DNA from: Propioniciclava soli | Lineage (GTDB): Bacteria > Actinomycetota > Actinomycetes > Propionibacteriales > Propionibacteriaceae | Assembly: GCF_014858005.1 (NCBI RefSeq) | Contig: NZ_JACYOT010000006.1 | Coordinates: forward strand, 1 to 64,000 | DNA: 64,000 nt | Direction: 5' to 3' | Shown here: positions 1 through 64,000 of the stretch, piece after piece | Layout: every line of letters starts with the position of its first letter | How positions within the stretch are numbered: the first letter of the stretch is position 1 | Translations under genes and position numbers: made by a program | Notes under the pieces: generated by a model | Database searches by the model: none | What the model saw: the letters and a program-made list of their open reading frames with translations, nothing else | What the model was told of the DNA's origin: nothing

Positions 1-80
1 ATCAATCCTCTCCACCACCCCGCTGTCCCACAACAGGCTGACACGCAGGGCGCAACGCTGGGGAGGTGGGTTCGCGGCAG

Positions 81-140
81 GGTGGCGCCCGCTCGGACAG
101 GGAGGCGCCCGCTCGGACAGGGTGGCGACCGCTGCGACAC
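81..140. repeat. 20-bp tandem repeat, three units
   Basis: Three consecutive 20-base units sharing the core GGCGCCCGCTCGGACAG lie at 81-100, 101-120 and 121-140. The first two differ by one base and the third is degenerate. They sit in the 216-base gene-free left edge of the window, downstream of the TRAP-type gene that ends at 217. I see no credible gene in 1-216. The function is unknown; replication slippage is the simplest origin. Confidence 0.6.
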
Positions 141-216
141 GGGGCACCCGCACGCCGGGCGTCCTGGCCCGTGACCGGACCCTGCAAGAGCCCGACCCGC
201 CGAGCCCGCAGGTGTG

Positions 217-1215
217 TCAGCGCGCGGACGCCGCGTCGTACAGAGCCCGACGCTCGGGCGTCGTGACCACCGGCTCGGCGACCGGAGACAGCGCCGCCTC
301 GAATGCCAGCGGCTCGACCTCGTTGAACGTCGCCCCGTTGGCCTCCGCCGTGGCGCGCGCCTCGACCTCGGCCGCCGTCACGGCCTCGTTCACTGCGGCG
401 ACCGTCTCCGGCACGGCCGCGACGAGCGCCTCCCGGTCGGCCTGGGTCATGCCGGCGAGGGTGTCGGCGTCCATCACCAGATAGTCGGGCACCATCTGGT
501 GCTGGGTGAGCGCGACGAACGTGCCGCCCGCCAGCCCCAGCGACGCGAAGTCGGCGAGGGTGCCCTCCGCGCCCGTGATCGCGCCGGCGCCGAAGGCGGG
601 GGCCACCTGGTCGGACGCCAGCGGCACGGCCACGGCGCCGAGGGACTCCACGACCGCCACCTGAAGGTCGGACTGGCCGACGCTGACGCGCTGACCGGCG
701 ACGTCGGCCGGGGCGGCCACCGCGTGGTTGGCGAGCAGGTTGCGGGCCCCGCCGTACGCCCCGCCCAGCACGGTGACGCCCTCGCCCTCCAGCGATGCGT
801 AGAGGTCGCCCACCAGCTCGGCGTCGCCCAGGACGTCGGCCTGCTGGGCGGGGGAGTCGAAGACGTACGGCAGGTTGAAGACGCCGAAGTCGCCGTTGAT
901 CTCAGCCAGTTCCTCTCCGTCCACCAGGGTGAGCGCGACGCCGTCCTCGGCCGTCAGCGACGCCACGTCGCCGCCGCCCGCCTCGACAGCCAGGCTGTAC
1001 CGGCCCTCCGTCGCGTCCGACAGGCGCTGGCCGAGATCGGTCAGCGCGGCGTGCGCCGGGTCGGTCTCCCCTCCCGGGAGCCCGACGCGCAGCACCGTGG
1101 TGGTGGCGGATTCCGGAGCGGGAGCCGGGCCGGTCGTGCACGCCTGGAGCCCGACGGCGGCGACGGCGGCGAGGGCCAGGACGGGCAGGCTGCGAACGGG
1201 CGTGACGCGGGGCAT
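217..1215 (-). CDS. TRAP transporter substrate-binding lipoprotein, DctP family
   Basis: A predicted extracytoplasmic solute receptor of a TRAP (tripartite ATP-independent periplasmic) transporter, which binds an organic acid or sugar acid and delivers it to DctQ/DctM membrane proteins. The 332-residue product starts with a basic stretch, a hydrophobic segment and a lipobox ending LQAC, so Cys26 is the likely lipidation site. A DctP-like alpha/beta fold follows. The start at 1215 is chosen because GAGGAG lies 7 bases upstream and it gives a normal lipoprotein signal; a start 9 codons earlier lacks this. No dctQ or dctM is visible, so the partners are elsewhere or beyond the left edge. The ligand cannot be told from sequence. 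DctP-like architecture is clear; transport partners are unproven. Confidence 0.75.
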   Translation of the reverse strand: MPRVTPVRSLPVLALAAVAAVGLQACTTGPAPAPESATTTVLRVGLPGGETDPAHAALTDLGQRLSDATEGRYSLAVEAGGGDVASLTAEDGVALTLVDGEELAEINGDFGVFNLPYVFDSPAQQADVLGDAELVGDLYASLEGEGVTVLGGAYGGARNLLANHAVAAPADVAGQRVSVGQSDLQVAVVESLGAVAVPLASDQVAPAFGAGAITGAEGTLADFASLGLAGGTFVALTQHQMVPDYLVMDADTLAGMTQADREALVAAVPETVAAVNEAVTAAEVEARATAEANGATFNEVEPLAFEAALSPVAEPVVTTPERRALYDAASAR

Positions 1216-1296
1216 GGTGAATCTCCTCGTGGGTTGCTGCACCCTCGATCGTACGGCGCGCCGCCGCCCCGGTGCAGCCCGGAGGCGGCAACCGCC

Positions 1297-2247
1297 TCAG
1301 CCCGCCTGCGGCGACTCGGCGGCGCCGTAGGCGATCATCTGCAGCGTGTGCCGTGTTCCGATCGCGATCATCCAGCCGGTGAATGGCGCCAGCAGGCGTC
1401 CGGAGAGCCGGAACAGCCGATAGCTGCGGGTCAGCGTCAGTTCGCTCCCGCCGGGCGCGGCCACGATCTCGAAGCGGTCGTGCCGCAGCGGTTGGCCGGC
1501 GAACTCCCCATCGGTGATCTCCTCCAGCCAGGCGAGGCTGTGCCGCCCCTCGGATTCCCGCTGGGTGAGGTGGAAGCGGACGCCCATCGTGCTCCTCCCG
1601 ACGCGCAATCGGGCGGCCTCTCCGCCGGGGGTGACCTCGGCTCGGTCGGGGTCGTACGCCCACCATGTCAACGACACCGGATCGGCCAGCACCGCCGCCA
1701 ACCGCTCGGGAGGCAGCGATACGAACCCGCTGATGCGCACGGCCCGGGCCGGCGCGGGCAACAGGCCCGGGGTGGGTGGGACGGGTTCGGCGCGCACCGG
1801 GTCGTCCGACCCGGCACGCAGCTCGGGAACCAGCTCGTTCGGCGCCACGCCGTCGGCGTCCACGAGGCGGCGGACCTGCTCAGAGCCCTTCAGCAACCCG
1901 ACGAGCAGGGCGAAGGAGTCGGGCGCCTTGACGAGGTCGTCGTACAGCGCGCGGGCCGGGGCGGTGAACTGCACGTCGGCTTCGCCGAGATCGGTGAGCG
2001 GCCGGGGTGGCAGCTCCAGGGGGGTCGGATCGAGGCCGAGTGCGCGGACGCCGTCCGCCTGGGCCTCCTTCGCCCGCTCCCGCGCGGAGGCCAGGCTGAT
2101 GCCGTGGCGTCCGAGCAGGCGCGCGGCCGCCCCGCCCAGGGCGAGCAGCCCGAGGTAGAGGTGGTCGACGTCGATCGCGCGGGCGCCGGTGCGGGCCGAC
2201 TCGCGCCAGGCGGCGGTGATCCAGTGCATGGACAGGGCGATCTTCAT
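1297..2247 (-). CDS. Clp N-terminal-like domain fused to SRPBCC-type domain
   Basis: A 316-residue protein of unknown function. Residues about 10-75 resemble the Clp_N repeat found at the N terminus of ClpC/ClpA chaperones, with a pattern like IDVDHLYLGLL, which in those proteins recruits adaptors or substrates. Residues about 105-150 look like a second partial repeat and linker. Residues about 165-316 look like an SRPBCC (START/Bet v1-like) ligand-binding domain. No AAA+ motor is present, so it cannot be a Clp ATPase. It starts 3 bases after the small HTH gene stop, with GAGGAAG upstream, so the two are almost certainly co-transcribed. I infer a regulator/effector pair in which this protein may sense a hydrophobic ligand or protein stress. 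The domain calls come from pattern recognition and the SRPBCC call is the weaker one. Confidence 0.6.
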   Translation of the reverse strand: MKIALSMHWITAAWRESARTGARAIDVDHLYLGLLALGGAAARLLGRHGISLASARERAKEAQADGVRALGLDPTPLELPPRPLTDLGEADVQFTAPARALYDDLVKAPDSFALLVGLLKGSEQVRRLVDADGVAPNELVPELRAGSDDPVRAEPVPPTPGLLPAPARAVRISGFVSLPPERLAAVLADPVSLTWWAYDPDRAEVTPGGEAARLRVGRSTMGVRFHLTQRESEGRHSLAWLEEITDGEFAGQPLRHDRFEIVAAPGGSELTLTRSYRLFRLSGRLLAPFTGWMIAIGTRHTLQMIAYGAAESPQAG

Positions 2248-2250
2248 GGC

Positions 2251-2490
2251 TCACTTCCTCGATCGGGCGAGGCCGGGGGCGACCCGGCGGGAGAACTTCT
2301 TGTGCGCGGCCTGGCGCGTGACGCCCAGCTCGGCCGCGATGTCGGCCCACGTCAGGCCCGCGCGCAGCGCGCTTTCGACCTGAGCGAGTTCGAGGGCGTC
2401 GGTCAGGCGGCGCAGGGACGCCACCGCGGCGAGTCCGCGGCGCGGATCGGTGGTGTCGGACGCCAGCGCGGCGACCTCGGTGGGAATCAC
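2251..2490 (-). CDS. Small helix-turn-helix DNA-binding protein
   Basis: A 79-residue protein that is little more than one helix-turn-helix: helices around residues 30-45, then the HTH core GLTWADIAAELGVTRQAAHKKF near residues 45-65, and a basic tail. An ATG exists 8 codons upstream at 2514, but GTG 2490 is preferred. A near-perfect promoter, TTGACA at 2526-2521 and TAGATT at 2503-2498 with a 17-base spacer, ends 7 bases before it, giving a leaderless start. The gene leads an operon with the Clp_N/SRPBCC gene. TTGAC half-sites overlap the promoter, so I infer autoregulation. The protein probably binds as a dimer. Confidence 0.65.
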   Translation of the reverse strand: MIPTEVAALASDTTDPRRGLAAVASLRRLTDALELAQVESALRAGLTWADIAAELGVTRQAAHKKFSRRVAPGLARSRK

Positions 2491-2493
2491 GCC

Positions 2494-2536
2494 TGTCAAT
2501 CTAGGTTGACGCATGGCGTGTGTCAACCTGCGTTGC
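2494..2536 (-). promoter_or_regulatory. Promoter with overlapping TTGAC/GTCAA operator
   Basis: On the minus strand, TTGACA (2526-2521) and TAGATT (2503-2498) are separated by 17 bases, a near-consensus promoter for the small HTH gene. Overlapping it are repeated half-sites: GTCAATCTAGGTTGAC at 2495-2510, an inverted repeat with 7 of 8 arm positions paired, and CAAC-N4-GTTG at 2524-2535. The arrangement suggests a repressor site, most simply for the HTH protein itself. Confidence 0.55.
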
Positions 2537-2578
2537 TCACCGCGGGCGTCCGGTTCGGGTGTAGGTAGGGTGCAACGC

Positions 2579-2872
2579 ATGAGGATCGGTCCGCTCGAGG
2601 TCGCCGCGCTGCTCGCGCTCGCCGTCCTGCTGTTCCTGATGATTTCTTCCGGACGGAACCGGCGCCCGGCCCACGCCGAACTCGCCGAGCTGTTCGACGA
2701 CCCTGACGGGCCCAACCCCGGCCCCAACGCGCGGCGCTGGGCGCTCGGCGTCCTGTGGGAGGCCGGGGTGGATGCCGACAGCGACCCCGTCTACGCCATG
2801 AAGATCCTGCGGCAGGCCCAGCCCGGGTTGTCGCTGCAGGCGGCGCGTGCGCTGGTCAACGCCCTCGTCTGA
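2579..2872 (+). CDS. Small single-pass membrane protein, L7/L12-like tail
   Basis: A 97-residue protein with one N-terminal transmembrane helix (about residues 5-22) and a soluble tail. The tail ends YAMKILRQAQPGLSLQAARALVNAL, which weakly resembles the C-terminal domain of ribosomal protein L7/L12 (lysine-rich helix, then GL-x-x-A-x-x-LV). Similar small actinobacterial proteins with an L7/L12-like fold are annotated as hypothetical. The ATG at 2579 is chosen because the hydrophobic segment begins straight after it. It is divergent from the HTH gene and shares its promoter region. Function is unknown and I do not claim a ribosomal role. Confidence 0.55.
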   Translation: MRIGPLEVAALLALAVLLFLMISSGRNRRPAHAELAELFDDPDGPNPGPNARRWALGVLWEAGVDADSDPVYAMKILRQAQPGLSLQAARALVNALV

Positions 2873-2885
2873 GGTCGGCGCCACC

Positions 2886-2891
2886 TAAGCT
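2886..2891 (+). promoter_or_regulatory. -10 element for leaderless DUF3151 gene
   Basis: TAAGCT ends 7 bases before the GTG at 2899. There is no ribosome-binding site in the gap, so transcription is predicted to begin at or near the start codon. Confidence 0.4.
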
Positions 2892-2898
2892 GGCTCGC

Positions 2899-4735
<1,837 letters not shown>

Positions 4736-4739
4736 CGCC

Positions 4740-5177
4740 GTGACTCCGGTGAACGCGTCGGTGCCCGGCGCCGGCCGGGGCGTGACCACGCTCTACTACG
4801 ACCCCGACTGCGGTTTCTGCACCCGCGTCGGCACGTGGCTGGGCCGCTGGCTCAGCGTCCGGCCGCTGCCCACCGGGCGGGGAGCGGGGAGAGACGCCGA
4901 CGAAGCTGCAGCGGTGGCGGCCCAGGAACTGGCCGTGCTGGGCATCGACGCCGACCGGGTGCGCCGCGAGATTCCGGCGGTGCTGGCCTCGGGTGAGGTG
5001 CGCTACGGCGCGGCGGCGTTCGCCGCGGCGCTGGTCTCCGGACCGTGGTGGCTGCGCGGGCTCGGGTGGCTGCTGGCGGCTCCCGGGGTGAGCCAGATCG
5101 CCGAGCGGGTCTACCGCGGGGTCGCGGCGCGACGCCATCAGCTGCCGGGTGGCACGGCCGCCTGTCAGCTGCCCTGA
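4740..5177 (+). CDS. DCC-family thiol-disulfide oxidoreductase-like protein (DUF393)
   Basis: A 145-residue protein of the DCC family (DUF393), named for its DxxCxxC motif. Here DPDCGFC lies at about residues 21-27 after a short beta strand (TLYYD), as in thioredoxin-like folds. A hydrophobic helical region near residues 95-125 (WWLRGLGWLL) may touch membrane. The precise substrate of the family is not known. It starts 4 bases after purA; a second GTG near 4782 would remove a poorly conserved 14-residue N terminus and is a fair alternative start. Its 3' end overlaps the convergent M50 gene by 13 bases. Confidence 0.7.
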   Translation: MTPVNASVPGAGRGVTTLYYDPDCGFCTRVGTWLGRWLSVRPLPTGRGAGRDADEAAAVAAQELAVLGIDADRVRREIPAVLASGEVRYGAAAFAAALVSGPWWLRGLGWLLAAPGVSQIAERVYRGVAARRHQLPGGTAACQLP

Positions 5178-5878
5178 GCCCCGGGCACCAGCTGCCAGAT
5201 GGCCACGCCGAGGGCGGCGAGGCAGACTGCCCAGAAGCAGCCCACCCAACACCAGGCGGGCAGCCAGGTGAGGCGGGCGAGCTGGTCGGGGTCGCTGGTG
5301 CGATCAGCGCGGCTGTGACGCGCCCGCTGCAGGTTCACCAACGACCGCGGCGCGGCGAACAGCAGCACCCACACGAGCAGGTGGGCGGCGCTCGACAGCA
5401 CGTCCGCGGGCGCGAACCACGACAACGCGGCCACCCCGAGACCCGTGACCAACACCACCCACAGGCCGTACCAGTTGCGAATCAGCACCAACATCAGGGC
5501 ACACGTGAGTACCAGGGCCCACAGCACGCCTGCGGCGTGCCCGACGCCCAGCAGCCAGGCACCCGCCAACCCGACGACGGCAGGGGCGGGGTAGCCGGCG
5601 AACACCGTGGCCACCATCCCGAGCCCGCGCGGCCGGCCGCGACTGAGCGTGACCCCCGAGCTGTCCGAGTGCAGCCGGATCCCGCCGAGTTGCCGACCCG
5701 CGAGCGCCGCCACCAGAGCGTGCCCCGCCTCGTGGATGAGGGTCACCAGGTGACGCACCACGCGCCACCCCTGCGGCGCGGCGACGAGCGCGAGCGCGAC
5801 CACCGCCCAGGCCACGGTCCACGCCCAGGGCAGGGGCGGCTGGGTGGCGCTGGCGCGCTGCCAGAGGTCGGTGAGCAC
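5165..5878 (-). CDS. M50-type membrane zinc metalloprotease
   Basis: A 237-residue integral membrane protein with about five or six hydrophobic segments. It has the zinc-protease motif HEAGHALVA at about residues 49-57, the HExxH signature of M50 (S2P-like) intramembrane proteases. The second half carries several TM segments (around 95-130 and 155-180). It lacks a PDZ domain and is shorter than RseP-type proteases, resembling the small M50B-like proteins common in actinobacteria. Its substrate is unknown. The GTG start is weakly preceded by TACATC 7 bases upstream. It diverges from purD across a gap with a long inverted repeat. Confidence 0.75.
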   Translation of the reverse strand: MLTDLWQRASATQPPLPWAWTVAWAVVALALVAAPQGWRVVRHLVTLIHEAGHALVAALAGRQLGGIRLHSDSSGVTLSRGRPRGLGMVATVFAGYPAPAVVGLAGAWLLGVGHAAGVLWALVLTCALMLVLIRNWYGLWVVLVTGLGVAALSWFAPADVLSSAAHLLVWVLLFAAPRSLVNLQRARHSRADRTSDPDQLARLTWLPAWCWVGCFWAVCLAALGVAIWQLVPGAQGS

Positions 5879-5917
5879 GGCTCAAGATGTAGCAGGCGAG
5901 GCTGTGCGAGGGCGTCG

Positions 5918-6009
5918 GCGACGAAAAGGCGACACTCGATGCGCACGCGTGCCGGCCGCTGAGCGTGAATCCGTGACCGGTGCGACATCGAGTGTCGCCT
6001 TTTCGTCGC
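5918..6009. repeat. 24-bp perfect inverted repeat between divergent genes
   Basis: Arms at 5918-5941 and 5986-6009 are perfect reverse complements (one arm begins GCGACGAAAAGGCGAC), separated by 44 bases. The element lies between the starts of the M50 gene and purD, which diverge, so it is not an ordinary terminator. It ends 33 bases before the purD -10 hexamer. It could be a dispersed intergenic repeat or a regulatory cruciform. Confidence 0.75.
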
Positions 6010-6042
6010 TGGGCCGGTGATCACCGGTCTCGCCGGACCCCT

Positions 6043-6048
6043 TAGGCT
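6043..6048 (+). promoter_or_regulatory. -10 element for leaderless purD
   Basis: TAGGCT is followed by exactly 6 bases and then the GTG start at 6055. No Shine-Dalgarno sequence fits in the gap, so a leaderless transcript is predicted. Confidence 0.45.
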
Positions 6049-6054
6049 GGCCGG

Positions 6055-7332
<1,278 letters not shown>

Positions 7333-7363
7333 GCGGGGCGGCGGCACCCCGGGCCGGTCGGGG

Positions 7364-7942
7364 TCACCGCAGCCAGCCCGACAGCCACACCCGCGAGGTG
7401 GGGCCGAGCGCCAGGTCGTCCTGAAGCTCGCCCTCGCCGACATCGGGTAAACGGATACTGAGCACCGTTCCGACCTCGCCGGGAGCGGACTCCCAGGTGA
7501 GCACCGCGGTGGCCGACGCCTGCGGCTCCAGGGTGAGCGGGGTGAGTTCGGTGCGGCCGGCGTCCAGGCGCAGCGGATCGGTGAGCCCCTCACGGCCGCC
7601 GAACCACATGGCCGGCTCGGTGAGGGTGACCGGCTGGTCAGAGCAGTTGTCCGCGGTCAGCGTCATGCGGTGCACGCCTTGGCCGTGGTCGACGGGGGAG
7701 AAGTCGATGAGGGGCTCACCCGTCGTCGCACACACTGGCGACCACTCGTCGCGGCGCTGCGTCATCGCGATGTCGACCCCGCTACCCCGGGCCGCCTCGG
7801 GGGCTGAGGCAGGGGGGAGCAAGGGCTCGGGCGTGGGCCGGTTGAGCCCGGACAGGCCGATCGCCGCGCCCAGCGCAAGGATGACCGCGCAGCCGCTGAG
7901 AGTCGTTCGGGTGAGGTGGTGCACGGCACCAGCGTGTCCCAT
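7364..7942 (-). CDS. Predicted secreted or membrane-anchored protein, unknown function
   Basis: A 192-residue protein with an N-terminal hydrophobic segment (about residues 13-32) and an exported beta-rich region. Two Cys near residues 71 and 99 could form a disulfide. The C-terminal part (TLTADNCSDQPVTLTEPAMWFGG onward) has the feel of small actinobacterial Ig-like or DUF4232-like extracellular domains, but I cannot assign a family firmly. The ATG 7942 is used; a GTG 6 codons later also fits. It is divergent from the GntR operon, with 119 bases between them, and convergent with purD. Confidence 0.5.
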   Translation of the reverse strand: MGHAGAVHHLTRTTLSGCAVILALGAAIGLSGLNRPTPEPLLPPASAPEAARGSGVDIAMTQRRDEWSPVCATTGEPLIDFSPVDHGQGVHRMTLTADNCSDQPVTLTEPAMWFGGREGLTDPLRLDAGRTELTPLTLEPQASATAVLTWESAPGEVGTVLSIRLPDVGEGELQDDLALGPTSRVWLSGWLR

Positions 7943-8006
7943 TTCGCGGACGGAAGCATCGGCCCACGGTCACCGGTGGGCGGCACCCTCGTCTTTTCGT
8001 CTTTCC

Positions 8007-8048
8007 TTGCCACTCCCTGTATCTTCTGTCTATAGTGCATATAGACAG
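8007..8048 (+). promoter_or_regulatory. Promoter and palindromic operator of the GntR-ABC operon
   Basis: TTGCCA (8007-8012) and TATAGT (8031-8036) are spaced by 18 bases. Over the -10 lies a perfect inverted repeat CTGTCTATA-N5-TATAGACAG at 8026-8048. Its size and place match operators of YtrA-type GntR repressors, so self-repression by the downstream gene is likely. Confidence 0.7.
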
Positions 8049-8061
8049 CAAGGGAGGGTGC

Positions 8062-8460
8062 ATGCAAATCGACATCGTGGTGTCGAAGACCTCCGGGCTG
8101 CCCATCTACGAGCAGATCAAGGCCCAGCTCAAGGCCGCGATCCTGCTCGGACACATCGCCGAGGGTGAGGCGCTGCCGTCCATCCGGGGGCTGGCGCGCG
8201 ATCTGCAGGTGAGCATCATCACCACGACCCGCGCCTACTCCGATCTGGCGGCCGAGGGATTGGTCACGAACGTCCCCGGCAAGGGCAGTTACGTGCTGCC
8301 GCGCAACGCCGAGCTCGTCCGCGAGCGCGTCCTGCGCGAGATCGAGGAGCACTTCGCCGAGGCGGTCACGCAGGCCCGGCTGGTCGACCTCAGCGCGGCC
8401 GAACTCCACGCGGTTCTGGACGCCGCCCTCACCCCCTCCACCGAACAGGAGCAGTCATGA
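8062..8460 (+). CDS. GntR-family regulator, YtrA-like
   Basis: A 132-residue one-component repressor. Residues about 10-75 form the GntR winged helix (PIYEQIKAQLKAAILLGHIAEGEALPS..., then RGLARDLQVSIITTTRAYSDLAAEGLV), and the C-terminal part is only a short helical dimerisation tail. That architecture is typical of the YtrA subfamily, which lacks a large ligand domain and controls adjacent ABC exporters. The start 8062 has AGGGAGGG just upstream; an ATG at 8035 lies inside the operator. Its stop overlaps the ATPase start in ATGA. The inducing signal is unknown; relatives often respond to cell-envelope antibiotics. Confidence 0.85.
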   Translation: MQIDIVVSKTSGLPIYEQIKAQLKAAILLGHIAEGEALPSIRGLARDLQVSIITTTRAYSDLAAEGLVTNVPGKGSYVLPRNAELVRERVLREIEEHFAEAVTQARLVDLSAAELHAVLDAALTPSTEQEQS

Positions 8461-9284
8461 ATCCCCTTGAGCTGACCGGCGTCATCAAGCGCCGGGACGG
8501 CTTCACCCTCGGCCCCCTCGACCTCGTCGTCCCCCGCGGGTACGTCATGGGGTTCGTCGGGGCCAACGGTGCCGGCAAGACCACGACGATCAAGATCGCG
8601 CTGGGCCTGGTCCATGCCGACGAGGGTTCGGTGCGCCTGGTGGGTCACGATCGGGTGGGCGTCGTGCACGACCAGCCGGCCTACGTGGGGAAGTGGACGG
8701 CCGCGCAGGTCGGTCGCGCCGTCGCGCCGTTCCACCCGGCGTGGGATCCGGAGCGGTTCCGCGCGCTGCTCGACTGGGCCGGCATCGAGCCCACCCGGCA
8801 GGTCAAGGAGCTCTCGCGGGGCATGGGCATGAAGCTGCAGCTCGCCGTGGCCCTGAGCCATGCCGCCGAGCTGCTGATCCTGGACGAGCCCACCTCAGGT
8901 CTTGATCCGCTCGCCCGATCCGAGCTGCTGGAGATGCTCGCGGATTTCATGACGGACGAGCGTCACTCGGTGCTGTTCTCCACCCACATCACCAGCGACC
9001 TGGAGAAGATCGCTGACTACGTCACCGTCATCGAGCGCGGCCGGGTGGTCGCCTCCACGACGCGGGACGAGTTGGTCGACAGCTACCGCCTCGTGCGCGG
9101 TGCGGCGTCCGAGCTGGACGCCGACCTGCGACCCCTGGTTCACGGCCTGCGGGAGCACGGGGTGGGCTGGCAGGGCCTGATGGCCACCGAGGACACGGTG
9201 TCGCTCGGACGCCGCGCCGTCGCCGAGGTGCCCACCCTGGAGGAGATCGTCGTCCACCTCGCGAAGGAGCCCCGCCATGCGTGA
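8457..9284 (+). CDS. ABC transporter ATP-binding protein
   Basis: A 275-residue nucleotide-binding subunit of an ABC-2-type transporter. Walker A is GANGAGKTTT near residue 38, the signature region reads ELSRGMGMKLQLA (ABC signature LSRGM), and Walker B plus D-loop is LLILDEPTSGLDP. A switch His lies in FSTHITSDLEK. The C-terminal about 60 residues are an extra domain common in YtrB-like exporter ATPases. It is translationally coupled to the GntR gene (ATGA overlap) and overlaps the permease by 8 bases. The operon probably exports a compound or modulates envelope stress; the substrate is unknown. Confidence 0.9.
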   Translation: MNPLELTGVIKRRDGFTLGPLDLVVPRGYVMGFVGANGAGKTTTIKIALGLVHADEGSVRLVGHDRVGVVHDQPAYVGKWTAAQVGRAVAPFHPAWDPERFRALLDWAGIEPTRQVKELSRGMGMKLQLAVALSHAAELLILDEPTSGLDPLARSELLEMLADFMTDERHSVLFSTHITSDLEKIADYVTVIERGRVVASTTRDELVDSYRLVRGAASELDADLRPLVHGLREHGVGWQGLMATEDTVSLGRRAVAEVPTLEEIVVHLAKEPRHA

Positions 9285-9912
9285 TCTGGCGCCCATGCTG
9301 CGCCTCGACCTGCTCACGCTCGTGGCGTCCCGCAAGATGCTCGCGATCTACGTGCTCGTCGTGTGCTTTCTGGTCGCGGTGAACGGCGCGCTGGTCGCCC
9401 TGCCGATGATCGGGGTGGCGTCCATGATGGTGTGCCTCAACCTCTTCGGGACCATCGAGAACCACCGGCTCACCCAGCTGTACGGCTCGCTGCCGCTGCG
9501 GCGTCGCACCGTGATGGTGTCGCACTACGCGGTCACGGCCGTGCTGACCTGCGTGTTCGTGCTGCTCGGCGCGCTCGCGGCCGGGGTGGCCGCGTGGGTG
9601 CGGGCGGAACCCGCGGTCGGGGTGGCCGAGGGGGTCGGCACCCTGGGAGCCCTGCTCCTCGTGCTCGCGCTCGTGACGCCCGCGTATGTCGCCTGGGGGA
9701 CGCGGACCGGCGGCCTGGTGACCCTGGTGGTGGTCGCGACGGTCATCGGCGGGCTGTTGGCGTTCGGCGACAACCCCGTGCTGGCGGGCGCCCTGCGGGG
9801 CCTCGCGGGCGTGGGTCCGGAGGCGTCGTGGTGGGTGCTCGGCGCGGGGGTGCTCGCCCAGGCGGCGTCCCTGGTCGTGTCGATCGGCGTGTACACGCGG
9901 CAGGACCACTGA
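9277..9912 (+). CDS. ABC-2 type membrane permease
   Basis: A 211-residue membrane protein with about six hydrophobic segments, starting after a short cytoplasmic N terminus (MRDLAPMLRLDLLTL). It fits the small ABC-2 permeases paired with GntR/YtrB-type ATPases. It overlaps the ATPase gene by 8 bases, consistent with one operon and a heteromeric transporter. It is the third and last gene of the operon; purB follows after 116 bases with its own promoter signals. Confidence 0.8.
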   Translation: MRDLAPMLRLDLLTLVASRKMLAIYVLVVCFLVAVNGALVALPMIGVASMMVCLNLFGTIENHRLTQLYGSLPLRRRTVMVSHYAVTAVLTCVFVLLGALAAGVAAWVRAEPAVGVAEGVGTLGALLLVLALVTPAYVAWGTRTGGLVTLVVVATVIGGLLAFGDNPVLAGALRGLAGVGPEASWWVLGAGVLAQAASLVVSIGVYTRQDH

Positions 9913-10028
9913 CGTCGGACGCCGGCCGCTCGCGTCCGGACGCCGCACTGGGCCGGCTCCTGCGTCTGCCCCGCCCGTGGGAAGATGGTGCGCGTCCTAG
10001 CGATCGTCCCCCTGGCAGGAGCTGCCCC

Positions 10029-11459
10029 ATGACCGTCCCGAACGTGCTGGCCACCCGGTACGCGTCGCCCGCGATGCGCGACATCTGGAGCCCCGAGCGC
10101 AAGATCGTGGCCGAACGCGAGCTGTGGCTCGCGGTGTTGGAGGCGCAGCGCGACCTGGGCGTCGACTTCGGCGGTGACGACGCGGACGCCGTGATCGCCG
10201 ACTACCGCGCGGTGGTCGAGAACGTCGACCTGGCCGGCATCGCCGCGCGCGAGCGGGTGACGCGCCATGACGTGAAGGCTCGCATCGAGGAATTCAATGC
10301 CCTGGCCCGGCATGAGCACGTGCACAAGGGCATGACGAGTCGCGATCTCACCGAGAACGTCGAGCAGTTCCAGGTGCTCAGCGCGCTCAAGCTGGTGCGC
10401 GAGCGCGTGGTGACGGTGCTGACGGCGCTCACCAGCCTCGCGGTGCAGCACCGGGACGTGCCCATGGCGGGGCGCTCGCACAACGTCGCGGCGCAGGTCA
10501 CGACGCTGGGCAAGCGGTTCGCGACCGCAGCCGATGAATTGCTCGTGGCGTACGAGCGGCTCGATGATCTCATCGGGCGCTACCCGGCCCGCGGCATCAA
10601 GGGGCCGGTCGGCACGGCGCAGGACATGCTGGATCTGCTGGGCGGCGACGACGCCAAGCTCGTCGAGCTCGAGGAGCGCGTCACCCGCCACCTGGGCTTC
10701 GAGCGGGTGCTGACGGCGACGGGTCAGGTGTACCCGCGCTCGCTCGACGTGGATGCCCTGACCTGCCTGGTGCAGGTGGCCGCGGCGCCGTCCAACGTGG
10801 CGACGTCGATCCGGCTCATGGCCGGTGCTGAATTGGTGACCGAGGGGTTCGCGGAGGGGCAGGTGGGGTCGTCCGCCATGCCGCACAAGATGAACACCCG
10901 CTCGTGCGAGCGCGTCAACGGCCTCGCGGTGGTGCTGCGCGGTTACGCCTCCATGGTGGGCGAGCTGGCGGGCGACCAGTGGAACGAGGGTGACGTCTCG
11001 TGCTCGGTGGTGCGGCGCATCGCGCTGCCGGACGCCTTCTACGCCCTCGACGGGCTGTTCGAGACGTTCCTGACCGTGCTGGGCGAGTTCGGCGCGTTCG
11101 GGGCGGTGATCGAGGCCGAGCTGCAGCGCTACCTGCCGTTCCTCACGACGACGAAGGTGCTCATGGCGGCCGTCCGGCACGGCGTGGGGCGCGAGCAGGC
11201 GCACGAGGCGATCAAGGAGCATGCCGTCGCTGTGGCGTTGGCGATGCGGCAGGGGCAGAAGGAGAACGACCTGCTCGACCGGCTGGCCGCCGACGCGCGC
11301 CTCGGCATCGCCCGCGAGGCGTTGGATGAGGCCATCGCGCACCCCCTCGAGCTCACCGGATCGGCGGCGTCCCAGGTCAACCAGCTGGCCCAACGCGTCC
11401 AGGAGATGGCGGCGCTCCACCCGCAGGCCGCGGCCTACAAGCCGGGGGCGGTGCTCTGA
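10029..11459 (+). CDS. purB: Adenylosuccinate lyase
   Basis: Cleaves SAICAR to AICAR plus fumarate and adenylosuccinate to AMP plus fumarate. The 476-residue protein belongs to the fumarase/aspartase superfamily. Visible motifs are HEHVHKGMTSRDLTEN (substrate-binding His region), MAGRSHNVAAQ, and the superfamily signature GSSAMPHKMNTRSCER near residue 280. The start 10029 has AGGAG 7 bases upstream, and a TAGCGAT -10-like sequence sits about 25 bases upstream, so purB has a conventional leader unlike its purine neighbours. Its 3' end overlaps the convergent pseudouridine synthase gene by 25 bases. Confidence 0.97.
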   Translation: MTVPNVLATRYASPAMRDIWSPERKIVAERELWLAVLEAQRDLGVDFGGDDADAVIADYRAVVENVDLAGIAARERVTRHDVKARIEEFNALARHEHVHKGMTSRDLTENVEQFQVLSALKLVRERVVTVLTALTSLAVQHRDVPMAGRSHNVAAQVTTLGKRFATAADELLVAYERLDDLIGRYPARGIKGPVGTAQDMLDLLGGDDAKLVELEERVTRHLGFERVLTATGQVYPRSLDVDALTCLVQVAAAPSNVATSIRLMAGAELVTEGFAEGQVGSSAMPHKMNTRSCERVNGLAVVLRGYASMVGELAGDQWNEGDVSCSVVRRIALPDAFYALDGLFETFLTVLGEFGAFGAVIEAELQRYLPFLTTTKVLMAAVRHGVGREQAHEAIKEHAVAVALAMRQGQKENDLLDRLAADARLGIAREALDEAIAHPLELTGSAASQVNQLAQRVQEMAALHPQAAAYKPGAVL

Positions 11460-12382
11460 TCCGGCCAGGCCAGCTCGTGCCGTGAGGTGAACGTGCGGTG
11501 GGTTCCGTCCACCGGATCGGTGAAATCGATCCGCTGGGCCAGGAGGCGAAGCGGGCGCGCCGGATCCTCGGGGGCGTCGTCGGTGAGGCGGTCGTCGGGG
11601 TAGAGCGGATCGTCCACGATGGGTGCGCCCAGGCCGGCGAGGTGGACGCGCAGCTGGTGCGTCCGGCCGGTTGCCGGTTCGAGGCGGTAGCGGGCGAGGG
11701 CGTCGCGCCGTTCGAGGAGGGTGATTCGGGTCTCGGAGTTCGGTGCGGCGCCGGGGACGACCTCGACCTGCCGCGAGGCGCGTCGTTTGACGAGGTGGTT
11801 GCGGATCTCGAGGGGGCCCGCGAGGTCGAGGCTCGGGGCGAGGGCCTCGTAGGTCTTGCGCACGGCTCGATCGGCGAACAGGGTTTGGTACGCCGCTCGC
11901 CAACGCGGCTCGGTGGTGAACACCAGGACGCCGGCGGTCAGCCGGTCGAGCCGGTGGGCGGGCGCCAGCTCCGGGAGCCCGAGCTGGACGCGGGCCTGCA
12001 CCAGGGCGCTGCGCCGGACGAAGGCGCCCCGGGGAATCGTGGCGAGGAAAGGCGGTTTGTCGACCACCACGAGGCGCTCCCCGGCGTGCAGCACGGCGAG
12101 CGGCGCGGGCGGTTGCTCCTCGGTCGGATCCTTGTGGAACCACACCAGCGTCGCGGGGGTGTACGGGGTGTCGGACGCCACGGGCGTCCCGGCCGCGGTG
12201 ACGAACCGGCCGGCCGCCACCCAGGCGTCGACGGGGACGACCGCGGGGAGCCGGTCGCGGAGGAAGGCGGGCAGCGTGGGCCACGGGTTCGGTGCCGACC
12301 CGATGCGCGCCGGCGTCCGCACCCACACGGCGTCCAACCCGTCGCGCGGGGGCAGCGGCGAGCGTGCGCGGCGGCGTCCCAT
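11435..12382 (-). CDS. RluA-family pseudouridine synthase
   Basis: A 315-residue RNA-modification enzyme of the RluA/RsuA superfamily that isomerises uridine in rRNA or tRNA. The core shows LAVLHAGERLVVVDKPPFLATIP, the catalytic region APAHRLDRLTAGVLVFT (HRLDRxTxG with the catalytic Asp), and RLEPATGRTHQLRVHLAGLG near the C terminus. The N-terminal about 90 residues are an S4-like or lineage-specific extension. The start at 12382 is tentative, as only a weak GGTGG precedes it. The target nucleotide cannot be predicted. The gene overlaps purB tail-to-tail by 25 bases. Confidence 0.85.
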   Translation of the reverse strand: MGRRRARSPLPPRDGLDAVWVRTPARIGSAPNPWPTLPAFLRDRLPAVVPVDAWVAAGRFVTAAGTPVASDTPYTPATLVWFHKDPTEEQPPAPLAVLHAGERLVVVDKPPFLATIPRGAFVRRSALVQARVQLGLPELAPAHRLDRLTAGVLVFTTEPRWRAAYQTLFADRAVRKTYEALAPSLDLAGPLEIRNHLVKRRASRQVEVVPGAAPNSETRITLLERRDALARYRLEPATGRTHQLRVHLAGLGAPIVDDPLYPDDRLTDDAPEDPARPLRLLAQRIDFTDPVDGTHRTFTSRHELAWPDQSTAPGL

Positions 12383-12530
12383 GGCCACCAGCGTGGCACG
12401 GGCCGGCGCGGGTGGGCGTGTCCGGCGGCGTCCAGGGGGTGGGGGCGGGGTCTGCGACTGTCTGCCTGACCTCGCTCCCCGGCCGGTCAGGCCGATATCG
12501 TGGAGCCGGCCACGATCCGAGGGGGAAACG

Positions 12531-12752
12531 ATGCGGAACCAGCCGATGCGGAGCCAGCCAATGAGGGAGATGGCGATCCTGTCCGGGCTCATCGTGCTCG
12601 TGCTGAACCTGCTCTCGGCCGCCGAGAACCTCAACTTCATCGCGCTCGGGTTGGGGTTGATCCTGGCCGGTGCGCTGTGGCCCGGGCGGCCGGGGCGCCA
12701 CCGCGAGGGCGAGGACGCCGCCCAGCGTCAGCCCGCCGCCCGCGACGACTGA
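12531..12752 (+). CDS. Small two-helix membrane protein
   Basis: A 73-residue protein with one or two hydrophobic helices (about residues 12-50, ILSGLIVLVLNLL and FIALGLGLILAGALW) and a charged C-terminal tail. The N terminus MRNQPMRSQPMREM reflects a near-exact duplication of about 15 bases in the gene, creating three candidate ATG starts at 12531, 12546 and 12561. The first has AGGGGG 5-10 bases upstream. Function unknown. It stands alone between the divergent RluA gene and the convergent monooxygenase gene. Confidence 0.5.
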   Translation: MRNQPMRSQPMREMAILSGLIVLVLNLLSAAENLNFIALGLGLILAGALWPGRPGRHREGEDAAQRQPAARDD

Positions 12753-12786
12753 GCCGCCGCCGTCACCCCGAACAGGAGCGAATCGC

Positions 12787-14214
12787 TCAGGCCGCCACGT
12801 CGGACAGCAGCCAGTCGATGATCTGGGGAGCGGACCAGCCGTCGGGGTACCGCGCGAGCAGGGCGTGGGCGGCCGTGAGGTCCTGCCCGAGGGTCAGGGC
12901 CGGCTCCTCGACGTAGCCGCTCTTGCGCACCTGGGGCATGCCGATGTTGGCGAACAGGGCGTTGCACAGGCACTTGCGGCCCACCGTGTCGGCCACGTCG
13001 CCGCCCTTGCGCTCGTACATGTGCACCGGCTCGGACGCGCAGCGGTAGACGATCGACCCGTCGGGACGCTCCGCGGGCGCACGCAGGTAGCCGAGGTCGC
13101 AGATGCGGGGCCGCTCGGCGTACACCTCGGGCTGCGACAACGTGCCCTCCACCTGCGCCACCTTGAACGGGAACCCCGTCGGCGAGGCCCGCGGGTCGTT
13201 GCGGACGACCAGCGTCCCGGCCTCCAGGTCGGCCAGCAGCTTGGCGCGCAGCTCGTCGCTCAGGCCCGACTCGGACGCCAGCGCGAACACGGTGCCGCAC
13301 TGCACGCCTTGGGCTCCGGACGCCTGCGCCGCGGCCACGCGCTCCGGCGTCGACCACGCCCCGGCCAGCCAGAACGGCAGGCCCAGGTCGACCATCTTGG
13401 CGATGTCGGCCTCGTCCTTGGGCGAGTAGATCGGCTGGCCGTCCTCGTCGAGCCCGAACTTGCCGCGCGGCGGCGCGCTGTGACCGCCCGCCACGGGCCC
13501 CTCGACGACGAACCCGTCGGGCCGAATCTCGGGGTCGCGGGCGAGGTAGCCGCCGAGCACGTGCAGCGAGATGATCGCGATGAAATCGGGGCGCGTGAGT
13601 TCGGGCAGCTCGTCGCCGAGGTGGGCGACCGGGTCGAGTTCGGCGACGTGGACCTTCGTCTGGTCGGCGACCTCGATGGTGAGCCGGCCCGTCCGGCCGG
13701 CGGCGAACTCGGTGATGACCCGCGGCATCTCCTTGGGGATGCCCGCGCCCATCAGCACGTAGTCGACCCCGGCGAGCATGGCGCCCAGCGTCGCCGAGAG
13801 CGTCGCGGTCTGGATCTTCTCCAGGAAGTTGATGCCGACCACCCCGTCGTGGCCCTCCTTCGCCAGCCACACCTCGGCGAAGTTGCCGGCCAGGGCCAAC
13901 TCGACCGCGGGGCGGCTGGGGGAGATGGTGAGCGTGGGGTGCGGGCGGTAGGGCTGGCCGGGGCGGCGTCCGCCGTCGAGGAAGTAGGTGTCCAGGACGC
14001 GCTGCGCGATGGCCCGGCTGGGGAAGTGGGCGAGCGCGCGGCGGACGTGGCCACCGGGATCGCCGTCCTGCAACGTGCGGGCCACGACGCCGTCGAGCGC
14101 CGTGCCGGAGACGACGCCCATCTGCCCGGCGCGGGCGACGGCGTTCGCGAGGCGCCACGAGGAAACGGCGACGCCCATGCCTCCCTGGATGATGGGCGGG
14201 CGGGATCGATCCAT
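12787..14214 (-). CDS. Nitronate monooxygenase-like flavoprotein
   Basis: A 475-residue FMN-dependent TIM-barrel protein of the 2-nitropropane dioxygenase/nitronate monooxygenase group. Visible are PPIIQGGMGVAVS at the N terminus (phosphate-binding loop region), VVEGPVAGGHSAPPRG with the His seen in this group, and GAQGVQCGTVFALASESG for FMN phosphate binding. Two Cys-rich pieces (YRCASEPVH and GRKCLCNALF) are unusual for plain nitronate monooxygenases and recall the longer FabK/PfaD-like branch. The start 14214 (MDRSRPPIIQGG) is preferred over a GTG 5 codons upstream. A 12-bp palindrome lies in the promoter. Detoxification of alkyl nitronates fits the neighbouring nitrite reductase, but that link is inferred. 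Confidence 0.75.
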   Translation of the reverse strand: MDRSRPPIIQGGMGVAVSSWRLANAVARAGQMGVVSGTALDGVVARTLQDGDPGGHVRRALAHFPSRAIAQRVLDTYFLDGGRRPGQPYRPHPTLTISPSRPAVELALAGNFAEVWLAKEGHDGVVGINFLEKIQTATLSATLGAMLAGVDYVLMGAGIPKEMPRVITEFAAGRTGRLTIEVADQTKVHVAELDPVAHLGDELPELTRPDFIAIISLHVLGGYLARDPEIRPDGFVVEGPVAGGHSAPPRGKFGLDEDGQPIYSPKDEADIAKMVDLGLPFWLAGAWSTPERVAAAQASGAQGVQCGTVFALASESGLSDELRAKLLADLEAGTLVVRNDPRASPTGFPFKVAQVEGTLSQPEVYAERPRICDLGYLRAPAERPDGSIVYRCASEPVHMYERKGGDVADTVGRKCLCNALFANIGMPQVRKSGYVEEPALTLGQDLTAAHALLARYPDGWSAPQIIDWLLSDVAA

Positions 14215-14252
14215 GGGTAGGAGCCTCACGGTAGCCGGGAACGAACAAAAGC

Positions 14253-14264
14253 TACGGTACCGTA
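14253..14264. promoter_or_regulatory. Palindromic operator candidate TACGGTACCGTA
   Basis: A perfect 12-bp palindrome lies 39 bases upstream of the monooxygenase start, next to a possible -10 TACTTT on the minus strand. A half-site TACCGT recurs between it and the start. It is shaped like a TetR- or MarR-type operator. The regulator is not identified. Confidence 0.4.
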
Positions 14265-14304
14265 AAGTATCGACGGGTGCACCACCCCGGCGGGGGTGAC
14301 GCGC

Positions 14305-14961
14305 CTAGTCGCGAGGTCGCCCCGGGGTGCCGTCGAACTCCACCCAGCAGCAGCCGGGCTCGGCGAACGGAACCACGCGGAGGCCGTCCGCCGCCTCCGG
14401 CAGCGCGCCCTGCACCAGGCCGGCGTGCATGCCGCACACCACGTCGGGATGGGCCCGCGCCGACGCCAGCATCGGGCAGGTGCGCAGCCGGATGAGGGCG
14501 GACGGGCCGCCGCCGGCCGGGTCGGGGCTGAAGCCCAGTGCGTCGAGCGTGGCCAGCAGGTCGGCGGCGTCGCCGCGGCGCGACGCCCCCCAGGCCCGGC
14601 CGATCGCGTGGGCGCGGGCGGCGGCGTCCGGCTCGTGCGCGAGGTGGGCCACGACGGCGTCCAGCACCTCGCTGACGGGTGCGACCGGGCCGGCGAGCGC
14701 GCGGCGTCCGGCGGCCGTCAGGGTGTACACCCGGGCCGGACGCCCGCGCCCGGCCCCCTGCCGCTCCGCGGTCTCGGCGTGGCCCTCGGCGACCATCGCG
14801 TCCAGGTGGGCGCGCGTCGCATTGGGGTGGCCGCCCAGCTCGTCGGCGAGATCGGCCAGCGCCACGCCGGGGCCCCGGTGCCCGAGGGCCCGGGCGACGC
14901 GGGCGCGCGCGGGGGAGAGCGCGCCGGTCGGCGTCGGGGCGGGCCCCAGCTCCTCGTCCAT
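14305..14961 (-). CDS. HTH regulator with cysteine-rich (likely Fe-S) C-terminal domain
   Basis: A 218-residue transcription regulator divergent from nirK. Residues about 17-90 form a winged helix of ArsR/SufR style (LADLADELGGHPNATRAHLDAMVAEGH, then RGRPARVYTLTAAGRRAL). The C-terminal part has Cys162, Cys176, Cys204 and Cys205 in the setting TCPMLASARAHPDVVCGMHAGL and GCCWVEF, a pattern seen in SufR-type regulators that bind an iron-sulfur cluster. The start 14961 has TAGACT exactly 6 bases upstream, so it is probably leaderless. Its position beside a copper nitrite reductase suggests it senses NO, nitrite or iron-sulfur status, which is inference. Confidence 0.75.
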   Translation of the reverse strand: MDEELGPAPTPTGALSPARARVARALGHRGPGVALADLADELGGHPNATRAHLDAMVAEGHAETAERQGAGRGRPARVYTLTAAGRRALAGPVAPVSEVLDAVVAHLAHEPDAAARAHAIGRAWGASRRGDAADLLATLDALGFSPDPAGGGPSALIRLRTCPMLASARAHPDVVCGMHAGLVQGALPEAADGLRVVPFAEPGCCWVEFDGTPGRPRD

Positions 14962-14967
14962 GACCGC

Positions 14968-15012
14968 AGTCTAGGCCTGGCGCACGAAAAGTTACACAGA
15001 GATATGTAATAA
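14968..15012. promoter_or_regulatory. Divergent regulator/nirK promoter with TTACA-N8-TGTAA operator
   Basis: An inverted repeat TTACA-N8-TGTAA spans 14992-15009 in an unusually AT-rich patch. On the minus strand, TAGACT at 14973-14968 lies 6 bases before the regulator start, and the operator covers its expected -35 position. nirK begins 68 bases to the right, behind the ribosome-binding site AGGGAGGG. Confidence 0.5.
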
Positions 15013-15076
15013 TTGACGCGGGTCGGTTCCCGTCCGGACGCGGGAACCGACCCACCATCGTCACCAGGGAGGGTTC

Positions 15077-17731
15077 GTGACCGGTCTGCCCACCGCCGAG
15101 AGCACGCGCCCCACCGCACCCGGACGCTCGCGCTCGCGGCGGCTGCGCGACCAGGTCGCGGTCGTCTGGCTGCTCGCCGCTGTGGCGGTGGCGCTCGTGC
15201 ACCGCTTCGTGCCGGCCTCGACGTGGCTCATGGTGCACCTCGTTCTCCTCGGGGCGCTGAGCCACTCCGCGCTGGTGTGGAGCGAGCACTTCGCTCACAC
15301 GCTGCTGCGCACCCTCCCGGACGCCGCCGGTCGCCGCCGGCAGGACGTCCGGGTCGCCCTGCTCGCCGCCGGCGCGCTGGCCGTGTTCCTCGGGGTTCCG
15401 GCGCAGGTGTGGTGGCTGGTCGTCGTCGGCGCGACGCTGGTGAGCGCCGCGGTGGTGTGGCACGGCGTCCACCTCGTCGCGGTACTGCGCCGCGCGTTGC
15501 CCAGCCGCTTCCGCGTCGTGACGCACTCCTACGTGGCCGCCGTGGCGTGCCTGCCGATCGGGGTCGGCTTCGGCGCGGCGCTCGCGTTCGGGCTGCCCGA
15601 GGTGTGGCACGGGCGCCTGCTCGTCGCCCATCTGGCGGTCAACCTGCTCGGCTGGATCGGCCTGACCGTCACCGGCACCCTCGTCACGTTCTGGCCCACG
15701 ATGCTGCGCGCCCGCATGGACGACCGCGCCGAGCTGCTGGCGCGCGAGGCGCTGCCCACCCAGCTCGTCGGCATCGCGATCGTCACCTCGGGTGCCCTGG
15801 TGGGCTGGCGTCCGGTGGCGCTCGTGGGCGTCGCGCTGTACGGCGTCGGGCTGTTGTGGTGGGGCCGCGCCCTGGCCCGGCCGCTGCGCGCCCACGGCTT
15901 GCGCGAGTTCGCGCCGGCGTCCGTGTTGGCCGCGCTGGTGTGGGGCGGCGTCGCGCTTATCTGGGTCGCCGGGCTGCTCGCGACCGCGCCGTCCTGGGCC
16001 GCCCTCGCGGACGCCGTCCCCACCGTCGCCGGGGTGGTCGCCGTCGGCTTCGCGGCCCAGCTGCTGTCGGGGGCGCTGAGCTACCTGATCCCATCGGTGA
16101 TGGGCGGGGGCCCGTCGGTGGTGCGCGCCGGCCAGGCGTGGTTCAACCGGTGGGCCGGCGTCCGTCTCGTCGTCATCAACGGCGGGCTGGTGCTGTTTCT
16201 GCTGCCCGCGCCCTCGTGGGTGAAGGTCGCGATCTCCTCGGCGGTGCTCGTCGCGCTGGCCGCGTTCATCCCGCTGCTGCTGGGCGGGGCGAAGGCGTCC
16301 GGACGCGCCCGCCGCGCCGTCATGACCGGCGACCCGCTCCCGGAGCCGACGCCGCGGCGCCCCTGGAGCGTGCGGCAGTTGGTCGCCGGGCTCGCTGTCC
16401 TGGCGCTCGCGTACGGGGCGGGCGTCGCGGCCGATCCGGCCGCCGCCGGTCTGCGCCTGGGGGGAGCGGCCGCGTCCGCCACCGCCGAGACGGGCGAGAC
16501 CACCCGCGTCGAGGTCACCGCCGTCGACATGCGCTTCGAGCCGAGCACCATCACCGTGCCCGCCGGCAACCGCCTCGTCGTCGTGCTCACCAACGGCGAT
16601 CAGGCCATGGCGCACGACCTTCTCATCGGCACCTCCCGGACGCCGCGCCTCGCGCCCGGCGAGACCGTCGAGCTCGACGCCGGCGTCATCACTGAATCCG
16701 TGCAGGGCTACTGCACCGTGGCCGGGCACCGGCAGATGGGCATGGTGCTCGACGTCGTCGCCGAGGGCGGGCCGGCCCACGGGGCGCACGCGGCCCCGGG
16801 TGCCGCGGCGGCCGCGAGCGGTGCCGTGATCGGGCCGAACCCGTCCGACGAGCTGGGCACGGTCGTCGACCCGGTGTTGCCGCCGCTGGATGATGTCACC
16901 GTGCGCCGCGTGACGTTGACGGTCACCGAGGTGCCGTTGGAGGTCGCGCCCGGGCTGTGGCAGACGCGCTGGACGTTCAACGGCGGGTCGGTGGGGCCCA
17001 CGCTCCATGGCCGCGTCGGCGACGTGTTCGAGGTGACGCTCGTCAACGACGGCACCATCGGGCACTCGATCGATTTCCACGCCGGCGCGCTGGCGCCGGA
17101 CGAGCCCATGCGCACCATCGGCGTGGGCGAGACGCTCGTCTACCGCTTCACCGCCGAGCGGGCGGGCATGTGGATGTATCACTGCTCCACGGCGCCTATG
17201 AGCAGCCACATCGCGGCCGGCATGCACGGGGCCGTCGTGATCGAGCCGGAGGGGCTGCCCGCGGTCGACCGGACCTACGCGCTGGTGCAGTCCGAGGTGT
17301 TCCTCGCCAACGCCGCGACCTCGCCGCAGGACGCCCGCGAGCTGGACGCCGACAAGGTCGTCGCCGAGCGGCCCGACCGGGTGGTGTTCAACGGGGTCGC
17401 CAACCAGTACGACCTGGCCCCGTTCGAGGCGCGGGTGGGGGAGCGCGTCCGCTTCTGGGTGTTGGACGCCGGCCCCAACCGCGCCAGCGCGTTCCACATC
17501 GTCGGCGGCCAGTTCGACACGGTGTGGACCGAGGGCACCTACACCCTGCGCGAGGGCGTCGGCGCGTTCGGTGCCACCGACGGCGGCGCCCAGGTGCTGG
17601 CGTTGCAGCCCGCCCAGGGCGGGTTCGTGGAACTGACGTTCCCGGAAGCCGGTCACTACTCCGTCGTCAGCCACGTGATGGTGGACGCCGAACGCGGCGC
17701 CCACGGCACCGTGGCCGTCACCGAGGGCTGA
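15077..17731 (+). CDS. nirK: Three-domain membrane-anchored copper nitrite reductase
   Basis: Reduces nitrite to nitric oxide outside the membrane. The 884-residue protein has three parts. Residues about 25-405 form about ten TM helices rich in His, including H54, H63, H71, H74, H129, H132, H150 and H185, possibly a haem or quinol-linked module. Residues about 475-562 are a cupredoxin with type-1 copper ligands H513, C546, H551 and M554/M556. Residues about 600-884 are the NirK two-cupredoxin core: H663 and H668 (HSIDFH), H702-C703, H711, M716, H807 and H866, with Asp666 as the catalytic Asp. All copper ligands expected of NirK are present. This fused architecture is known in actinobacteria. 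The GTG start is set by AGGGAGGG. The adjacent Fe-S-type regulator probably controls it. Confidence 0.92.
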   Translation: MTGLPTAESTRPTAPGRSRSRRLRDQVAVVWLLAAVAVALVHRFVPASTWLMVHLVLLGALSHSALVWSEHFAHTLLRTLPDAAGRRRQDVRVALLAAGALAVFLGVPAQVWWLVVVGATLVSAAVVWHGVHLVAVLRRALPSRFRVVTHSYVAAVACLPIGVGFGAALAFGLPEVWHGRLLVAHLAVNLLGWIGLTVTGTLVTFWPTMLRARMDDRAELLAREALPTQLVGIAIVTSGALVGWRPVALVGVALYGVGLLWWGRALARPLRAHGLREFAPASVLAALVWGGVALIWVAGLLATAPSWAALADAVPTVAGVVAVGFAAQLLSGALSYLIPSVMGGGPSVVRAGQAWFNRWAGVRLVVINGGLVLFLLPAPSWVKVAISSAVLVALAAFIPLLLGGAKASGRARRAVMTGDPLPEPTPRRPWSVRQLVAGLAVLALAYGAGVAADPAAAGLRLGGAAASATAETGETTRVEVTAVDMRFEPSTITVPAGNRLVVVLTNGDQAMAHDLLIGTSRTPRLAPGETVELDAGVITESVQGYCTVAGHRQMGMVLDVVAEGGPAHGAHAAPGAAAAASGAVIGPNPSDELGTVVDPVLPPLDDVTVRRVTLTVTEVPLEVAPGLWQTRWTFNGGSVGPTLHGRVGDVFEVTLVNDGTIGHSIDFHAGALAPDEPMRTIGVGETLVYRFTAERAGMWMYHCSTAPMSSHIAAGMHGAVVIEPEGLPAVDRTYALVQSEVFLANAATSPQDARELDADKVVAERPDRVVFNGVANQYDLAPFEARVGERVRFWVLDAGPNRASAFHIVGGQFDTVWTEGTYTLREGVGAFGATDGGAQVLALQPAQGGFVELTFPEAGHYSVVSHVMVDAERGAHGTVAVTEG

Positions 17732-17741
17732 GCGGCCCCAC

Positions 17742-17755
17742 CCCCGGCCACGGGG
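17742..17755. terminator. Short hairpin between convergent nirK and glucose dehydrogenase genes
   Basis: CCCCG-N4-CGGGG in the 28-base gap between convergent stops could end transcription from both sides. There is no T-tract, so this is weak. Confidence 0.25.
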
Positions 17756-17759
17756 TCAC

Positions 17760-18950
17760 TCAGCTGACGGGCGTGAGGTGCAGCAGGCGGCCGCCGGGGG
17801 CGTCCTCGAGCAGCCAGACCGAACCGTCCGGGCCCTGCTCGACCTCGCGGATGCGCTGACCCATGTCCCACGTGTCGGCGATGTCACCGGTGGTGCCGTC
17901 GAGGTCGACGCGGACGAGGTTCTGCCCCGAGAGGCCGCCGAGGAAGGCGTCGCCGGTCCAGCCGCTGAAAGCGTCATCGGTGTAGATCATCAGCGAGCCG
18001 GGCGACATCGCGGGCACCCAGTACGCCACAGGCGCCTCGAAGCCGTCGCCGTCGGTGTGGTCGGGAATGTCGGTGCCGTTGTAGTGGACGCCCATGGACG
18101 CCTCGGGCCAGCCGTAGTTGGCCCCCTCGACGATCAGGTTCAGCTCGTCGCCGCCCTGCGGGCCCATCTCGGAGCTCCACAGGTTGCCGTCGGCGTCGAA
18201 CGCGAGGCCGAGCGGGTTGCGGTGGCCGTTGGTCCAGATCTGGGCGTCCGAGCCGTCCGTGTTCATCCGCATGATCGTGCCGAGCATGCTCGCGGGATCC
18301 TGCGCCGGCGTCATCTCCTGGCGGTCGCCTGAGCTGACGAACAGGTGCTGCCCGTCGGGGGAGAACGCGAGCCGGTGGGAAAAGTGGCCGTTGCCCGACA
18401 CCTTGGGCGTCTGCTCCCAGATCACGGCCAGGCCTTCGAGCCGCGGGGCGTCACCGGTGATGAGCTCCGCGCGGCCGACGACCGCGCCGGTGCCGCCGCT
18501 GCCGCTCTCCACCCAGGAGAGGTAGACGGTGCCGTCCTGCTCGAAGGTCGGGCCGGGCAGGACGTCGCCCAACCCACCCTGGCCGGACGCCACGACGTCC
18601 GGGATGCCCTCGACCTCGGTCGCTTCCCCGGACGCTGTGTCGACCAGGTGCAGGACGCCCTCCCGCTCGGTGACCAGGGCCGTCTGCGTCCCGGGCAGGA
18701 ACGCCATGGCCCACGGGGTGTCGAAGGTGGCCACCTCGGCGACGGTGAACGGCCGGCCGTCGGGGCCGAGGGGCATCTCGGCGCCGTCGGCGGTGGTGGG
18801 GGCGGGTGTGGCCGGACTCGTCGCGGGGGTGGTTGCGGGCGTCGTGGCCTCGGGGGCGGTGGTGGGATCGGGCGTGGTGGTGGGGCCTGCGCACGCGGCG
18901 AGGCCCCACGCGAACACGCCGGTCAGGGAGGCGAGGGTGCGGGGTCTCAT
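17760..18950 (-). CDS. PQQ-dependent sugar dehydrogenase-like lipoprotein
   Basis: A 396-residue exported lipoprotein of the soluble glucose dehydrogenase/aldose sugar dehydrogenase beta-propeller family (GSDH). The signal ends WGLAAC, making Cys20 the lipidation site, followed by a Thr/Pro/Ala linker to about residue 52. Family features include the start TPWAMAFLPG, GGLGDVLPGPTF, GHFSHRLAFSPDGQHLFVSSGDR, HRNPLGLAFD, EMGPQGGDELN and NYGWPEASMG. The cofactor is expected to be PQQ, but I see no PQQ synthesis genes here. The substrate is uncertain. TAGGCT sits exactly 6 bases before the ATG, so the mRNA is probably leaderless. Confidence 0.85.
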   Translation of the reverse strand: MRPRTLASLTGVFAWGLAACAGPTTTPDPTTAPEATTPATTPATSPATPAPTTADGAEMPLGPDGRPFTVAEVATFDTPWAMAFLPGTQTALVTEREGVLHLVDTASGEATEVEGIPDVVASGQGGLGDVLPGPTFEQDGTVYLSWVESGSGGTGAVVGRAELITGDAPRLEGLAVIWEQTPKVSGNGHFSHRLAFSPDGQHLFVSSGDRQEMTPAQDPASMLGTIMRMNTDGSDAQIWTNGHRNPLGLAFDADGNLWSSEMGPQGGDELNLIVEGANYGWPEASMGVHYNGTDIPDHTDGDGFEAPVAYWVPAMSPGSLMIYTDDAFSGWTGDAFLGGLSGQNLVRVDLDGTTGDIADTWDMGQRIREVEQGPDGSVWLLEDAPGGRLLHLTPVS

Positions 18951-18956
18951 GCATCC

Positions 18957-18962
18957 AGCCTA
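18957..18962 (-). promoter_or_regulatory. -10 element for leaderless GSDH gene
   Basis: TAGGCT on the minus strand is separated by 6 bases from the ATG at 18950. Confidence 0.4.
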
Positions 18963-19018
18963 GTCGGAGGCCGTCAGCCCCCCTCTCTCCGCCCCTGTCT
19001 CCGGCCGGTCGCGCCAGA

Positions 19019-20041
19019 TCAGCGGACGCGGAACGTGCGGCTCTCGCTGAACGGGGCGCGCCCTTCGCCGTCGCTCGCGTCGTCCTCGCGCACCGTCACC
19101 GTGTAGGTGCCCGGTGTCAGGTCGAGGTCGAAGGCATAGGGCGCGAAGGTCGTGCCATCCTGCGTGGTCGCGTACCCGTCGGCCACCACGGCGCCGGCGG
19201 CGTCCGTGACCGTGTAGAGGAGGTTGGCCTCGAATACCCAGGCCTCGCCCCGCACGGTCACCGGGGAGTCCACCGCGTCCCCCTCGCTGGGGGTGTCGAT
19301 GCCCACGAACAGGCGGACGGCGTCGGCGTCCGCCCGGGCCACGGGCTCAGACCACTCCTGGTGGCCCCAGCTCGGCACCGCCCCGTCAACGCGGAGCAGG
19401 ACGCGGGCGTCCGGGTTGAGCGCCTCGGTGACCGTCCAGACGAGCTGCTGCACCATCAACGACTCGGCCTCGGCACCGACGTCGGCGCGCAACGCCTCGG
19501 CCGAGAGGTCCACGGTGATCTCGTCGCCGTGGTCGGCGATGCCGAGCACGCGGGTGTTGCGCGGCCAGGCGGAGTGGTGATCGGGGTCGAGCGGGCCGGC
19601 GAGCATGGCCTCCAGGGCCCCCCGGGCCGGGGTTGCGGCGGGGACCCAGCGGGTCTCCCGGACGAGGCGGGGCCCGATCTCGGTGTCCACCACCGCGTAG
19701 ACGAGAGCCGGGGTGGTGGCGTCCGCCCCCGGTGTCGCCGTGGGAGCGGAGGTCGTCGCTGGCGTCGGGGTGCTCGGCGTGGGCGACGGGGCGGGGGAGG
19801 CCGTGTCGACGGGGGTCTGCAGCGGGTCGGGAACGGCGCGGTCCGTCGGCGGGTTCCAGGCCGTCGCCACCCACCCGACGACGACCGCCGCGACCAGGGC
19901 CGCCAGCGCGCCCCACCCGATCGCCGACCTGCGGGCCGCCCGGGCGTGGGCGGCGGCGACGGCGTCCGGGTCGACGTGGATCTCGACGCCGTCGGCAGCG
20001 GCGTGCAGGTCGTCGCGCAGCTGGTTCTCGAAATTCGTCAT
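19019..20041 (-). CDS. Membrane-anchored GerMN/Gmad2 protein paired with an ECF sigma factor
   Basis: A 340-residue protein with a cytoplasmic N terminus (about 1-40), one TM helix (about 43-62), a Pro/Ser/Thr linker (about 70-105), a GerMN-like domain (about 110-230; ARGALEAMLAGP and TRVLGIADHGDEITVDLS are typical) and a C-terminal immunoglobulin-like Gmad2 domain (about 240-340). Its ATG overlaps the sigma-factor stop in ATGA, so the two are translationally coupled. The topology suggests the short cytoplasmic segment acts as an anti-sigma region while the outer domains sense the envelope. That role is inferred, as the segment lacks a recognisable zinc anti-sigma motif. Confidence 0.7.
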   Translation of the reverse strand: MTNFENQLRDDLHAAADGVEIHVDPDAVAAAHARAARRSAIGWGALAALVAAVVVGWVATAWNPPTDRAVPDPLQTPVDTASPAPSPTPSTPTPATTSAPTATPGADATTPALVYAVVDTEIGPRLVRETRWVPAATPARGALEAMLAGPLDPDHHSAWPRNTRVLGIADHGDEITVDLSAEALRADVGAEAESLMVQQLVWTVTEALNPDARVLLRVDGAVPSWGHQEWSEPVARADADAVRLFVGIDTPSEGDAVDSPVTVRGEAWVFEANLLYTVTDAAGAVVADGYATTQDGTTFAPYAFDLDLTPGTYTVTVREDDASDGEGRAPFSESRTFRVR

Positions 20042-20541
20042 GCCGAGACTCCTTCGGGGCTTTCGTGCGTACGCAGGGCGGTGAGGGCCCGGTGGGTCGC
20101 GGACTTGACGGCGGCCACGCTGAGGCCGAGCGTCTCGGCGACCTGCCGCTCGGAGAGGTCGTCGTAGTAGCGCAGCACCACCACGCGGCGCTGCGTGTCG
20201 GGCAGCGCGGCGAGCATCCGGGTGACGCGGTCGCGCTCGGCCACGAGGGCGTCCGGGGTGGGCGCGGCGTCCGGCCGGTCAAACACCTCGGCCACGGCCA
20301 CCTCGCCGTGGCGGCGCCGCCACCGGTCGATGTTCTCGTGGGCGAGGACGCGGCGGGCGTAGGCCAGGCGCGCCTCGGGGGCGATGCGCCGCCAGGCCCG
20401 GAAGGTCTTGACGAGGGTGGCCTGGACGAGGTCGGCGGCCAGGTCGCGGTCGCCGCACAGCAGCCAGGCGGTGCGTCCGAGCGCGGGGGACGCGTCGCGG
20501 ACGAACGCGGTGAACTCCTCGTCCAGTCCCGGCCCGGTCAT
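20038..20541 (-). CDS. ECF sigma factor, SigE family
   Basis: A 167-residue extracytoplasmic-function sigma factor. Region 2 is seen as TAWLLCGDRDLAADLVQATLVKTFRAWRRI and the -10 recognition helix AYARRVLAHENIDRWRRR. Region 4 is LAALPDTQRRVVVLRYYDDLSERQVAETLGLSVAAVKSATHRALTALR. It resembles the actinobacterial SigE-family group of short sigmas. The ATG 20541 is preferred because GAGGAGG lies 6-12 bases upstream; a GTG 2 codons earlier sits too close. It is coupled to the membrane partner gene downstream and divergent from purC. Confidence 0.9.
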   Translation of the reverse strand: MTGPGLDEEFTAFVRDASPALGRTAWLLCGDRDLAADLVQATLVKTFRAWRRIAPEARLAYARRVLAHENIDRWRRRHGEVAVAEVFDRPDAAPTPDALVAERDRVTRMLAALPDTQRRVVVLRYYDDLSERQVAETLGLSVAAVKSATHRALTALRTHESPEGVSA

Positions 20542-20633
20542 GGCCACCTCCTCGGTTGGCGTACACCGTGTCAGACGCGGGCTTGGACGGAAAGGTTTCG
20601 CCTCGGCGGCAGATTGCGGCGGGGTGCGGCGGT

Positions 20634-20639
20634 TAGGAT
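20634..20639 (+). promoter_or_regulatory. -10 element for leaderless purC
   Basis: TAGGAT is followed by exactly 6 bases and the GTG at 20646. Confidence 0.45.
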
Positions 20640-20645
20640 CGGCCG

Positions 20646-21968
20646 GTGAGCGATTTCGGCCTCGACCTGCCCCTCGTCCATGCCGGAAAGGTCCGCCGCC
20701 TGTACGCGTGGCCGGACGACCGGCTGCTGATGGTCGCCACCGACACCATCAGCGCCTACGACTTCGTGCTCGACACCCCGATCCCCGACAAGGGCGCCGT
20801 GCTCACGCAGCTCTCGCTGTGGTGGTTCGAGCAGCTCGGCGTCGAGAACCACGTGGTGTCGACCGAGGTGCCGGACGCCGTCGCCGGCCGGGCGCTGGTC
20901 GTCGAGAAGCTGGCCATGGTGCCGGTGGAGTGCGTGGCCCGCGGCTACCTGACCGGCTCCGGCTGGGCGGAGTACCAGGCCTCCGGCACGGTGTGCGGGG
21001 TGCCGCTGCCGGCCGGGCTCGTGGACGGCTCGCGGCTGCCCGAGCCGATCTTCACGCCGGCGGCGAAGGCCGACCTCGGCGAACACGACGAGAACATCAC
21101 CTACGAGCAGGTGGTCGCCCAGCACGGCGAGGAGCTGGCCGCAGCGCTGCGTTCGGCCACCCTCGATCTCTATCGGCGCGCGGAGGAGATCGCCCGGGAG
21201 CGCGGCATCATCCTCGCCGACACCAAGTTCGAGTTCGGACGCCGCCCCGACGGCACGTTGGTGCTCGCCGACGAGGTGCTCACGCCCGACTCCTCCCGCT
21301 TCTGGGACGCCGACGGCTGGCGTCCGGGCGAGGCCCTGCCGAGCTTCGACAAGCAGTTCGTCCGCGACTGGCTGACCCGCGACTCCGGCTGGGACCGGTC
21401 CGGCGACGCCGCGCCGCCCGCGCTGCCCGACGACGTCATCGCCGCCACCCGGGCGCGCTACGTCGAGGCCTACGAGCGGCTGACGGGGGCGCCGTTCGCG
21501 CCCGGGGCTGCCGGTGCGGGGGTGGACGCCGCTGCCGCCGAGAAGGACGACGAGCCCGCGCCGCCCCGGCGCGCGTTGCCGGCGAACGAGTGGGTCGAGC
21601 TGGTGGCGTCCGCCTCGGGTGCGGACCTGCTGGTCGGGGGTGCCCGGTCGGCGTCCGACCTGGCCGAGCCGGACGCTGGGCCGCAGCGGGCCGCGCCGGC
21701 GGCGTCCGATAGCATGACCGGCATGGCGCGAGTGGTCGTGGACGTGATGCCCAAGCCCGAGATTCTGGACCCGCAGGGCAAGGCGGTGACCGGCGCACTC
21801 GGGCGGCTGGGGTTCACCGGGTTGACGGTGCGGCAGGGCAAGCGGTTCGAGGTCGAGGTGGACGGCGAGGTCACCGAGGACGTGCTCGCGCAGGTCCGCG
21901 ACGCCGCCGAGAAGCTGTTCGCGAACACCGTCATCGAGAGCTACGACGTGCGGGTGGAGGAGCGGTGA
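20646..21968 (+). CDS. purC: SAICAR synthetase fused in frame to PurS
   Basis: One uninterrupted 440-residue reading frame. Residues 1-about 290 are PurC, which joins CAIR and aspartate using ATP; visible motifs are [44 protein letters not shown] and [12 protein letters not shown]. Residues about 290-355 are an Ala/Pro/Glu-rich linker. Residues 360-440 match a complete PurS ([11 protein letters not shown] to [10 protein letters not shown]), the small FGAM-synthase subunit. Its stop overlaps purQ in GTGA. Internal ATGs at 21714 and 21723 could start a free PurS, so either a true fusion or a read-through frame with a separate internal gene is possible. The PurC start GTG is set by the -10 hexamer and conserved N terminus. 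Confidence 0.9.
21723..21968 (+). other. purS: PurS moiety of the fusion, or internally initiated purS
   Basis: This 81-residue segment is a full-length PurS in the PurC frame. PurS bridges PurL and PurQ in the three-part FGAM synthase. ATG codons at 21714 and 21723 are possible starts. No ribosome-binding site precedes them, but TAGCAT overlaps the first ATG region, so separate expression cannot be excluded. Confidence 0.6.
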
Positions 21969-22639
21969 CCCGGATCGGGGTCGTCACGTTCCCGGGGTCG
22001 CTGGACGACCAGGACGCCCGCCGCGCCGTCGAGCTGTGCGGGGCCGAGCCGGTGGCGCTGTGGCACGACGCTGCGGACCTGGGGGGCGTGGACGCCGTGA
22101 TCCTGCCCGGTGGGTTCTCCTACGGGGACTACTTGCGCTGCGGCGCGATCGCGCGGTTCAGCCCGATCATGGCCGAGGTGGTTGCCGCGGCGGGCCGGGG
22201 GATGCCGGTGCTGGGCATCTGCAACGGGTTCCAGGTGCTGTGTGAGTCGCACCTGCTGCCGGGCGCCCTGGTGCGAAACGATCGGCTGACGTTCGTGTGC
22301 CGCGACCAGAAGCTGCGCGTGGAGAACGACACGACGGCGTGGACGAACGATTTCACCGCCGGCCAGGAGATCACCATCGTGCTGAAGAACGGTGAGGGCT
22401 CCTACATGGCCGACGACGAGACGCTGGCCCGCCTGGAGGGCGAGGGTCTGGTGGCGTTCCGCTACGTCGGGGGCAACCCGAACGGGTCGCGCAACGACAT
22501 CGCGGGCATCACGAACCCGCGGGGCAACGTGGTGGGCCTCATGCCGCACCCGGAGCACAACGTCGAAGAGCTCACGGGCCCGTCCCTGGACGGCCAGGGG
22601 TTCTTCCGCTCCGTCGAGGCGTTCCTCGCCCGCGTCTGA
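21965..22639 (+). CDS. purQ: FGAM synthase glutaminase subunit
   Basis: Supplies ammonia from glutamine to PurL for FGAM synthesis. The 224-residue class I glutamine amidotransferase has [13 protein letters not shown], the nucleophile elbow [11 protein letters not shown] (Cys near residue 86) and the His-Glu pair in [13 protein letters not shown]. The length is normal. Its GTG start overlaps the PurC-PurS stop (GTGA), giving translational coupling, which suits the PurS-PurQ-PurL complex. A 200-base gap with decamer repeats and a 56-bp palindrome follows. Confidence 0.96.
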
Positions 22640-22700
22640 CCTCTGGGCCGCTACCGCGTTGGTGGGTGGTTGGGTGGCGGTTGGCCTCCGTGGGCTCTGA

Positions 22701-22740
22701 TTGGCACTGCTTGGCGCTGATTGGCCCTGCTTGGCACTGT
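22701..22740. repeat. Decamer tandem repeat, period 10
   Basis: Four consecutive 10-base units of pattern TTGGCNCTGN lie at 22701-22740, also readable as two 20-base units. A degenerate unit precedes them. They abut the 56-bp palindrome. A period close to one helical turn could place bound protein on one face of the DNA, or this is simple slippage. Confidence 0.6.
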
Positions 22741-22741
22741 T

Positions 22742-22797
22742 GGCATTTGGACCCGAGGGAATGGCGCCATGGCGCCATTCCCTCGGGTCCAAATGCC
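22742..22797. repeat. Perfect 56-bp palindrome, copy 1 (possible bidirectional terminator)
   Basis: Two 28-base arms are exact reverse complements with no loop. The outer part begins GGCATTTGGACCCGAGGG and the centre is GGCGCCATGGCGCC. It lies between the convergent 3' ends of purQ (22639) and the alcohol dehydrogenase (22839), so a very strong hairpin could form in either transcript. A second copy is at 23949-24004. Confidence 0.85.
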
Positions 22798-22838
22798 CGC
22801 TGGGGGCGGGTTGCCCCCTGGTGGCCAGTCGGGACGCG

Positions 22839-23903
22839 TCAGTTGACGGGCTCGGCGTCGGCGAAGGTCGCGGTGTCGATCACGAAGCGGAACAGGACGT
22901 CGCCGTCCACCACGCGCTCGTAGGCGGCGTCCACCTCGTCCACCCCGATCTTTTCGATGCGGGCACCGAAGCCGTGCTCGGCGCAGAAGTCCAGCATCTC
23001 CTGGGTCTGGGCGATGCCCCCGATGTCGGAGCCGGTGAGCACCTTGCGCCCGCCGATGAGGGAGAAGATGCCGAGCGGCATCGGGGTGGGCGGCGCGCCC
23101 ACGCACGCCATGACGCCGCGCGGCTTGAGCAGGCGCAGGTAGGCGTTGAGGTCGATGTCGGCGCTGACGGTGTTGAGGATCAGGTCGAATTCCCCGGCGT
23201 GGTCGTCGAAGAAGCCGTCCTCCGTGGTCGACAGGGTGCGGGACGCCCCCAGCTCCTTGGCCAGGTCCTCCTTCTTCAACGAGCGGGACAGCACGGTGAC
23301 GTCCGCGCCGCGAGCGGCGGCGATCTGGACGCCCATGTGGCCCAGGCCGCCGAGGCCGAGCACCGCGACCTTCTGCCCCTCCTGCACGTTCCACGTGGCC
23401 AGCGGGGAGTAGGTGGTGATGCCGGCGCACAACAGGGGAGCGGCCTCGTCGAAGTCGAGGGCGTCCGGCAGGCGCAGCACGAACCGCTCGTTGACGACGA
23501 CCTTCTCGCTGTAACCGCCCTGGGTGGTGGTGCCGTCGACGTCGGTGGACGCGTACGTGCCGACGTTGCCCTTGAGGCACGACTGCTCCTGGTCGTTGCG
23601 GCACTCCTCGCACTCGCCGCAGGAGTTTACGAGACAGCCGACGCCGACGCGGTCGCCGACGCTGACGCGGGTCACGGCATCACCGACCGCCTCGACCACC
23701 CCGGCGATCTCGTGGCCGACGGCCAGCGGGTAGGTCACCGGGCCCCACTCCTCGCGAATCGTGTGGATGTCGGAGTGGCAGATGCCGGCCGCCTTGATGG
23801 CGATGACGACGTCGTCGGGGCGGGGGTCGCGGCGCTCGATGGTGCGCACCTCGAACGGGGCGTCGGCGCTGGTCTTCTGGAGGGCCTTCACGGTGATGGG
23901 CAT
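22839..23903 (-). CDS. Zinc-dependent NADP-type alcohol dehydrogenase
   Basis: A 354-residue medium-chain dehydrogenase of the cinnamyl-alcohol dehydrogenase/YahK-like group, likely reducing aldehydes to alcohols. Catalytic zinc ligands are in GICHSDIHT (Cys), VGHEIAG (His, Glu) and a later Cys. The structural zinc site is the four-Cys lobe CGECEECRNDQEQSC. The cofactor loop GLGGLGHMGVQIA is followed by VLSRS, where Ser-Arg-Ser favours NADPH. The start 23903 has TAGGGT exactly 6 bases upstream, predicting a leaderless mRNA. The gene is bracketed by two copies of a 56-bp palindrome. Physiological substrate unknown. Confidence 0.88.
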   Translation of the reverse strand: MPITVKALQKTSADAPFEVRTIERRDPRPDDVVIAIKAAGICHSDIHTIREEWGPVTYPLAVGHEIAGVVEAVGDAVTRVSVGDRVGVGCLVNSCGECEECRNDQEQSCLKGNVGTYASTDVDGTTTQGGYSEKVVVNERFVLRLPDALDFDEAAPLLCAGITTYSPLATWNVQEGQKVAVLGLGGLGHMGVQIAAARGADVTVLSRSLKKEDLAKELGASRTLSTTEDGFFDDHAGEFDLILNTVSADIDLNAYLRLLKPRGVMACVGAPPTPMPLGIFSLIGGRKVLTGSDIGGIAQTQEMLDFCAEHGFGARIEKIGVDEVDAAYERVVDGDVLFRFVIDTATFADAEPVN

Positions 23904-23909
23904 GCCTCA

Positions 23910-23915
23910 ACCCTA
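23910..23915 (-). promoter_or_regulatory. -10 element for leaderless alcohol dehydrogenase gene
   Basis: TAGGGT on the minus strand lies 6 bases before the ATG at 23903. Confidence 0.35.
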
Positions 23916-23948
23916 GGCGCCCCCCGGGCGGGGGGTTGGTCATCGGCG

Positions 23949-24004
23949 GGCATTTGGACCCGGGGAAATGGCGCCATGGCGCCATGTCCTCGGGTCCAAA
24001 TGCC
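23949..24004. repeat. 56-bp palindrome, copy 2
   Basis: Second copy of the element at 22742-22797: 28-base arms with two mismatched pairs and the same centre GGCGCCATGGCGCC. It lies just after the stop of the BadF-type kinase (24038) and before the alcohol dehydrogenase promoter, so it may end kinase transcription. Confidence 0.8.
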
Positions 24005-24037
24005 ATCACACGGCAGCCGCCATCTCAGGGCAGCAGG

Positions 24038-24952
24038 TCAGGCGTGGGCGACGGAGAGCTTCGCGTGCAGGGGGTGGTCGTCGGGAAGGTCCACCAGGCG
24101 CTGGGCACCGTCGATCCCCTGGCCCTGCGGCTCGGTGAGCGCGAAGTTGGGCCATTGCAGGCTGAGGTAGTCGGTGAAGCGGTTCACGACGCGGTGGCTG
24201 TCGAACACCCCGCCGATCGCCGCGACCCGGGGGGCCGGCGTGCCCTGCAGCTCGACCCGCCTGATCGCCGCCTGCACGGCCTCGGACAGGTGCGCGGCCG
24301 CCTTGTCGAGGATGTTGCCGGCCACGCGGTCGCTGGCGGCGAGGGCGTCCACCTTGGCCGCGAAGGAGGCCACGCGCTGCACGCGGTTCACGTCGGTCTG
24401 CAGATCCAGGTACGCCCGCTCGAGGTTGGGGTACTCCTCGGCCATCGCCTCGGTCAGCGCCGTCATCTGCCGGCGGCCGTCGAAGCCGCGCAGCGCGGCC
24501 TCCAGCCCGGTGCGCCCGATCCAGTACGCCGAGCCGGCGTCGCCCATCAGGTAGCCCCAGCCGTCCACCCGCGCGACGGACTCCGGCCCCACCGCGAAGC
24601 AGATCGTGCCCGTGCCGGCCGCGATGACGCAGCCCGTGTCCGACCCCAGCGCGCCGAGGTAGCTCGTCACCGAGTCGTGGCACAGGATCACCTTCGCCAC
24701 GCCGCGGCCGGCCAGCCGCCGCAGCAGGACGCCCGCGTCCCCGTCCTCGTTGCCGCTCGAGCCCAGCGCCACCGTGTGGGGGTGCCAGTCGGGGTGGGCG
24801 TCCAACACCGCTTCGATCCCCGCCCCCAGTTGACGCAGCAGGGGCATGTCCGTGACCACACCGGGCCCCTTGGCCTCGGCCGCGCCGGCGTCCGACACGT
24901 ACCGGTAGCGGGTGGAACTCTGGCCTGCGTCGGCCACGAGGTGAGCGACCAT
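24038..24952 (-). CDS. BadF/BadG-type kinase, N-acetylglucosamine kinase-like
   Basis: A 304-residue protein of the ASKHA superfamily in the BadF/BadG/BcrA/BcrD group, whose stand-alone members are often N-acetylglucosamine kinases. Motifs: phosphate-1 loop [26 protein letters not shown], adenosine-region [13 protein letters not shown], and [29 protein letters not shown], which is very typical of GlcNAc kinases. A GGAGGG ribosome-binding site supports the start, and TAGGCT about 40 bases upstream is a possible -10. It is divergent from purL. Substrate is inferred from family; no amino-sugar genes adjoin it. Confidence 0.8.
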
Positions 24953-25028
24953 GCGTCCCTCCGATGGGTCGTGTGGATGGTGCGTCCCAGCCTATCGGCG
25001 GGGGGCGTCGGCCGCAGTGCGCGCACGC

Positions 25029-25034
25029 TATCTT
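25029..25034 (+). promoter_or_regulatory. -10 element for leaderless purL
   Basis: TATCTT is followed by exactly 6 bases and the GTG at 25041. Confidence 0.4.
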
Positions 25035-25040
25035 GGGGGC

Positions 25041-27293
25041 GTGGTCGACACCGTTGGAAACGCCTTTGCCACCCCCGATGCCGAGCAGCCCTGGGCCGCG
25101 CTCGGGCTCCGCGCCGAGGAGTACGACCGCATCCGCGAAATCCTCGGCCGCCGGCCGACGGGCTGCGAGCTGGCCATGTACTCGGTGATGTGGTCGGAGC
25201 ACTGCTCGTACAAGTCCTCCAAGGTGCACCTCGCACGCTTCGCCGAGGTCGGCTCCGAGACGCCCCGAGGCCCCCTCCTGGCCGGCATCGGTGAGCAGGC
25301 GGGGGTCGTCGACATCGGCGGCGACTGGGCCGTGACGTTCAAGATCGAGTCCCACAACCACCCCAGCTACGTCGAGCCCCACCAGGGGGCGGCGACCGGC
25401 GTCGGCGGCATCGTCCGCGACATCCTCGCCATGGGCGCCCGACCGATCGGCGTCATGGATCCGCTGCGCTTCGGCCCGCTGGACGCCCCCGACACCGCTC
25501 GCGTCCTGCCCGGCGTGGTCGCCGGCGTCGGCGGCTACGGCAACTGCCTCGGCCTGCCCAACATCGGCGGCGAGGTGGTGTTCGACCGCACCTACCTCGG
25601 CAACCCGCTCGTCAACGCCCTGTGCGTCGGCGTCCTCAAGCACGACGACCTCAAGCGTGCCCAGGCCCGCGGCGTCGGCAACCAGGTGATCATGTACGGC
25701 GCCGCGACGGGCGGCGACGGCATCGGCGGGGCGTCCATCCTGGCCTCGGAGACCTTCGACGCCGACGGCCCCGCCAAGCGCCCCAGCGTCCAGGTGGGCG
25801 ACCCCTTCATGGAGAAGCTGCTCATCGAGTGCACCCTGGAGCTGTTCGCGGCCGGCGTCATCCAGGGCATCCAGGATTTCGGCGCGGCCGGCATCAGCTG
25901 CGCCACGTCCGAGCTCGCGTCCGCCGGCGACGGCGGCATGTACGTCAACCTGGACGAGGTCGTGCTGCGCGACCCGACGCTCTCGCCCGAGGAGATCCTC
26001 ATGAGCGAGAGCCAAGAGCGGATGATGGCGGTGGTGACGCCGGACGACGTCGAGCAGTTCCTCGCGATCTGCGCCAAGTGGGACGTGCTGGCCACCGTCG
26101 TCGGCGAGGTCATCGAGGGCGACCGCCTGATCATCGACTACCACGGCGAGCGCGTGGTGGACGTCGACCCGCGCACCGTCGCCCACGAGGGCCCGGTGTA
26201 CGAGCGGCCGTGGAACCGCCCGGACTGGATCGACGCCCTCAACGCCGACCGCGCCGAGGACCTGCCGCGCGCGGCGTCCGGCCGCGAGCTGGGCGAGCAG
26301 GTGCTCACCCTCGCCGGCTCGCCCAACCTGGCCGACAAGAGCTGGATCACCGACCAGTACGACCGCTACGTGCGCGGCAACACGGTGCTCGCGCAGCCGG
26401 AGAACGCCGGCGTCCTGCGCATCGACGAGAACTCCGGGCTCGGCATCGCGCTCGCCACCGACTGCAACGCCCGCTTCTGCCTGCTCAACCCGTACCTCGG
26501 CGCGCAGCTCGCCCTGGCCGAGAGCTACCGCAACGTGGCGGCGTCCGGCGCCGAACCGGTCGCGATCACCGACTGCCTCAACTTCGGCTCGCCGGAGGAT
26601 CCCGACGTGATGTGGCAGTTCCGCGAGGCGATCCTGGGGCTGGTGGACGGCTGCCGCGAGCTGGGCACCCCGGTCACCGGCGGCAACGTCAGCTTCTACA
26701 ACCAGACCGACGGCGTGAACATCCTGCCCACCCCGGTGGTGGGCATGCTCGGCATCATCGACGACGTGGCCCGGCGGACGCCGCAGGGCTTCGCGTACCC
26801 CGGGGACGCCGTCGTGCTGCTCGGCACGACGCGCGAGGAGCTCTCGGGCAGCTCGTGGGCCGAGGCGATCCACGACCACCTCGGTGGGATGCCCCCGACG
26901 CCGGACCTCGCGGCCGAGCAGGCGCTCGCCCGCGTGCTGGTGGCGGCGGCCCGCGACGGGCTGCTGACCTCCGCGCACGACCTCGCCGACGGCGGGCTCG
27001 CCCAGGCCTTGGTGGAGGCGTCCCTGCGCCACGGGCTGGGCGTGTCGCTGACGCTGCCGGACGGCGACCCCACCGTCGCGCTGTTCTCCGAGACGCCGGC
27101 CCGCGCGGTCGTGTCGCTCGCGGGGGCCCAGTACGCGGCGTTCGAGGCCCTGTGCGCCGAGCACGGCGTGCCGCTGGAGCGCATCGGTGAGGTGGTCGAC
27201 ACCGGCGAGATCGAGGTGCTCGGCCAGTTCAGCTTGTCGCTCGACGACGTCCGCGCCTGCTGGGAGGCCCCGATCCGCGACGCGATGGCCTGA
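25041..27293 (+). CDS. purL: FGAM synthase large subunit, short PurL form
   Basis: ATP-dependent conversion of FGAR to FGAM. At 750 residues this is the Bacillus/actinobacterial short PurL that needs PurS and PurQ, both present at 20646-22639. Motifs: [16 protein letters not shown] (catalytic His), [63 protein letters not shown] and [17 protein letters not shown]. The start GTG 25041 is chosen from the -10 hexamer 6 bases before it. An upstream in-frame extension would run into the BadF promoter and is not conserved in character. PurF follows 61 bases downstream with its own -10. Confidence 0.97.
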
Positions 27294-27342
27294 GCCCCGG
27301 CAACCGCCCCGGGTGAAGGTGAGCGGCGGCGTCCGGCGTGGG

Positions 27343-27348
27343 TAGACT
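27343..27348 (+). promoter_or_regulatory. -10 element for leaderless purF
   Basis: TAGACT is followed by exactly 6 bases and the GTG at 27355. Confidence 0.45.
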
Positions 27349-27354
27349 CACCGC

Positions 27355-28821
27355 GTGACCTGCGGCGCACCGACCGGGCGAGACCCGCTGGACGATCCCA
27401 AGCCGAACGAGGAGTGTGGCGTCTTCGGCGTCTGGGCCCCCGGCGAGGAGGTCGCGAAGCTCACCTACTACGGCATGTACGCCCTGCAGCACCGCGGGCA
27501 GGAGTCCTCCGGCATGGCCGTGAGCAACGGCGAGCGCATCATGGTGTTCAAGGACATGGGGCTCGTCTCCCAGGTGTTCGACGAGCCGACGCTGAATTCC
27601 CTGGTGGGGCACCTGGCCATCGGGCACGATCGCTACTCCACGACAGGGGCGTCGGTCTGGAAGAACGCCCAGCCCACCTACCGCGCCACCGTCAACGGCG
27701 GCCTGGCGCTCGGCCACAACGGCAACCTCACGAACACCGACGCCCTGCTGGCCTGGCTGCACGAACGCGAACCGAACGCGAAGGTGACCATCAAGGACTC
27801 GATGGACTCCACCAACGACACGTGGCTCGTCACGGCGCTGCTGGCGAGTTTCGAGACCTCCACGTGGGACGCCGCGTTGCAGGTGCTGCCCCGGTTGCAG
27901 GGTGCGTTCTGCTTCACGTTCATGGATTCCCACGCCCTCTACGCCGCGCGCGACCCCCAGGGCGTCCGGCCCCTGGTGCTCGGACGCCTCGAGCGCGGCT
28001 GGGTCGTCGCGTCCGAGACCGCGGCGCTCGACATCGTGGGCGCCACCTACATCCGCGAGGTCGAGCCCGGCGAGCTGATCTGCGTCGACTCCGGCGGCCT
28101 GCGCAGCGCCCGCTTCGCCGAGGCGCGGCCCAAGGGCTGCATCTTCGAGTACGTCTACCTGGCGCGGCCCGACACGCTGATCGCCGACCGCCGCGTCCAC
28201 GCCGTGCGCGTCGAGATCGGCCGGACGCTGGCCATGGAGGCCCCGGTGGACGCCGACGTGGTGATCCCCACCCCCGAGTCCGGCATCCCGAGCGCGGTGG
28301 GGTACGCGGAGGCGTCCGGGATTCCGTACGGCGTCGGGCTGGTGAAGAACGCGTATGTGGGGCGCACGTTCATCCAGCCGTCCCAGACGATCCGCCAGCT
28401 CGGCATCCGGCTCAAGCTCAACCCGATCCGCGACGTGATCGAGGGGCGGCGCCTCGTCGTGGTCGACGACTCCATCGTGCGCGGCAACACCCAGCGGGCG
28501 CTGGTGAAGATGCTGCGCGAGGCCGGGGCCGCGGAGGTGCACGTGCGCATCAGCTCGCCGCCCGTGGAATGGCCGTGTTTCTACGGCATCGACTTCGCCA
28601 CCCGCGCCGAGCTCATCGCGCCCGGCATGAGCGTCGATGAGATCTGCCGCTCCATCGGCGCGGACTCGCTGGCCTACATCAGCCTGGAGGGCCTCGTCGC
28701 CTCGACCGGGCTGTCGAAGAAGCGGCTGTGCCGGGCGTGCTTCGACGGCATCTACCCGATTCCCGTTCCCACCGGCGTCGCCGAGGAGATGCGGCTCAAC
28801 CTGGAGGTCATCGATGAGTGA
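27355..28821 (+). CDS. purF: Amidophosphoribosyltransferase
   Basis: First step of purine synthesis: PRPP plus glutamine to phosphoribosylamine. The 488-residue protein has a propeptide of about 20 residues before the nucleophile Cys of EECGVFGVW. Glutaminase motifs include HRGQESSGMA and GHNGNLTN. The PRPP loop is VVVDDSIVRGNT. Cys in KGCIFEYVY, WPCFYGIDF and the pair KRLCRACFDG correspond to the [4Fe-4S] ligands of the Bacillus-type enzyme, so this is an iron-sulfur PurF. Start GTG set by the -10 hexamer. Overlaps purM by 8 bases. Confidence 0.97.
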   Translation: MTCGAPTGRDPLDDPKPNEECGVFGVWAPGEEVAKLTYYGMYALQHRGQESSGMAVSNGERIMVFKDMGLVSQVFDEPTLNSLVGHLAIGHDRYSTTGASVWKNAQPTYRATVNGGLALGHNGNLTNTDALLAWLHEREPNAKVTIKDSMDSTNDTWLVTALLASFETSTWDAALQVLPRLQGAFCFTFMDSHALYAARDPQGVRPLVLGRLERGWVVASETAALDIVGATYIREVEPGELICVDSGGLRSARFAEARPKGCIFEYVYLARPDTLIADRRVHAVRVEIGRTLAMEAPVDADVVIPTPESGIPSAVGYAEASGIPYGVGLVKNAYVGRTFIQPSQTIRQLGIRLKLNPIRDVIEGRRLVVVDDSIVRGNTQRALVKMLREAGAAEVHVRISSPPVEWPCFYGIDFATRAELIAPGMSVDEICRSIGADSLAYISLEGLVASTGLSKKRLCRACFDGIYPIPVPTGVAEEMRLNLEVIDE

Positions 28822-29872
28822 GTCCGCCTACGCCCGGGCGGGCGTCGACATCGAGGCCGGCGACCGCGCCGTCGAGCTGATGAAGGCCCACGTGCGCCGC
28901 ACGCACCGGCCCGAGGTGCTCGGCGGGCTCGGTGGCTTCGCCGGGTTCTTCGACGCCTCGGCGCTTCGGGGCTACGACCACCCGGTGCTGGCCACATCCA
29001 CCGACGGGGTGGGCACCAAGGTCGCCATCGCCCAAGCCCTCGACAAGCACGACACGGTCGGGTTCGACCTCATCGGCATGCTGGTGGACGACCTCGTCGT
29101 CGTCGGCGCCGAGCCCCTGTTCGTCACCGACTACATCGCGTGCGGCAAGGTCGTGCCCGAGCGGATCGCGGCGATCGTGTCCGGCATCGCCGCAGCCTGC
29201 GAGGTCGCCGGTGCGGCCCTGCTCGGCGGCGAGACCGCCGAGCACCCGGGGCTGCTGGACGCCGACGAGTACGACATGGCCGGCGCCACCACCGGCGTCG
29301 TCGAGTTCGATCGCATCCTCGGCCCCGAGCGCGTCCGGCCGGGCGACGTGGTGGTGGCGCTCGCGTCCTCGGGGTTGCACAGCAACGGCTACAGCCTGGT
29401 GCGCCACGTGCTGCTGACCAAGGCCGGCTGGTCGCTGGAGCGCCACGTCGACGAGCTGGGCAAGACGCTCGGCGAGGAACTGCTGACCCCCACCCGCGTG
29501 TACGCCCGCGACATCCTCGCCCTCATCGACGCCGCGGAGGTGCACGCGATCAGCCACATCACCGGCGGCGGGTTGGCCAACAACTTGGCGCGCGTGCTGC
29601 CCGACAAGGTGGCGGCCACCCTGGATCGTTCGAGCTGGACGCCCCCGCCCGTCTTCGGCCTGGTGCAACAGGTGGGCGCGGTGTCGCAGCCCGACATCGA
29701 GGCGACGTTGAACATGGGCGTCGGCATGGCGCTCGTGGCGCCGGCGGACGCGGCGGACACCCTGGTGCGCGTCGCGGGGGAGCGGGGCCTGGACGCCTGG
29801 GTGCTCGGCGAGGTGGCCGCAGCGGACGGGCCGGCCGGCGTCCGGCTCGTGGGCGAGCACGCGTCGGCCTGA
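28814..29872 (+). CDS. purM: Phosphoribosylformylglycinamidine cyclo-ligase (AIR synthetase)
   Basis: Closes the imidazole ring: FGAM plus ATP to AIR. The 352-residue length is normal. Motifs: SYARAGVDIEAG-like start, TSTDGVGTKVAIAQ, GFDLIGMLVDDLVVVGAEPLF, LLGGETAEHPG, ASSGLHSNGYSLVR, HITGGGLANNLARVLP and MGVGMALV. Its ATG lies 8 bases inside the purF end, so it is coupled to purF. A region of 195 bases with a separate promoter for DUF3073 follows. Confidence 0.97.
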   Translation: MSESAYARAGVDIEAGDRAVELMKAHVRRTHRPEVLGGLGGFAGFFDASALRGYDHPVLATSTDGVGTKVAIAQALDKHDTVGFDLIGMLVDDLVVVGAEPLFVTDYIACGKVVPERIAAIVSGIAAACEVAGAALLGGETAEHPGLLDADEYDMAGATTGVVEFDRILGPERVRPGDVVVALASSGLHSNGYSLVRHVLLTKAGWSLERHVDELGKTLGEELLTPTRVYARDILALIDAAEVHAISHITGGGLANNLARVLPDKVAATLDRSSWTPPPVFGLVQQVGAVSQPDIEATLNMGVGMALVAPADAADTLVRVAGERGLDAWVLGEVAAADGPAGVRLVGEHASA

Positions 29873-30000
29873 CGCGGGCGCGCGTCCGGCGGGTCTCGTC
29901 CGGCTCCGTCCCACGGGGTGAGCGGGCGCGTCCGCAGGGGTGGACGCGACGCGGATGTCCAGCGGGCACGATCGTGCTTTGTCGCGGTGGTGGAGTCGGG

Positions 30001-30006
30001 TAACAT
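30001..30006 (+). promoter_or_regulatory. Promoter -10 for DUF3073 gene
   Basis: TAACAT lies about 60 bases before the ATG at 30068. The leader carries a small stem ATCTG/CAGAT (30005-30022) and the ribosome-binding site AGGGGG. The rest of 29873-30067 shows nothing further. Confidence 0.35.
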
Positions 30007-30067
30007 CTGCGTCACGACAGATGACTCACGCGGCTAGACCGCCAGAACGCTAAGGGGGTCGACCCAG

Positions 30068-30292
30068 ATGGGGCGCGGCCGTGCAAAGGCGAAGCAGACC
30101 AAGGTCGCTCGCGATCTGAAATACCGTACCGTCGACACTGACTTCAGTTCCCTGGAGCGTGAGCTCCGCGATGGGACGCACGCCCCGTGGGCGGCGCTTG
30201 AGGAGTCGGACGACTTCGACGACGACCCCGACGCCGACGACGGGGATCCCGACGACGAGCCGTATCGTCCCGTCGCGCGTGGAGCCTCCTGA
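30068..30292 (+). CDS. DUF3073 family protein
   Basis: A 74-residue protein with a very basic N terminus (MGRGRAKAKQTKVARDLKY) and a strongly acidic Asp-rich tail (about 50-65). This matches DUF3073, a small actinobacterial family usually found just after purM. The basic N terminus suggests nucleic-acid or ribosome contact, but function is unknown. The ribosome-binding site AGGGGG supports the start. Its end overlaps the downstream hydrolase start by 14 bases. Confidence 0.8.
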   Translation: MGRGRAKAKQTKVARDLKYRTVDTDFSSLERELRDGTHAPWAALEESDDFDDDPDADDGDPDDEPYRPVARGAS

Positions 30293-31310
30293 ACCCACCC
30301 CGCCCCCACCGTCGACGGCTGAGGCCGGGCGGCAGGGCGCGGGCTGGCGTCCGGACGCGGCGCTGGCCGGCTTCGAGTGCCTCGACCTGCCGTTGGACGC
30401 CGAGCCGGAGATCGGTGAGCCCGAGGACGCCTTGGTGGGCACCCTGGTGCGACGGGCCGATCCCGCGTTGCGGGATGGACGCCCCGCGTGGCTGTACGTG
30501 CACGGGTGGAACGACTACTTCTTCCAGACCCACCTCGCCGAGGTGGTCGAGGGCCTGGGGTATGCGTTCCACGCCGTGGACCTGCGCCGCTACGGGCGCA
30601 GTCACCGCGACGGCCAGTTGTGGGGCTACGTCGCCGACCTCAGCCACTACGAGGCGGAGCTGGACGCCGCCGTCGCGGTGATCCGCCACGACCACGACCG
30701 CATCGTCGGCATGGGGCACTCCACCGGGGGGCTGACGATCAGCCTGTGGGCGTCCGGGCGGCCCGGGGTGGTGGACGGGCTGGTGCTCAACTCGCCGTGG
30801 CTGGAGATGCACGGCCCGCCGGCGTTGGCGGCCCTCGCGCGGCCGTTGCTGCAGCAGTTCAGCGGCCGACGGGGCACCACGGCGATCCCGATCAAGGACA
30901 ACGAGGAGCGCATCTACGCCCGCGCCGCCCACGCCGACCACGGCGGGGAGTGGAACTGGGACCTGACGCTGAAGTCGGACGGCCCGCGTCCGCTGCGGCT
31001 GGGCTGGCTGCGGGCGATCCTGGCCGGGCACGCCCGCGTGGCGGCCGGCCTGGGCCTGGAGTGCCCGGTGTTCGTCGCGACCAGCGACCGGACCGTCTGG
31101 CTCCGTCGCTTCGCCGATTCCGCCCGCACGGCCGACACCGTGCTCGACGTCGAGCGCATCGGCGCGGCCGCCACTCGGCTGGGGCGGAGCTTGACCCTCG
31201 TGCGCATCCCGGGTGGCATGCACGACCTGACCATCTCCCAGCCCGCGGCGCGGGCGCAGTTCTTCGACGACCTGACCCGCTGGGAACGCGCCTGGGTGTC
31301 GGGGCGCTAG
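30279..31310 (+). CDS. Alpha/beta hydrolase, monoglyceride lipase-like
   Basis: A 343-residue alpha/beta-hydrolase. The oxyanion segment is LYVHGWNDYFFQ, the nucleophile elbow is GMGHSTGGLT (Ser in GHSTG), a lid or acid-loop region lies around 180-260, and GGMHDLTISQ supplies the likely catalytic His. It resembles lysophospholipase-like serine hydrolases of actinobacteria. The substrate is not predictable. The GTG at 30279 (VEPPEPTPPP...) overlaps the DUF3073 end; earlier starts run through the acidic DUF3073 frame and give a low-complexity N terminus. Two 37-bp hairpin repeats follow its stop. Confidence 0.8.
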   Translation: MEPPEPTPPPPSTAEAGRQGAGWRPDAALAGFECLDLPLDAEPEIGEPEDALVGTLVRRADPALRDGRPAWLYVHGWNDYFFQTHLAEVVEGLGYAFHAVDLRRYGRSHRDGQLWGYVADLSHYEAELDAAVAVIRHDHDRIVGMGHSTGGLTISLWASGRPGVVDGLVLNSPWLEMHGPPALAALARPLLQQFSGRRGTTAIPIKDNEERIYARAAHADHGGEWNWDLTLKSDGPRPLRLGWLRAILAGHARVAAGLGLECPVFVATSDRTVWLRRFADSARTADTVLDVERIGAAATRLGRSLTLVRIPGGMHDLTISQPAARAQFFDDLTRWERAWVSGR

Positions 31311-31345
31311 GGGCGCTCTGTTCGTGGGCCGGGGTGGGCCGTCGC

Positions 31346-31434
31346 CGTCGAGAACCCAGGCACAAGCACGGCTTGTCGACGCGAAACGGGCTGTGGGCGT
31401 CGACAACCCATGCACCAGCCTGCGTTGTCGACGC
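31346..31434. repeat. Two 37-bp hairpin-forming direct repeats (possible bidirectional terminator)
   Basis: Units at 31346-31382 and 31398-31434 are similar direct repeats, sharing CGTCGA, AACCCA, GCAC and TTGTCGACGC. The second is an inverted repeat with arms GCGTCGACAA (31397-31406) and TTGTCGACGC (31425-31434). They fill the gap between the convergent hydrolase and amylase genes, so they may end transcription from both sides. Confidence 0.65.
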
Positions 31435-31449
31435 CGCCCCGGGGAGCGG

Positions 31450-33855
31450 TCAGCCCACGGTCGCCCAAGTGGACGCCGCCGCGTACTGGCCGGCGAGGTC
31501 GTGGGCGACGGCGCGGTACTCGACCAGCGAACCGGCCGGGAGGGCCCCGGTGTCGTGGAACACCCGAAACGGCGCGTGGTCGTCGGTGCCGATCGGCGTC
31601 CAGTCGGACGCCCCGAGCGGACGCGCCCAGAAGCTCACCTGCGCGAACCCGGGGCTCTCCACCGTGGCGGCGATCTCGGCGCGGCGCTCGACGGTGGTGC
31701 CGGGCGCCAGGTCGAGGGCCACCGCGGGGGCGGCGTCCGGGGTGGGCATCGGGGCGTCCGCGCGGTAGACGACCGAACCCAGCGGCGGCACGGTGACGGT
31801 GAGTTGTCCGTCCGGCCCGGCGGAGGCGACGGCGTCCGACCCGTACAGCGGGGAAAACGCGACCCCCGTTGACCAGGTGTCGACCGTCACGTCCTGGGCG
31901 CGCTCGGAGTTGTTGAGCGCGACGACGTACTCCACGCCCGCGGCCGCGTCGATGCGGGAGAAGGCCAGGATGCCGGCCGAGGTGCCGGCGTGACGCGGGA
32001 TCTGCGCGCCGTCGGCCAGGGGCGGATACCGCTCGCGCAGCTCGGCGAGCGCAGCGATGTGCGCGTACAACGGGTGCGCGGGGTCGTAGCGGTCCTGCGC
32101 GCCGGGGGTGCCGCCGACGACCTCCTCGTCGGCGTACTGCGCGACGGCGGTGGCGAAGAGATCCTGCCGGGCATCCTTGTCGCCGCCCGAGCCAGCGAGG
32201 CCCTGCTCATCGCCGTAGTAGACGACCGGTTGGCCCCGCGACCAGAACATCAGGTCGTGCGCCAGCTCGACCCGGGCGAGCAGGTCGTCGGGCCCGGACG
32301 CCCGCCCGCGCAGCAGGCTCGCGAGGCGTCCCATGTCGTGGTTGCCCAGGAACGTGGGGTTCGCATAAGCGTTGGAGTCGGCGTCGGTGTAGAAATCGTC
32401 GGCCTCCCACAGCTCGGCCATGTCGGCCGGCGCCCGGCCCTGCGCGAACGAGAGCGCCGCCGCCTGGAACCCGAAGTCGAGCGCCGCCGGCAGGCTGCCG
32501 GTGGTGGTGAAGCGCGCCTTGGCCGCCGGGTCGGTGTCGTACACCTCGGCGAACATGAAGAAGTCGTCGTTGCCGGCCGTGCGGGCGGCGTCCGCCATGC
32601 GGGGGCCGAACTGCTGCCAGAACTCGAGATTGACGTGTTTGACGGTGTCGATGCGGAATCCGTCCACGCCGAAGCCGATCCAGCTCGCGTAGATGTCGCT
32701 CATGCCGTCGACCACCTCGCGGCGCTCGGTGAACAGGTCGTCCAGCCCCGCGAAGTCGCCGTAGGTGTCGGACTCCCCGGAGTACGTCGAGTTGCCGCGA
32801 TTGTGGTACAGCGTGGGGTCGTTGAGCCAGCCGGGCACCTTCACCGTGGCGTCCTCGGGGTTCGGGAACACCGGCGTGTACGGGAACGAGGTCTCGGCAT
32901 CGAGCTCAGGGAACTCGGCGTTGATGAAATCGCGGTCGTCGAAGGGCTCGCCCGCGGCGTCCGTGTAGGGCTCGATCGCCTTGCCGACGTAGGCGTTGCG
33001 GCCCTCGGCCCGGGCGATGACGTCGGCGGTGTGGTTGGTGATGATGTCGAGGAACACCTTGATGCCGCGGGCGTGGGCGGCGTCGATCAGCTCGCGCATC
33101 TCCTCGTTGGTGCCCAGGTGGGGGTCGATGCGCGTGAAGTCGGTGATCCAGTAGCCGTGGTAGCCGGCGGACGCGTCCGCCCCCTCACCCTGCACCGGCT
33201 TGTTGACGAACACCGGCGTCAGCCACAGGGTGGTGACGCCGAGCCCGTCGATGTAGTCGAGCCGATCGATCAGGCCGCGCAGGTCGCCGCCGTGGTAAAA
33301 GCCCTTGTCGGTGGGGTCGAAACCGGTCGCGAGCCGGTCGCCCGCCAGGCCGCCAGCGTCGTTCGACGGGTCGCCGTTGGCGAACCGGTCGGTCATCACG
33401 AAGTAGAACCGCTCCCGGGTGAGCGGGGCCCGCAGCGCGTCGAGGGCCAGCGCCTCGTCCGAAGTCTCGGTGCCGGACGCCGCCGGCGCGGCCGGGGCGG
33501 CGGTCACGGCATGCGTGGCCGGGTCGAGCGTGAAACGCACGCGCGCCTCGCCGCCCAGCGCCACGGTCTGGGCCGGGCCGTCCACCACGCCGCCCGCGCC
33601 CCACACCTGCTCGTCGGGCCCGGCGAGGCGGAACGCGTGGACGCCCTCGGGCAGCGTCACCTCGAGCTGGCGGACGCCGTCGGCGGTCTCGGTGAACGCG
33701 GACGCGCGGCAGCCGGCGTCCTCGCCGTCACAGCCGAGGGCCTCCTGCACGGGGCCGACCAGCACATACTCGGGAGGGCTGAACGCCGAGCACGCCGGCG
33801 TGGCCGCCAGCAGCACCGACGCCGCCCCGAGGCCCACCCACCGCCGCAGCTCCAT
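31450..33855 (-). CDS. Alpha-amylase-family (GH13) lipoprotein
   Basis: An 801-residue exported glycoside hydrolase, likely cleaving alpha-1,4-glucans. The N terminus is a hydrophobic signal ending ATPAC (Cys22), a plausible though imperfect lipobox. A small N-terminal beta domain (about 30-125) may bind starch. The GH13 barrel begins near 145 (RFYFVMTDRFANGDPSND). Conserved regions are DIITNHTADV, GFRIDTVKHV (nucleophile Asp), FMFAEVYDTD (acid/base Glu) and TFLGNHDMGR (Asp). A C-terminal beta domain and a Fn3-like segment (about 690-800) follow. The start 33855 has GAGGG upstream. It lies downstream of the sugar importer but is separated from it by a strong terminator. Confidence 0.88.
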   Translation of the reverse strand: MELRRWVGLGAASVLLAATPACSAFSPPEYVLVGPVQEALGCDGEDAGCRASAFTETADGVRQLEVTLPEGVHAFRLAGPDEQVWGAGGVVDGPAQTVALGGEARVRFTLDPATHAVTAAPAAPAASGTETSDEALALDALRAPLTRERFYFVMTDRFANGDPSNDAGGLAGDRLATGFDPTDKGFYHGGDLRGLIDRLDYIDGLGVTTLWLTPVFVNKPVQGEGADASAGYHGYWITDFTRIDPHLGTNEEMRELIDAAHARGIKVFLDIITNHTADVIARAEGRNAYVGKAIEPYTDAAGEPFDDRDFINAEFPELDAETSFPYTPVFPNPEDATVKVPGWLNDPTLYHNRGNSTYSGESDTYGDFAGLDDLFTERREVVDGMSDIYASWIGFGVDGFRIDTVKHVNLEFWQQFGPRMADAARTAGNDDFFMFAEVYDTDPAAKARFTTTGSLPAALDFGFQAAALSFAQGRAPADMAELWEADDFYTDADSNAYANPTFLGNHDMGRLASLLRGRASGPDDLLARVELAHDLMFWSRGQPVVYYGDEQGLAGSGGDKDARQDLFATAVAQYADEEVVGGTPGAQDRYDPAHPLYAHIAALAELRERYPPLADGAQIPRHAGTSAGILAFSRIDAAAGVEYVVALNNSERAQDVTVDTWSTGVAFSPLYGSDAVASAGPDGQLTVTVPPLGSVVYRADAPMPTPDAAPAVALDLAPGTTVERRAEIAATVESPGFAQVSFWARPLGASDWTPIGTDDHAPFRVFHDTGALPAGSLVEYRAVAHDLAGQYAAASTWATVG

Positions 33856-33905
33856 GGCAGGCACCCTCTCAGATACCGCGCAGCGGTGCCAGCTCCGGAA
33901 TGCGG

Positions 33906-33938
33906 CGACGCCGCCCCGGTGGCACCGGGGCGGCGTCG
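33906..33938. terminator. Strong hairpin terminator after the sugar-binding protein gene
   Basis: Arms of 16 bases (beginning CGACGCCGCCCCGGTG) pair perfectly around a 1-base centre, 18 bases after the SBP stop. The hairpin is very GC-rich and lacks a T-tract, as often in actinobacteria. It separates the importer operon from the amylase gene. Confidence 0.7.
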
Positions 33939-33955
33939 GGGGTGGGCGGCCGGGG

Positions 33956-35062
33956 TCAGGAGAGGTACTGGAGCCGGTCGGGGTCGTCGGCGAACACTTC
34001 GCGGGCGTTGTCGAGGGTCACGACGATCGGGTCGAGCTGGTAGATGCCGACCTCGGTGGCGCCGTTGTCGACCGTCTCATCGGGGGCGGGGAGCTCCTCA
34101 CCCTGCTGGGCCGCGTCGATGAGCTCGATCGTCTTGGCGACGAGGTCCTGGGTCGGCTTCGCGACGGTGGAGTACTGCTCACCGGCCGCGATCGACACGA
34201 TGGACTCGTTCTCCGCGTCCAGGCCGGTCACCACCGGGAGCTCCTGGCCCGCCTGCTTGGCGGACGTGAGGATGGCGCGTCCGATGCCGTCGTTGGGGGA
34301 GAGCACGCCGTCGATCGGGGTGCCGGAGTAGAACCCGGAGAGCAGCGAGTCCATGCGGGCCTGTGCCTTCGCGTTGTCCCAATCGGGCGTCGCGACCTGG
34401 GTGAACTCCGTCTGGCCGGAGACCACGACGAGCGTGCCGTCATCGATCTTCGGCTGGAGCACCTCCATGGCGCCGGTGAAGAAGTTGGGAGCATTGGCGT
34501 CCGCAGGGCCGCCGCCGAACAGCTCGATGGTGTAGGGGCCGTCGCCCTTGCGCTCGGCGAGACCGTCGAGCAGCGACTGGCCCTGGAGCTGACCGGTGCG
34601 CAGCGACCCGAACTGCACCACGCCGTCGACGGCGTCCGTGTTCTCGATGAGACGGTCGTAGGCGATGATCGTGACGCCGGCGCCCTTGGCCGTCTCGAGC
34701 ACGGAGCCCAGCTGCGTGCCGTCGACGGCGCCGACGACGATGGCCTTCGCGCCCTGCTCGATCATGGCCTCGATCTGCTGTTGCTGCTGCGGCACCTTGT
34801 TGTCGGCGGCCTGCACGAGCGGCTGGTAGCCGGCCTCGGTGAGCTGTTCGGTGAACATGACCTCGGCCTCCTTCCAGTTCTGCGTCCCGAGCCACGGCAG
34901 CGCGACGCCGATGGTGGCGTCGGAGGCGAAGCCCTCAGCGCTGGCGGTCGTTCCGGCGGTGGTCTCGGTGGTGGTGGTGGCCTCGCGTCCGCCGCCGCAC
35001 CCGGAGAGGGCGAGCGATGCGGCGAGGAGGGTGGAGAGCAGAGCGGTGACCCTGGTCTTCAT
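33956..35062 (-). CDS. chvE: Sugar ABC transporter substrate-binding lipoprotein, ChvE-like
   Basis: A 368-residue periplasmic-type binding protein. The signal ends LALSGC (Cys22), followed by a Thr-rich tether. The mature part matches ChvE/XylF-like monosaccharide receptors: IGVALPWLGTQNWKEAE, ADNKVPQQQQQIEAMIEQGAKAIVVGAVDGT, IIAYDRLI and VLSPNDGIGRAILTSAKQAG. Members bind galactose, xylose, arabinose or glucose. It is the third gene after the ATPase and permease of the same type and is the last of the operon before a hairpin terminator. The 127-base gap after the permease gene may allow separate expression. Confidence 0.88.
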   Translation of the reverse strand: MKTRVTALLSTLLAASLALSGCGGGREATTTTETTAGTTASAEGFASDATIGVALPWLGTQNWKEAEVMFTEQLTEAGYQPLVQAADNKVPQQQQQIEAMIEQGAKAIVVGAVDGTQLGSVLETAKGAGVTIIAYDRLIENTDAVDGVVQFGSLRTGQLQGQSLLDGLAERKGDGPYTIELFGGGPADANAPNFFTGAMEVLQPKIDDGTLVVVSGQTEFTQVATPDWDNAKAQARMDSLLSGFYSGTPIDGVLSPNDGIGRAILTSAKQAGQELPVVTGLDAENESIVSIAAGEQYSTVAKPTQDLVAKTIELIDAAQQGEELPAPDETVDNGATEVGIYQLDPIVVTLDNAREVFADDPDRLQYLS

Positions 35063-35189
35063 GATGGTTCCTTTCGTTGACGTGTCGGTCAATCGGTGGG
35101 TTGTGGGCAAGGCAGTGCCCAGGTGGTGGCGTCGGACGCCGTGGGTGGTGCGCGCCGGGAGGCGGCGGAGGGAACGGTTCGGGGCCTGC

Positions 35190-36521
35190 CTAGCTCGAAC
35201 GGGGCGGGAGAGTGTCTGCGGCGTCGACCGGGCCGGCGGACACCGGCACACTCGTGACGGCAGCGTCCGTGGCGGCCGCGGACGCCGTGGCCGCGGGGGC
35301 CGTGGCCGCGGGGGCCGGACCGGCGTCGCGGCCCGCCGAGCGCATCAGGTGGCCGAGGAGGGAGGGACGTCCCTGCTGCTTGTTGAGCACGTCGAACGCC
35401 ACGGCGGCCAGCAGAACGAGGCCCTTGATGACCTGCGTCTGGTCCTGACCCACACCCATCAGCATGAGGCCGTTGTTGAGGACGGCCATGACGAGCCCGC
35501 CGATCATCGAGCCGGTGACGGTGCCGATGCCGCCGGAGACGGCCGCGCCGCCGATGAACACCGCGGCGATCGCGTCCAGCTCCCACATCGTGCCGTCGGA
35601 GGGGCCGGCGGCGGTCGCGCGGCCGACGAACAGGATGCCGGCGACGGCGGCGAGGAACGACATGTTGAGCATGACGAGGAAGTAGACGCGTCCGGTGTTG
35701 ACGCCCGACAGGGCGGCCGCGGCCTTGTTGCCGCCGACGGCGTAGATGTGGCGTCCGAACGGCGTGCGCTGGGTCAGCACGTGGTACACGATGACGAGAC
35801 CGACCAGGATCAGGCCCGGGACGGGGAAGGATGTGCCCGGCCGGCCGGTGCCGAAGAGGAAGGTCAGGTAGCCGATGACCGCGAGGACGAGCACGATGCG
35901 GACGGCGGTGATCCACACCGGCAGGTCGGTGGCGTCGCGGCGGCGACCGATCTCGGTCCAGACGAACCAAGCGGCGGCCAGCAGGCCGAGCAGCAGCGTC
36001 GAGTTGTTCATACCGGTGAAGGCCGGCCCCCACTCCGGGAGATACCCCGCGCCGAGCACGGAGAATTCGGAGGGCACGGGTACCGAGATCGAGCGCGACA
36101 CCCAGATCACGAGGCCACGGAAGATCATCATGCCCGCGAGGGTGGTGATGAAGCCCGGGATGCCGATCTTGGCCAACCAGAAACCGTGCCAGGCGCCGAT
36201 CACGACACCCGTGAGCAGGCCGGCGAGCAGGCCCACCCACCAGGGCCAGCCGTACTGCGTGGTGGTGATCGCCGTGACCATGCCGACGAAGCCGGCCACG
36301 GAGCCGACCGACAGGTCGATGTGACCCACCACGATGACCATCACCATGCCGATGGCGAGGATCAGGACGTAGGCGTTGCCGGAGATCAGGTTCTGGAGGT
36401 TGGACGGCGTCAGCATGCGTCCGCCGGAGATCACGTTGAAGGTGACGGCCAACAGCACCAGGGCGAGCACCATGGTGTACTGCTGGAGGTTGCCCCCGAA
36501 GATGTTCTTGAGAGTCGTCAT
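35190..36521 (-). CDS. mmsB: Sugar ABC transporter permease, MmsB/GguB-like
   Basis: A 443-residue inner-membrane permease of the AraH/RbsC family (multiple-monosaccharide type). Around ten to eleven TM segments lie between residues 15 and 385. Family motifs include LILAIGMVMVIVVGHIDLSVGSVAGFVG and RTPFGRHIYAVGGNKAAAALSGVNT, the EAA-like loop that contacts the ATPase. The C-terminal about 50 residues are an Ala/Pro-rich cytoplasmic tail, longer than usual. It starts 18 bases after the ATPase gene, in one operon with it. Confidence 0.9.
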   Translation of the reverse strand: MTTLKNIFGGNLQQYTMVLALVLLAVTFNVISGGRMLTPSNLQNLISGNAYVLILAIGMVMVIVVGHIDLSVGSVAGFVGMVTAITTTQYGWPWWVGLLAGLLTGVVIGAWHGFWLAKIGIPGFITTLAGMMIFRGLVIWVSRSISVPVPSEFSVLGAGYLPEWGPAFTGMNNSTLLLGLLAAAWFVWTEIGRRRDATDLPVWITAVRIVLVLAVIGYLTFLFGTGRPGTSFPVPGLILVGLVIVYHVLTQRTPFGRHIYAVGGNKAAAALSGVNTGRVYFLVMLNMSFLAAVAGILFVGRATAAGPSDGTMWELDAIAAVFIGGAAVSGGIGTVTGSMIGGLVMAVLNNGLMLMGVGQDQTQVIKGLVLLAAVAFDVLNKQQGRPSLLGHLMRSAGRDAGPAPAATAPAATASAAATDAAVTSVPVSAGPVDAADTLPPRSS

Positions 36522-36539
36522 GGCGTGCTTTCTGTGCGG

Positions 36540-38099
36540 TCAGGCCGAGGCCTGCGTGGCCCGGGTGGTGGACGTGGTGGTCATCAGCCGCATCAGGGAT
36601 TCCTGGTCGGCGTCGGCGGCCGCAACCTCCCCGGTGATGCGGCCTTCGCAGATGGTGTAGAGCCGGTTGCAGATGCCCAACAGCTCCGGAAGCTCCGAGC
36701 TGATGAGCACGATGCCCTTGCCCTGGTCGGCCAGGGCATGGATGAGCTTGTAGATCTCGTACTTGGCGCCGATGTCGATGCCGCGGGTGGGCTCGTCGAG
36801 GATGAGCACCTGCGGCCCGGGGTACATCCACTTGGCCAGCACGGCCTTCTGCTGGTTGCCGCCCGAGAGGGTGGACACACCGACCTTGGCCGAGGCCGAC
36901 TTGATGCGCAGGTCCCGCCGGTAGCCGTCGGCCACCTCGGCCTCCCTGCGGCGGTCGAGCAGGCCGCCGCGGACGATGTCGCGCAGATTGGCCGACACGA
37001 TGGTCGTCTGGATGTCGTCCAGCAGGTTGAGCCCGAGGGTCTTGCGGTCCTCGGTCAGGTAGGCGAGCCCGTGGCGGATGGCGCTGGCCACGGTGGGCGC
37101 CTCGATCGGCTCCCCCTCCAGGCGCATCTCCCCGCCGAGGTAGGTGCCGTAGGAGCGGCCGAAGATCGACCGCGCGAGCTCAGTGCGGCCCGCGCCCATG
37201 AGCCCGGCGAAGCCGACGACCTCGCCCCGGTTGATGTGGAAGGACGCGTGATCCACGACCAGCCGCCCGGGGATGGTCGGATGTTCGACCGTCCAGTCGC
37301 CGACCTCCAACAGGGGTCCCGCGACGTGGGGCGTCCGCGTGGGGTAGCGGTTCTCGATCGAGCGTCCCACCATGGCGCGGATGATGCGGTCCTCGTCCAC
37401 CTGACCCGCCACGACGTCGTAGGTCTCGACGGTGCGGCCGTCGCGGATCACCGTGACCGCGTCGGCGATCGCGGCGATCTCGTTGAGCTTGTGGGAGATC
37501 ATGATCGAGGTGACCCCGTGGCCCTTCAGCCCGCGCAGGAGCCCGAGCAGGTTGGCCGAGTCGGTCTCGTTCAGGGCCGAGGTGGGTTCGTCCAGGATGA
37601 GGAGACGGACGTCCTTGCTGAGCGCCTTGGCGATCTCCACGAGCTGCTGCTGGCCGACGCCGAGCTGCTTGACGGGGACGTCGGGATCGACGCGGAGGCC
37701 CACGCGCTCCAGCAGGGCGGCGGCCCGTCGGCGGGCCAGCTTGACGTCGATCAGCAGTCCGGCGGTCACCTCCGAGCCGAGGAAGATGTTCTCGGCGACG
37801 GACAGCTCGGGGATCAGCGCGAGCTCCTGGTGGATGATCACGATGCCGCGGGCCTCGGAGGACTTGATGCCGGTGAAGGCGACGGGCTCGCCGTCGAGAA
37901 CGATCGTGCCGTCGAAAGTGCCGTGGGGGTACACGCCGGACAGCACCTTCATCAGGGTCGACTTGCCCGCCCCGTTCTCCCCGCAGATGGCGTGGATGTC
38001 GCCCCGACGCACCCGGATGCTCACACCGTCCAGCGCGCGCACGCCGGGGAACACCTTGGTGATGCCGCGCATGTCCAGCAGGACGTCTTCGTCGACCAT
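36540..38099 (-). CDS. mmsA: Sugar ABC transporter ATPase with tandem domains, MmsA/GguA-like
   Basis: A 519-residue ATPase with two tandem nucleotide-binding domains (about 5-240 and 260-510). Domain 1 has Walker A GENGAGKSTLM, signature LGVGQQQLVEIAKAL, and Walker B LLILDEPTSAL. Domain 2 has GLMGAGRTEL in place of Walker A (degenerate, as in RbsA/AraG), STLSGGNQQKAVLAKWM and VLILDEPTRGIDIG. The start 38099 has AAGGAG 9 bases upstream; an earlier start at 38126 is less likely. It heads the operon with the permease and SBP and is divergent from the ROK gene. Confidence 0.92.
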   Translation of the reverse strand: MVDEDVLLDMRGITKVFPGVRALDGVSIRVRRGDIHAICGENGAGKSTLMKVLSGVYPHGTFDGTIVLDGEPVAFTGIKSSEARGIVIIHQELALIPELSVAENIFLGSEVTAGLLIDVKLARRRAAALLERVGLRVDPDVPVKQLGVGQQQLVEIAKALSKDVRLLILDEPTSALNETDSANLLGLLRGLKGHGVTSIMISHKLNEIAAIADAVTVIRDGRTVETYDVVAGQVDEDRIIRAMVGRSIENRYPTRTPHVAGPLLEVGDWTVEHPTIPGRLVVDHASFHINRGEVVGFAGLMGAGRTELARSIFGRSYGTYLGGEMRLEGEPIEAPTVASAIRHGLAYLTEDRKTLGLNLLDDIQTTIVSANLRDIVRGGLLDRRREAEVADGYRRDLRIKSASAKVGVSTLSGGNQQKAVLAKWMYPGPQVLILDEPTRGIDIGAKYEIYKLIHALADQGKGIVLISSELPELLGICNRLYTICEGRITGEVAAADADQESLMRLMTTTSTTRATQASA

Positions 38100-38182
38100 G
38101 GGGGTCTGCTCCTTCAACACCGGCACCGTCGTCGGTGACCGCAGGACGAAGGTAGGCCGGCTCCGCCCTTGGCGTCAAGACT

Positions 38183-38265
38183 TGAATCCAAGAAAGTTTG
38201 ATTGATTCAGGACGTGAACCGATTCACTGAGGAGTGCGGGGGGCCGACGGGCCGAGTGGTAGCCT
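38183..38265. promoter_or_regulatory. Divergent mmsA/ROK control region with operator-like repeats
   Basis: An AT-rich patch carries TGAATC-N15-GATTCA (38183-38209) and the palindrome GTGAA-CCGA-TTCAC (38214-38227). TAGCCT at 38260-38265 lies 7 bases before the ROK GTG (38273). The position suggests binding by the adjacent ROK regulator to control the sugar importer and itself. Confidence 0.5.
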
Positions 38266-38272
38266 GCGAGGC

Positions 38273-39442
38273 GTGTTCGTCGGCGCCGTTGCTCCCGGAT
38301 CGCAGGGGTCCCTGCGGGAAGCCAACAGTGCGCGCATCGTTGAAGCCGTGAAGGCATACGGCCGGATCACGCAGGTCGAATTGTCGAGCGTCACCGGCTT
38401 GTCCGCGGCCACGGTGTCCAACATCGTCAAGCAACTGCTCGATCAGGGCGTGGTGCAGACGCGGGCGACAACCCGCTCCGGACGCCGCGCGCAGGAGGTG
38501 TCGCTCGCGGCGTCCTCATCGCTGGGGGTGGGGGTGCACATCGCGTCCCGCTCGCTGTCGGTCGTCCTGGCTGATTCCTCGATGGCGCTCAGCGGCGCCC
38601 AGCGGCTCCCCCTGCCGGTTGAGCACCGCTCCGACACGACCCTGGACCGGACGGCCCTGTTGATCGCCGAGCTGGCCGACCAGGTGGGGGCGTCGATGGA
38701 CGACATCGCCGGCGTGGGGCTCGCGATTCCCACGGCGCTGGGTGCCGGCGTCCGCCCCGGGCTCGGCGCGCTGACGGGCTGGATCGACGTCGACATCGAC
38801 CAACTGCTCGCCGCGCGGCTCCAGCGGCAGGTGCTCGTGGTGCGGGAGGCGGAGGCCGGCGCCGTGGGGGAGACCCGCTTCGGGGCGTTGCGGGGGGTCG
38901 GGGTGGGTCTGTTCGTTCACGTCGCCGACACCGTCGATGCCTGCCTCATGGTGGGTGGCGTCCCGTTCCGCGGCGCGGGCTCGGCGGGGGCTCTGGGGCA
39001 CGTCCGCGTCGAACCCGGCGGGGCGATCTGCCGGTGTGGCGGCCGGGGGTGCCTGAACACGGTGGCGTCGGCCGAGGCGTTGGCGGAGCCCCTGCGGGTC
39101 AGCCACGGGCCGATGAGCCTGCGGGCCATCGTTCGGGCGGCTGCCGACGGCGATCCAGGCTGCCGACAGGTCGTGGCGGACGCCGCCGCCGCGGTCGGCG
39201 GGGCCGTGGCGGACGCCGCAACCCTCCTGGCTCCCCAACGTGTCGTCATCGGCGGCGACCTGGCCGCGACGGGAGAGGTGTTCCTCGCCCCCATTCGGGA
39301 GGCGCTGCGCTCCAGGCCGGTCCTGCCGCGCGACGACGGACTCGTGGTGCCGACAGAGGACCCACAGATGGTTGCCCGAGGCGCGCTCGCCCTGATCCAC
39401 GACGCCATCGGCCCGGCAGCGGGCGCCAGTTCGGAAGGATGA
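38273..39442 (+). CDS. ROK-family transcriptional regulator
   Basis: A 389-residue NagC/XylR-type ROK protein. Residues about 12-75 form an N-terminal winged helix (NSARIVEAVKAYGRITQVELSSVTGLSAATVSNIVKQLL). The sugar-binding ROK domain includes GVGLAIPTALG and the zinc motif CRCGGRGCLNT near residue 250. GALGH replaces the usual GEIGH, and the kinase-type ATP motif is weak, so it is a regulator rather than a kinase. The GTG start is preceded by TAGCCT 7 bases upstream. It is divergent from mmsA and 4 bases upstream of an orphan ATPase; it likely senses the imported sugar. Confidence 0.88.
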   Translation: MFVGAVAPGSQGSLREANSARIVEAVKAYGRITQVELSSVTGLSAATVSNIVKQLLDQGVVQTRATTRSGRRAQEVSLAASSSLGVGVHIASRSLSVVLADSSMALSGAQRLPLPVEHRSDTTLDRTALLIAELADQVGASMDDIAGVGLAIPTALGAGVRPGLGALTGWIDVDIDQLLAARLQRQVLVVREAEAGAVGETRFGALRGVGVGLFVHVADTVDACLMVGGVPFRGAGSAGALGHVRVEPGGAICRCGGRGCLNTVASAEALAEPLRVSHGPMSLRAIVRAAADGDPGCRQVVADAAAAVGGAVADAATLLAPQRVVIGGDLAATGEVFLAPIREALRSRPVLPRDDGLVVPTEDPQMVARGALALIHDAIGPAAGASSEG

Positions 39443-39446
39443 CCGC

Positions 39447-40199
39447 ATGGACCGTTCAGCCCCGTTGCTGAGCCTGCGCTCGCTCAGCAAGCACTTCGGT
39501 GGCGTCCGGGCGCTCGTGGACGTCGACCTCGACGTGCACCGCGGCGAGGTGGTCGCCCTCGTCGGAGACAACGCTGCAGGCAAGTCGACGGTGGCCCGAA
39601 TCGTGGCCGGTGTCTACGCCCCGGACGCGGGCACGCTGCACCTCAACGGGGAGTGTCTCGCGCTGACTTCACCGGCCGCGGCGTTCCCCCACGGCATTGC
39701 CACGGTGTTCCAGGAGTTCGCCCTCGCGGAGAACCTCGACGTGGTCGACAACATCTTCCTGGGGCGCGAGCTGCGCACCCGGGGGCTGCTGGACCGGCCC
39801 CGGATGGAGGAGCTCGCGCGCAGCTACCTGCGGCAGCTCAACGCGCGGATCCCCGACCTCGGCGTGCCGCTCCACCAGTTGTCGGCCGGCCAACGCCAGT
39901 GCGTCGCGATCGCGCGCACGCTCGTCCGGCAGCCCCAGCTCGTGGTGCTCGACGAGCCGACCGCATCGCTGTCGGTGAGCCAGACCGCCGAGGTGCTGAG
40001 CTACATCGAGGGGCTGCGCGACCTCGGGCTGGGGGTCATCCTGATCAGCCACAACCTGAACGACGTGCGCGCCGTGGCCGACCGCATCGCCGTCCTGCGG
40101 CACGGCCGCAACAACGGCACGTTCGACACCGCGACCGCGTCTTATGAGGACATTCTCTCCGCCGTCACCGGTGCGACGCGGCACGAGAAGCACGACTGA
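39447..40199 (+). CDS. Orphan sugar-type ABC ATPase, single domain
   Basis: A 250-residue ATPase with one nucleotide-binding domain, most like one half of RbsA/MmsA. Walker A is GDNAAGKSTVA near residue 37, the signature is QLSAGQRQCVAIARTL, and Walker B plus D-loop is LVVLDEPTASLSVS, with ISHNLNDVRAV as the switch His. Unlike MmsA it has no second domain, and no permease or SBP follows. It is 4 bases after the ROK gene with AAGGATG upstream, so co-transcription is likely. It may energise the MmsB permease in a different state or another permease elsewhere. Confidence 0.85.
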   Translation: MDRSAPLLSLRSLSKHFGGVRALVDVDLDVHRGEVVALVGDNAAGKSTVARIVAGVYAPDAGTLHLNGECLALTSPAAAFPHGIATVFQEFALAENLDVVDNIFLGRELRTRGLLDRPRMEELARSYLRQLNARIPDLGVPLHQLSAGQRQCVAIARTLVRQPQLVVLDEPTASLSVSQTAEVLSYIEGLRDLGLGVILISHNLNDVRAVADRIAVLRHGRNNGTFDTATASYEDILSAVTGATRHEKHD

Positions 40200-40267
40200 G
40201 GCACCAGGACGCCCACGCCATCGGTCTGTCCATACCAGGCGTCGGTTGCTGCATGGAGCTGGCGGGA

Positions 40268-40280
40268 GCCTGGTGGCTAG
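40268..40280 (+). promoter_or_regulatory. Promoter region for secreted GH27
   Basis: A -10-like TAGCGT lies about 40 bases before the ATG at 40320, and AAGGAGCACCC just upstream provides the ribosome-binding site. The gap of 120 bases shows no other clear signal. Confidence 0.35.
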
Positions 40281-40319
40281 CGTGAACGCACCTGGTCATC
40301 GCCGATCGAAGGAGCACCC

Positions 40320-42395
40320 ATGTCAGTGACCCCTTGGGCAAGGCGCCCCCGACTGCGACGCTGGTTCGCCGCCCTCACAGCCACCGTGCTGGCGCTCGCG
40401 ACCCTGGGCGCACTGCCCGCCCGTGCCTCCGTCCCCGAGCCCTGGCTCGCGCCCACGCCCTACCAGGGCTGGAACACCTACTACGGCTTGGGGGTCGACT
40501 TCACCGAGGACGAACTCATCGAGATGGCACAGTCGATGCTCGATCGTGGCCTCCTCGAGGCCGGCTACGACATCGTGTGGCTCGACGGCGGGTGGGCCGC
40601 CGATGGCCGGGACGCCGACGGCAATCTCATCCCCGACCCGACCCAGTTCCCGAACGGGCTGAACCATCTCACCGACACCCTGCACGCCATGGGCTTCCGC
40701 GCCGGGATCTACACCGACGCCGGCCCGATGCTGCCCACCAATGAGGTCTGCACCATCGGATCGGGCGGCGGGCACCAGCAGCAGGACGCCGACCAGTTCG
40801 CTCGGTGGGGCTTCGATGCGGTCAAGGTGGACTTCCTGTGCGGGTGGGAGAACGAGCTCGACCCCCGAACCGAGTTCGGGGCGATGGCCGAGGCCATCCG
40901 GAACAACGCCGAGGGCCGTCCCATGATCGTCAACCTCTGCAACCCGGTGACCTCGCCCTACTGGGGTGAGTACCCCGAGCATCTGCAGTCGACCGGCTCC
41001 TGGGCCTACGCTCCCCAGATCGCGGAGTCGTGGCGCACCTACACCGACGTCGGCTGGATCGGCCAGATTCAGTTCGCGGACGTGCTGCGCAACTACGACG
41101 CCAACGCCCGGCATCCGGAGGCCGCCGGCCCGGGCCACTGGAACGACCCCGACTACCTGGGCCCGCAGCTCGGCATGACCGACACCGAGTTCCGCACCCA
41201 GATGAGCCTGTGGAGCGTGGCGGCGGCGCCGCTGATGATCGCGTCGGACGTGCGAACGCTGTCGGACACCTCGCTGGCGATCCTCACCGACCCCGACGTG
41301 ATCGCCGTGAACCAGGACCCGCTGGGTGACCAGGCCGTGCGCGTGTCCGGCGCCGGCGACCAGGAGGTGTGGGTGAAGGACCTCGCCGACGGTTCGAAGG
41401 CGGTCGTGCTGCTCAACCGCACCGTAAGCCCCGCGACCGTGGCGACCACCGTTTCCGCGATCGGTCTGCGCGGCGCCCGCGTGACGGTCACCGATCTGTG
41501 GACCGACCACGTGGCGGAGGCCAACACCAAGATCCGCCAGACGGTCGAGGGCCACGGTGCCGTGCTCCTGCGCGTCGAGCGCGCGACGGGCCGGCCGGGC
41601 ACGTCCCGCGTCGTCATCGGCCAGCCGGAGGTGCGCGGGGTGGACGGCCAGCCGCTCCCCACCGTCTCATCGGAGGTTCTCAGCGCGGCGGGTTCGACCA
41701 TCGAGGTGGCGGTTCCGGTGAACAACGACGGCACCCAGCCGGCCCGCGGCGTGGCTTTGACGGTCGATGTTCCCGAGGGCTGGGAGGTCGGCGGGCAGAC
41801 GTCGATCGGGGTGCTGCCGCCGACGCGGACCGTCACCGCCGTCCTCACCCTCACCGTTCCGCAGGATGCCGCACTCGGTACCCACCAGATCGGCATCACC
41901 CCGACGGTCGGCGGTGCGCCGGCGGCAGCCGGAGTCGTGACCGTCCGCGTCGCGCCCGCAGCCCCGGAGGGCGCCGCCGACCTGGCCCACCACCCGTGGG
42001 TCAGCGGCACCAGCGGCTGGATGCAGCCGACGATCGACCGGTCGGTGGGTGGCTGGACGCCGCTGATCATCGACGGCACGACGCACAGCACCGGCCTCGG
42101 GGTGGCGTCCCGCTCGGAGATCCGTTGGTTCCTGGGTGGCCAGTGCACCACCCTGACCGGCGGCGCCGGCATCGACGATGCGGCGCTGTTCACCGACCAG
42201 GGGGCCACGGTCACGTTCCATGTGATCGGGGACGGCCGAACGCTGTTCGAGACGGGGGTCATCGGTCGCAATGAGCTGGTGACGTTCGACGTCGACACGA
42301 CCGGCGTCCGCGACCTGCGTCTCGTCGTCGGCGACGGCGGCGACTCCACCTACAACGACCGGGCGGATTGGGTGGACCTGTCCATCACCTGCTGA
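40320..42395 (+). CDS. Secreted alpha-galactosidase-like enzyme, GH27 with NPCBM domain
   Basis: A 691-residue secreted hydrolase, probably releasing terminal alpha-galactose. A signal peptide covers about residues 1-36 (cleavage near ARA-SVP). The GH27 barrel starts PYQGWNTYYGLGVDF, with nucleophile Asp171 in VKVDFLCGW and acid/base Asp276 (or 278) in GPGHWNDPDYLG. A beta domain follows to about 410, an NEW3-type Ig-like linker (about 440-545), and an NPCBM-type carbohydrate-binding domain (about 550-691) with SVGGWTPLIIDGTTHSTGLG. A melibiase role fits the neighbours, though beta-L-arabinopyranosidase is also possible in GH27. Its 3' end overlaps the AraC gene by 11 bases. Confidence 0.9.
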   Translation: MSVTPWARRPRLRRWFAALTATVLALATLGALPARASVPEPWLAPTPYQGWNTYYGLGVDFTEDELIEMAQSMLDRGLLEAGYDIVWLDGGWAADGRDADGNLIPDPTQFPNGLNHLTDTLHAMGFRAGIYTDAGPMLPTNEVCTIGSGGGHQQQDADQFARWGFDAVKVDFLCGWENELDPRTEFGAMAEAIRNNAEGRPMIVNLCNPVTSPYWGEYPEHLQSTGSWAYAPQIAESWRTYTDVGWIGQIQFADVLRNYDANARHPEAAGPGHWNDPDYLGPQLGMTDTEFRTQMSLWSVAAAPLMIASDVRTLSDTSLAILTDPDVIAVNQDPLGDQAVRVSGAGDQEVWVKDLADGSKAVVLLNRTVSPATVATTVSAIGLRGARVTVTDLWTDHVAEANTKIRQTVEGHGAVLLRVERATGRPGTSRVVIGQPEVRGVDGQPLPTVSSEVLSAAGSTIEVAVPVNNDGTQPARGVALTVDVPEGWEVGGQTSIGVLPPTRTVTAVLTLTVPQDAALGTHQIGITPTVGGAPAAAGVVTVRVAPAAPEGAADLAHHPWVSGTSGWMQPTIDRSVGGWTPLIIDGTTHSTGLGVASRSEIRWFLGGQCTTLTGGAGIDDAALFTDQGATVTFHVIGDGRTLFETGVIGRNELVTFDVDTTGVRDLRLVVGDGGDSTYNDRADWVDLSITC

Positions 42396-43317
42396 GTCGC
42401 CCGGCGCGGTCGGGGGGCGACGCGGAATCCGCCGCGTCGGACCCCGACCGCGTCCGGTACTGGGTGGGTGAGAGGTGGTGGATGCGCCGGAACTGGCGGG
42501 AGAAGTACATCGGATCGGAGTAGCCGACCTGGCGCGCGATGGACGTGACGGTCCGATCCGTCGTGTCGAGCAGCTGGCGGGCGAGCGACATCCGCAGGCG
42601 GGTCTGGTACTCCAGCGCCCCGAACCCGGACGCCTTGCGGAACAGGGCGGAGAAGTGCGAGACGCTGAACCCCGCCATGGCGGCCAACTGGTCGACGCCG
42701 ATGTGCTCGGCGAGGTTCTGGCGCAGGTAGTCCTGGACCTCGGCGATCGGGTCGGCCCGGCCCCGGCTCGGGGCCCGTCGATCCGCGACGAGCACCGACA
42801 GCAGGTGCCAGGCCGCGCCGCCGGCCGCCACGAGGGAGCGCAACCCCTCGTCGGTCTCCATGCGGCGCAGGATGGTGTCCAGCAGGCCCGACACCCGGGT
42901 GGGTTCCGCGACGTCGAAGACCGGGGCCTCGTCGGCGTGCAGGGCCGACACCAGGGGGCCGATCGCGGTCCCCGTGACGTGGGCCCACCAGATCGTCCAC
43001 GGGTCGTCGTCGTCCGCCTCGTAGCGGTGGCCGACACCGGCGGGAATGACCAGCACCTGGTGGGGGCCGACGCGGAACGTGCGGGTGCCGACGCGGCACA
43101 GCCCCCGCCCGGCGACACAGTGAATGACGATGGTCTCGTCTGCGGCAGCCCGCGAGCGGCCGTGGTGGGCCGCGTGCGGGAAGAACCCGGCATCGGTGAC
43201 GAGCACCGAGGCGGTGGGGGGCGTCACCCGCGCCTTGGCCACGAGGGGACGCGGGAGGACGCGCATGCGCTCACCCGGGAACCCATCCGGGATGCGGGTG
43301 GCCGCGCCGGCGCTCAT
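42385..43317 (-). CDS. AraC-family regulator of the galactoside locus
   Basis: A 310-residue AraC/XylS regulator. The N-terminal half (about 30-165) is a cupin-like sugar-binding domain (ADETIVIHCVAGRGLCRVGTRTFRVGPHQVLVIPAGVGHRYEADDDDPWTIWWAHV). The C-terminal about 100 residues hold two HTH motifs: VDQLAAMAGFSVSHFSALFRKASGFGALEYQTRLRM and VTSIARQVGYSDPMYFSRQFRR, diagnostic for the family. It is probably a sensor of alpha-galactosides or galactose. Its ATG overlaps the stop of a 12-residue leader ORF, so translation may depend on that leader. Its promoter faces the DUF5107 gene promoter. Confidence 0.92.
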   Translation of the reverse strand: MSAGAATRIPDGFPGERMRVLPRPLVAKARVTPPTASVLVTDAGFFPHAAHHGRSRAAADETIVIHCVAGRGLCRVGTRTFRVGPHQVLVIPAGVGHRYEADDDDPWTIWWAHVTGTAIGPLVSALHADEAPVFDVAEPTRVSGLLDTILRRMETDEGLRSLVAAGGAAWHLLSVLVADRRAPSRGRADPIAEVQDYLRQNLAEHIGVDQLAAMAGFSVSHFSALFRKASGFGALEYQTRLRMSLARQLLDTTDRTVTSIARQVGYSDPMYFSRQFRRIHHLSPTQYRTRSGSDAADSASPPDRAGRLSR

Positions 43318-43352
43318 ACCGACTTCATCACGGTCATCATCGATCCGTCCAT
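43314..43352 (-). CDS. Predicted 12-residue leader peptide before AraC gene
   Basis: A tiny ORF, MDGSMMTVMKSV, starts 7 bases after the -10-like TAGGCT (43365-43360 on the minus strand) and ends with a TGA that overlaps the AraC ATG (ATGA). The layout predicts a leaderless mRNA whose first codon starts the peptide and whose termination feeds the AraC start. Ordinary chance reading is possible, as the ORF is short. Confidence 0.4.
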   Translation of the reverse strand: MDGSMMTVMKSV

Positions 43353-43359
43353 GGGCATC

Positions 43360-43402
43360 AGCCTAATGCGCCTTCATCGGGGTCGGTCAGTCTGCATAGG
43401 TT
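43360..43402. promoter_or_regulatory. Divergent promoters for AraC leader and DUF5107 gene
   Basis: TAGGCT (43365-43360, minus) and TAGGTT (43397-43402, plus) face away from each other, with 31 bases between. Each lies 7 bases before a start codon. A regulator bound between them would affect both, which suits AraC-type control. Confidence 0.45.
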
Positions 43403-43409
43403 GGGATGC

Positions 43410-46400
43410 ATGGTCAAGGAAGCCCAGCAGGATCGTGCGGCCGTCCAGGTGCGGCGCGAGCCCACCGTCATTCCCACGCGCATGCCCGCCGACCCGGACC
43501 AGTACCCGGCCTACCTCGACAATCGCGTCTACCAGGGCAGCTCCGGTGCGGTCTACCCGTTGCCCTTCCACGAACGCATCGAGGACGACTGGCAGGACCG
43601 GCCCTGGGATCTGGTCACGCTGCGCAACGAGTGGGTGGAACTCGCCGTCCTGCCCGAGCTGGGCGGGCGGCTCGCATGGGCGATCGACCGAACCCGCGAC
43701 TACGACTTCTTCTACCGCAATCACGTGGTGAAGCCGGCGCTCGTCGGCCTCGCCGGGCCGTGGATCTCCGGTGGCGTCGAGTTCAACTGGCCACAACACC
43801 ACCGGCCGGCCACCTTCCTCCCCACAGCAGTGCACATCGAGCACGAGGACGACGGCGCCGTCACTGTCTGGTGTGCCGACCACGACCCCTTCCACCGTAT
43901 GAAGGGCATGCACGGCGTCCGCCTGCGTCCCGATTCGACCGTCATCGAGCTGCGCGTGCGGCTGCACAACCGCTCCGACGACGTCCAGACCTTCCTGTGG
44001 TGGGCAAACGTTGCGGCGCGGGCCGGGGATCACTACCAGTCGTTCTTCCCGACCGACGTGCACCACGTGGCCGACCACGCCCGACGCGCCATCACCGCGT
44101 TTCCCGGCGCCGATCGCCCCTACTACGGCTGGGACTATCCGGCGGCCGCTGAACAGCACCCGGGGGCCGATCGGATCGACTGGTACCGCAACATCAAGGT
44201 GCCCACCTCCTACATGTGCGTCGAAACCGACGATGAGTTCTTCGGCGGCTACGACCACGCGGTGGGGGCCGGGTTCATCCACCTTGCCGACCGCCACATC
44301 TCGCCGGGCAAGAAGCAGTGGACGTGGGGGAACGCAGAGTTCGGCTGGGCCTGGGATCGCAACCTCACCGAGTCCGACGGCCCGTACGTCGAACTGATGG
44401 CCGGCGTCTACACCGACAACCAGCCCGACTTCGCCTTCCTGGCACCTGGGGAGACCAAGTCCTTCAGCCAGTACTGGTACCCCTTCCAGGACATCGGGCC
44501 GGTGCACCAGGCCACCTTGCACGCCGCGTGTGCCCTGCTGGTCGAGGGGGAGCAGGCGCGGATCGGGGTGTCCGTCACCCGACCGCGCTCCGGTCTGCGC
44601 CTCGCCCTCACCGACGTGGCCACCGGGGCCACCCTGTGGGAGGACCAGTTCGACGCGGCCCCCGGCTCACCGGTGAAGGTCGACGCGGCGCTGCCCCGGG
44701 CGGTCGCCGCCCACGAGGTGACGCTCACGGTCGCACACGAGGGCGCGGTGCTGCTGTCGTGGACGCCCCGGGCCGCGGAGGCGGTGGCCACGGAGCCCGC
44801 CGCGGCCACCGAACCGCCCCCGCCGGAGGCCATCGCGTCCGCCGACGAGCTCTACACGACCGGGCTGCACCTGGCCCAGTATCGGCACGCCACGCGCCGG
44901 CCCGAGCCGTACTGGGAGGAGGCGTTGCGCCGCGATCCTTGTGATGCGCGCTGCCGCACCGCCTTGGCTGTGGGGTGCCTGCGGCGGGGTGACCTGGGCG
45001 CGGCCGAGGAGCACCTGCGCCGCGCGCTTGACCGGCTGATGCTCCGCAACCCCAACCCGCTCGACGGGGAACCGCACCACCGCCTCGGGCAGGTGCTCGC
45101 GCGCTCGGGTCGCGTGGACGCCGCCCTCGCCGCCTTCGGCAAGGCGGCCTGGAACCAGGCGTGGGCGGACCCCTCCCGCCTCGCGATGGCACGCCTGCTG
45201 GCCGCCCGGGGTGAGGATGCCGAGGCGCTCGCGCTGGTGGCCGGCACGGGCAGCGCACGGGATCCGCGCAACCAGGAGCGGTGCATCGAGGCGATCCTGC
45301 TGCGACGAATGGGGGCCACCGGGGACGCGACGCGCGTGATCCAGCAGCTCTTGGCGGTGGACCCGCTGGATGCCTGGGCTCGCCATCTGGCGGGCGAGGG
45401 GGCTGGATCCGACGGCCCGACTCTGCTGGATGTGGCGCTGGAGTACGCGTCGGTCGGAGAGACCGGACCGGCGCTCGACTTGCTCGCGGCGGCGGCGTCC
45501 GCCAGCCTCCCGCGGGGTCAGGTCAACGTCGCGCCGCTGGCGCACCTGCACGCTGTCGACCTCCTGGAGCGGGCGGGCCGAACCGAGGAGGCCGGCACGG
45601 CCCTGCGTGCGGCGACCCACGCCGACGCGCGGTGGTGTCACCCCTCGCGTCCGGCAGATCTCGACATGCTCGGGCGGTTGACGGACCTGCACCCCGGCTG
45701 CGCCCTGGTCCATCGGCTGCTCGGGCACCAGCTGTACCACGTCGGCCGCAGAGTGGAGGCACAACAGGCATGGGTGACGGCCGTCGAACTCGACGACAGC
45801 GACCCCATCACCCGGCGCAATCTCGCCGTGGCCGCCCACAACATCGACGGGGACCCCGCCGCGGCCGAAGCGCACTACGACCGGGCACTGGCCCTCGCGC
45901 CGGGGGATGCCCGCCTGGTCTACGAGCTGGACCAGCTCCGCAAGCGCACCGGATGCGCCCCGCAGCAGCGGCTGGCGCACCTTGCCCCCCACGAAGAGCT
46001 GGTGGCCCAGCGCGACGACCTCACGGTGGAGTACGTCGAACTCCTGACCCACCTCGGACGCGCCGAGGAGGCACTGGGCATCCTCGAGGCGCGGGACTTC
46101 CAGCCGTGGGAGGGCGGTGAGGGACGCGTCCTGGCCGCGTGGGAACAGACGATGTTGGCACTCGCCGGAGCGGCCCGGGCGGGGGGCAGACCGGCGGACG
46201 CGGTCGCGTTCGTCAATCGCGCCCTCGACCCCCCGGTGACGCTGGGGGAGGGGCCCCATCCGCTCGCCAACCGCTCCGCGCTGCACGTCGCGCTCGGTGA
46301 TGCGCTGGCGGCCCAGGGCCGCGATGACGAGGCGCGCGCCGCATGGCTGCGGGCGGCCGAGTCCGTCGGGGACTTCCGCACGATGGCCGCCGTACCGTTC

Positions 46401-46751
46401 TCCGACCTGACCTACTTCTCGGTGCTGGCCGCCCGGCGTCTCGGTCTGGACGACCGAGCCGACACCCTCGTGGAAGGGCTGGCCCGGTGGTCGGACGATC
46501 TGGCGGGGACGACGCCGACGGTGGACTACTTCGCGACTTCGCTGCCGAGCCTGCTGCTGTTCACCGACGACCTCGAACGGCGCAATCGGGTGGAGGTGGC
46601 CGTCCTGAGAGCCCAGGTGGCGACACTGGAGGGTGATACGGACGTGGCGAACGAGCGCCTGCGCGAGGCGTTGGGTGAAGACCCGAACCACCCGCAGGCG
46701 CTGCGTCTGCACCGCGATCTGGCCGCGGGGCGATCGGCGGTCGCAGGGTGA
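43410..46751 (+). CDS. DUF5107 domain protein with TPR-like repeats
   Basis: A 1113-residue cytoplasmic protein found in sugar-use loci of actinobacteria. Residues about 15-410 resemble DUF5107, a beta-sandwich/mutarotase-like fold (NRVYQGSSGAVYPLPF, VELAVLPELGGRLAWAID, FNWPQHHRP, PGKKQWTWGNAEFGWAWDRNLTESDGPYVELMAGVYTDNQPDF). Residues about 465-1110 are long helical repeats of TPR type, for example LGQVLARSGRVDAALAAFGKAAWNQAWADP and AHYDRALALAPGDARLVY. DUF5107 proteins are thought to contact sugars or oligosaccharides, but no reaction is established. The ATG 43410 is supported by TAGGTT 7 bases upstream. It is coupled to the serine hydrolase gene (GTGA overlap). Confidence 0.8.
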   Translation: MVKEAQQDRAAVQVRREPTVIPTRMPADPDQYPAYLDNRVYQGSSGAVYPLPFHERIEDDWQDRPWDLVTLRNEWVELAVLPELGGRLAWAIDRTRDYDFFYRNHVVKPALVGLAGPWISGGVEFNWPQHHRPATFLPTAVHIEHEDDGAVTVWCADHDPFHRMKGMHGVRLRPDSTVIELRVRLHNRSDDVQTFLWWANVAARAGDHYQSFFPTDVHHVADHARRAITAFPGADRPYYGWDYPAAAEQHPGADRIDWYRNIKVPTSYMCVETDDEFFGGYDHAVGAGFIHLADRHISPGKKQWTWGNAEFGWAWDRNLTESDGPYVELMAGVYTDNQPDFAFLAPGETKSFSQYWYPFQDIGPVHQATLHAACALLVEGEQARIGVSVTRPRSGLRLALTDVATGATLWEDQFDAAPGSPVKVDAALPRAVAAHEVTLTVAHEGAVLLSWTPRAAEAVATEPAAATEPPPPEAIASADELYTTGLHLAQYRHATRRPEPYWEEALRRDPCDARCRTALAVGCLRRGDLGAAEEHLRRALDRLMLRNPNPLDGEPHHRLGQVLARSGRVDAALAAFGKAAWNQAWADPSRLAMARLLAARGEDAEALALVAGTGSARDPRNQERCIEAILLRRMGATGDATRVIQQLLAVDPLDAWARHLAGEGAGSDGPTLLDVALEYASVGETGPALDLLAAAASASLPRGQVNVAPLAHLHAVDLLERAGRTEEAGTALRAATHADARWCHPSRPADLDMLGRLTDLHPGCALVHRLLGHQLYHVGRRVEAQQAWVTAVELDDSDPITRRNLAVAAHNIDGDPAAAEAHYDRALALAPGDARLVYELDQLRKRTGCAPQQRLAHLAPHEELVAQRDDLTVEYVELLTHLGRAEEALGILEARDFQPWEGGEGRVLAAWEQTMLALAGAARAGGRPADAVAFVNRALDPPVTLGEGPHPLANRSALHVALGDALAAQGRDDEARAAWLRAAESVGDFRTMAAVPFSDLTYFSVLAARRLGLDDRADTLVEGLARWSDDLAGTTPTVDYFATSLPSLLLFTDDLERRNRVEVAVLRAQVATLEGDTDVANERLREALGEDPNHPQALRLHRDLAAGRSAVAG

Positions 46752-47650
46752 CGACGGACCTCCTGGAGCACTTCTCGGTGCGGGTGCGGGGAGGGTTGCC
46801 CGTGTACGGCATCACGGTCGATCGCCTCGCAGCGCCGCTGGTCGCTCGGCAGTACCGGGCCGACGAGCGCGTGAACCTCTACAGCGCAGCCAAGACGTTC
46901 ACCTCCCTTGCCGTCGGCATCGCGCGCGACGAGGGTCTCCTGGATCTGGATGACCGTGCGCTCGACCTGCTCCCCGCACCGGCGCGACGTCCCTCGGCCG
47001 AGGCGTCGGACGTGACCGTCGCGCACCTCCTCACCATGACACCCGGTCATGAGCACACGCTGTTCACCGACGAGGAACTCAGATCCGACGACATCCTGGG
47101 TGACTTCTGGGCGGGACCCTTCGTGGCCGAACCGGGCACGCGGTTCCACTATTCCTCCGCATGCAGCTACGTCCTGGGGCGCATCGTGGAGCACCGGAGT
47201 GGCGAGCCGCTGCGCGACTATCTCGATCAGCGTCTGTTCGGGCCGCTGGGAATTTGGAACCCCCTCTGGGCGTCCTGCCCGCGGGGCCACACGTGGGGTG
47301 GCACCGGTCTGCATCTCACGACCAGAGAGTTCGCTCGGTTGGGCGCCCTGCTGCTCCGCCGGGGCCACGTGGACGGACGACGTCTGGTCTCGGAGGAGTG
47401 GGTCGACCTCATGGCGTCGGCCACCGTCGATTCCTCCGGGTGGACGCCCGACGTCGAAGGACGACGGTACGGGCTCCACGTCTGGCTGTGCACACCACCT
47501 GGGGCCTACCGAGCGGACGGACGCTACGGGCAGCACTGCGTCGTGCTGCCGGAACACGCTGCCGCCGTCACCGTGACCGCCCACCACGAGGGAGACACCC
47601 ACGAGATTCTCCGCGCAGTCTGGGACGATCTGTTGCCCTCGTTGGGATGA
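46748..47650 (+). CDS. Serine hydrolase, beta-lactamase class C/PBP-like, no signal peptide
   Basis: A 300-residue serine hydrolase of the class C beta-lactamase family (DUF-type domain). The SxxK nucleophile is in LYSAAKTFTSLA, FHYSSACSYVLGRI supplies the YxN-like element (Tyr-Ser-Ser), and GRYGQHCVVLPEH replaces the KTG box. LLTMTPGHEH is the LLxHxxG-type motif. There is no export signal, so it likely acts in the cytoplasm as an esterase or glycoside deacylase rather than on peptidoglycan. Its GTG overlaps the DUF5107 stop, so the pair is one transcription unit. Confidence 0.75.
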   Translation: MTTDLLEHFSVRVRGGLPVYGITVDRLAAPLVARQYRADERVNLYSAAKTFTSLAVGIARDEGLLDLDDRALDLLPAPARRPSAEASDVTVAHLLTMTPGHEHTLFTDEELRSDDILGDFWAGPFVAEPGTRFHYSSACSYVLGRIVEHRSGEPLRDYLDQRLFGPLGIWNPLWASCPRGHTWGGTGLHLTTREFARLGALLLRRGHVDGRRLVSEEWVDLMASATVDSSGWTPDVEGRRYGLHVWLCTPPGAYRADGRYGQHCVVLPEHAAAVTVTAHHEGDTHEILRAVWDDLLPSLG

Positions 47651-47718
47651 TGTGGTTTTCGTCTGTTCGTCCATGTCGCGCATCGGATCGCCCATGGGTG
47701 ACGCTGCGGAGGGTCTTC

Positions 47719-47724
47719 TACGCT
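47719..47724 (+). promoter_or_regulatory. Promoter -10 for galactoside importer
   Basis: TACGCT lies about 100 bases before the SBP start at 47822. GGAGG precedes the ATG. The stretch has no clear operator. Confidence 0.35.
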
Positions 47725-47821
47725 GACCTTGTGCTCGCAGGTGAGCACCAACCATCAGGATCGACGCCGTAGTCAACCAAGGGAGCCTCACGAGGCCGCG
47801 GCTCCACCACCGGAGGACATC

Positions 47822-49141
47822 ATGAACCACTCGTCACCGTTCGGAATCACGCGACGCAATCTGCTGCTGGGGTCCGCCGGGTTGGCCGGGAGCGCCGTGC
47901 TCACGGGCTGCGTCGGCGCCGGCGCCGGGCCGGCCGCGCAGCCCTCCACCGGCACCGGAGGCGGCACCCCCGCCGAGGTGGCGCGTGAGGTCGTTCTCCA
48001 GTCGAACATGCAGGACGCGGGCCCACGGCAGGCACTGGCCGATGTGATCGGCGGGGTGAGCGACTTCGATGTCACCATCAACACCGTCGCCACCAGTCAG
48101 TTCCGCGCCCAGCTGCCCACCTACCTGACGTCGAACCAGGCCCCTGATGTGCTCACCTGGTACGCCGGCTCCGTCACGAACTCGTTCGCAGAGGAGGGCC
48201 TGCTGTATGACGTCAGTGAGCTGTGGGAGTCCGGCAACGCGTCCGGCTTCTCCGACGCCCTGAAGGACCTGTCGACCTACGACGGGCGGCAGTACTTCGT
48301 GCCGACCAACTACTACTGGTGGGCGCTGTTCCACCGGACCTCCTCGTTCGAGGAGTGGGGCGTCTCGGCCGTGGAGACGTGGGACGAGTTCATGGGGCTG
48401 CTCGACAATCTGCAGACCCGCGGGGTCGCCCCCCTCACCACCGGGCTCGCCAACAACGCGTGGATGGCGGCGGCCTGGTTCGACTACCTTGACCTGCGTG
48501 TCAACGGCGCCGACTTCCATCGGGAGCTGCTCGCGGGCCAGCACTCCTTCAACAGCGACGAGGTGCGGGCCGTCATGGCGCGCTACGCCGAGATCCTGCC
48601 CTACTTCCACCCCGATTCGCTGTCGTGGGATCCGCAGCAGGCCGCTGCACCGATCGCCCGCAACGAGGCCGCCATGTATCTGGTCGGGACGTTCGCGACC
48701 GCGTACTGGCCGGAGGACCAGCAATCGGATCTGGACTTCTTCTCCGTGCCCACCATCGATCCGAGCATCCCGTCCGCGGAGGAGGCCCCCACCGACGGTT
48801 TCATGGTCGCCGCCAACGCACGCAACCCCGAGGGGGGCAAGGCGGTGGCCGATTACCTGGCCAGTGCTGCAGCCCAGCAGGAGTTCATCGAGAAGGCTGT
48901 CTCGCCGAACCTCCCCACGCATCCCGACGTGGACACTGCCGGGTTCTCGCCGCTCATCCAGAAAGGCCTGGAGCTGCTGAACGGTACCGATCAGATCACC
49001 CAGTTCTTCAACCGTGACTCCAATGACGAGCTGCAGGGCACGGCCGACACGGCGTTGATGCGGTTCATCAACGCCCCCGGTGACGTCGACGTCATCCTGG
49101 CCGACTGGCAGACCGCCGCGGAGCAGGTCTTCTCGCAGTGA
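47822..49141 (+). CDS. Sugar ABC transporter substrate-binding lipoprotein (Tat-type signal)
   Basis: A 439-residue MalE/CUT1-type binding protein. The N terminus ITRRNLLLGSAGLAGSAVLTGC has a twin-arginine pair (residues 11-12) and lipobox Cys30, so export is probably by Tat as a lipoprotein. The mature part shows TYLTSNQAPDVLTWYAGS, WDEFMGLLDNL and AAMYLVGTFATAYWPEDQ, typical of CUT1 receptors for oligosaccharides. It lies with two permease genes and between GH27 and GH36, so I infer alpha-galactosides such as melibiose or raffinose. No ATPase is encoded here, so a shared MsiK-type ATPase is expected elsewhere. Confidence 0.88.
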   Translation: MNHSSPFGITRRNLLLGSAGLAGSAVLTGCVGAGAGPAAQPSTGTGGGTPAEVAREVVLQSNMQDAGPRQALADVIGGVSDFDVTINTVATSQFRAQLPTYLTSNQAPDVLTWYAGSVTNSFAEEGLLYDVSELWESGNASGFSDALKDLSTYDGRQYFVPTNYYWWALFHRTSSFEEWGVSAVETWDEFMGLLDNLQTRGVAPLTTGLANNAWMAAAWFDYLDLRVNGADFHRELLAGQHSFNSDEVRAVMARYAEILPYFHPDSLSWDPQQAAAPIARNEAAMYLVGTFATAYWPEDQQSDLDFFSVPTIDPSIPSAEEAPTDGFMVAANARNPEGGKAVADYLASAAAQQEFIEKAVSPNLPTHPDVDTAGFSPLIQKGLELLNGTDQITQFFNRDSNDELQGTADTALMRFINAPGDVDVILADWQTAAEQVFSQ

Positions 49142-50082
49142 GCACCTCCGCACCCCCGGCGACCGCCGCTGCCCCGGGCGAGGGACGCCGGCCGCGGCGG
49201 TCACGCCTCGGCCGGCGCGTGCCGCCGGTGGTGTGGTTCTTCCTGCTCGTCCCGCTCGCGGTCGAGCTGTTCTGGGTGTTCTGGCCCGCGCTCAACAGCT
49301 TCTGGCTGTCCACCACGACGTGGGGCGGGGTCGGGGTGGCCGAGCCCGTGGGCACGGCGAACTATGAACGGCTGCTGGCCGACCCCATCTTCCGCACCGC
49401 GTTGTGGAACAACGTGCTGTGGGTGTTCGGGTTCGGCGGGCTGAGCGTCGTGGGTGGTCTGGCGCTGGCCGTCGCGCTCAACCAGCCGCGCCGTTTCGTC
49501 GGTGTCTATCGCACCGTGATCTTCCTGCCGATGGTCATCTCCATGGCCGTGACCGGCTTGTTCTGGCGCATCGTCTATGCCCCCGGCGGGCCCGTGAACA
49601 ACACCCTCGAGCTCGTCGGGTTGGGCCACCTGCAACAACAGTGGCTGGCCAACCCCGACACCGCCCTGGGGGCCGTCCTGGTGGCCGCGGTCTGGCGCCA
49701 GGTCGGGTACATCATGGTGCTGTACTTGGCGGGGCTCAAGGGCTGCGACCCGAGCCTGGAGGAGGCCGCGGCCGTGGACGGGGCGAACGCGTGGCAGCGG
49801 TTCTGGCGTGTCGTCATGCCGCAGCTGGCCGGCGTCAACACCGTCATCTTCGCGATCACCGTCATCGACTCACTGCGGACCTTCGACATCGTCTGGGTCA
49901 TGACGCGGGGTGGCCCCTTCAACCAGAGCCAGCTGTTGTCGACCTACATGTTCGAACAGGCCTTCAGCTATGTGAACCTCGGCTACGCCTCGGCCATCGC
50001 GGTGGTCATCTTCGCCCTCGCGATCCTCTTCATCATCACCTACGTCGCCCGCCAGGCCCGCGCTGAGGAGGATGACCTGTGA
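49138..50082 (+). CDS. Sugar ABC permease, MalF-type
   Basis: A 314-residue CUT1 permease with six main TM helices. An N-terminal cytoplasmic Pro/Ala-rich stretch (about 1-25) precedes the first helix. The EAA loop ..LKGCDPSLEEAAAVDGANAWQRFWRVVMPQL near residues 205-230 is the family hallmark for contacting the ATPase. The GTG overlaps the SBP stop (GTGA), and its own stop overlaps the next permease in the same way. Confidence 0.92.
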   Translation: MSTSAPPATAAAPGEGRRPRRSRLGRRVPPVVWFFLLVPLAVELFWVFWPALNSFWLSTTTWGGVGVAEPVGTANYERLLADPIFRTALWNNVLWVFGFGGLSVVGGLALAVALNQPRRFVGVYRTVIFLPMVISMAVTGLFWRIVYAPGGPVNNTLELVGLGHLQQQWLANPDTALGAVLVAAVWRQVGYIMVLYLAGLKGCDPSLEEAAAVDGANAWQRFWRVVMPQLAGVNTVIFAITVIDSLRTFDIVWVMTRGGPFNQSQLLSTYMFEQAFSYVNLGYASAIAVVIFALAILFIITYVARQARAEEDDL

Positions 50083-50933
50083 CCGCCCTCTCCCACGCCG
50101 GACGCCGGCGCCGCGGCCTCGGTGGCACCCTCGCCTTCCACACGATCCTGACGGTGGTGTGCCTGCTCTGGATCAGCCCGATCGCCTTCGTGGTGCTGCT
50201 CTCGCTGCGCACGTTCGACGACATCGCCCTCAACGGCCTGGGCGCCTTCCCCACCTCGTTCACCTTCGCCGCCTTCCCGGAGGCTTTCCGCTCCGGTGGC
50301 GTGGGCCGAGGACTCTGGAACTCGTTGATCGTGACGTTCTTCGTCGTCACCCTCACCCTCGCGCTGGCGTCCATGGCGGCGTTCGCGCTCAGCCGCTACC
50401 GCATCCCGTTCCGGCGGACCATCCTGATGCTCATGCTCGCGGGCAACCTGCTGCCGCCCCAGATCCTGCTCATCCCGGTGGCGCGGATCGCGCAGGGGAT
50501 GGGCATCTACGACACCCTGACCGCCGTGATCGTCGTGCAGATCGGCTTCGGCCTCGGCTTCTACACCTTCGTGCTGTACGGCTTCATGCGCGGGCTGCCC
50601 AAGGAGGTCTTCGAGGCGGCGCTGCTCGACCGGTGCGGGCCCGTCCAGACGTATTGGCGCATCGTGCTGCCCCTGTGCCGCCCGTCGCTGGCCGCCCTCG
50701 CCGCGCTGGCGACGACCTGGGTGTTCAACGACCTGCTCTGGGCGCTCACCACCCTGCAGAGTGAGGCGAAGTTCCCGATCACCGCCGCGCTGCTCAACCT
50801 GCAGGGCGCCTACGCGAGTTCCTGGAACCTCCTCGCCGCCGCGTCGCTCATGGCGGCGGTGCCCCCGGCGCTGGTGTTCTTCGCCTTCCAGAAGCAGTTC
50901 GTGTCCGGCCTGCTGGTGGGCGCCAACAAGTAA
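50079..50933 (+). CDS. Sugar ABC permease, MalG-type
   Basis: A 284-residue CUT1 permease with six TM helices. The EAA loop reads LPKEVFEAALLDRCGPVQTYWRIVLPLCRP (about 180-210). It pairs with the preceding permease to form the channel. The GTG overlaps the previous stop. The gene ends 6 bases before the convergent mutarotase gene. Confidence 0.92.
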   Translation: MTALSHAGRRRRGLGGTLAFHTILTVVCLLWISPIAFVVLLSLRTFDDIALNGLGAFPTSFTFAAFPEAFRSGGVGRGLWNSLIVTFFVVTLTLALASMAAFALSRYRIPFRRTILMLMLAGNLLPPQILLIPVARIAQGMGIYDTLTAVIVVQIGFGLGFYTFVLYGFMRGLPKEVFEAALLDRCGPVQTYWRIVLPLCRPSLAALAALATTWVFNDLLWALTTLQSEAKFPITAALLNLQGAYASSWNLLAAASLMAAVPPALVFFAFQKQFVSGLLVGANK

Positions 50934-50939
50934 CGCCAC

Positions 50940-51767
50940 TCAGGCGTCCGCCGGGCCGTCGTCGCGGCGCAGCCCCTGGAGGGTCAGCTGCCAGGTCACC
51001 GGCGCGTCCGGGCCCACGCGCACGGCGTCCCCGGGGCGTGAGGGCGGCAGCGAGACGTCGCGTCCAAGGACGGGCTCGACGCCGATGCTGCGGTACGGCC
51101 CGTCGGTCGGCCAGCCCCGCAGGTTGCGCCACACCACGAAGCCCAGGGGCACGTCGGGAGCAGCGTCGAGGGTGAGCCGGAGCGCGTCGTCGCCGTCGGT
51201 GACGGTGACGGTGCGGCAGTCCGGCAGCAGGTAGCAGACGGCTCCCCGATGACCGCGCCCCAGGGACCGGACCCAGGCGTCCTCACCGCCCAGGGCCTCG
51301 ATCTCGGCGGTGGGGCGTGGGTCGAGGAACACCACCGGCCTGTGCGCGCCGGGGTGGAGTTGGGCGGCGTCGGACAGGTCGAGCAACAGGTGGGTGGCGT
51401 GGAGCACGTCGCGCGGCGTGTCCGCGGTGGCGGTGTAGGTGACGGTCAGCCCGTCGTCGGCCTCCCGCACGGTGCGCTTGAGGTGGTGACCCTCGGCGCT
51501 GACGTGAGCCGTGCCACCGTCGATGTGCCACTGCCGGTTCCAGACCAGACCGTGGTCGTGGGGGGCCCGCAGGCAGGGGAAGCACTCCTCGCCGCCGCCG
51601 GCGTCCACGAAGGCGTCCCCGGGCGTGACCTGGGGGCGCGCGGAGGCGATCGCCGGGTCGGGGTTGGCCCAGAGCCACTCCCGGTTGCCGGCGCGCAGGG
51701 ACGTCCACCGACCTCCGAGGTCGGGGTCGGTCGCGAGTGCGAGCTGCACCGGATGCCATGGGGTCAT
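50940..51767 (-). CDS. Aldose 1-epimerase-like protein (galactose mutarotase family)
   Basis: A 275-residue beta-sandwich protein of the galactose mutarotase superfamily. GRWTSLRAGNREWLWANP and the GGEECFPCLRAPHDHGLVW signature are typical, the latter with the catalytic-type His pair. It would interconvert anomers of galactose or a related sugar from GH27/GH36. The start 51767 has GGAGG upstream. It is divergent from GH36 and convergent with the importer. The Glu base near the C terminus is not obvious to me, so function is less sure. Confidence 0.75.
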   Translation of the reverse strand: MTPWHPVQLALATDPDLGGRWTSLRAGNREWLWANPDPAIASARPQVTPGDAFVDAGGGEECFPCLRAPHDHGLVWNRQWHIDGGTAHVSAEGHHLKRTVREADDGLTVTYTATADTPRDVLHATHLLLDLSDAAQLHPGAHRPVVFLDPRPTAEIEALGGEDAWVRSLGRGHRGAVCYLLPDCRTVTVTDGDDALRLTLDAAPDVPLGFVVWRNLRGWPTDGPYRSIGVEPVLGRDVSLPPSRPGDAVRVGPDAPVTWQLTLQGLRRDDGPADA

Positions 51768-51784
51768 GCCTGCCTCCTGCCGCG

Positions 51785-51885
51785 AGACTAGGCCGCGCGG
51801 GCGCGGCCGGTGTGGCTCGGGCAGAGAATCCTCCAGCCGGGCCGCCGGTTCGCGCATGGTCGGGGGCGGCGGGCTCTCATACGCT
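51785..51885. promoter_or_regulatory. Divergent mutarotase/GH36 promoters with GC-rich palindrome
   Basis: TAGTCT (51790-51785, minus) is a -10 for the mutarotase gene. TACGCT (51880-51885, plus) is 6 bases before the GH36 ATG. Between them, next to the first, a perfect palindrome GGCCGCGC-GG-GCGCGGCC lies at 51791-51808 and could be an operator. Confidence 0.4.
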
Positions 51886-51891
51886 GGCCTG

Positions 51892-53946
51892 ATGGGCGAG
51901 CCGATCGAGCTGCACACCCCGCACACCCGCTACTCCTTCGCTCCGACGGCATCCGGCAGCGGCCTGCGCCTGCTCGGGTGGGGGGCACGGGAGGCCGAGG
52001 TCGAGCCACCCGCGCCGCCGGTGCTGCCGGGCTTCGACACCCCCGACGACCTGCTTCCCCACGAGTTCGGCGTCGCCGGAACCCGCCACGTGCTGGAGTC
52101 CGAGCTGCTCGTGCAGCGCGACGACCGGCGCGACGGCGCTCGCGTCCGGCTCGTGGGGGAACCACACCGCGCGTCCACCGACGGCGGGGAGACCGTGACG
52201 TGCCTGTTGCGCGATGACGCGGTGGGCCTGGAGGTGGAGCTGAGCTGGCGGGTCTCGACGGAGCACGACGTGGTGGTGCGCGGGGCGACGGTCCGCAACG
52301 CGGGGGACGCCCCCCTCACCCTGGCGCGCGCCCTCACCGGCGCCTTCAACCTGCCTCTGCCCGCCGGTGCCCTCATCGACGCGCTGGCGGGGGGCTGGTG
52401 CGAGGAGTTCACGCCGACCCGCGTCGTCCTGCCCCGGGGCACCTGGAGCATGGGCAGCCGGCAGGGCCTCACGTCGCATTTGTGGGCCCCCGTCGCCACG
52501 CTGGGCGACCCGGCGGACGCGAGCCGCGGACGCTGGTCGGTGGCGCTGGCCTGGTCGGGGTCGTGGCGGCTCGACGTGCACGCCAACCCCCGGCTGGGGT
52601 GGGTGCGGGTGGCGGCGGGCGTCCACGACGAAACACCGATCCTGCTCGAACCCGGGGAGAGCTTCGTTTGCCCGGAGCTGCTCGGTCTCTGGGCGCCGGA
52701 CGCCGACGCCGCCGCCCGCGCCTGGCACGCCTACCATCGCGCCGAGCGGCTGCGCGACACCGCCGCGGCCCGGCGTCCGGTCACGTACAACTCGTGGTAC
52801 GCGACCGAGTTCGACGTGGGGTGCGACCAGCAGCGCGATCTGGCCCGCCGGGCCGCCGCCTTGGGGTGCGAGATGTTCGTTGTGGACGATGGCTGGTTCG
52901 CCGGTCGCCGCGACGACACCGCCGGGCTGGGTGACTGGACGCCGGATCCGGTCGCCTTCCCCGAGGGTCTCGCGCCGCTGGTCGAGGAGGTGCACGGGCT
53001 CGGGATGCGGTTCGGGCTGTGGGTGGAGCCCGAGGGCGTGAACCCCGACTCCGAGCTCTACCGGGCCCATCCGGACTGGATCCACCGCTCGCCCGACCGC
53101 GAGCCCGTGACGATCCGCAACCAGTACGTGCTCGACCTGGGCCGGGCCGAGGTGGAGGCCTGGGTGCTGGGCACCCTGCGGCGCCTCCTCACGGGTACCG
53201 GCGTCGACCACCTCAAGTGGGACATGAACCGGGCCCTCACCGATGCGGTGCGCGCGGGGGATCTCCACGGGCGCGAGGCAGGCCTGCAGCACACGCAGGC
53301 CTGGCACCGGCTGCTGGACGCGCTGCGCACGGAGTTCCCCGACGTGACGGTGGAGGCCTGCAGCGGCGGCGGGGCCCGGGTCGCGGCGTCCGTGCTGGAA
53401 CGCAGCGACGTGGTGTGGCCCAGCGACGAGACCGGGCCACGGGACCGGCTGGCCATCCAGCACGGGTTCTTGTCGGTGTACCCCGCAGCGACGATGAGCT
53501 CGTGGGTCACCGACCTCCCCGGGCACCTCGACACCACGCCCGCCTCGCTGACCTACCGGTTCTGCGTCGCCATGTGCGGCGTGCTCGGGGTGGGGGCCGA
53601 CCTGCGCGGCTGGTCGCCCGAGGAGGAGCACCTGGCCAGGGACCTGATCGCGCTGTACCGCGACATCCGCCCCGTCGTGCTGGGGGGCACGGTGCAACGC
53701 CACGGCGACCCTGCCCGACACGGCTACGTGGTGGAGTACGTGGGGGCCGAGGACGACCCGCGGGTCGTACTGTTCGTGTTCGGCAGACCCGAGACGGCAC
53801 AGACGGTGGTGCTGCGCCCGTGGAGCGGCCGGCACCAACCGCATCAGCGGATGAGCGTCACGGGCGGGTCTGCGCGCTGGGTGGCAGAGGAGCTGCTCGT
53901 GGACCTGGAACCCGAAACGGGCGCAGCCGTCGTGGTCCTGAGCTGA
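51892..53946 (+). CDS. Alpha-galactosidase, GH36, cytoplasmic
   Basis: Hydrolyses alpha-1,6-galactosides such as melibiose and raffinose. The 684-residue protein has an N-terminal beta-supersandwich (about 1-285), then the GH36 barrel. The nucleophile Asp444 lies in LKWDMNR, and the acid/base Asp512 in WPSDETGPRDRLAIQ. VTYNSWYATEFDV, VDDGWFAGRRDDTAGLGDW and GGGARVAASVLERSDVVW are further family motifs. There is no signal peptide, so it acts on imported sugar. The start ATG is preceded by TACGCT exactly 6 bases upstream, predicting a leaderless mRNA. It complements the secreted GH27. Confidence 0.94.
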   Translation: MGEPIELHTPHTRYSFAPTASGSGLRLLGWGAREAEVEPPAPPVLPGFDTPDDLLPHEFGVAGTRHVLESELLVQRDDRRDGARVRLVGEPHRASTDGGETVTCLLRDDAVGLEVELSWRVSTEHDVVVRGATVRNAGDAPLTLARALTGAFNLPLPAGALIDALAGGWCEEFTPTRVVLPRGTWSMGSRQGLTSHLWAPVATLGDPADASRGRWSVALAWSGSWRLDVHANPRLGWVRVAAGVHDETPILLEPGESFVCPELLGLWAPDADAAARAWHAYHRAERLRDTAAARRPVTYNSWYATEFDVGCDQQRDLARRAAALGCEMFVVDDGWFAGRRDDTAGLGDWTPDPVAFPEGLAPLVEEVHGLGMRFGLWVEPEGVNPDSELYRAHPDWIHRSPDREPVTIRNQYVLDLGRAEVEAWVLGTLRRLLTGTGVDHLKWDMNRALTDAVRAGDLHGREAGLQHTQAWHRLLDALRTEFPDVTVEACSGGGARVAASVLERSDVVWPSDETGPRDRLAIQHGFLSVYPAATMSSWVTDLPGHLDTTPASLTYRFCVAMCGVLGVGADLRGWSPEEEHLARDLIALYRDIRPVVLGGTVQRHGDPARHGYVVEYVGAEDDPRVVLFVFGRPETAQTVVLRPWSGRHQPHQRMSVTGGSARWVAEELLVDLEPETGAAVVVLS

Positions 53947-53955
53947 CGTGAGCCG

Positions 53956-53974
53956 GGCCGCCAGAGATGCGGCC
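53956..53974. terminator. Hairpin between convergent GH36 and USP genes
   Basis: GGCCGC-N7-GCGGCC lies 10 bases after the GH36 stop and touches the USP stop. It may end transcription from both sides. Confidence 0.4.
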
Positions 53975-54496
53975 TCATGCCTCGGAAGGACGTTGGTGTC
54001 GGGGTGGGGGTGGTGGGATGGAGCCGAGGCTTGGCGCGGTTTCGGGCCAGATCAGCATGACTGCGCAGGGTGCGTGGTCGACCACGAAGCGGGTGTGGCG
54101 GCCCAGGCTGTCGGGGCCGAGGCGGCTCCTGTCGCCGTCACGGCCCACGATCACGTAGTCGGCATCCTGGGCGGCGGCAGTGACGACGCGTTCCACCCGG
54201 CCGGTTACCAACCGCCGGGTTGCGGGAAGGCCCAGCTCATGGTGCGCGGCGGCCAGCATGTCCTCGGCCGCCTCCTGGGTGAGCTGCCTGATCTGTTCGG
54301 CGGGGTCGCGGTGTCTCCCGCGGCCCATCAGCGCGTCGAAGGCACCTGCCGCAACCTCGTGGGGTGCGTCGTCGATCACGTGCAGCAGGGTGATGGAGAC
54401 GTCCTGCCCGGCCCGGTGTCTGACCTCTGCGATGTCCTTGGCCGCTCCCACGCAGGCCGGCCAGGTGCCTGCCACGACCCAGACGAGGATGTTCAT
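53975..54496 (-). CDS. Universal stress protein (UspA-like)
   Basis: A 173-residue UspA-type alpha/beta nucleotide-binding protein. It starts MNILVWVVAGTWPACVGAAKDIAE, has SITLLHVIDDA as strand 2, and a C-terminal VIVGRDGDRSRLGPDSLGRHTRFVVDHAPCAVMLIW that corresponds to the USP G-x2-G-x9-G segment. Family members bind ATP or respond to stress. The ATG overlaps the upstream transporter stop (ATGA), so the two are coupled. The Asp of strand 1 is replaced by Val-Trp, so ATP binding may be altered. Confidence 0.8.
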   Translation of the reverse strand: MNILVWVVAGTWPACVGAAKDIAEVRHRAGQDVSITLLHVIDDAPHEVAAGAFDALMGRGRHRDPAEQIRQLTQEAAEDMLAAAHHELGLPATRRLVTGRVERVVTAAAQDADYVIVGRDGDRSRLGPDSLGRHTRFVVDHAPCAVMLIWPETAPSLGSIPPPPPRHQRPSEA

Positions 54497-55755
54497 CAGA
54501 CGGCTCCCATCAGTTGCAGTGAAATCCACAACGCCACGACGGCTGCGACGATGGCGACCGGCGTGGCGAGCAGCCCGAGCAGGGTGAATTCCCCCAGGCG
54601 CGCGTCCTGGTCGTGGTCGGCCACGACCCGCCGCCAGAGCAGGGTGGCCAACGAACCGACGTAGGTCAGGTTGGGGCCCACGTTGACTCCGATCAGGGTG
54701 GCAAGGACGGCTCCGGTTCCGGCATCGGCAGCGAAGGGCAACAGCACCAGAACCGCCGGCAGGTTGTTCACCACGTTGGCAAGCACAGCTGCCAGCCCAG
54801 CCCACGCGAGGAGTGAGGTCAACGAGTCGCCCAGCGGCACGATGGTGCCGATCGCTGTTCCGAGGCCTCCCTCCACGACGGCCGCCACGACGATCCCCAA
54901 CGCCAGCACGAACAGCAGGAACGGCAGGTTGACGAACCTCGGTAGGTCACGCGGGGAGACCTGGCCCACGACGAGCGCCCGGACCGCCATGACCAGTGCC
55001 CCGGCCAGCGCCACCCAGGCCGGCTCCACACCGACGAGGGACGCCACGACGAACCCGACCAGGGTCAACGCCAGCGCGGCGGCCGAGAACCGGGGCAGGG
55101 CAGGGGCGTCCGGGCTGCTCGGCTGGGTGGCAGGGATGGACAGGTCGGAGGCGAAGAACATCCGGAACGCCCCGTACTCCACCACCAGCACCACGAGCCA
55201 CGGCAGGGTCATCAGACCGGCAAAGCTCACGAACGTGAGACCAGCGGTGCCCATCGCCAGCAGGTTGGTCAGGTTCGACACCGGCAAGAGCAACGACCCT
55301 GCATTGGCCAGATGGGTGCACGCGTAGGCATGGGGTTTCGGCCGGACGCCCAGGCGCTACGCCGTGGCGAACACCACCGGAGTCAGGAGCACCACGGTCG
55401 CGTCCAACGACAGCACGGCCGTGACCGCGGCCGCCAGCACGAACACGTACCGCAGCAGGCGATGCGGCTCACCGCGGCTCTTGGCGGCCATCCGCGCACC
55501 GGCGTACCGGAACAGACCGTCGGCATCACACAGTTCGCTGATCACCAACATGGCGGCCAAGAACGCCACGACGGGCAACAGGCGCTCGATCTCAGCGAGT
55601 GCCCGGTCGCTGCTCAGCGCTCCCACGGCGAGCACCACCAGTGCAGCGGGCACCGCACCGACAGCCTCCGGCAAGCCCTGGGGTCGGACCACGGCGAATC
55701 CCAGGACGAGCACCAGCATCACGATGGAGACCGCCTCAGCCACGTCGGTCATCAT
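54496..55755 (-). pseudogene. ArsB/NhaD-like ion transporter broken by an in-frame amber codon
   Basis: A membrane transporter of the ArsB/NhaD/CitM (ion transporter) superfamily. The whole span is in one frame of 420 codons, but a TAG lies at 55357-55359 after LDATVVLLTPVVFATA. Reading continues in the same frame as RLGVRPKPHAYACTHLANAGSLLLPVSNLTNLLAMG, the conserved family block. About ten TM segments are split between the two parts. Only the one codon is wrong; there is no frameshift. Causes could be a recent nonsense mutation, a sequencing error or read-through. A second start could make the C-terminal part alone (TTG at 55293), which is unlikely to be functional. USP follows by overlap. 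Confidence 0.85.
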
Positions 55756-55822
55756 GCCCCACCGACCCTCGGGCCGCGCCACGCACCTCCCGACGGAACC
55801 GCGGTGGTCGTTCGACGTCGAG

Positions 55823-56593
55823 TCAGCCCGCCAGCGCCAGCGCCCGCTGGGCGGCGTCCACGGCCTGGGCCCGGTACCCGCCGCCGAACAGCACGGCGTG
55901 GACGAGCAGGGGGTGGACCTGGTGGAGCGGCACGAGCTCCCGCCAGTGCGCGGGCAGGTGCGCCGACGCCTCGGCGTAGGCAGCGTGGATGCGGCCCAGC
56001 TGCGGCGTCGAGAACAGCGCGAGCATGGCGAGGTCGGTGATCCGGTGGCCGCCGTGGGCGGCCGGGTCGATCAGGCCGACGCCGCTCGGCGTCCACAGCA
56101 CGTTGCCCGACCAGAGATCGCCGTGGATCCGGGCCGGCGGAGCAGCATCGTCGAACGTGCCGGACGCCAGCGCCTCGGCCAGCCGCTCCAGGACGGCCCG
56201 CCCGCGCGCGTCGATGCCGGATTCGGCCAGGTACGGCTCGATGCGCCAGCGGGCGTAGAACGTGCCCCACGTGGCCTCGGTGCGCAGCGGCAGGGGCGCT
56301 TCACCGATGAAGCCGTCGGCGTCCCAACCCTGCGGCGGGGCGCCGAACGCGGGTGCGCCGGCGTCGTGCAGCGCGGCCAGGTCGCGGCCGAAGTCCTCCG
56401 CGTGCGCGGGAGTGGGCGCCGCCTCGGTGAGCCGCTCGATCGCGATGTGCTCTTCCCCGACGTCGATCACCTGGGCGACGCGGACCGCGCCCACGGCCCC
56501 CAGCCAGCGCAGACCGGCGGCCTCGACCGCGAAGAACCCTCGTGGGGCGGCGGGGCGGTGCTTGCGGAAGACGTCCACGTCCCCTTCATACAA
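55823..56593 (-). CDS. Fructosamine kinase family protein
   Basis: A 256-residue kinase-fold protein that probably phosphorylates fructosamines or ketosamines for deglycation. Motifs: VFRKHRP near the start, AIERL, HGDLWSGNVLW (catalytic loop with Asp) and LIDPAAHGGHRITDLAMLALF (metal-binding Asp in DP). The TTG at 56593 with GAGGGG 8 bases upstream is the likely start; a GTG 5 codons later also fits. It is the last chromosomal-type gene before the mobile region on the right. Confidence 0.85.
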   Translation of the reverse strand: MYEGDVDVFRKHRPAAPRGFFAVEAAGLRWLGAVGAVRVAQVIDVGEEHIAIERLTEAAPTPAHAEDFGRDLAALHDAGAPAFGAPPQGWDADGFIGEAPLPLRTEATWGTFYARWRIEPYLAESGIDARGRAVLERLAEALASGTFDDAAPPARIHGDLWSGNVLWTPSGVGLIDPAAHGGHRITDLAMLALFSTPQLGRIHAAYAEASAHLPAHWRELVPLHQVHPLLVHAVLFGGGYRAQAVDAAQRALALAG

Positions 56594-56756
56594 GACGCGG
56601 ACCCCTCATTCAAAGGGATCTGCGGTGGTGGACCTCCGTAGGTGCTTCTCAAACCCCCCGAGGCCGCTCCGCACGCTGATCTCCCGCGTCGTCAAGGGGT
56701 CTCACCGTCGGCGACGCCGCCCACGGGGCTCCCAGCTCGTCGATCAGCGGGGTCCG

Positions 56757-57116
56757 GTGTGCGGAGATTCGTGCCAGTCTCAAACCCGTTTGAGTGCCTC
56801 GAATCACGCTGAGTTGCTCGCTGGGTACGCCGATGGAGTGCCCGTTCACGAGCTTGCGACTCGCTTCCAGGTGCACAGGGCCACCGTGACCAAAATCGTC
56901 CGGCAGGCGGGGCTCGCCGTCCGGCGGCCGGCCGTGCCGGAGCCGGTGCGTCAAGAGGCAGTGCGTCTCTACGTTGACGGGCTGACTCTGGTGGAGGTCG
57001 GCGAGCGGCTCGGCATCAACGACAAGACCGTTCGCCTGTTGGTGATCGAGGCAGGCGGCACGCTGCGTCCTCGTGGTCGCCGCCCGCACACGCCTGACTC
57101 CCCGCCGCCGGGATGA
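56757..57116 (+). CDS. Small double HTH protein, recombinase-like DNA-binding domain
   Basis: A protein of up to 119 residues with two HTH-like segments: LLAGYADGVPVHELATRFQVHRATVTKIVRQAGL and VRLYVDGLTLVEVGERLGINDKTVRLLVIEAGG. These resemble the C-terminal Hin/resolvase-type HTH found in serine recombinases and small actinobacterial mobile-element proteins. No recombinase catalytic domain is present, so it may be a remnant or a stand-alone DNA-binding protein. The start is uncertain: GTG 56757 gives the longest frame, and TTG codons lie further in. A palindrome CTCAAAC-CC-GTTTGAG is in its 5' part. It marks the left side of the mobile region. Confidence 0.55.
   Translation: MCGDSCQSQTRLSASNHAELLAGYADGVPVHELATRFQVHRATVTKIVRQAGLAVRRPAVPEPVRQEAVRLYVDGLTLVEVGERLGINDKTVRLLVIEAGGTLRPRGRRPHTPDSPPPG
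56779..56794. repeat. Palindrome CTCAAAC-CC-GTTTGAG
   Basis: Perfect 7-base arms around CC, inside the 5' end of the HTH gene or just before its true start. It could be an operator of that gene. The exact coordinate may shift by one base. Confidence 0.5.
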
Positions 57117-57195
57117 GCGACGGCAGCCGTTGTCTCCTCGGGCTCTCGCGCGGGCGCAGGCTGGCGTACCTGTCCGATGACGGAGAGGAACCGGC

Positions 57196-58212
57196 ATGGA
57201 CACGATCGCCGCATTGGCCACAGACGAACGAGCCGCGAGGATCGCGCTCGCGGTCCTCGTCCCTCCGGACGACCCAAGGACGGGCCGCTTGGTCAGTACG
57301 GTCGGTGCCGTCGAGACGGTGCGCCTACTGACGACGGACGGCCCGGTGCCGACGATGGACAAGACCGCGGCCGCGCTGTGGCGAAGGCGCCTGCGCTTCG
57401 ACGGCTCTCCGGATGCCGTGCGTGCTGCGCTTCGAGACACGGAGAAGCTCGGATGCCAGACGCTCATTCCCGGGGACGATGGATTCCCTGCATCGCTCCG
57501 TGGTCTCGGGGATCGCCGGCCCTATGTGCTGTGGGTCAAGGGTGCTGACTCGCTGATGACGGGCCGCGAGGAGGATCGGTTCACGATCACCGGGGCGCGG
57601 GCCGCGACCAGCTACGGGACTCATGTCGCGCATACGCTCGCCAACGAACTCGCCGCCGAAGAGAAGGTGTTGGTTTCCGGTGGCGCCTACGGAATCGACG
57701 CAGCGGTTCACCGTGCCGTGCTGGCGAGCAGCGGTCATACCGTCGCTGTGCTGGCCGGAGGGCTCGACCGCCCCCACCCGGCCGGACACCGGGAGTTGCT
57801 GGAAAGCATCGGCGACCTCGGTCTGCTCGTCACCGAGTTCCCGCCCGGGACGCTGCCGACGCACAGCATGTTCCTCGCGCGGGCACGGATCGAAGCCGCG
57901 CTATCGGGATCGACGACGATCGTCGAGGCCGCGAGCCGTTCGGGTGCCATGCCCGTTGCCCAGTGGGCACATGAGCTTGGCCGCGTCGTGGGCGCCGCGC
58001 CGGGTCCGGTGACCAGCGCAACCAGCTACGGACCGCATCGACTCATCCAAGCGGGCACGGCGTCGCTCGTGACCGACGCCTCAGACCTGATGGACCTCGT
58101 AAGCCGGGCAGCACAGGCGCCAGCCACGATACGGAGAGTGGAACGCGACCAACTCAGCACCGGTCAGGAACGGCACGCGCCGACGACGGGCACCCCTTCG
58201 CGCAGCATGTGA
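57196..58212 (+). CDS. DprA/Smf-type DNA-processing protein in the mobile region
   Basis: A 338-residue DprA-like protein. The N-terminal about 90 residues are helical. The Rossmann-type DprA core follows, with FPASLRGL, FTITGARAATSYGTHVAHTLANELAAE, LVSGGAYGIDAAVHRAVL, TVAVLAGGLDRPHPAGHRELLESI and ATSYGPHRLIQAGTASLVT. Known DprA proteins bind ssDNA and load RecA in transformation; stand-alone copies on mobile elements may aid incoming-DNA processing or act in defence. The C-terminal winged helix of classic DprA is not recognised. AGAGG precedes the ATG. It lies near a MobF relaxase, so it is probably element-borne rather than the housekeeping copy. Confidence 0.85.
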   Translation: MDTIAALATDERAARIALAVLVPPDDPRTGRLVSTVGAVETVRLLTTDGPVPTMDKTAAALWRRRLRFDGSPDAVRAALRDTEKLGCQTLIPGDDGFPASLRGLGDRRPYVLWVKGADSLMTGREEDRFTITGARAATSYGTHVAHTLANELAAEEKVLVSGGAYGIDAAVHRAVLASSGHTVAVLAGGLDRPHPAGHRELLESIGDLGLLVTEFPPGTLPTHSMFLARARIEAALSGSTTIVEAASRSGAMPVAQWAHELGRVVGAAPGPVTSATSYGPHRLIQAGTASLVTDASDLMDLVSRAAQAPATIRRVERDQLSTGQERHAPTTGTPSRSM

Positions 58213-58221
58213 CCCTCCGCA

Positions 58222-58587
58222 TCAACCGACGCAGGTTGAGTGCTTCGCGGCGTCTGCCATCTCGCGACGCTGACGGCGAGCTGCTGCGGCCTCGCGCAAG
58301 CGCACCCGGATGAGCAGAACGATGCTGACCGGGCCGATCCAGAGCATCTTGAATGCGCTCCAGATGCACACCAGCACGACGAGGTGGAGCCAGCCGGCGC
58401 CGCCGTCCGCGATGAGGCGCACGCAGAGGTTGGCGACGAACAGGTACGGGATGGCGAGCAGCATCGCGGGCACGCCCCACTTCAATCCTCGACGGGTACG
58501 GATCGCGTCGAGCAGGACGTTGCTGGGCAGGTAGCGCCGCATGAAGTAGCGGATGTTGCTGCTTGCGGCCCACAGTAGGCGGATCAT
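58222..58587 (-). CDS. Small membrane protein of the mobile region, unknown
   Basis: A 121-residue protein with two hydrophobic segments (about 38-62 and 66-92). It starts MIRLLWAASSNIRYFMRRYLPSNVLLDAIRTRRGLKWGVPAML, has an Arg-rich C terminus, and a conserved character seen in small proteins of actinobacterial conjugative elements. Function is unknown. It is convergent with the DprA-like gene, only 9 bases from its end. Confidence 0.6.
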   Translation of the reverse strand: MIRLLWAASSNIRYFMRRYLPSNVLLDAIRTRRGLKWGVPAMLLAIPYLFVANLCVRLIADGGAGWLHLVVLVCIWSAFKMLWIGPVSIVLLIRVRLREAAAARRQRREMADAAKHSTCVG

Positions 58588-58769
58588 GGCTTCGTTCCTC
58601 TCCAGCGCACAACAGGTAGAGCGAGGCAGTGCGTTGAAGAGTGGCTGCGAGAGCCTGCCGCGAGCGGCGCGTTACAGAGGAGAAATCTGCCTCACCCCCA
58701 ACCATACGCTCGGCTCCTGCGATCGGGAAGACTAGCCGCGCGGACGTGCCGGTACGAGGACTTGACTTC

Positions 58770-59090
58770 TCAGGTCTGCGCTGTGCCCGAATAGCCCCCG
58801 AGATGCTGGCGCTGGGTCATGGGGTCCCGGTAGAAGTCAGCGACGGTGTTGACCCGTTCATCGAAGCTTGTGCTTCCTTCAAGCCTGTACTCCCGCCCGG
58901 TCTGTGGGTGGATGCCTGTTGCGAAGTAGAACAAGGTGTGGCCTTTGCCCAGGTGGCGGGCCTCGACCCAGCCGATGACCTGTCCTTGTGCGCGGACCTC
59001 CCAGCGGGGGTCCTCGCTGAGTCGCCGGGTGACGGGCGGCAGCTTGTGAACTGTGACGTGACTGGTGTCCACCTTCTGGTCCGATGCCAT
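58770..59090 (-). CDS. Hypothetical protein of the mobile region
   Basis: A 106-residue protein with no signal peptide or TM helix. The middle RWEVRAQGQVIGWVEARHLGKGHTLFYFATGIHPQTGREYRLEGSTSFDERVNTVADFYRDP looks like a beta-rich fold followed by a helix. No family is recognised. Start 59090 is chosen from AAGGGGGG 5 bases upstream; a longer reading starting 23 codons earlier is possible. The gap 59091-59311 shows nothing further. Confidence 0.45.
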   Translation of the reverse strand: MASDQKVDTSHVTVHKLPPVTRRLSEDPRWEVRAQGQVIGWVEARHLGKGHTLFYFATGIHPQTGREYRLEGSTSFDERVNTVADFYRDPMTQRQHLGGYSGTAQT

Positions 59091-59311
59091 GATGCCCCCC
59101 TTCCGGCTCTGCGGGGTTCTCCGCGCCATGACTCTAGTATCGAACACGTGTTCGATCAAGTAGTATGACTCGACTCAGACCTCAGACCTCTGGCGCGCCT
59201 CCAGTCAATCGCTGCGGTGCGCCGAGACAGTCTGCTCTGTCCCGGCGCACTGGTAGCGTCCCTGCTGGTGCCCCGCGACCGACAGGGCTTGCACCCGTGC
59301 CAGGGACCTGG

Positions 59312-60463
59312 CTAGTGCGTCCCGTCCAAGGCGGCCGCAGGTTCCAGCCCCCACTGACGTATAGGCCTTCCGGGAACGAACCGCCACTCTTCGCGACACT
59401 TGTCGCATGTGATCCAAACGTCGTGCTCTCGGAAGCCGGGAATGTTGTCGTGTTCTTCGATGATCGTCCCGTCTCCGCAGGGACAGCGGTACTCGTAGCG
59501 CTCCACGGTGCCAGCTCCCGCGCCCCACCCGTTGTGGTCATGCGCATTCCTGCCGATACGTTCGGTGCGGATGGGTACCGACGAGGGCACTGTCCTCATC
59601 CATTCGGCGATCGTGATCACAGCAGAGTCGTATGCCGCGGGTGAGAGCGAGACTTCGTACAGGATGGCCAGTAGCTCCTCCGGAGTGCGGGCGACGTGGT
59701 GGTCGCTGTCTCGGACACCGGCGGCGTAGTCGCTCGCGAAGTCGCCTACGGCGTCGTCGCGGCGCGCTTGCAGAACCAGCCAGTCGTGGAATGGAGTTGC
59801 GTCTTCCACGACCGCCGGACGAACCCAGCCACCCGTGATGGGCTGACCTGCCGCTGCCTGGGCGAGCGCAGCCTGCAAGTGTTCGTATCCGGCGGGCCGA
59901 TAGTGGTGGACACGCGGTCGCCTCGGCCCACGGTTGACCATCCGGCGCACGTAGTCGTGCTCGCGCTCGGGCACGCCGATCAGAAGGTTTGGGCCGGCGC
60001 CGTCCGGAGTGGCAATCGGGAGCCCCAGTGCGGCGGCGGCCCAGATCAGGCGGCCGTTGGATACGTAGGAGCAGTGCGGGCTGAGGAACCACTCCGCTGT
60101 GTGCTTCAAGGCGTAGCTGCCGACTTCCGGCGTTGCGTCGCCCGGGATGGGGGTAAACATGCGGAGCATGTCCGTGATGAGCGCGAGTTCAATGAGGTCG
60201 GTCTCGCCGTTGAAGCGCCACGGTGATTCCGAGCGGAACCCGTTCTCGCCCAGGACGGGATCGCCGCCGCGTGCGCCGATCAGTTCATGCTCGTCGAGGA
60301 CCGCGATCAGCTGCCTTGGGCTGACTCGATCGCCCAGCAGACCTTGGGCCAAAGGCGAGTTCAGCTGCCGTAGCGCAGCGGTGTACTTCGTGCCCGTGCG
60401 GTCGGACCAGGCGCGCGCTTCCTGCTGAAGCTCGCGGTTCTGTGTGTGGTTGTTGGAGGGCAT
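59312..60463 (-). CDS. Mobile-element protein with C-terminal zinc ribbon
   Basis: A 383-residue protein of unknown function. The N terminus EARAWSDRTGTKYTAALRQLN resembles a short motif in many actinobacterial plasmid or ICE proteins. The centre is mostly helical with no recognised domain. The C terminus has YRCPCGDGTIIEEHDN and WITCDKCREEW, a CxC plus CxxC zinc-ribbon candidate. Expression could be tied to the downstream relaxase region. The 262-base gap 60464-60725 to the relaxase gene has no clear feature. Confidence 0.5.
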   Translation of the reverse strand: MPSNNHTQNRELQQEARAWSDRTGTKYTAALRQLNSPLAQGLLGDRVSPRQLIAVLDEHELIGARGGDPVLGENGFRSESPWRFNGETDLIELALITDMLRMFTPIPGDATPEVGSYALKHTAEWFLSPHCSYVSNGRLIWAAAALGLPIATPDGAGPNLLIGVPEREHDYVRRMVNRGPRRPRVHHYRPAGYEHLQAALAQAAAGQPITGGWVRPAVVEDATPFHDWLVLQARRDDAVGDFASDYAAGVRDSDHHVARTPEELLAILYEVSLSPAAYDSAVITIAEWMRTVPSSVPIRTERIGRNAHDHNGWGAGAGTVERYEYRCPCGDGTIIEEHDNIPGFREHDVWITCDKCREEWRFVPGRPIRQWGLEPAAALDGTH

Positions 60464-60725
60464 CTCTATCTCTGTTCCGGGCTATGCAACCCACGCCTGC
60501 TAGCCCTGCGACAAGAGAGAGTTCCTCGGTCCAACAGGTACTTCTTCTCTGGATCGGCAACCGTTGTCCTCAGCGTCTTCGTCGCGTGGGGACTCAGACT
60601 CGGAGAGGGGCAGTCCAGACCGCCCACGGACAGCATAGCTGGGAACGCCGACATACACCGACCCGATGCACAGGCACCCGGGTGGTGCGAGCTGACCGGT
60701 ACGTCAGTGCTGACGGTGGTCTGAG

Positions 60726-63700
60726 CTACAGCGCGGGCCCGACCCAGCCCGGCGCAGCGGGCCGGATCGGTGCTTCGGGCTGCTGTTGCGCGTTGACGAG
60801 ACTCGCGGCCCGGTCGACCGCGACGCGAGCGCGCGCTGCGTCGATCTTCTGCGCGGTCGATGCGGGAGGCGATCCCAGCGGCGTGTCGTCGGTGATCTGG
60901 TAGCGGTCCCGGTAGGCAGCAACTGTGCGAGCAGCCCGTCGCCAGGCCGCGTACCTTTGTCGGTCGGTCGGCGGCGCGCCGAGCGCTTCCGTCCACGGTG
61001 CAGCTTCGTTGAGGGCGATGTCGAGGGCGGCGTCGGCGCGGGTTTCGATGAGGTTCTGTCGTTGGTCGAGTGCTTCGCGCATGTCGGTGGCCATAGGGCC
61101 GTCCGCGTGCGGGATCAGGCCAGCGATGAGGCGAGGGGCCTTCCTGGCTCGGCCTGCTCGGGCGGGTCGTCGGGTGGCTTGTTCGACGCGGTAGTGGAGG
61201 ACGGCGGCGATGTCGTCGGCATCGCTGAACCCGCGCGCGCCGACGAGTCGTGGCAGGAGCGTCTCGACATCGTGGTGGTTGGCTTCGGCGTGGCGGAGTT
61301 CGGCCGTGAGCGGGCCGAACGCGTCGGACTCGATCGCGCTCTCGGCTTGATCGGTGGTCAGTCCGGAGTGACGGATGAGGGTGGCCCAGCGGTCATGCTG
61401 GGCTGCGGCGGCCAAGGTCTCGTACTCGGCGGCGAGTTGGGCGATCGAGCCCCACTGGTTCTGCTCGGCGACGGTGGTCTCGTGCGCGGACAGTTCGGCG
61501 CCGGTGTGCTGCAGGACACCGTAGAGGACGCTTCGTGCACTCGCGTCGGGGTTCTCGCCGGGGTGCGGTTCCACGTGGTCGTCGGCGTGGTCGAGGATCA
61601 CGTAGGCATGGTTGGTGTGGCGGCCGCGGGTCATGGAGACGTAGAGGTTCTCTCTCGTGGAGGTCGGCTCGACGAGGACGTGCGCGGTGTCGGTGGTGAC
61701 GCCTTGGGCGCGGTAGGCGGTGACCGCGTACCCGAGATCGACATGCTTGGCCACGTACCCGGCGGGCAGGACGATCGTCCCGCCGAACCGGCGGCCTGGT
61801 TTGCGGATGGTGATGGTCCCGTCGCCGCGGATGGACGTGATGGTCCAGACGTCGCCGTTGCGTACCCAGTCGCGTCCGGTGGTGGTGCGGAGTCGTCGGT
61901 CGTTGCGGCGGGTGATGATCGTGTCTCCGACTCCGGCGGTGGTGCCGTCGTGCAGCTCGATTTCCCGGCTCGGGGTGAGGGTGCCGTCGAGGATCAGATC
62001 GGCACGGGCACGGGTGTTGAGGGCGGTCACGTCCTGCTGGGTTTCGGCGATCAGCACCGACACCAAGCCGGTGTCTCGGTCTGCTCGCCATGCCGTGTAG
62101 GCGGCGTCGGTCATGGTCTCGTGGTCGCCGTCGTGGATGCGGTGGTGGTTGAGGTAGGTGTCGATGACCTGGGTTCGTCCGTGCCGGAGCTCCAGGGACG
62201 CGGTCTTCTCCCACGCGTTCTTGAAGCGGTGGACGTCGACCAGTTCGGGCGTGTCGTTCCGGTCGCCGGCGAGCATCGCGAACGCTCCGCCGGCATCGAC
62301 CGATTGGAGTTGTGCGTAGTCGCCGACCAGCAGCACCTTCGCTCCCGCGTTCTGGGCGAGGTGGGTGATGCGGTCCAGGGACAGCGTGCCGGCTAGAGAG
62401 GCCTCATCGATGATGACGAGTTGACCGGCCTGGAAGGTCGTGCCGTGGAGAAGGTGGTTCTGCCACCACTTGGCGGTGTTCTCCGTATCGATGCCGAGGT
62501 CGTCGGCGAGAACCTGAGCGGCGACAGCCGACGGTGCGAGACCGACGACGGAGCTGGGGCCGTGCTCGGTCTCCCATGCTCGGCGGAGCGCGTTCATCGC
62601 GGTGGTCTTACCCGAGCCTGCGGGACCGATCAACACATCGAGCATCCGCCCCGACACCGCGATCCGGATCAGGGCGTCGGCCTGATCGACACCGAGCAGC
62701 CGGCCGTCGGCATCACGCTTGCGGGTGATCTTCTCGACCGTCGCCAACGAGACGGTCGGGCCGGTGAGGGTGCGGGAGCGGTCGAGCAGCCGGTCCTCAG
62801 CTTGAAGCAGTACCTCGGAGGAGAACACGGTGGAGTGCTTCGGCCGGAACACCGAGGACCCATCCGTCCGGCGAAACGCCGCAGGTGAGGTGGCCAGATC
62901 GGGTGGTGTCAATCGCAGGGAGGCGTGCTCGGCGGCGTCGGCGACCATCGCGACGATGGCTATCCGGTCGTGGATGGTGGCGAACCTCCAGCCCATCGTC
63001 TGCCTGGAGGCCTCGGCCATCAGGTTCCACCTGCGCCAGGTCGAACGCTTCTCACCCACCGCCTCCACCACCGAATGGCCGAGTTCGTCGATCACGTCGA
63101 GGGGGACGTCGTCGGCGCGCAGCAGCAACGGCGTGTCGTTGTCCGTGACCCCGCGAGCCCACAGGGTCGCATCTGCCCCGAGTCTCTTGGTCGCGCGGGT
63201 CCACCAGTCGGCGGTCAACTCCGCCAGGGACCGGACATCCTTCTCGGGCCGGGTGCTGAGGGTCGCTTGGGCACGGAGCTTCATGATCGTCGCCGGAGAC
63301 GGACGCCGCCCATGCGCCGTGACGTAGTCGGCGATGAGGCGATCCGTCTCGGCATCAATGTCGCGGGCGCGGGTCGAGAACTCCGCGATCAGTTCCTCGG
63401 GAACGCCGGTGATCGCCCACGCTGGGTTCTTGTCGCGGCCCATATCGCGGGCTTCCCAGGCGACGCCGAAGGTGCGGGTCATGTGGTCGGCAAATGCCGC
63501 CTCATGCAATTCCGACAACGCAACCACCGCGGCGTGGATCGGCCTGCCGTCAAGGGAGCGCCACTTGCCGTCGAGGACCGTCTTGGCCTTGTTGGATATG
63601 ACCACATGCGTGTGCAGGTGGGGGTCGCCGGCGCGGGAGTCGAAGTGATCAAACGCCGTCGCTATCAGGCCAGTGACATCCACCTGTGCAACCGCGCCAT

Positions 63701-64000
63701 CTCCGGCGGTTGCGCCCGTGCGGGTGGCTGCAACCTCGCGTTCCATGAACGCAACCACCTCCGCAACCGCGCGATGATGCGCCTCACCGATCAACGCCTG
63801 CACCCCAGCATCCGCGACCGCCCACAACACGCTCGCGGACTTCGGAATCGAGAAGGTGAAGTCGAACCCGGCTACTGCCCGCCGAGTGCCCCGCGCGGTC
63901 TCCTCGGCCACGATCTGTGCGACCACCTCACCTTTGCGACCCGGTGACAGCGCTGGGTCCAGGTCAGCGATCCGGGCCTCGATCCGCTCCCTCGGCGTCT
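60726..64000 (-). CDS. MobF relaxase-helicase (TrwC/TraI-like), N terminus cut by window edge
   Basis: At least 1090 residues are visible, reading open to the right edge. It is a conjugative relaxase of the MobF family fused to a RecD-like helicase. Seen are VAGFDFTFSIPKSASVLWA, the metal-binding HxHTH motif DPHLHTHVVISNKAK, Walker A IGPAGSGKTTAMNAL, Walker B VIIDEASL, and helicase motifs VLLVGDYAQLQSV and YAVTAYRAQGVTTDTAHVL plus VSMTRGRHTNHAYV. The catalytic Tyr lies in the missing N terminus. It would nick at oriT and pilot DNA in conjugation. It defines the region as a conjugative or mobilisable element; oriT is not visible. Confidence 0.92.
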   Translation of the reverse strand, partial: TPRERIEARIADLDPALSPGRKGEVVAQIVAEETARGTRRAVAGFDFTFSIPKSASVLWAVADAGVQALIGEAHHRAVAEVVAFMEREVAATRTGATAGDGAVAQVDVTGLIATAFDHFDSRAGDPHLHTHVVISNKAKTVLDGKWRSLDGRPIHAAVVALSELHEAAFADHMTRTFGVAWEARDMGRDKNPAWAITGVPEELIAEFSTRARDIDAETDRLIADYVTAHGRRPSPATIMKLRAQATLSTRPEKDVRSLAELTADWWTRATKRLGADATLWARGVTDNDTPLLLRADDVPLDVIDELGHSVVEAVGEKRSTWRRWNLMAEASRQTMGWRFATIHDRIAIVAMVADAAEHASLRLTPPDLATSPAAFRRTDGSSVFRPKHSTVFSSEVLLQAEDRLLDRSRTLTGPTVSLATVEKITRKRDADGRLLGVDQADALIRIAVSGRMLDVLIGPAGSGKTTAMNALRRAWETEHGPSSVVGLAPSAVAAQVLADDLGIDTENTAKWWQNHLLHGTTFQAGQLVIIDEASLAGTLSLDRITHLAQNAGAKVLLVGDYAQLQSVDAGGAFAMLAGDRNDTPELVDVHRFKNAWEKTASLELRHGRTQVIDTYLNHHRIHDGDHETMTDAAYTAWRADRDTGLVSVLIAETQQDVTALNTRARADLILDGTLTPSREIELHDGTTAGVGDTIITRRNDRRLRTTTGRDWVRNGDVWTITSIRGDGTITIRKPGRRFGGTIVLPAGYVAKHVDLGYAVTAYRAQGVTTDTAHVLVEPTSTRENLYVSMTRGRHTNHAYVILDHADDHVEPHPGENPDASARSVLYGVLQHTGAELSAHETTVAEQNQWGSIAQLAAEYETLAAAAQHDRWATLIRHSGLTTDQAESAIESDAFGPLTAELRHAEANHHDVETLLPRLVGARGFSDADDIAAVLHYRVEQATRRPARAGRARKAPRLIAGLIPHADGPMATDMREALDQRQNLIETRADAALDIALNEAAPWTEALGAPPTDRQRYAAWRRAARTVAAYRDRYQITDDTPLGSPPASTAQKIDAARARVAVDRAASLVNAQQQPEAPIRPAAPGWVGPAL

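Follow-up and report, generated by a model that had tools for sequence, protein, structure and literature searches.

Two palindromes around a dehydrogenase gene

The stretch of DNA analysed here (the window, 64,000 nucleotides) corresponds to positions 1 to 64000 of contig C54 of the genome of Propioniciclava soli. In this window, two palindromes are found among the following genes:

20646..21968, plus strand, a single open reading frame matching PurC (residues 7-282) and PurS (residues 360-439)
21965..22639, plus strand, purQ (NF002957, 320 bits, above the cut-off), with its 3' end facing palindrome copy 1
22742..22797, no strand, palindrome copy 1, perfect (28+28, no spacer), with a 48-bp core at 22746-22793 and GGCA/TGCC edges
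22839..23903, minus strand, adh, a zinc-dependent alcohol dehydrogenase/aldehyde reductase-like gene (best NCBIfam match NF047908 Ahr, 288 bits, below the cut-off of 470)
23949..24004, no strand, palindrome copy 2, 56 bp with two mispaired positions
24038..24952, minus strand, an N-acetylglucosamine-kinase-like gene (NF046058, 65.7 bits, below the cut-off of 370), with its 3' end facing palindrome copy 2
25041..27293, plus strand, purL, the synteny anchor in comparisons with relatives

An earlier note on this DNA had described the first palindrome as loopless and perfect over 28-base arms and the second as having two mispaired positions, and both descriptions are correct, copy 2 being 93% self-complementary over its length. 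As proposed there, the two copies share GGCGCCATGGCGCC and bracket the adh-like gene; they are 93% identical. Measured to the 48-bp core, copy 1 is located between the convergent purQ and adh genes, 106 bp past the stop codon of the former and 45 bp past that of the latter, and copy 2 follows the stop codon of the kinase-like gene by 37 bp and is 49 bp upstream of the start of adh. Folded as RNA, copies 1 and 2 reach −56.2 and −45.3 kcal/mol, with z-scores of −11.8 and −8.3 as compared to dinucleotide shuffles. Judged by these z-scores and by the copies that occur genome-wide, the window palindromes are beyond chance. At up to three mismatches, the 18-base core does not occur in the window outside copies 1 and 2. 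In Rfam, the palindromes matched microRNA-precursor models alone, at scores far below the gathering scores, as expected of any long hairpin; at gathering scores, Rfam recognized only tRNAs, at 12 of the copy-bearing loci described below.

Some further features of the window may be mentioned. Judging from the single reading frame upstream of purQ, purC and purS look fused in Propioniciclava soli. Imperfect 10-bp tandem repeats occupy positions 22693-22742, directly before copy 1. Elsewhere, a 24-bp perfect inverted repeat (GCGACGAAAAGGCGACACTCGATG) with its arms 44 bp apart is present at 5918-6009, and a 40-bp imperfect inverted repeat (78%) with several GTCGAC motifs inside is present at 31343-31436.

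A dispersed repeat family

The suggestion that the palindromes belong to a dispersed repeat family, for which a search of the complete genome had been advised, was borne out by 46 places in the 3.80-Mb genome (3,795,546 bases in 65 contigs). A strict pattern, consisting of TTTGGACCC and GGGTCCAAA with an allowed spacer of 10 to 40 bases, was found at 37 places with a spacer of 30 bases every time, as compared to no match at all for a reversed control pattern in the whole genome. A covariance model built from these 37 strict copies recovered them and nine more at E ≤ 1, a count obtained by scoring 150 of 3010 first-look candidates, so that copies in a more decayed state may have escaped. The copies have the majority sequence GGCATTTGGACCCGAGGAAATGGCGCCATGGCGCCATTTCCTCGGGTCCAAATGCC, and a more fitting description of the repeat unit is that of a 48-bp core (TTTGGACCC...GGGTCCAAA) with a looser 4-bp edge on each side, usually GGCA...TGCC. 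The core has sharp bounds: conservation is partial in the edge bases, and further outward no relation is seen between the sequences of the 37 strict copies. The 13-base arm matched 86 times at up to one mismatch, with 85 of these matches inside palindromes and the other, at C1:288605, isolated and carrying one mismatch. Thus, this assembly holds neither half elements nor a long element with these ends. The near-identity of the copies suggests that their spread was recent.

Within the copies, hardly any variation is seen in the outer 12 bp of the arms and in the central 16 bp, and the 4-5 bp in between vary; for the 37 strict copies the outer nine pairs (9 bp per arm) were preset by the search pattern. 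Among 44 full-length copies, 47 of the 88 half elements are at consensus over 24 bases, and in 20 copies both inner 14-base arm segments are at consensus. Symmetric copies that deviate from the consensus number 3 of 44 versus 0.26 expected from random pairing of halves, a value reached in 7 of 5000 shuffles. Hybrids of two arm types are also present, for example at loci L014, L030 and L058. The pairing signal reported by a covariance tool exceeded that of shuffles on three of five measures, but not on the two based on numbers of pairs or of pair types. Such concerted change of the arms fits either selection on the stem or template-switch correction, a process which, according to a published account, can perfect hairpins (PMC8794818).

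The alternation of nearly invariant and variable segments would also suit a protein-binding site, conserved for binding by a nucleoid-associated protein, a chromosome-organising protein or a regulator and not for its hairpin. An uneven distribution of the copies over the contigs points in the same direction: contig C54 holds 14 copies in 406 kb, and contig C1, at 598 kb, has just two, both weak (simulated p = 0.002). The dnaA gene, on contig C3, is about 85 kb away from the closest copy on the same contig. However, sites for a housekeeping protein would be expected in other species of the genus, and the repeat was not found in those that were searched. Placement past gene ends (see below) and arm changes that are concerted between the two sides also argue against a binding site, which we consider improbable.

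Restriction to one genome among those searched

With the covariance model at E ≤ 1e-5, none of 38 other relatives (12 from the genus, 10 from the family and 16 from the order, with 145 candidates scored per genome) gave a match. Over 198 family genomes, with just 28 candidates scored per genome, the only matches at E ≤ 1e-3 besides those in the own genome were a single weak one each in G116 (E 7e-4) and G072 (E 3e-5). With up to one mismatch allowed, the own genome contains the 18-base core at 37 places, and none of the 197 other family genomes contains it. The exact arm pattern was encountered in no stretch among 84,980 species genomes (a set from which near records of the own genome may be omitted) and in no stretch of viral contigs, and the consensus gave no BLAST match in plasmids and phages. 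As far as searched, the repeat family thus appears private to this genome, the species being represented by one genome. In a comparison of PurL sequences, Tessaracoccus antarcticus (75% identity) and other members of the Propionibacteriaceae came nearest among the named organisms in the matches listed. Judging from the listings, none of the papers retrieved in literature searches dealt with such a repeat in Propionibacteriaceae or Tessaracoccus, or with dispersed perfect palindromes.

The match in G072 was rejected as a member of the family and is taken as an analogue, since it belongs to a different set of palindromes with arms GAGAATCCGGGGAGATGG and a variable centre, present in G072 and G075 (L186:1501-1549, L188:1501-1549 and L187:1501-1549). 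These palindromes lie 15-65 bp past called stops in two species of another genus; in 39 genomes, their arm pattern gave two copies in G072, one in G075 and a fourth match, in G053, that is unrelated. They are perhaps a small conserved terminator-like family. The weak covariance matches L073 (E 0.002) and L082 (E 0.8), obtained when 50 of 85 loci of other genomes were searched, look like chance hairpins and were set aside.

An intragenic copy and the question of mobility

One copy, on contig C64 (L054:2005-2052), lies in frame inside an open reading frame that encodes a DUF6350 protein (Pfam E 1e-50), with the domain match spanning the copy. Orthologues from the same genus match the protein on both sides of the copy, and the segment itself is absent in all nine orthologues that cover the place (a tenth aligned locus, in G012, ends short of it). 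The insertion place is a variable-length loop, in which the own protein is longer than its relatives by more than 16 residues, which leaves the ends of the insertion approximate. The 48-bp core comprises 16 codons and contains no stop triplet in any frame, so that a copy can sit in a gene with the frame left intact. Since the segment is missing from the orthologues, the repeat family has very probably moved, to judge from an orthologue comparison made at species level and at this locus, the relatives being too distant for an alignment of the intergenic places. Support for mobility comes from this intragenic copy in combination with the restriction of the family to one genome.

Target-site duplications were not detected: exact 5-bp flanking repeats occur at 1 of the 46 copies (2.4 expected by shuffling), and repeats of 6, 7 or 8 bp at none. 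The GGCA/TGCC edge may either belong to the element or represent a sequence preferred for insertion. In a genome-wide transposase search, which covered the Y1_Tnp family, the profile of the Y1 transposase (RAYT, PF01797) gave no match at E ≤ 1, and the same profile, as a control, was positive in 10 of 14 genomes. By Pfam and PADLOC, no driver gene was seen between close pairs of copies, where ordinary genes and one AbiEi-like protein are located.

In being small and dispersed, with inverted-repeat ends and no transposase of their own, the palindromes resemble MITEs, and their discrete ends and near-identity would agree with a decayed or hit-and-run MITE of which the full-length insertion sequence has been lost. 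Unlike in MITEs, the arms adjoin without a spacer and target-site duplications were not seen; a partner insertion sequence with the same ends was not found in the assembly, and plasmids, phages and viral contigs gave no match to the repeat. A lost MITE, which is a special case of the explanation that we favour below and overlaps with it in probability, is possible, but we regard it with doubt.

Placement at gene ends and possible transcription termination

The position of the copies relative to genes was derived from a simple open reading frame scorer, whose divergent assignments may include errors, as was the case for L033. As called, 16 copies are convergent, 20 tandem and 10 divergent, with the intragenic copy L054 counted as divergent by its outer neighbours. 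On hand inspection L033 is tandem, a missed frame ending 16 bp from the copy, and the corrected arrangement is 16 convergent, 21 tandem, 8 divergent and 1 intragenic. Background gaps of at least 30 bp in 224 kb (17 convergent, 71 tandem and 27 divergent) were taken from the window and eight 20-kb stretches of C54, most of which were picked for holding copies, so that some copies are included in them. Against this background, the arrangement of the copies deviates (chi-square p = 0.0004), and copies are in excess between convergent genes (16/45 as compared to 17/115 gaps; Fisher p = 0.008). At 33 of 46 places, or 34 with L033 corrected, the copy starts within 150 bp past a called stop, and in 16 of 20 tandem gaps it is nearer to the stop than to the next start. 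Stem perfection shows a weak link to a 3'-end position, with p = 0.08 as called, 0.03 with L033 corrected and 0.11 with L061 additionally treated as lying downstream of a tRNA, when two copies of other than 48 bp are assigned three mispairs and G-U is taken as a mispair. That perfect stems are commoner at gene ends is suggestive only.

The positions past stop codons and the convergent excess support the part of the earlier note which held that the palindromes are placed as suits terminators. Other terminator properties were looked for as well. A tract of at least five T in any eight of the next 12 bases was found at none of the 74 sides of the 37 strict copies, and a terminator pattern scan at the window copies found none. 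In terms of folding energies and of the 33 positions shortly past a stop, the stable hairpin that is expected of an intrinsic terminator is present. Hairpins lacking a U-tract were reported as mycobacterial terminators, with contradictory evidence (PMC5335608). The palindromes are like these I-shaped intrinsic terminators in having a strong G+C-rich hairpin past the stop, and unlike them in that the same sequence recurs at 46 places, one of them within a gene.

A comparison with relatives gave a mixed result. Relative G005 has a single-contig genome, a PurL that is 85% identical, and a gene order largely collinear with C54 over 400 kb. This 400-kb stretch contains no palindrome of the repeat-family kind and has 14 perfect hairpins with arms of at least 13 bp and loops of 1-5 bases, in other sequences. 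Nine G005 gene ends were hand-picked because their orthologues face a copy, of which seven were scorable, with L031 excluded as a partial, inverted match. A stem of at least 12 bp is present at four of these seven (purQ, the kinase-like gene, L026 and L029) versus 37 of 224 ends overall (p = 0.015 by Fisher test and 0.017 by binomial test, two of the four having been spotted before the test), and the hairpins are unrelated in sequence to the repeat. By the same measure, G011, G003 and G001 gave none at the six ends of purQ and the kinase gene, and pooling the four relatives gives 4 of 13 gene ends; an 11-bp stem is visible by eye at the purQ end of G011, its loop exceeding the limit set in the measure. 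With the hairpin comparison mixed in this way, the idea that the palindromes occupy places of terminators derives mainly from their position past stop codons. From these positions and the predicted folding, the palindromes may act at gene ends as bidirectional hairpins that end transcription.

It could be argued that termination is all there is to it, the repeat being a strong bidirectional terminator that is not mobile but became duplicated and has been retained at the ends of genes by selection alone, as a standard specific to this lineage. The placement past stops and between convergent genes, the unrelated hairpins at four of seven syntenic gene ends of G005 and the shared-arm palindromes past stops in two species of another genus would all be in line with this. 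However, a terminator has no need for near-identity of arms and core, which extends to the inner-arm consensus in 20 of 44 copies, nor does it explain a copy inside an open coding frame and copies between divergent genes. Considering in addition the missing U-tract and the lack of hairpins at the six purQ and kinase ends of three relatives, we find this explanation unlikely.

The dehydrogenase gene as possible cargo

The earlier note had also raised the possibility that the two palindromes delimit a cassette with the dehydrogenase gene inside. There is some reason for such a proposal. Five of the 12 other genomes from the genus have matches to adh at E ≤ 1e-60, which are only 50-55% identical, and no adh match was found in the purQ-purL region fetched from G005, G011, G003 and G001, where other genes are present (in G005, three ABC transporter-like genes, named by eye from their translations, lie between purQ and the kinase gene). 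Furthermore, five neighbouring pairs of copies are less than 2.6 kb apart, which is slightly more than the 2.0 expected at random within contigs (p = 0.045). However, the presence of other genes in the purQ-purL interval of four relatives means that the slot is variable and nothing more, and since only 74 of the 187 called C54 genes have a match above 50% in the 400-kb stretch of G005, absence of a gene is common there. Most copies stand alone beside unrelated genes, target-site duplications were not detected, and the genes between close pairs are unrelated and mostly metabolic: a dehydrogenase, an aldo/keto reductase, an AbiEi-like gene, a pyridine nucleotide-disulphide oxidoreductase, and AHSA1 plus Usp genes. 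A dehydrogenase cassette was therefore abandoned as a general explanation, and also for the window pair we hold it to be very improbable. In the explanation favoured below, the copies flank adh because each of them follows the 3' end of a neighbouring gene (and copy 1 that of adh as well), not as borders of a cassette; nothing ties the palindromes to the variable adh slot, and adh is outside the element.

Two side observations concern the surroundings of other copies. The AbiEi-like protein (PADLOC E 1e-10) is encoded between two copies on the own contig C54, at L026:2163-3161. Upstream of a copy in a divergent gap, at about 1800-2000 of L030, a run of C-rich repeated units (CTGGGGGCTCCGCCCCCAGCCCCCC) was noticed, which is absent at the syntenic place in G005.

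Relation to known palindromic repeats

Most of what is understood of short palindromic repeats in bacteria comes from REPs and the RAYT transposases that go with them. According to two accounts, the repeat described here resembles REP/REPIN sequences with a RAYT in that short palindromes occur in many copies, mostly intergenic and often past genes, form RNA hairpins and are occasionally intragenic (PMC3733652, PMC8266576). As in REP/REPIN families, the palindromes are dispersed and mainly extragenic, with 45 of the 46 places intergenic by the gene calls. In contrast to REP/REPIN sequences, the consensus and edges carry no GTAG/CTAC tag, no base being conserved beyond the GGCA/TGCC edges, and no Y1 transposase was found in the genome; with tag and Y1_Tnp both missing, identification as a REP family with a RAYT was rejected. 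Furthermore, the stem of 24-28 bp is loopless, whereas most GTAG repeats have a stem of 6-9 bp (PMC3733652), and the 46 copies differ from the hundreds to thousands given for REPs (PMC8266576).

Similarities to CGTC repeats and to Rickettsia palindromic elements (RPEs), which are palindromic and without a known dedicated transposase, are also evident (PMC3733652, PMC10969869). RPEs, of about 150 bp, insert in frame inside genes, with 44 of them reported in genes of one species (PMC10969869). Unlike RPEs, the present repeat is shorter than about 150 bp, occurs in a different phylum and shows an in-frame gene insertion in a single copy, L054 (1/46); and the CGTC/GACG tag is absent from its consensus and edges. 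In summary, the repeat behaves like a REP or a MITE yet lacks what defines either of them, i.e. GTAG tag and RAYT on the one hand, duplication and partner element on the other.

A probable tiny mobile element, possibly kept at gene ends

In our opinion, the probable explanation of the observations, held with some reserve, is a genome-private palindromic repeat that spread as a tiny non-autonomous mobile element and persists mainly at gene ends, possibly as a terminator. The element would be the loopless 48-bp palindrome, usually with GGCA...TGCC edges, spreading within the lineage as a very small unit, while the copying machinery may have been lost, may act in trans, or may belong to a transposase family other than Y1. 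A transcript running past a gene would fold, whichever strand is transcribed, into a hairpin of up to 26 bp, which may serve as a terminator without U-tract or as a 3' stabiliser. Such a role of the hairpin could be the reason that insertions past genes are tolerated or kept, and the match between the arms would be maintained through selection acting on the stem or through correction by template switching.

A more far-reaching possibility is that the family represents a new actinobacterial class, i.e. a self-propagating palindrome without a REP-type transposase, which would multiply by template switching or through copying of the folded hairpin, would remain symmetric by the same process, and would insert without target duplication, with the 48-bp unit perhaps going in between GGCA and TGCC. 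It would then spread ready-made bidirectional terminators. This is speculative, and we give it little chance.

For the window itself, the grounds for seeing the dehydrogenase gene as cargo are removed. More generally, the repeat has the habits of a REP, being dispersed, located at gene ends, hairpin-forming and confined to one lineage, without the REP tag or, as far as searched, the REP transposase. It offers a compact case for asking how palindromes multiply, and whether genomes acquire terminators as mobile units.
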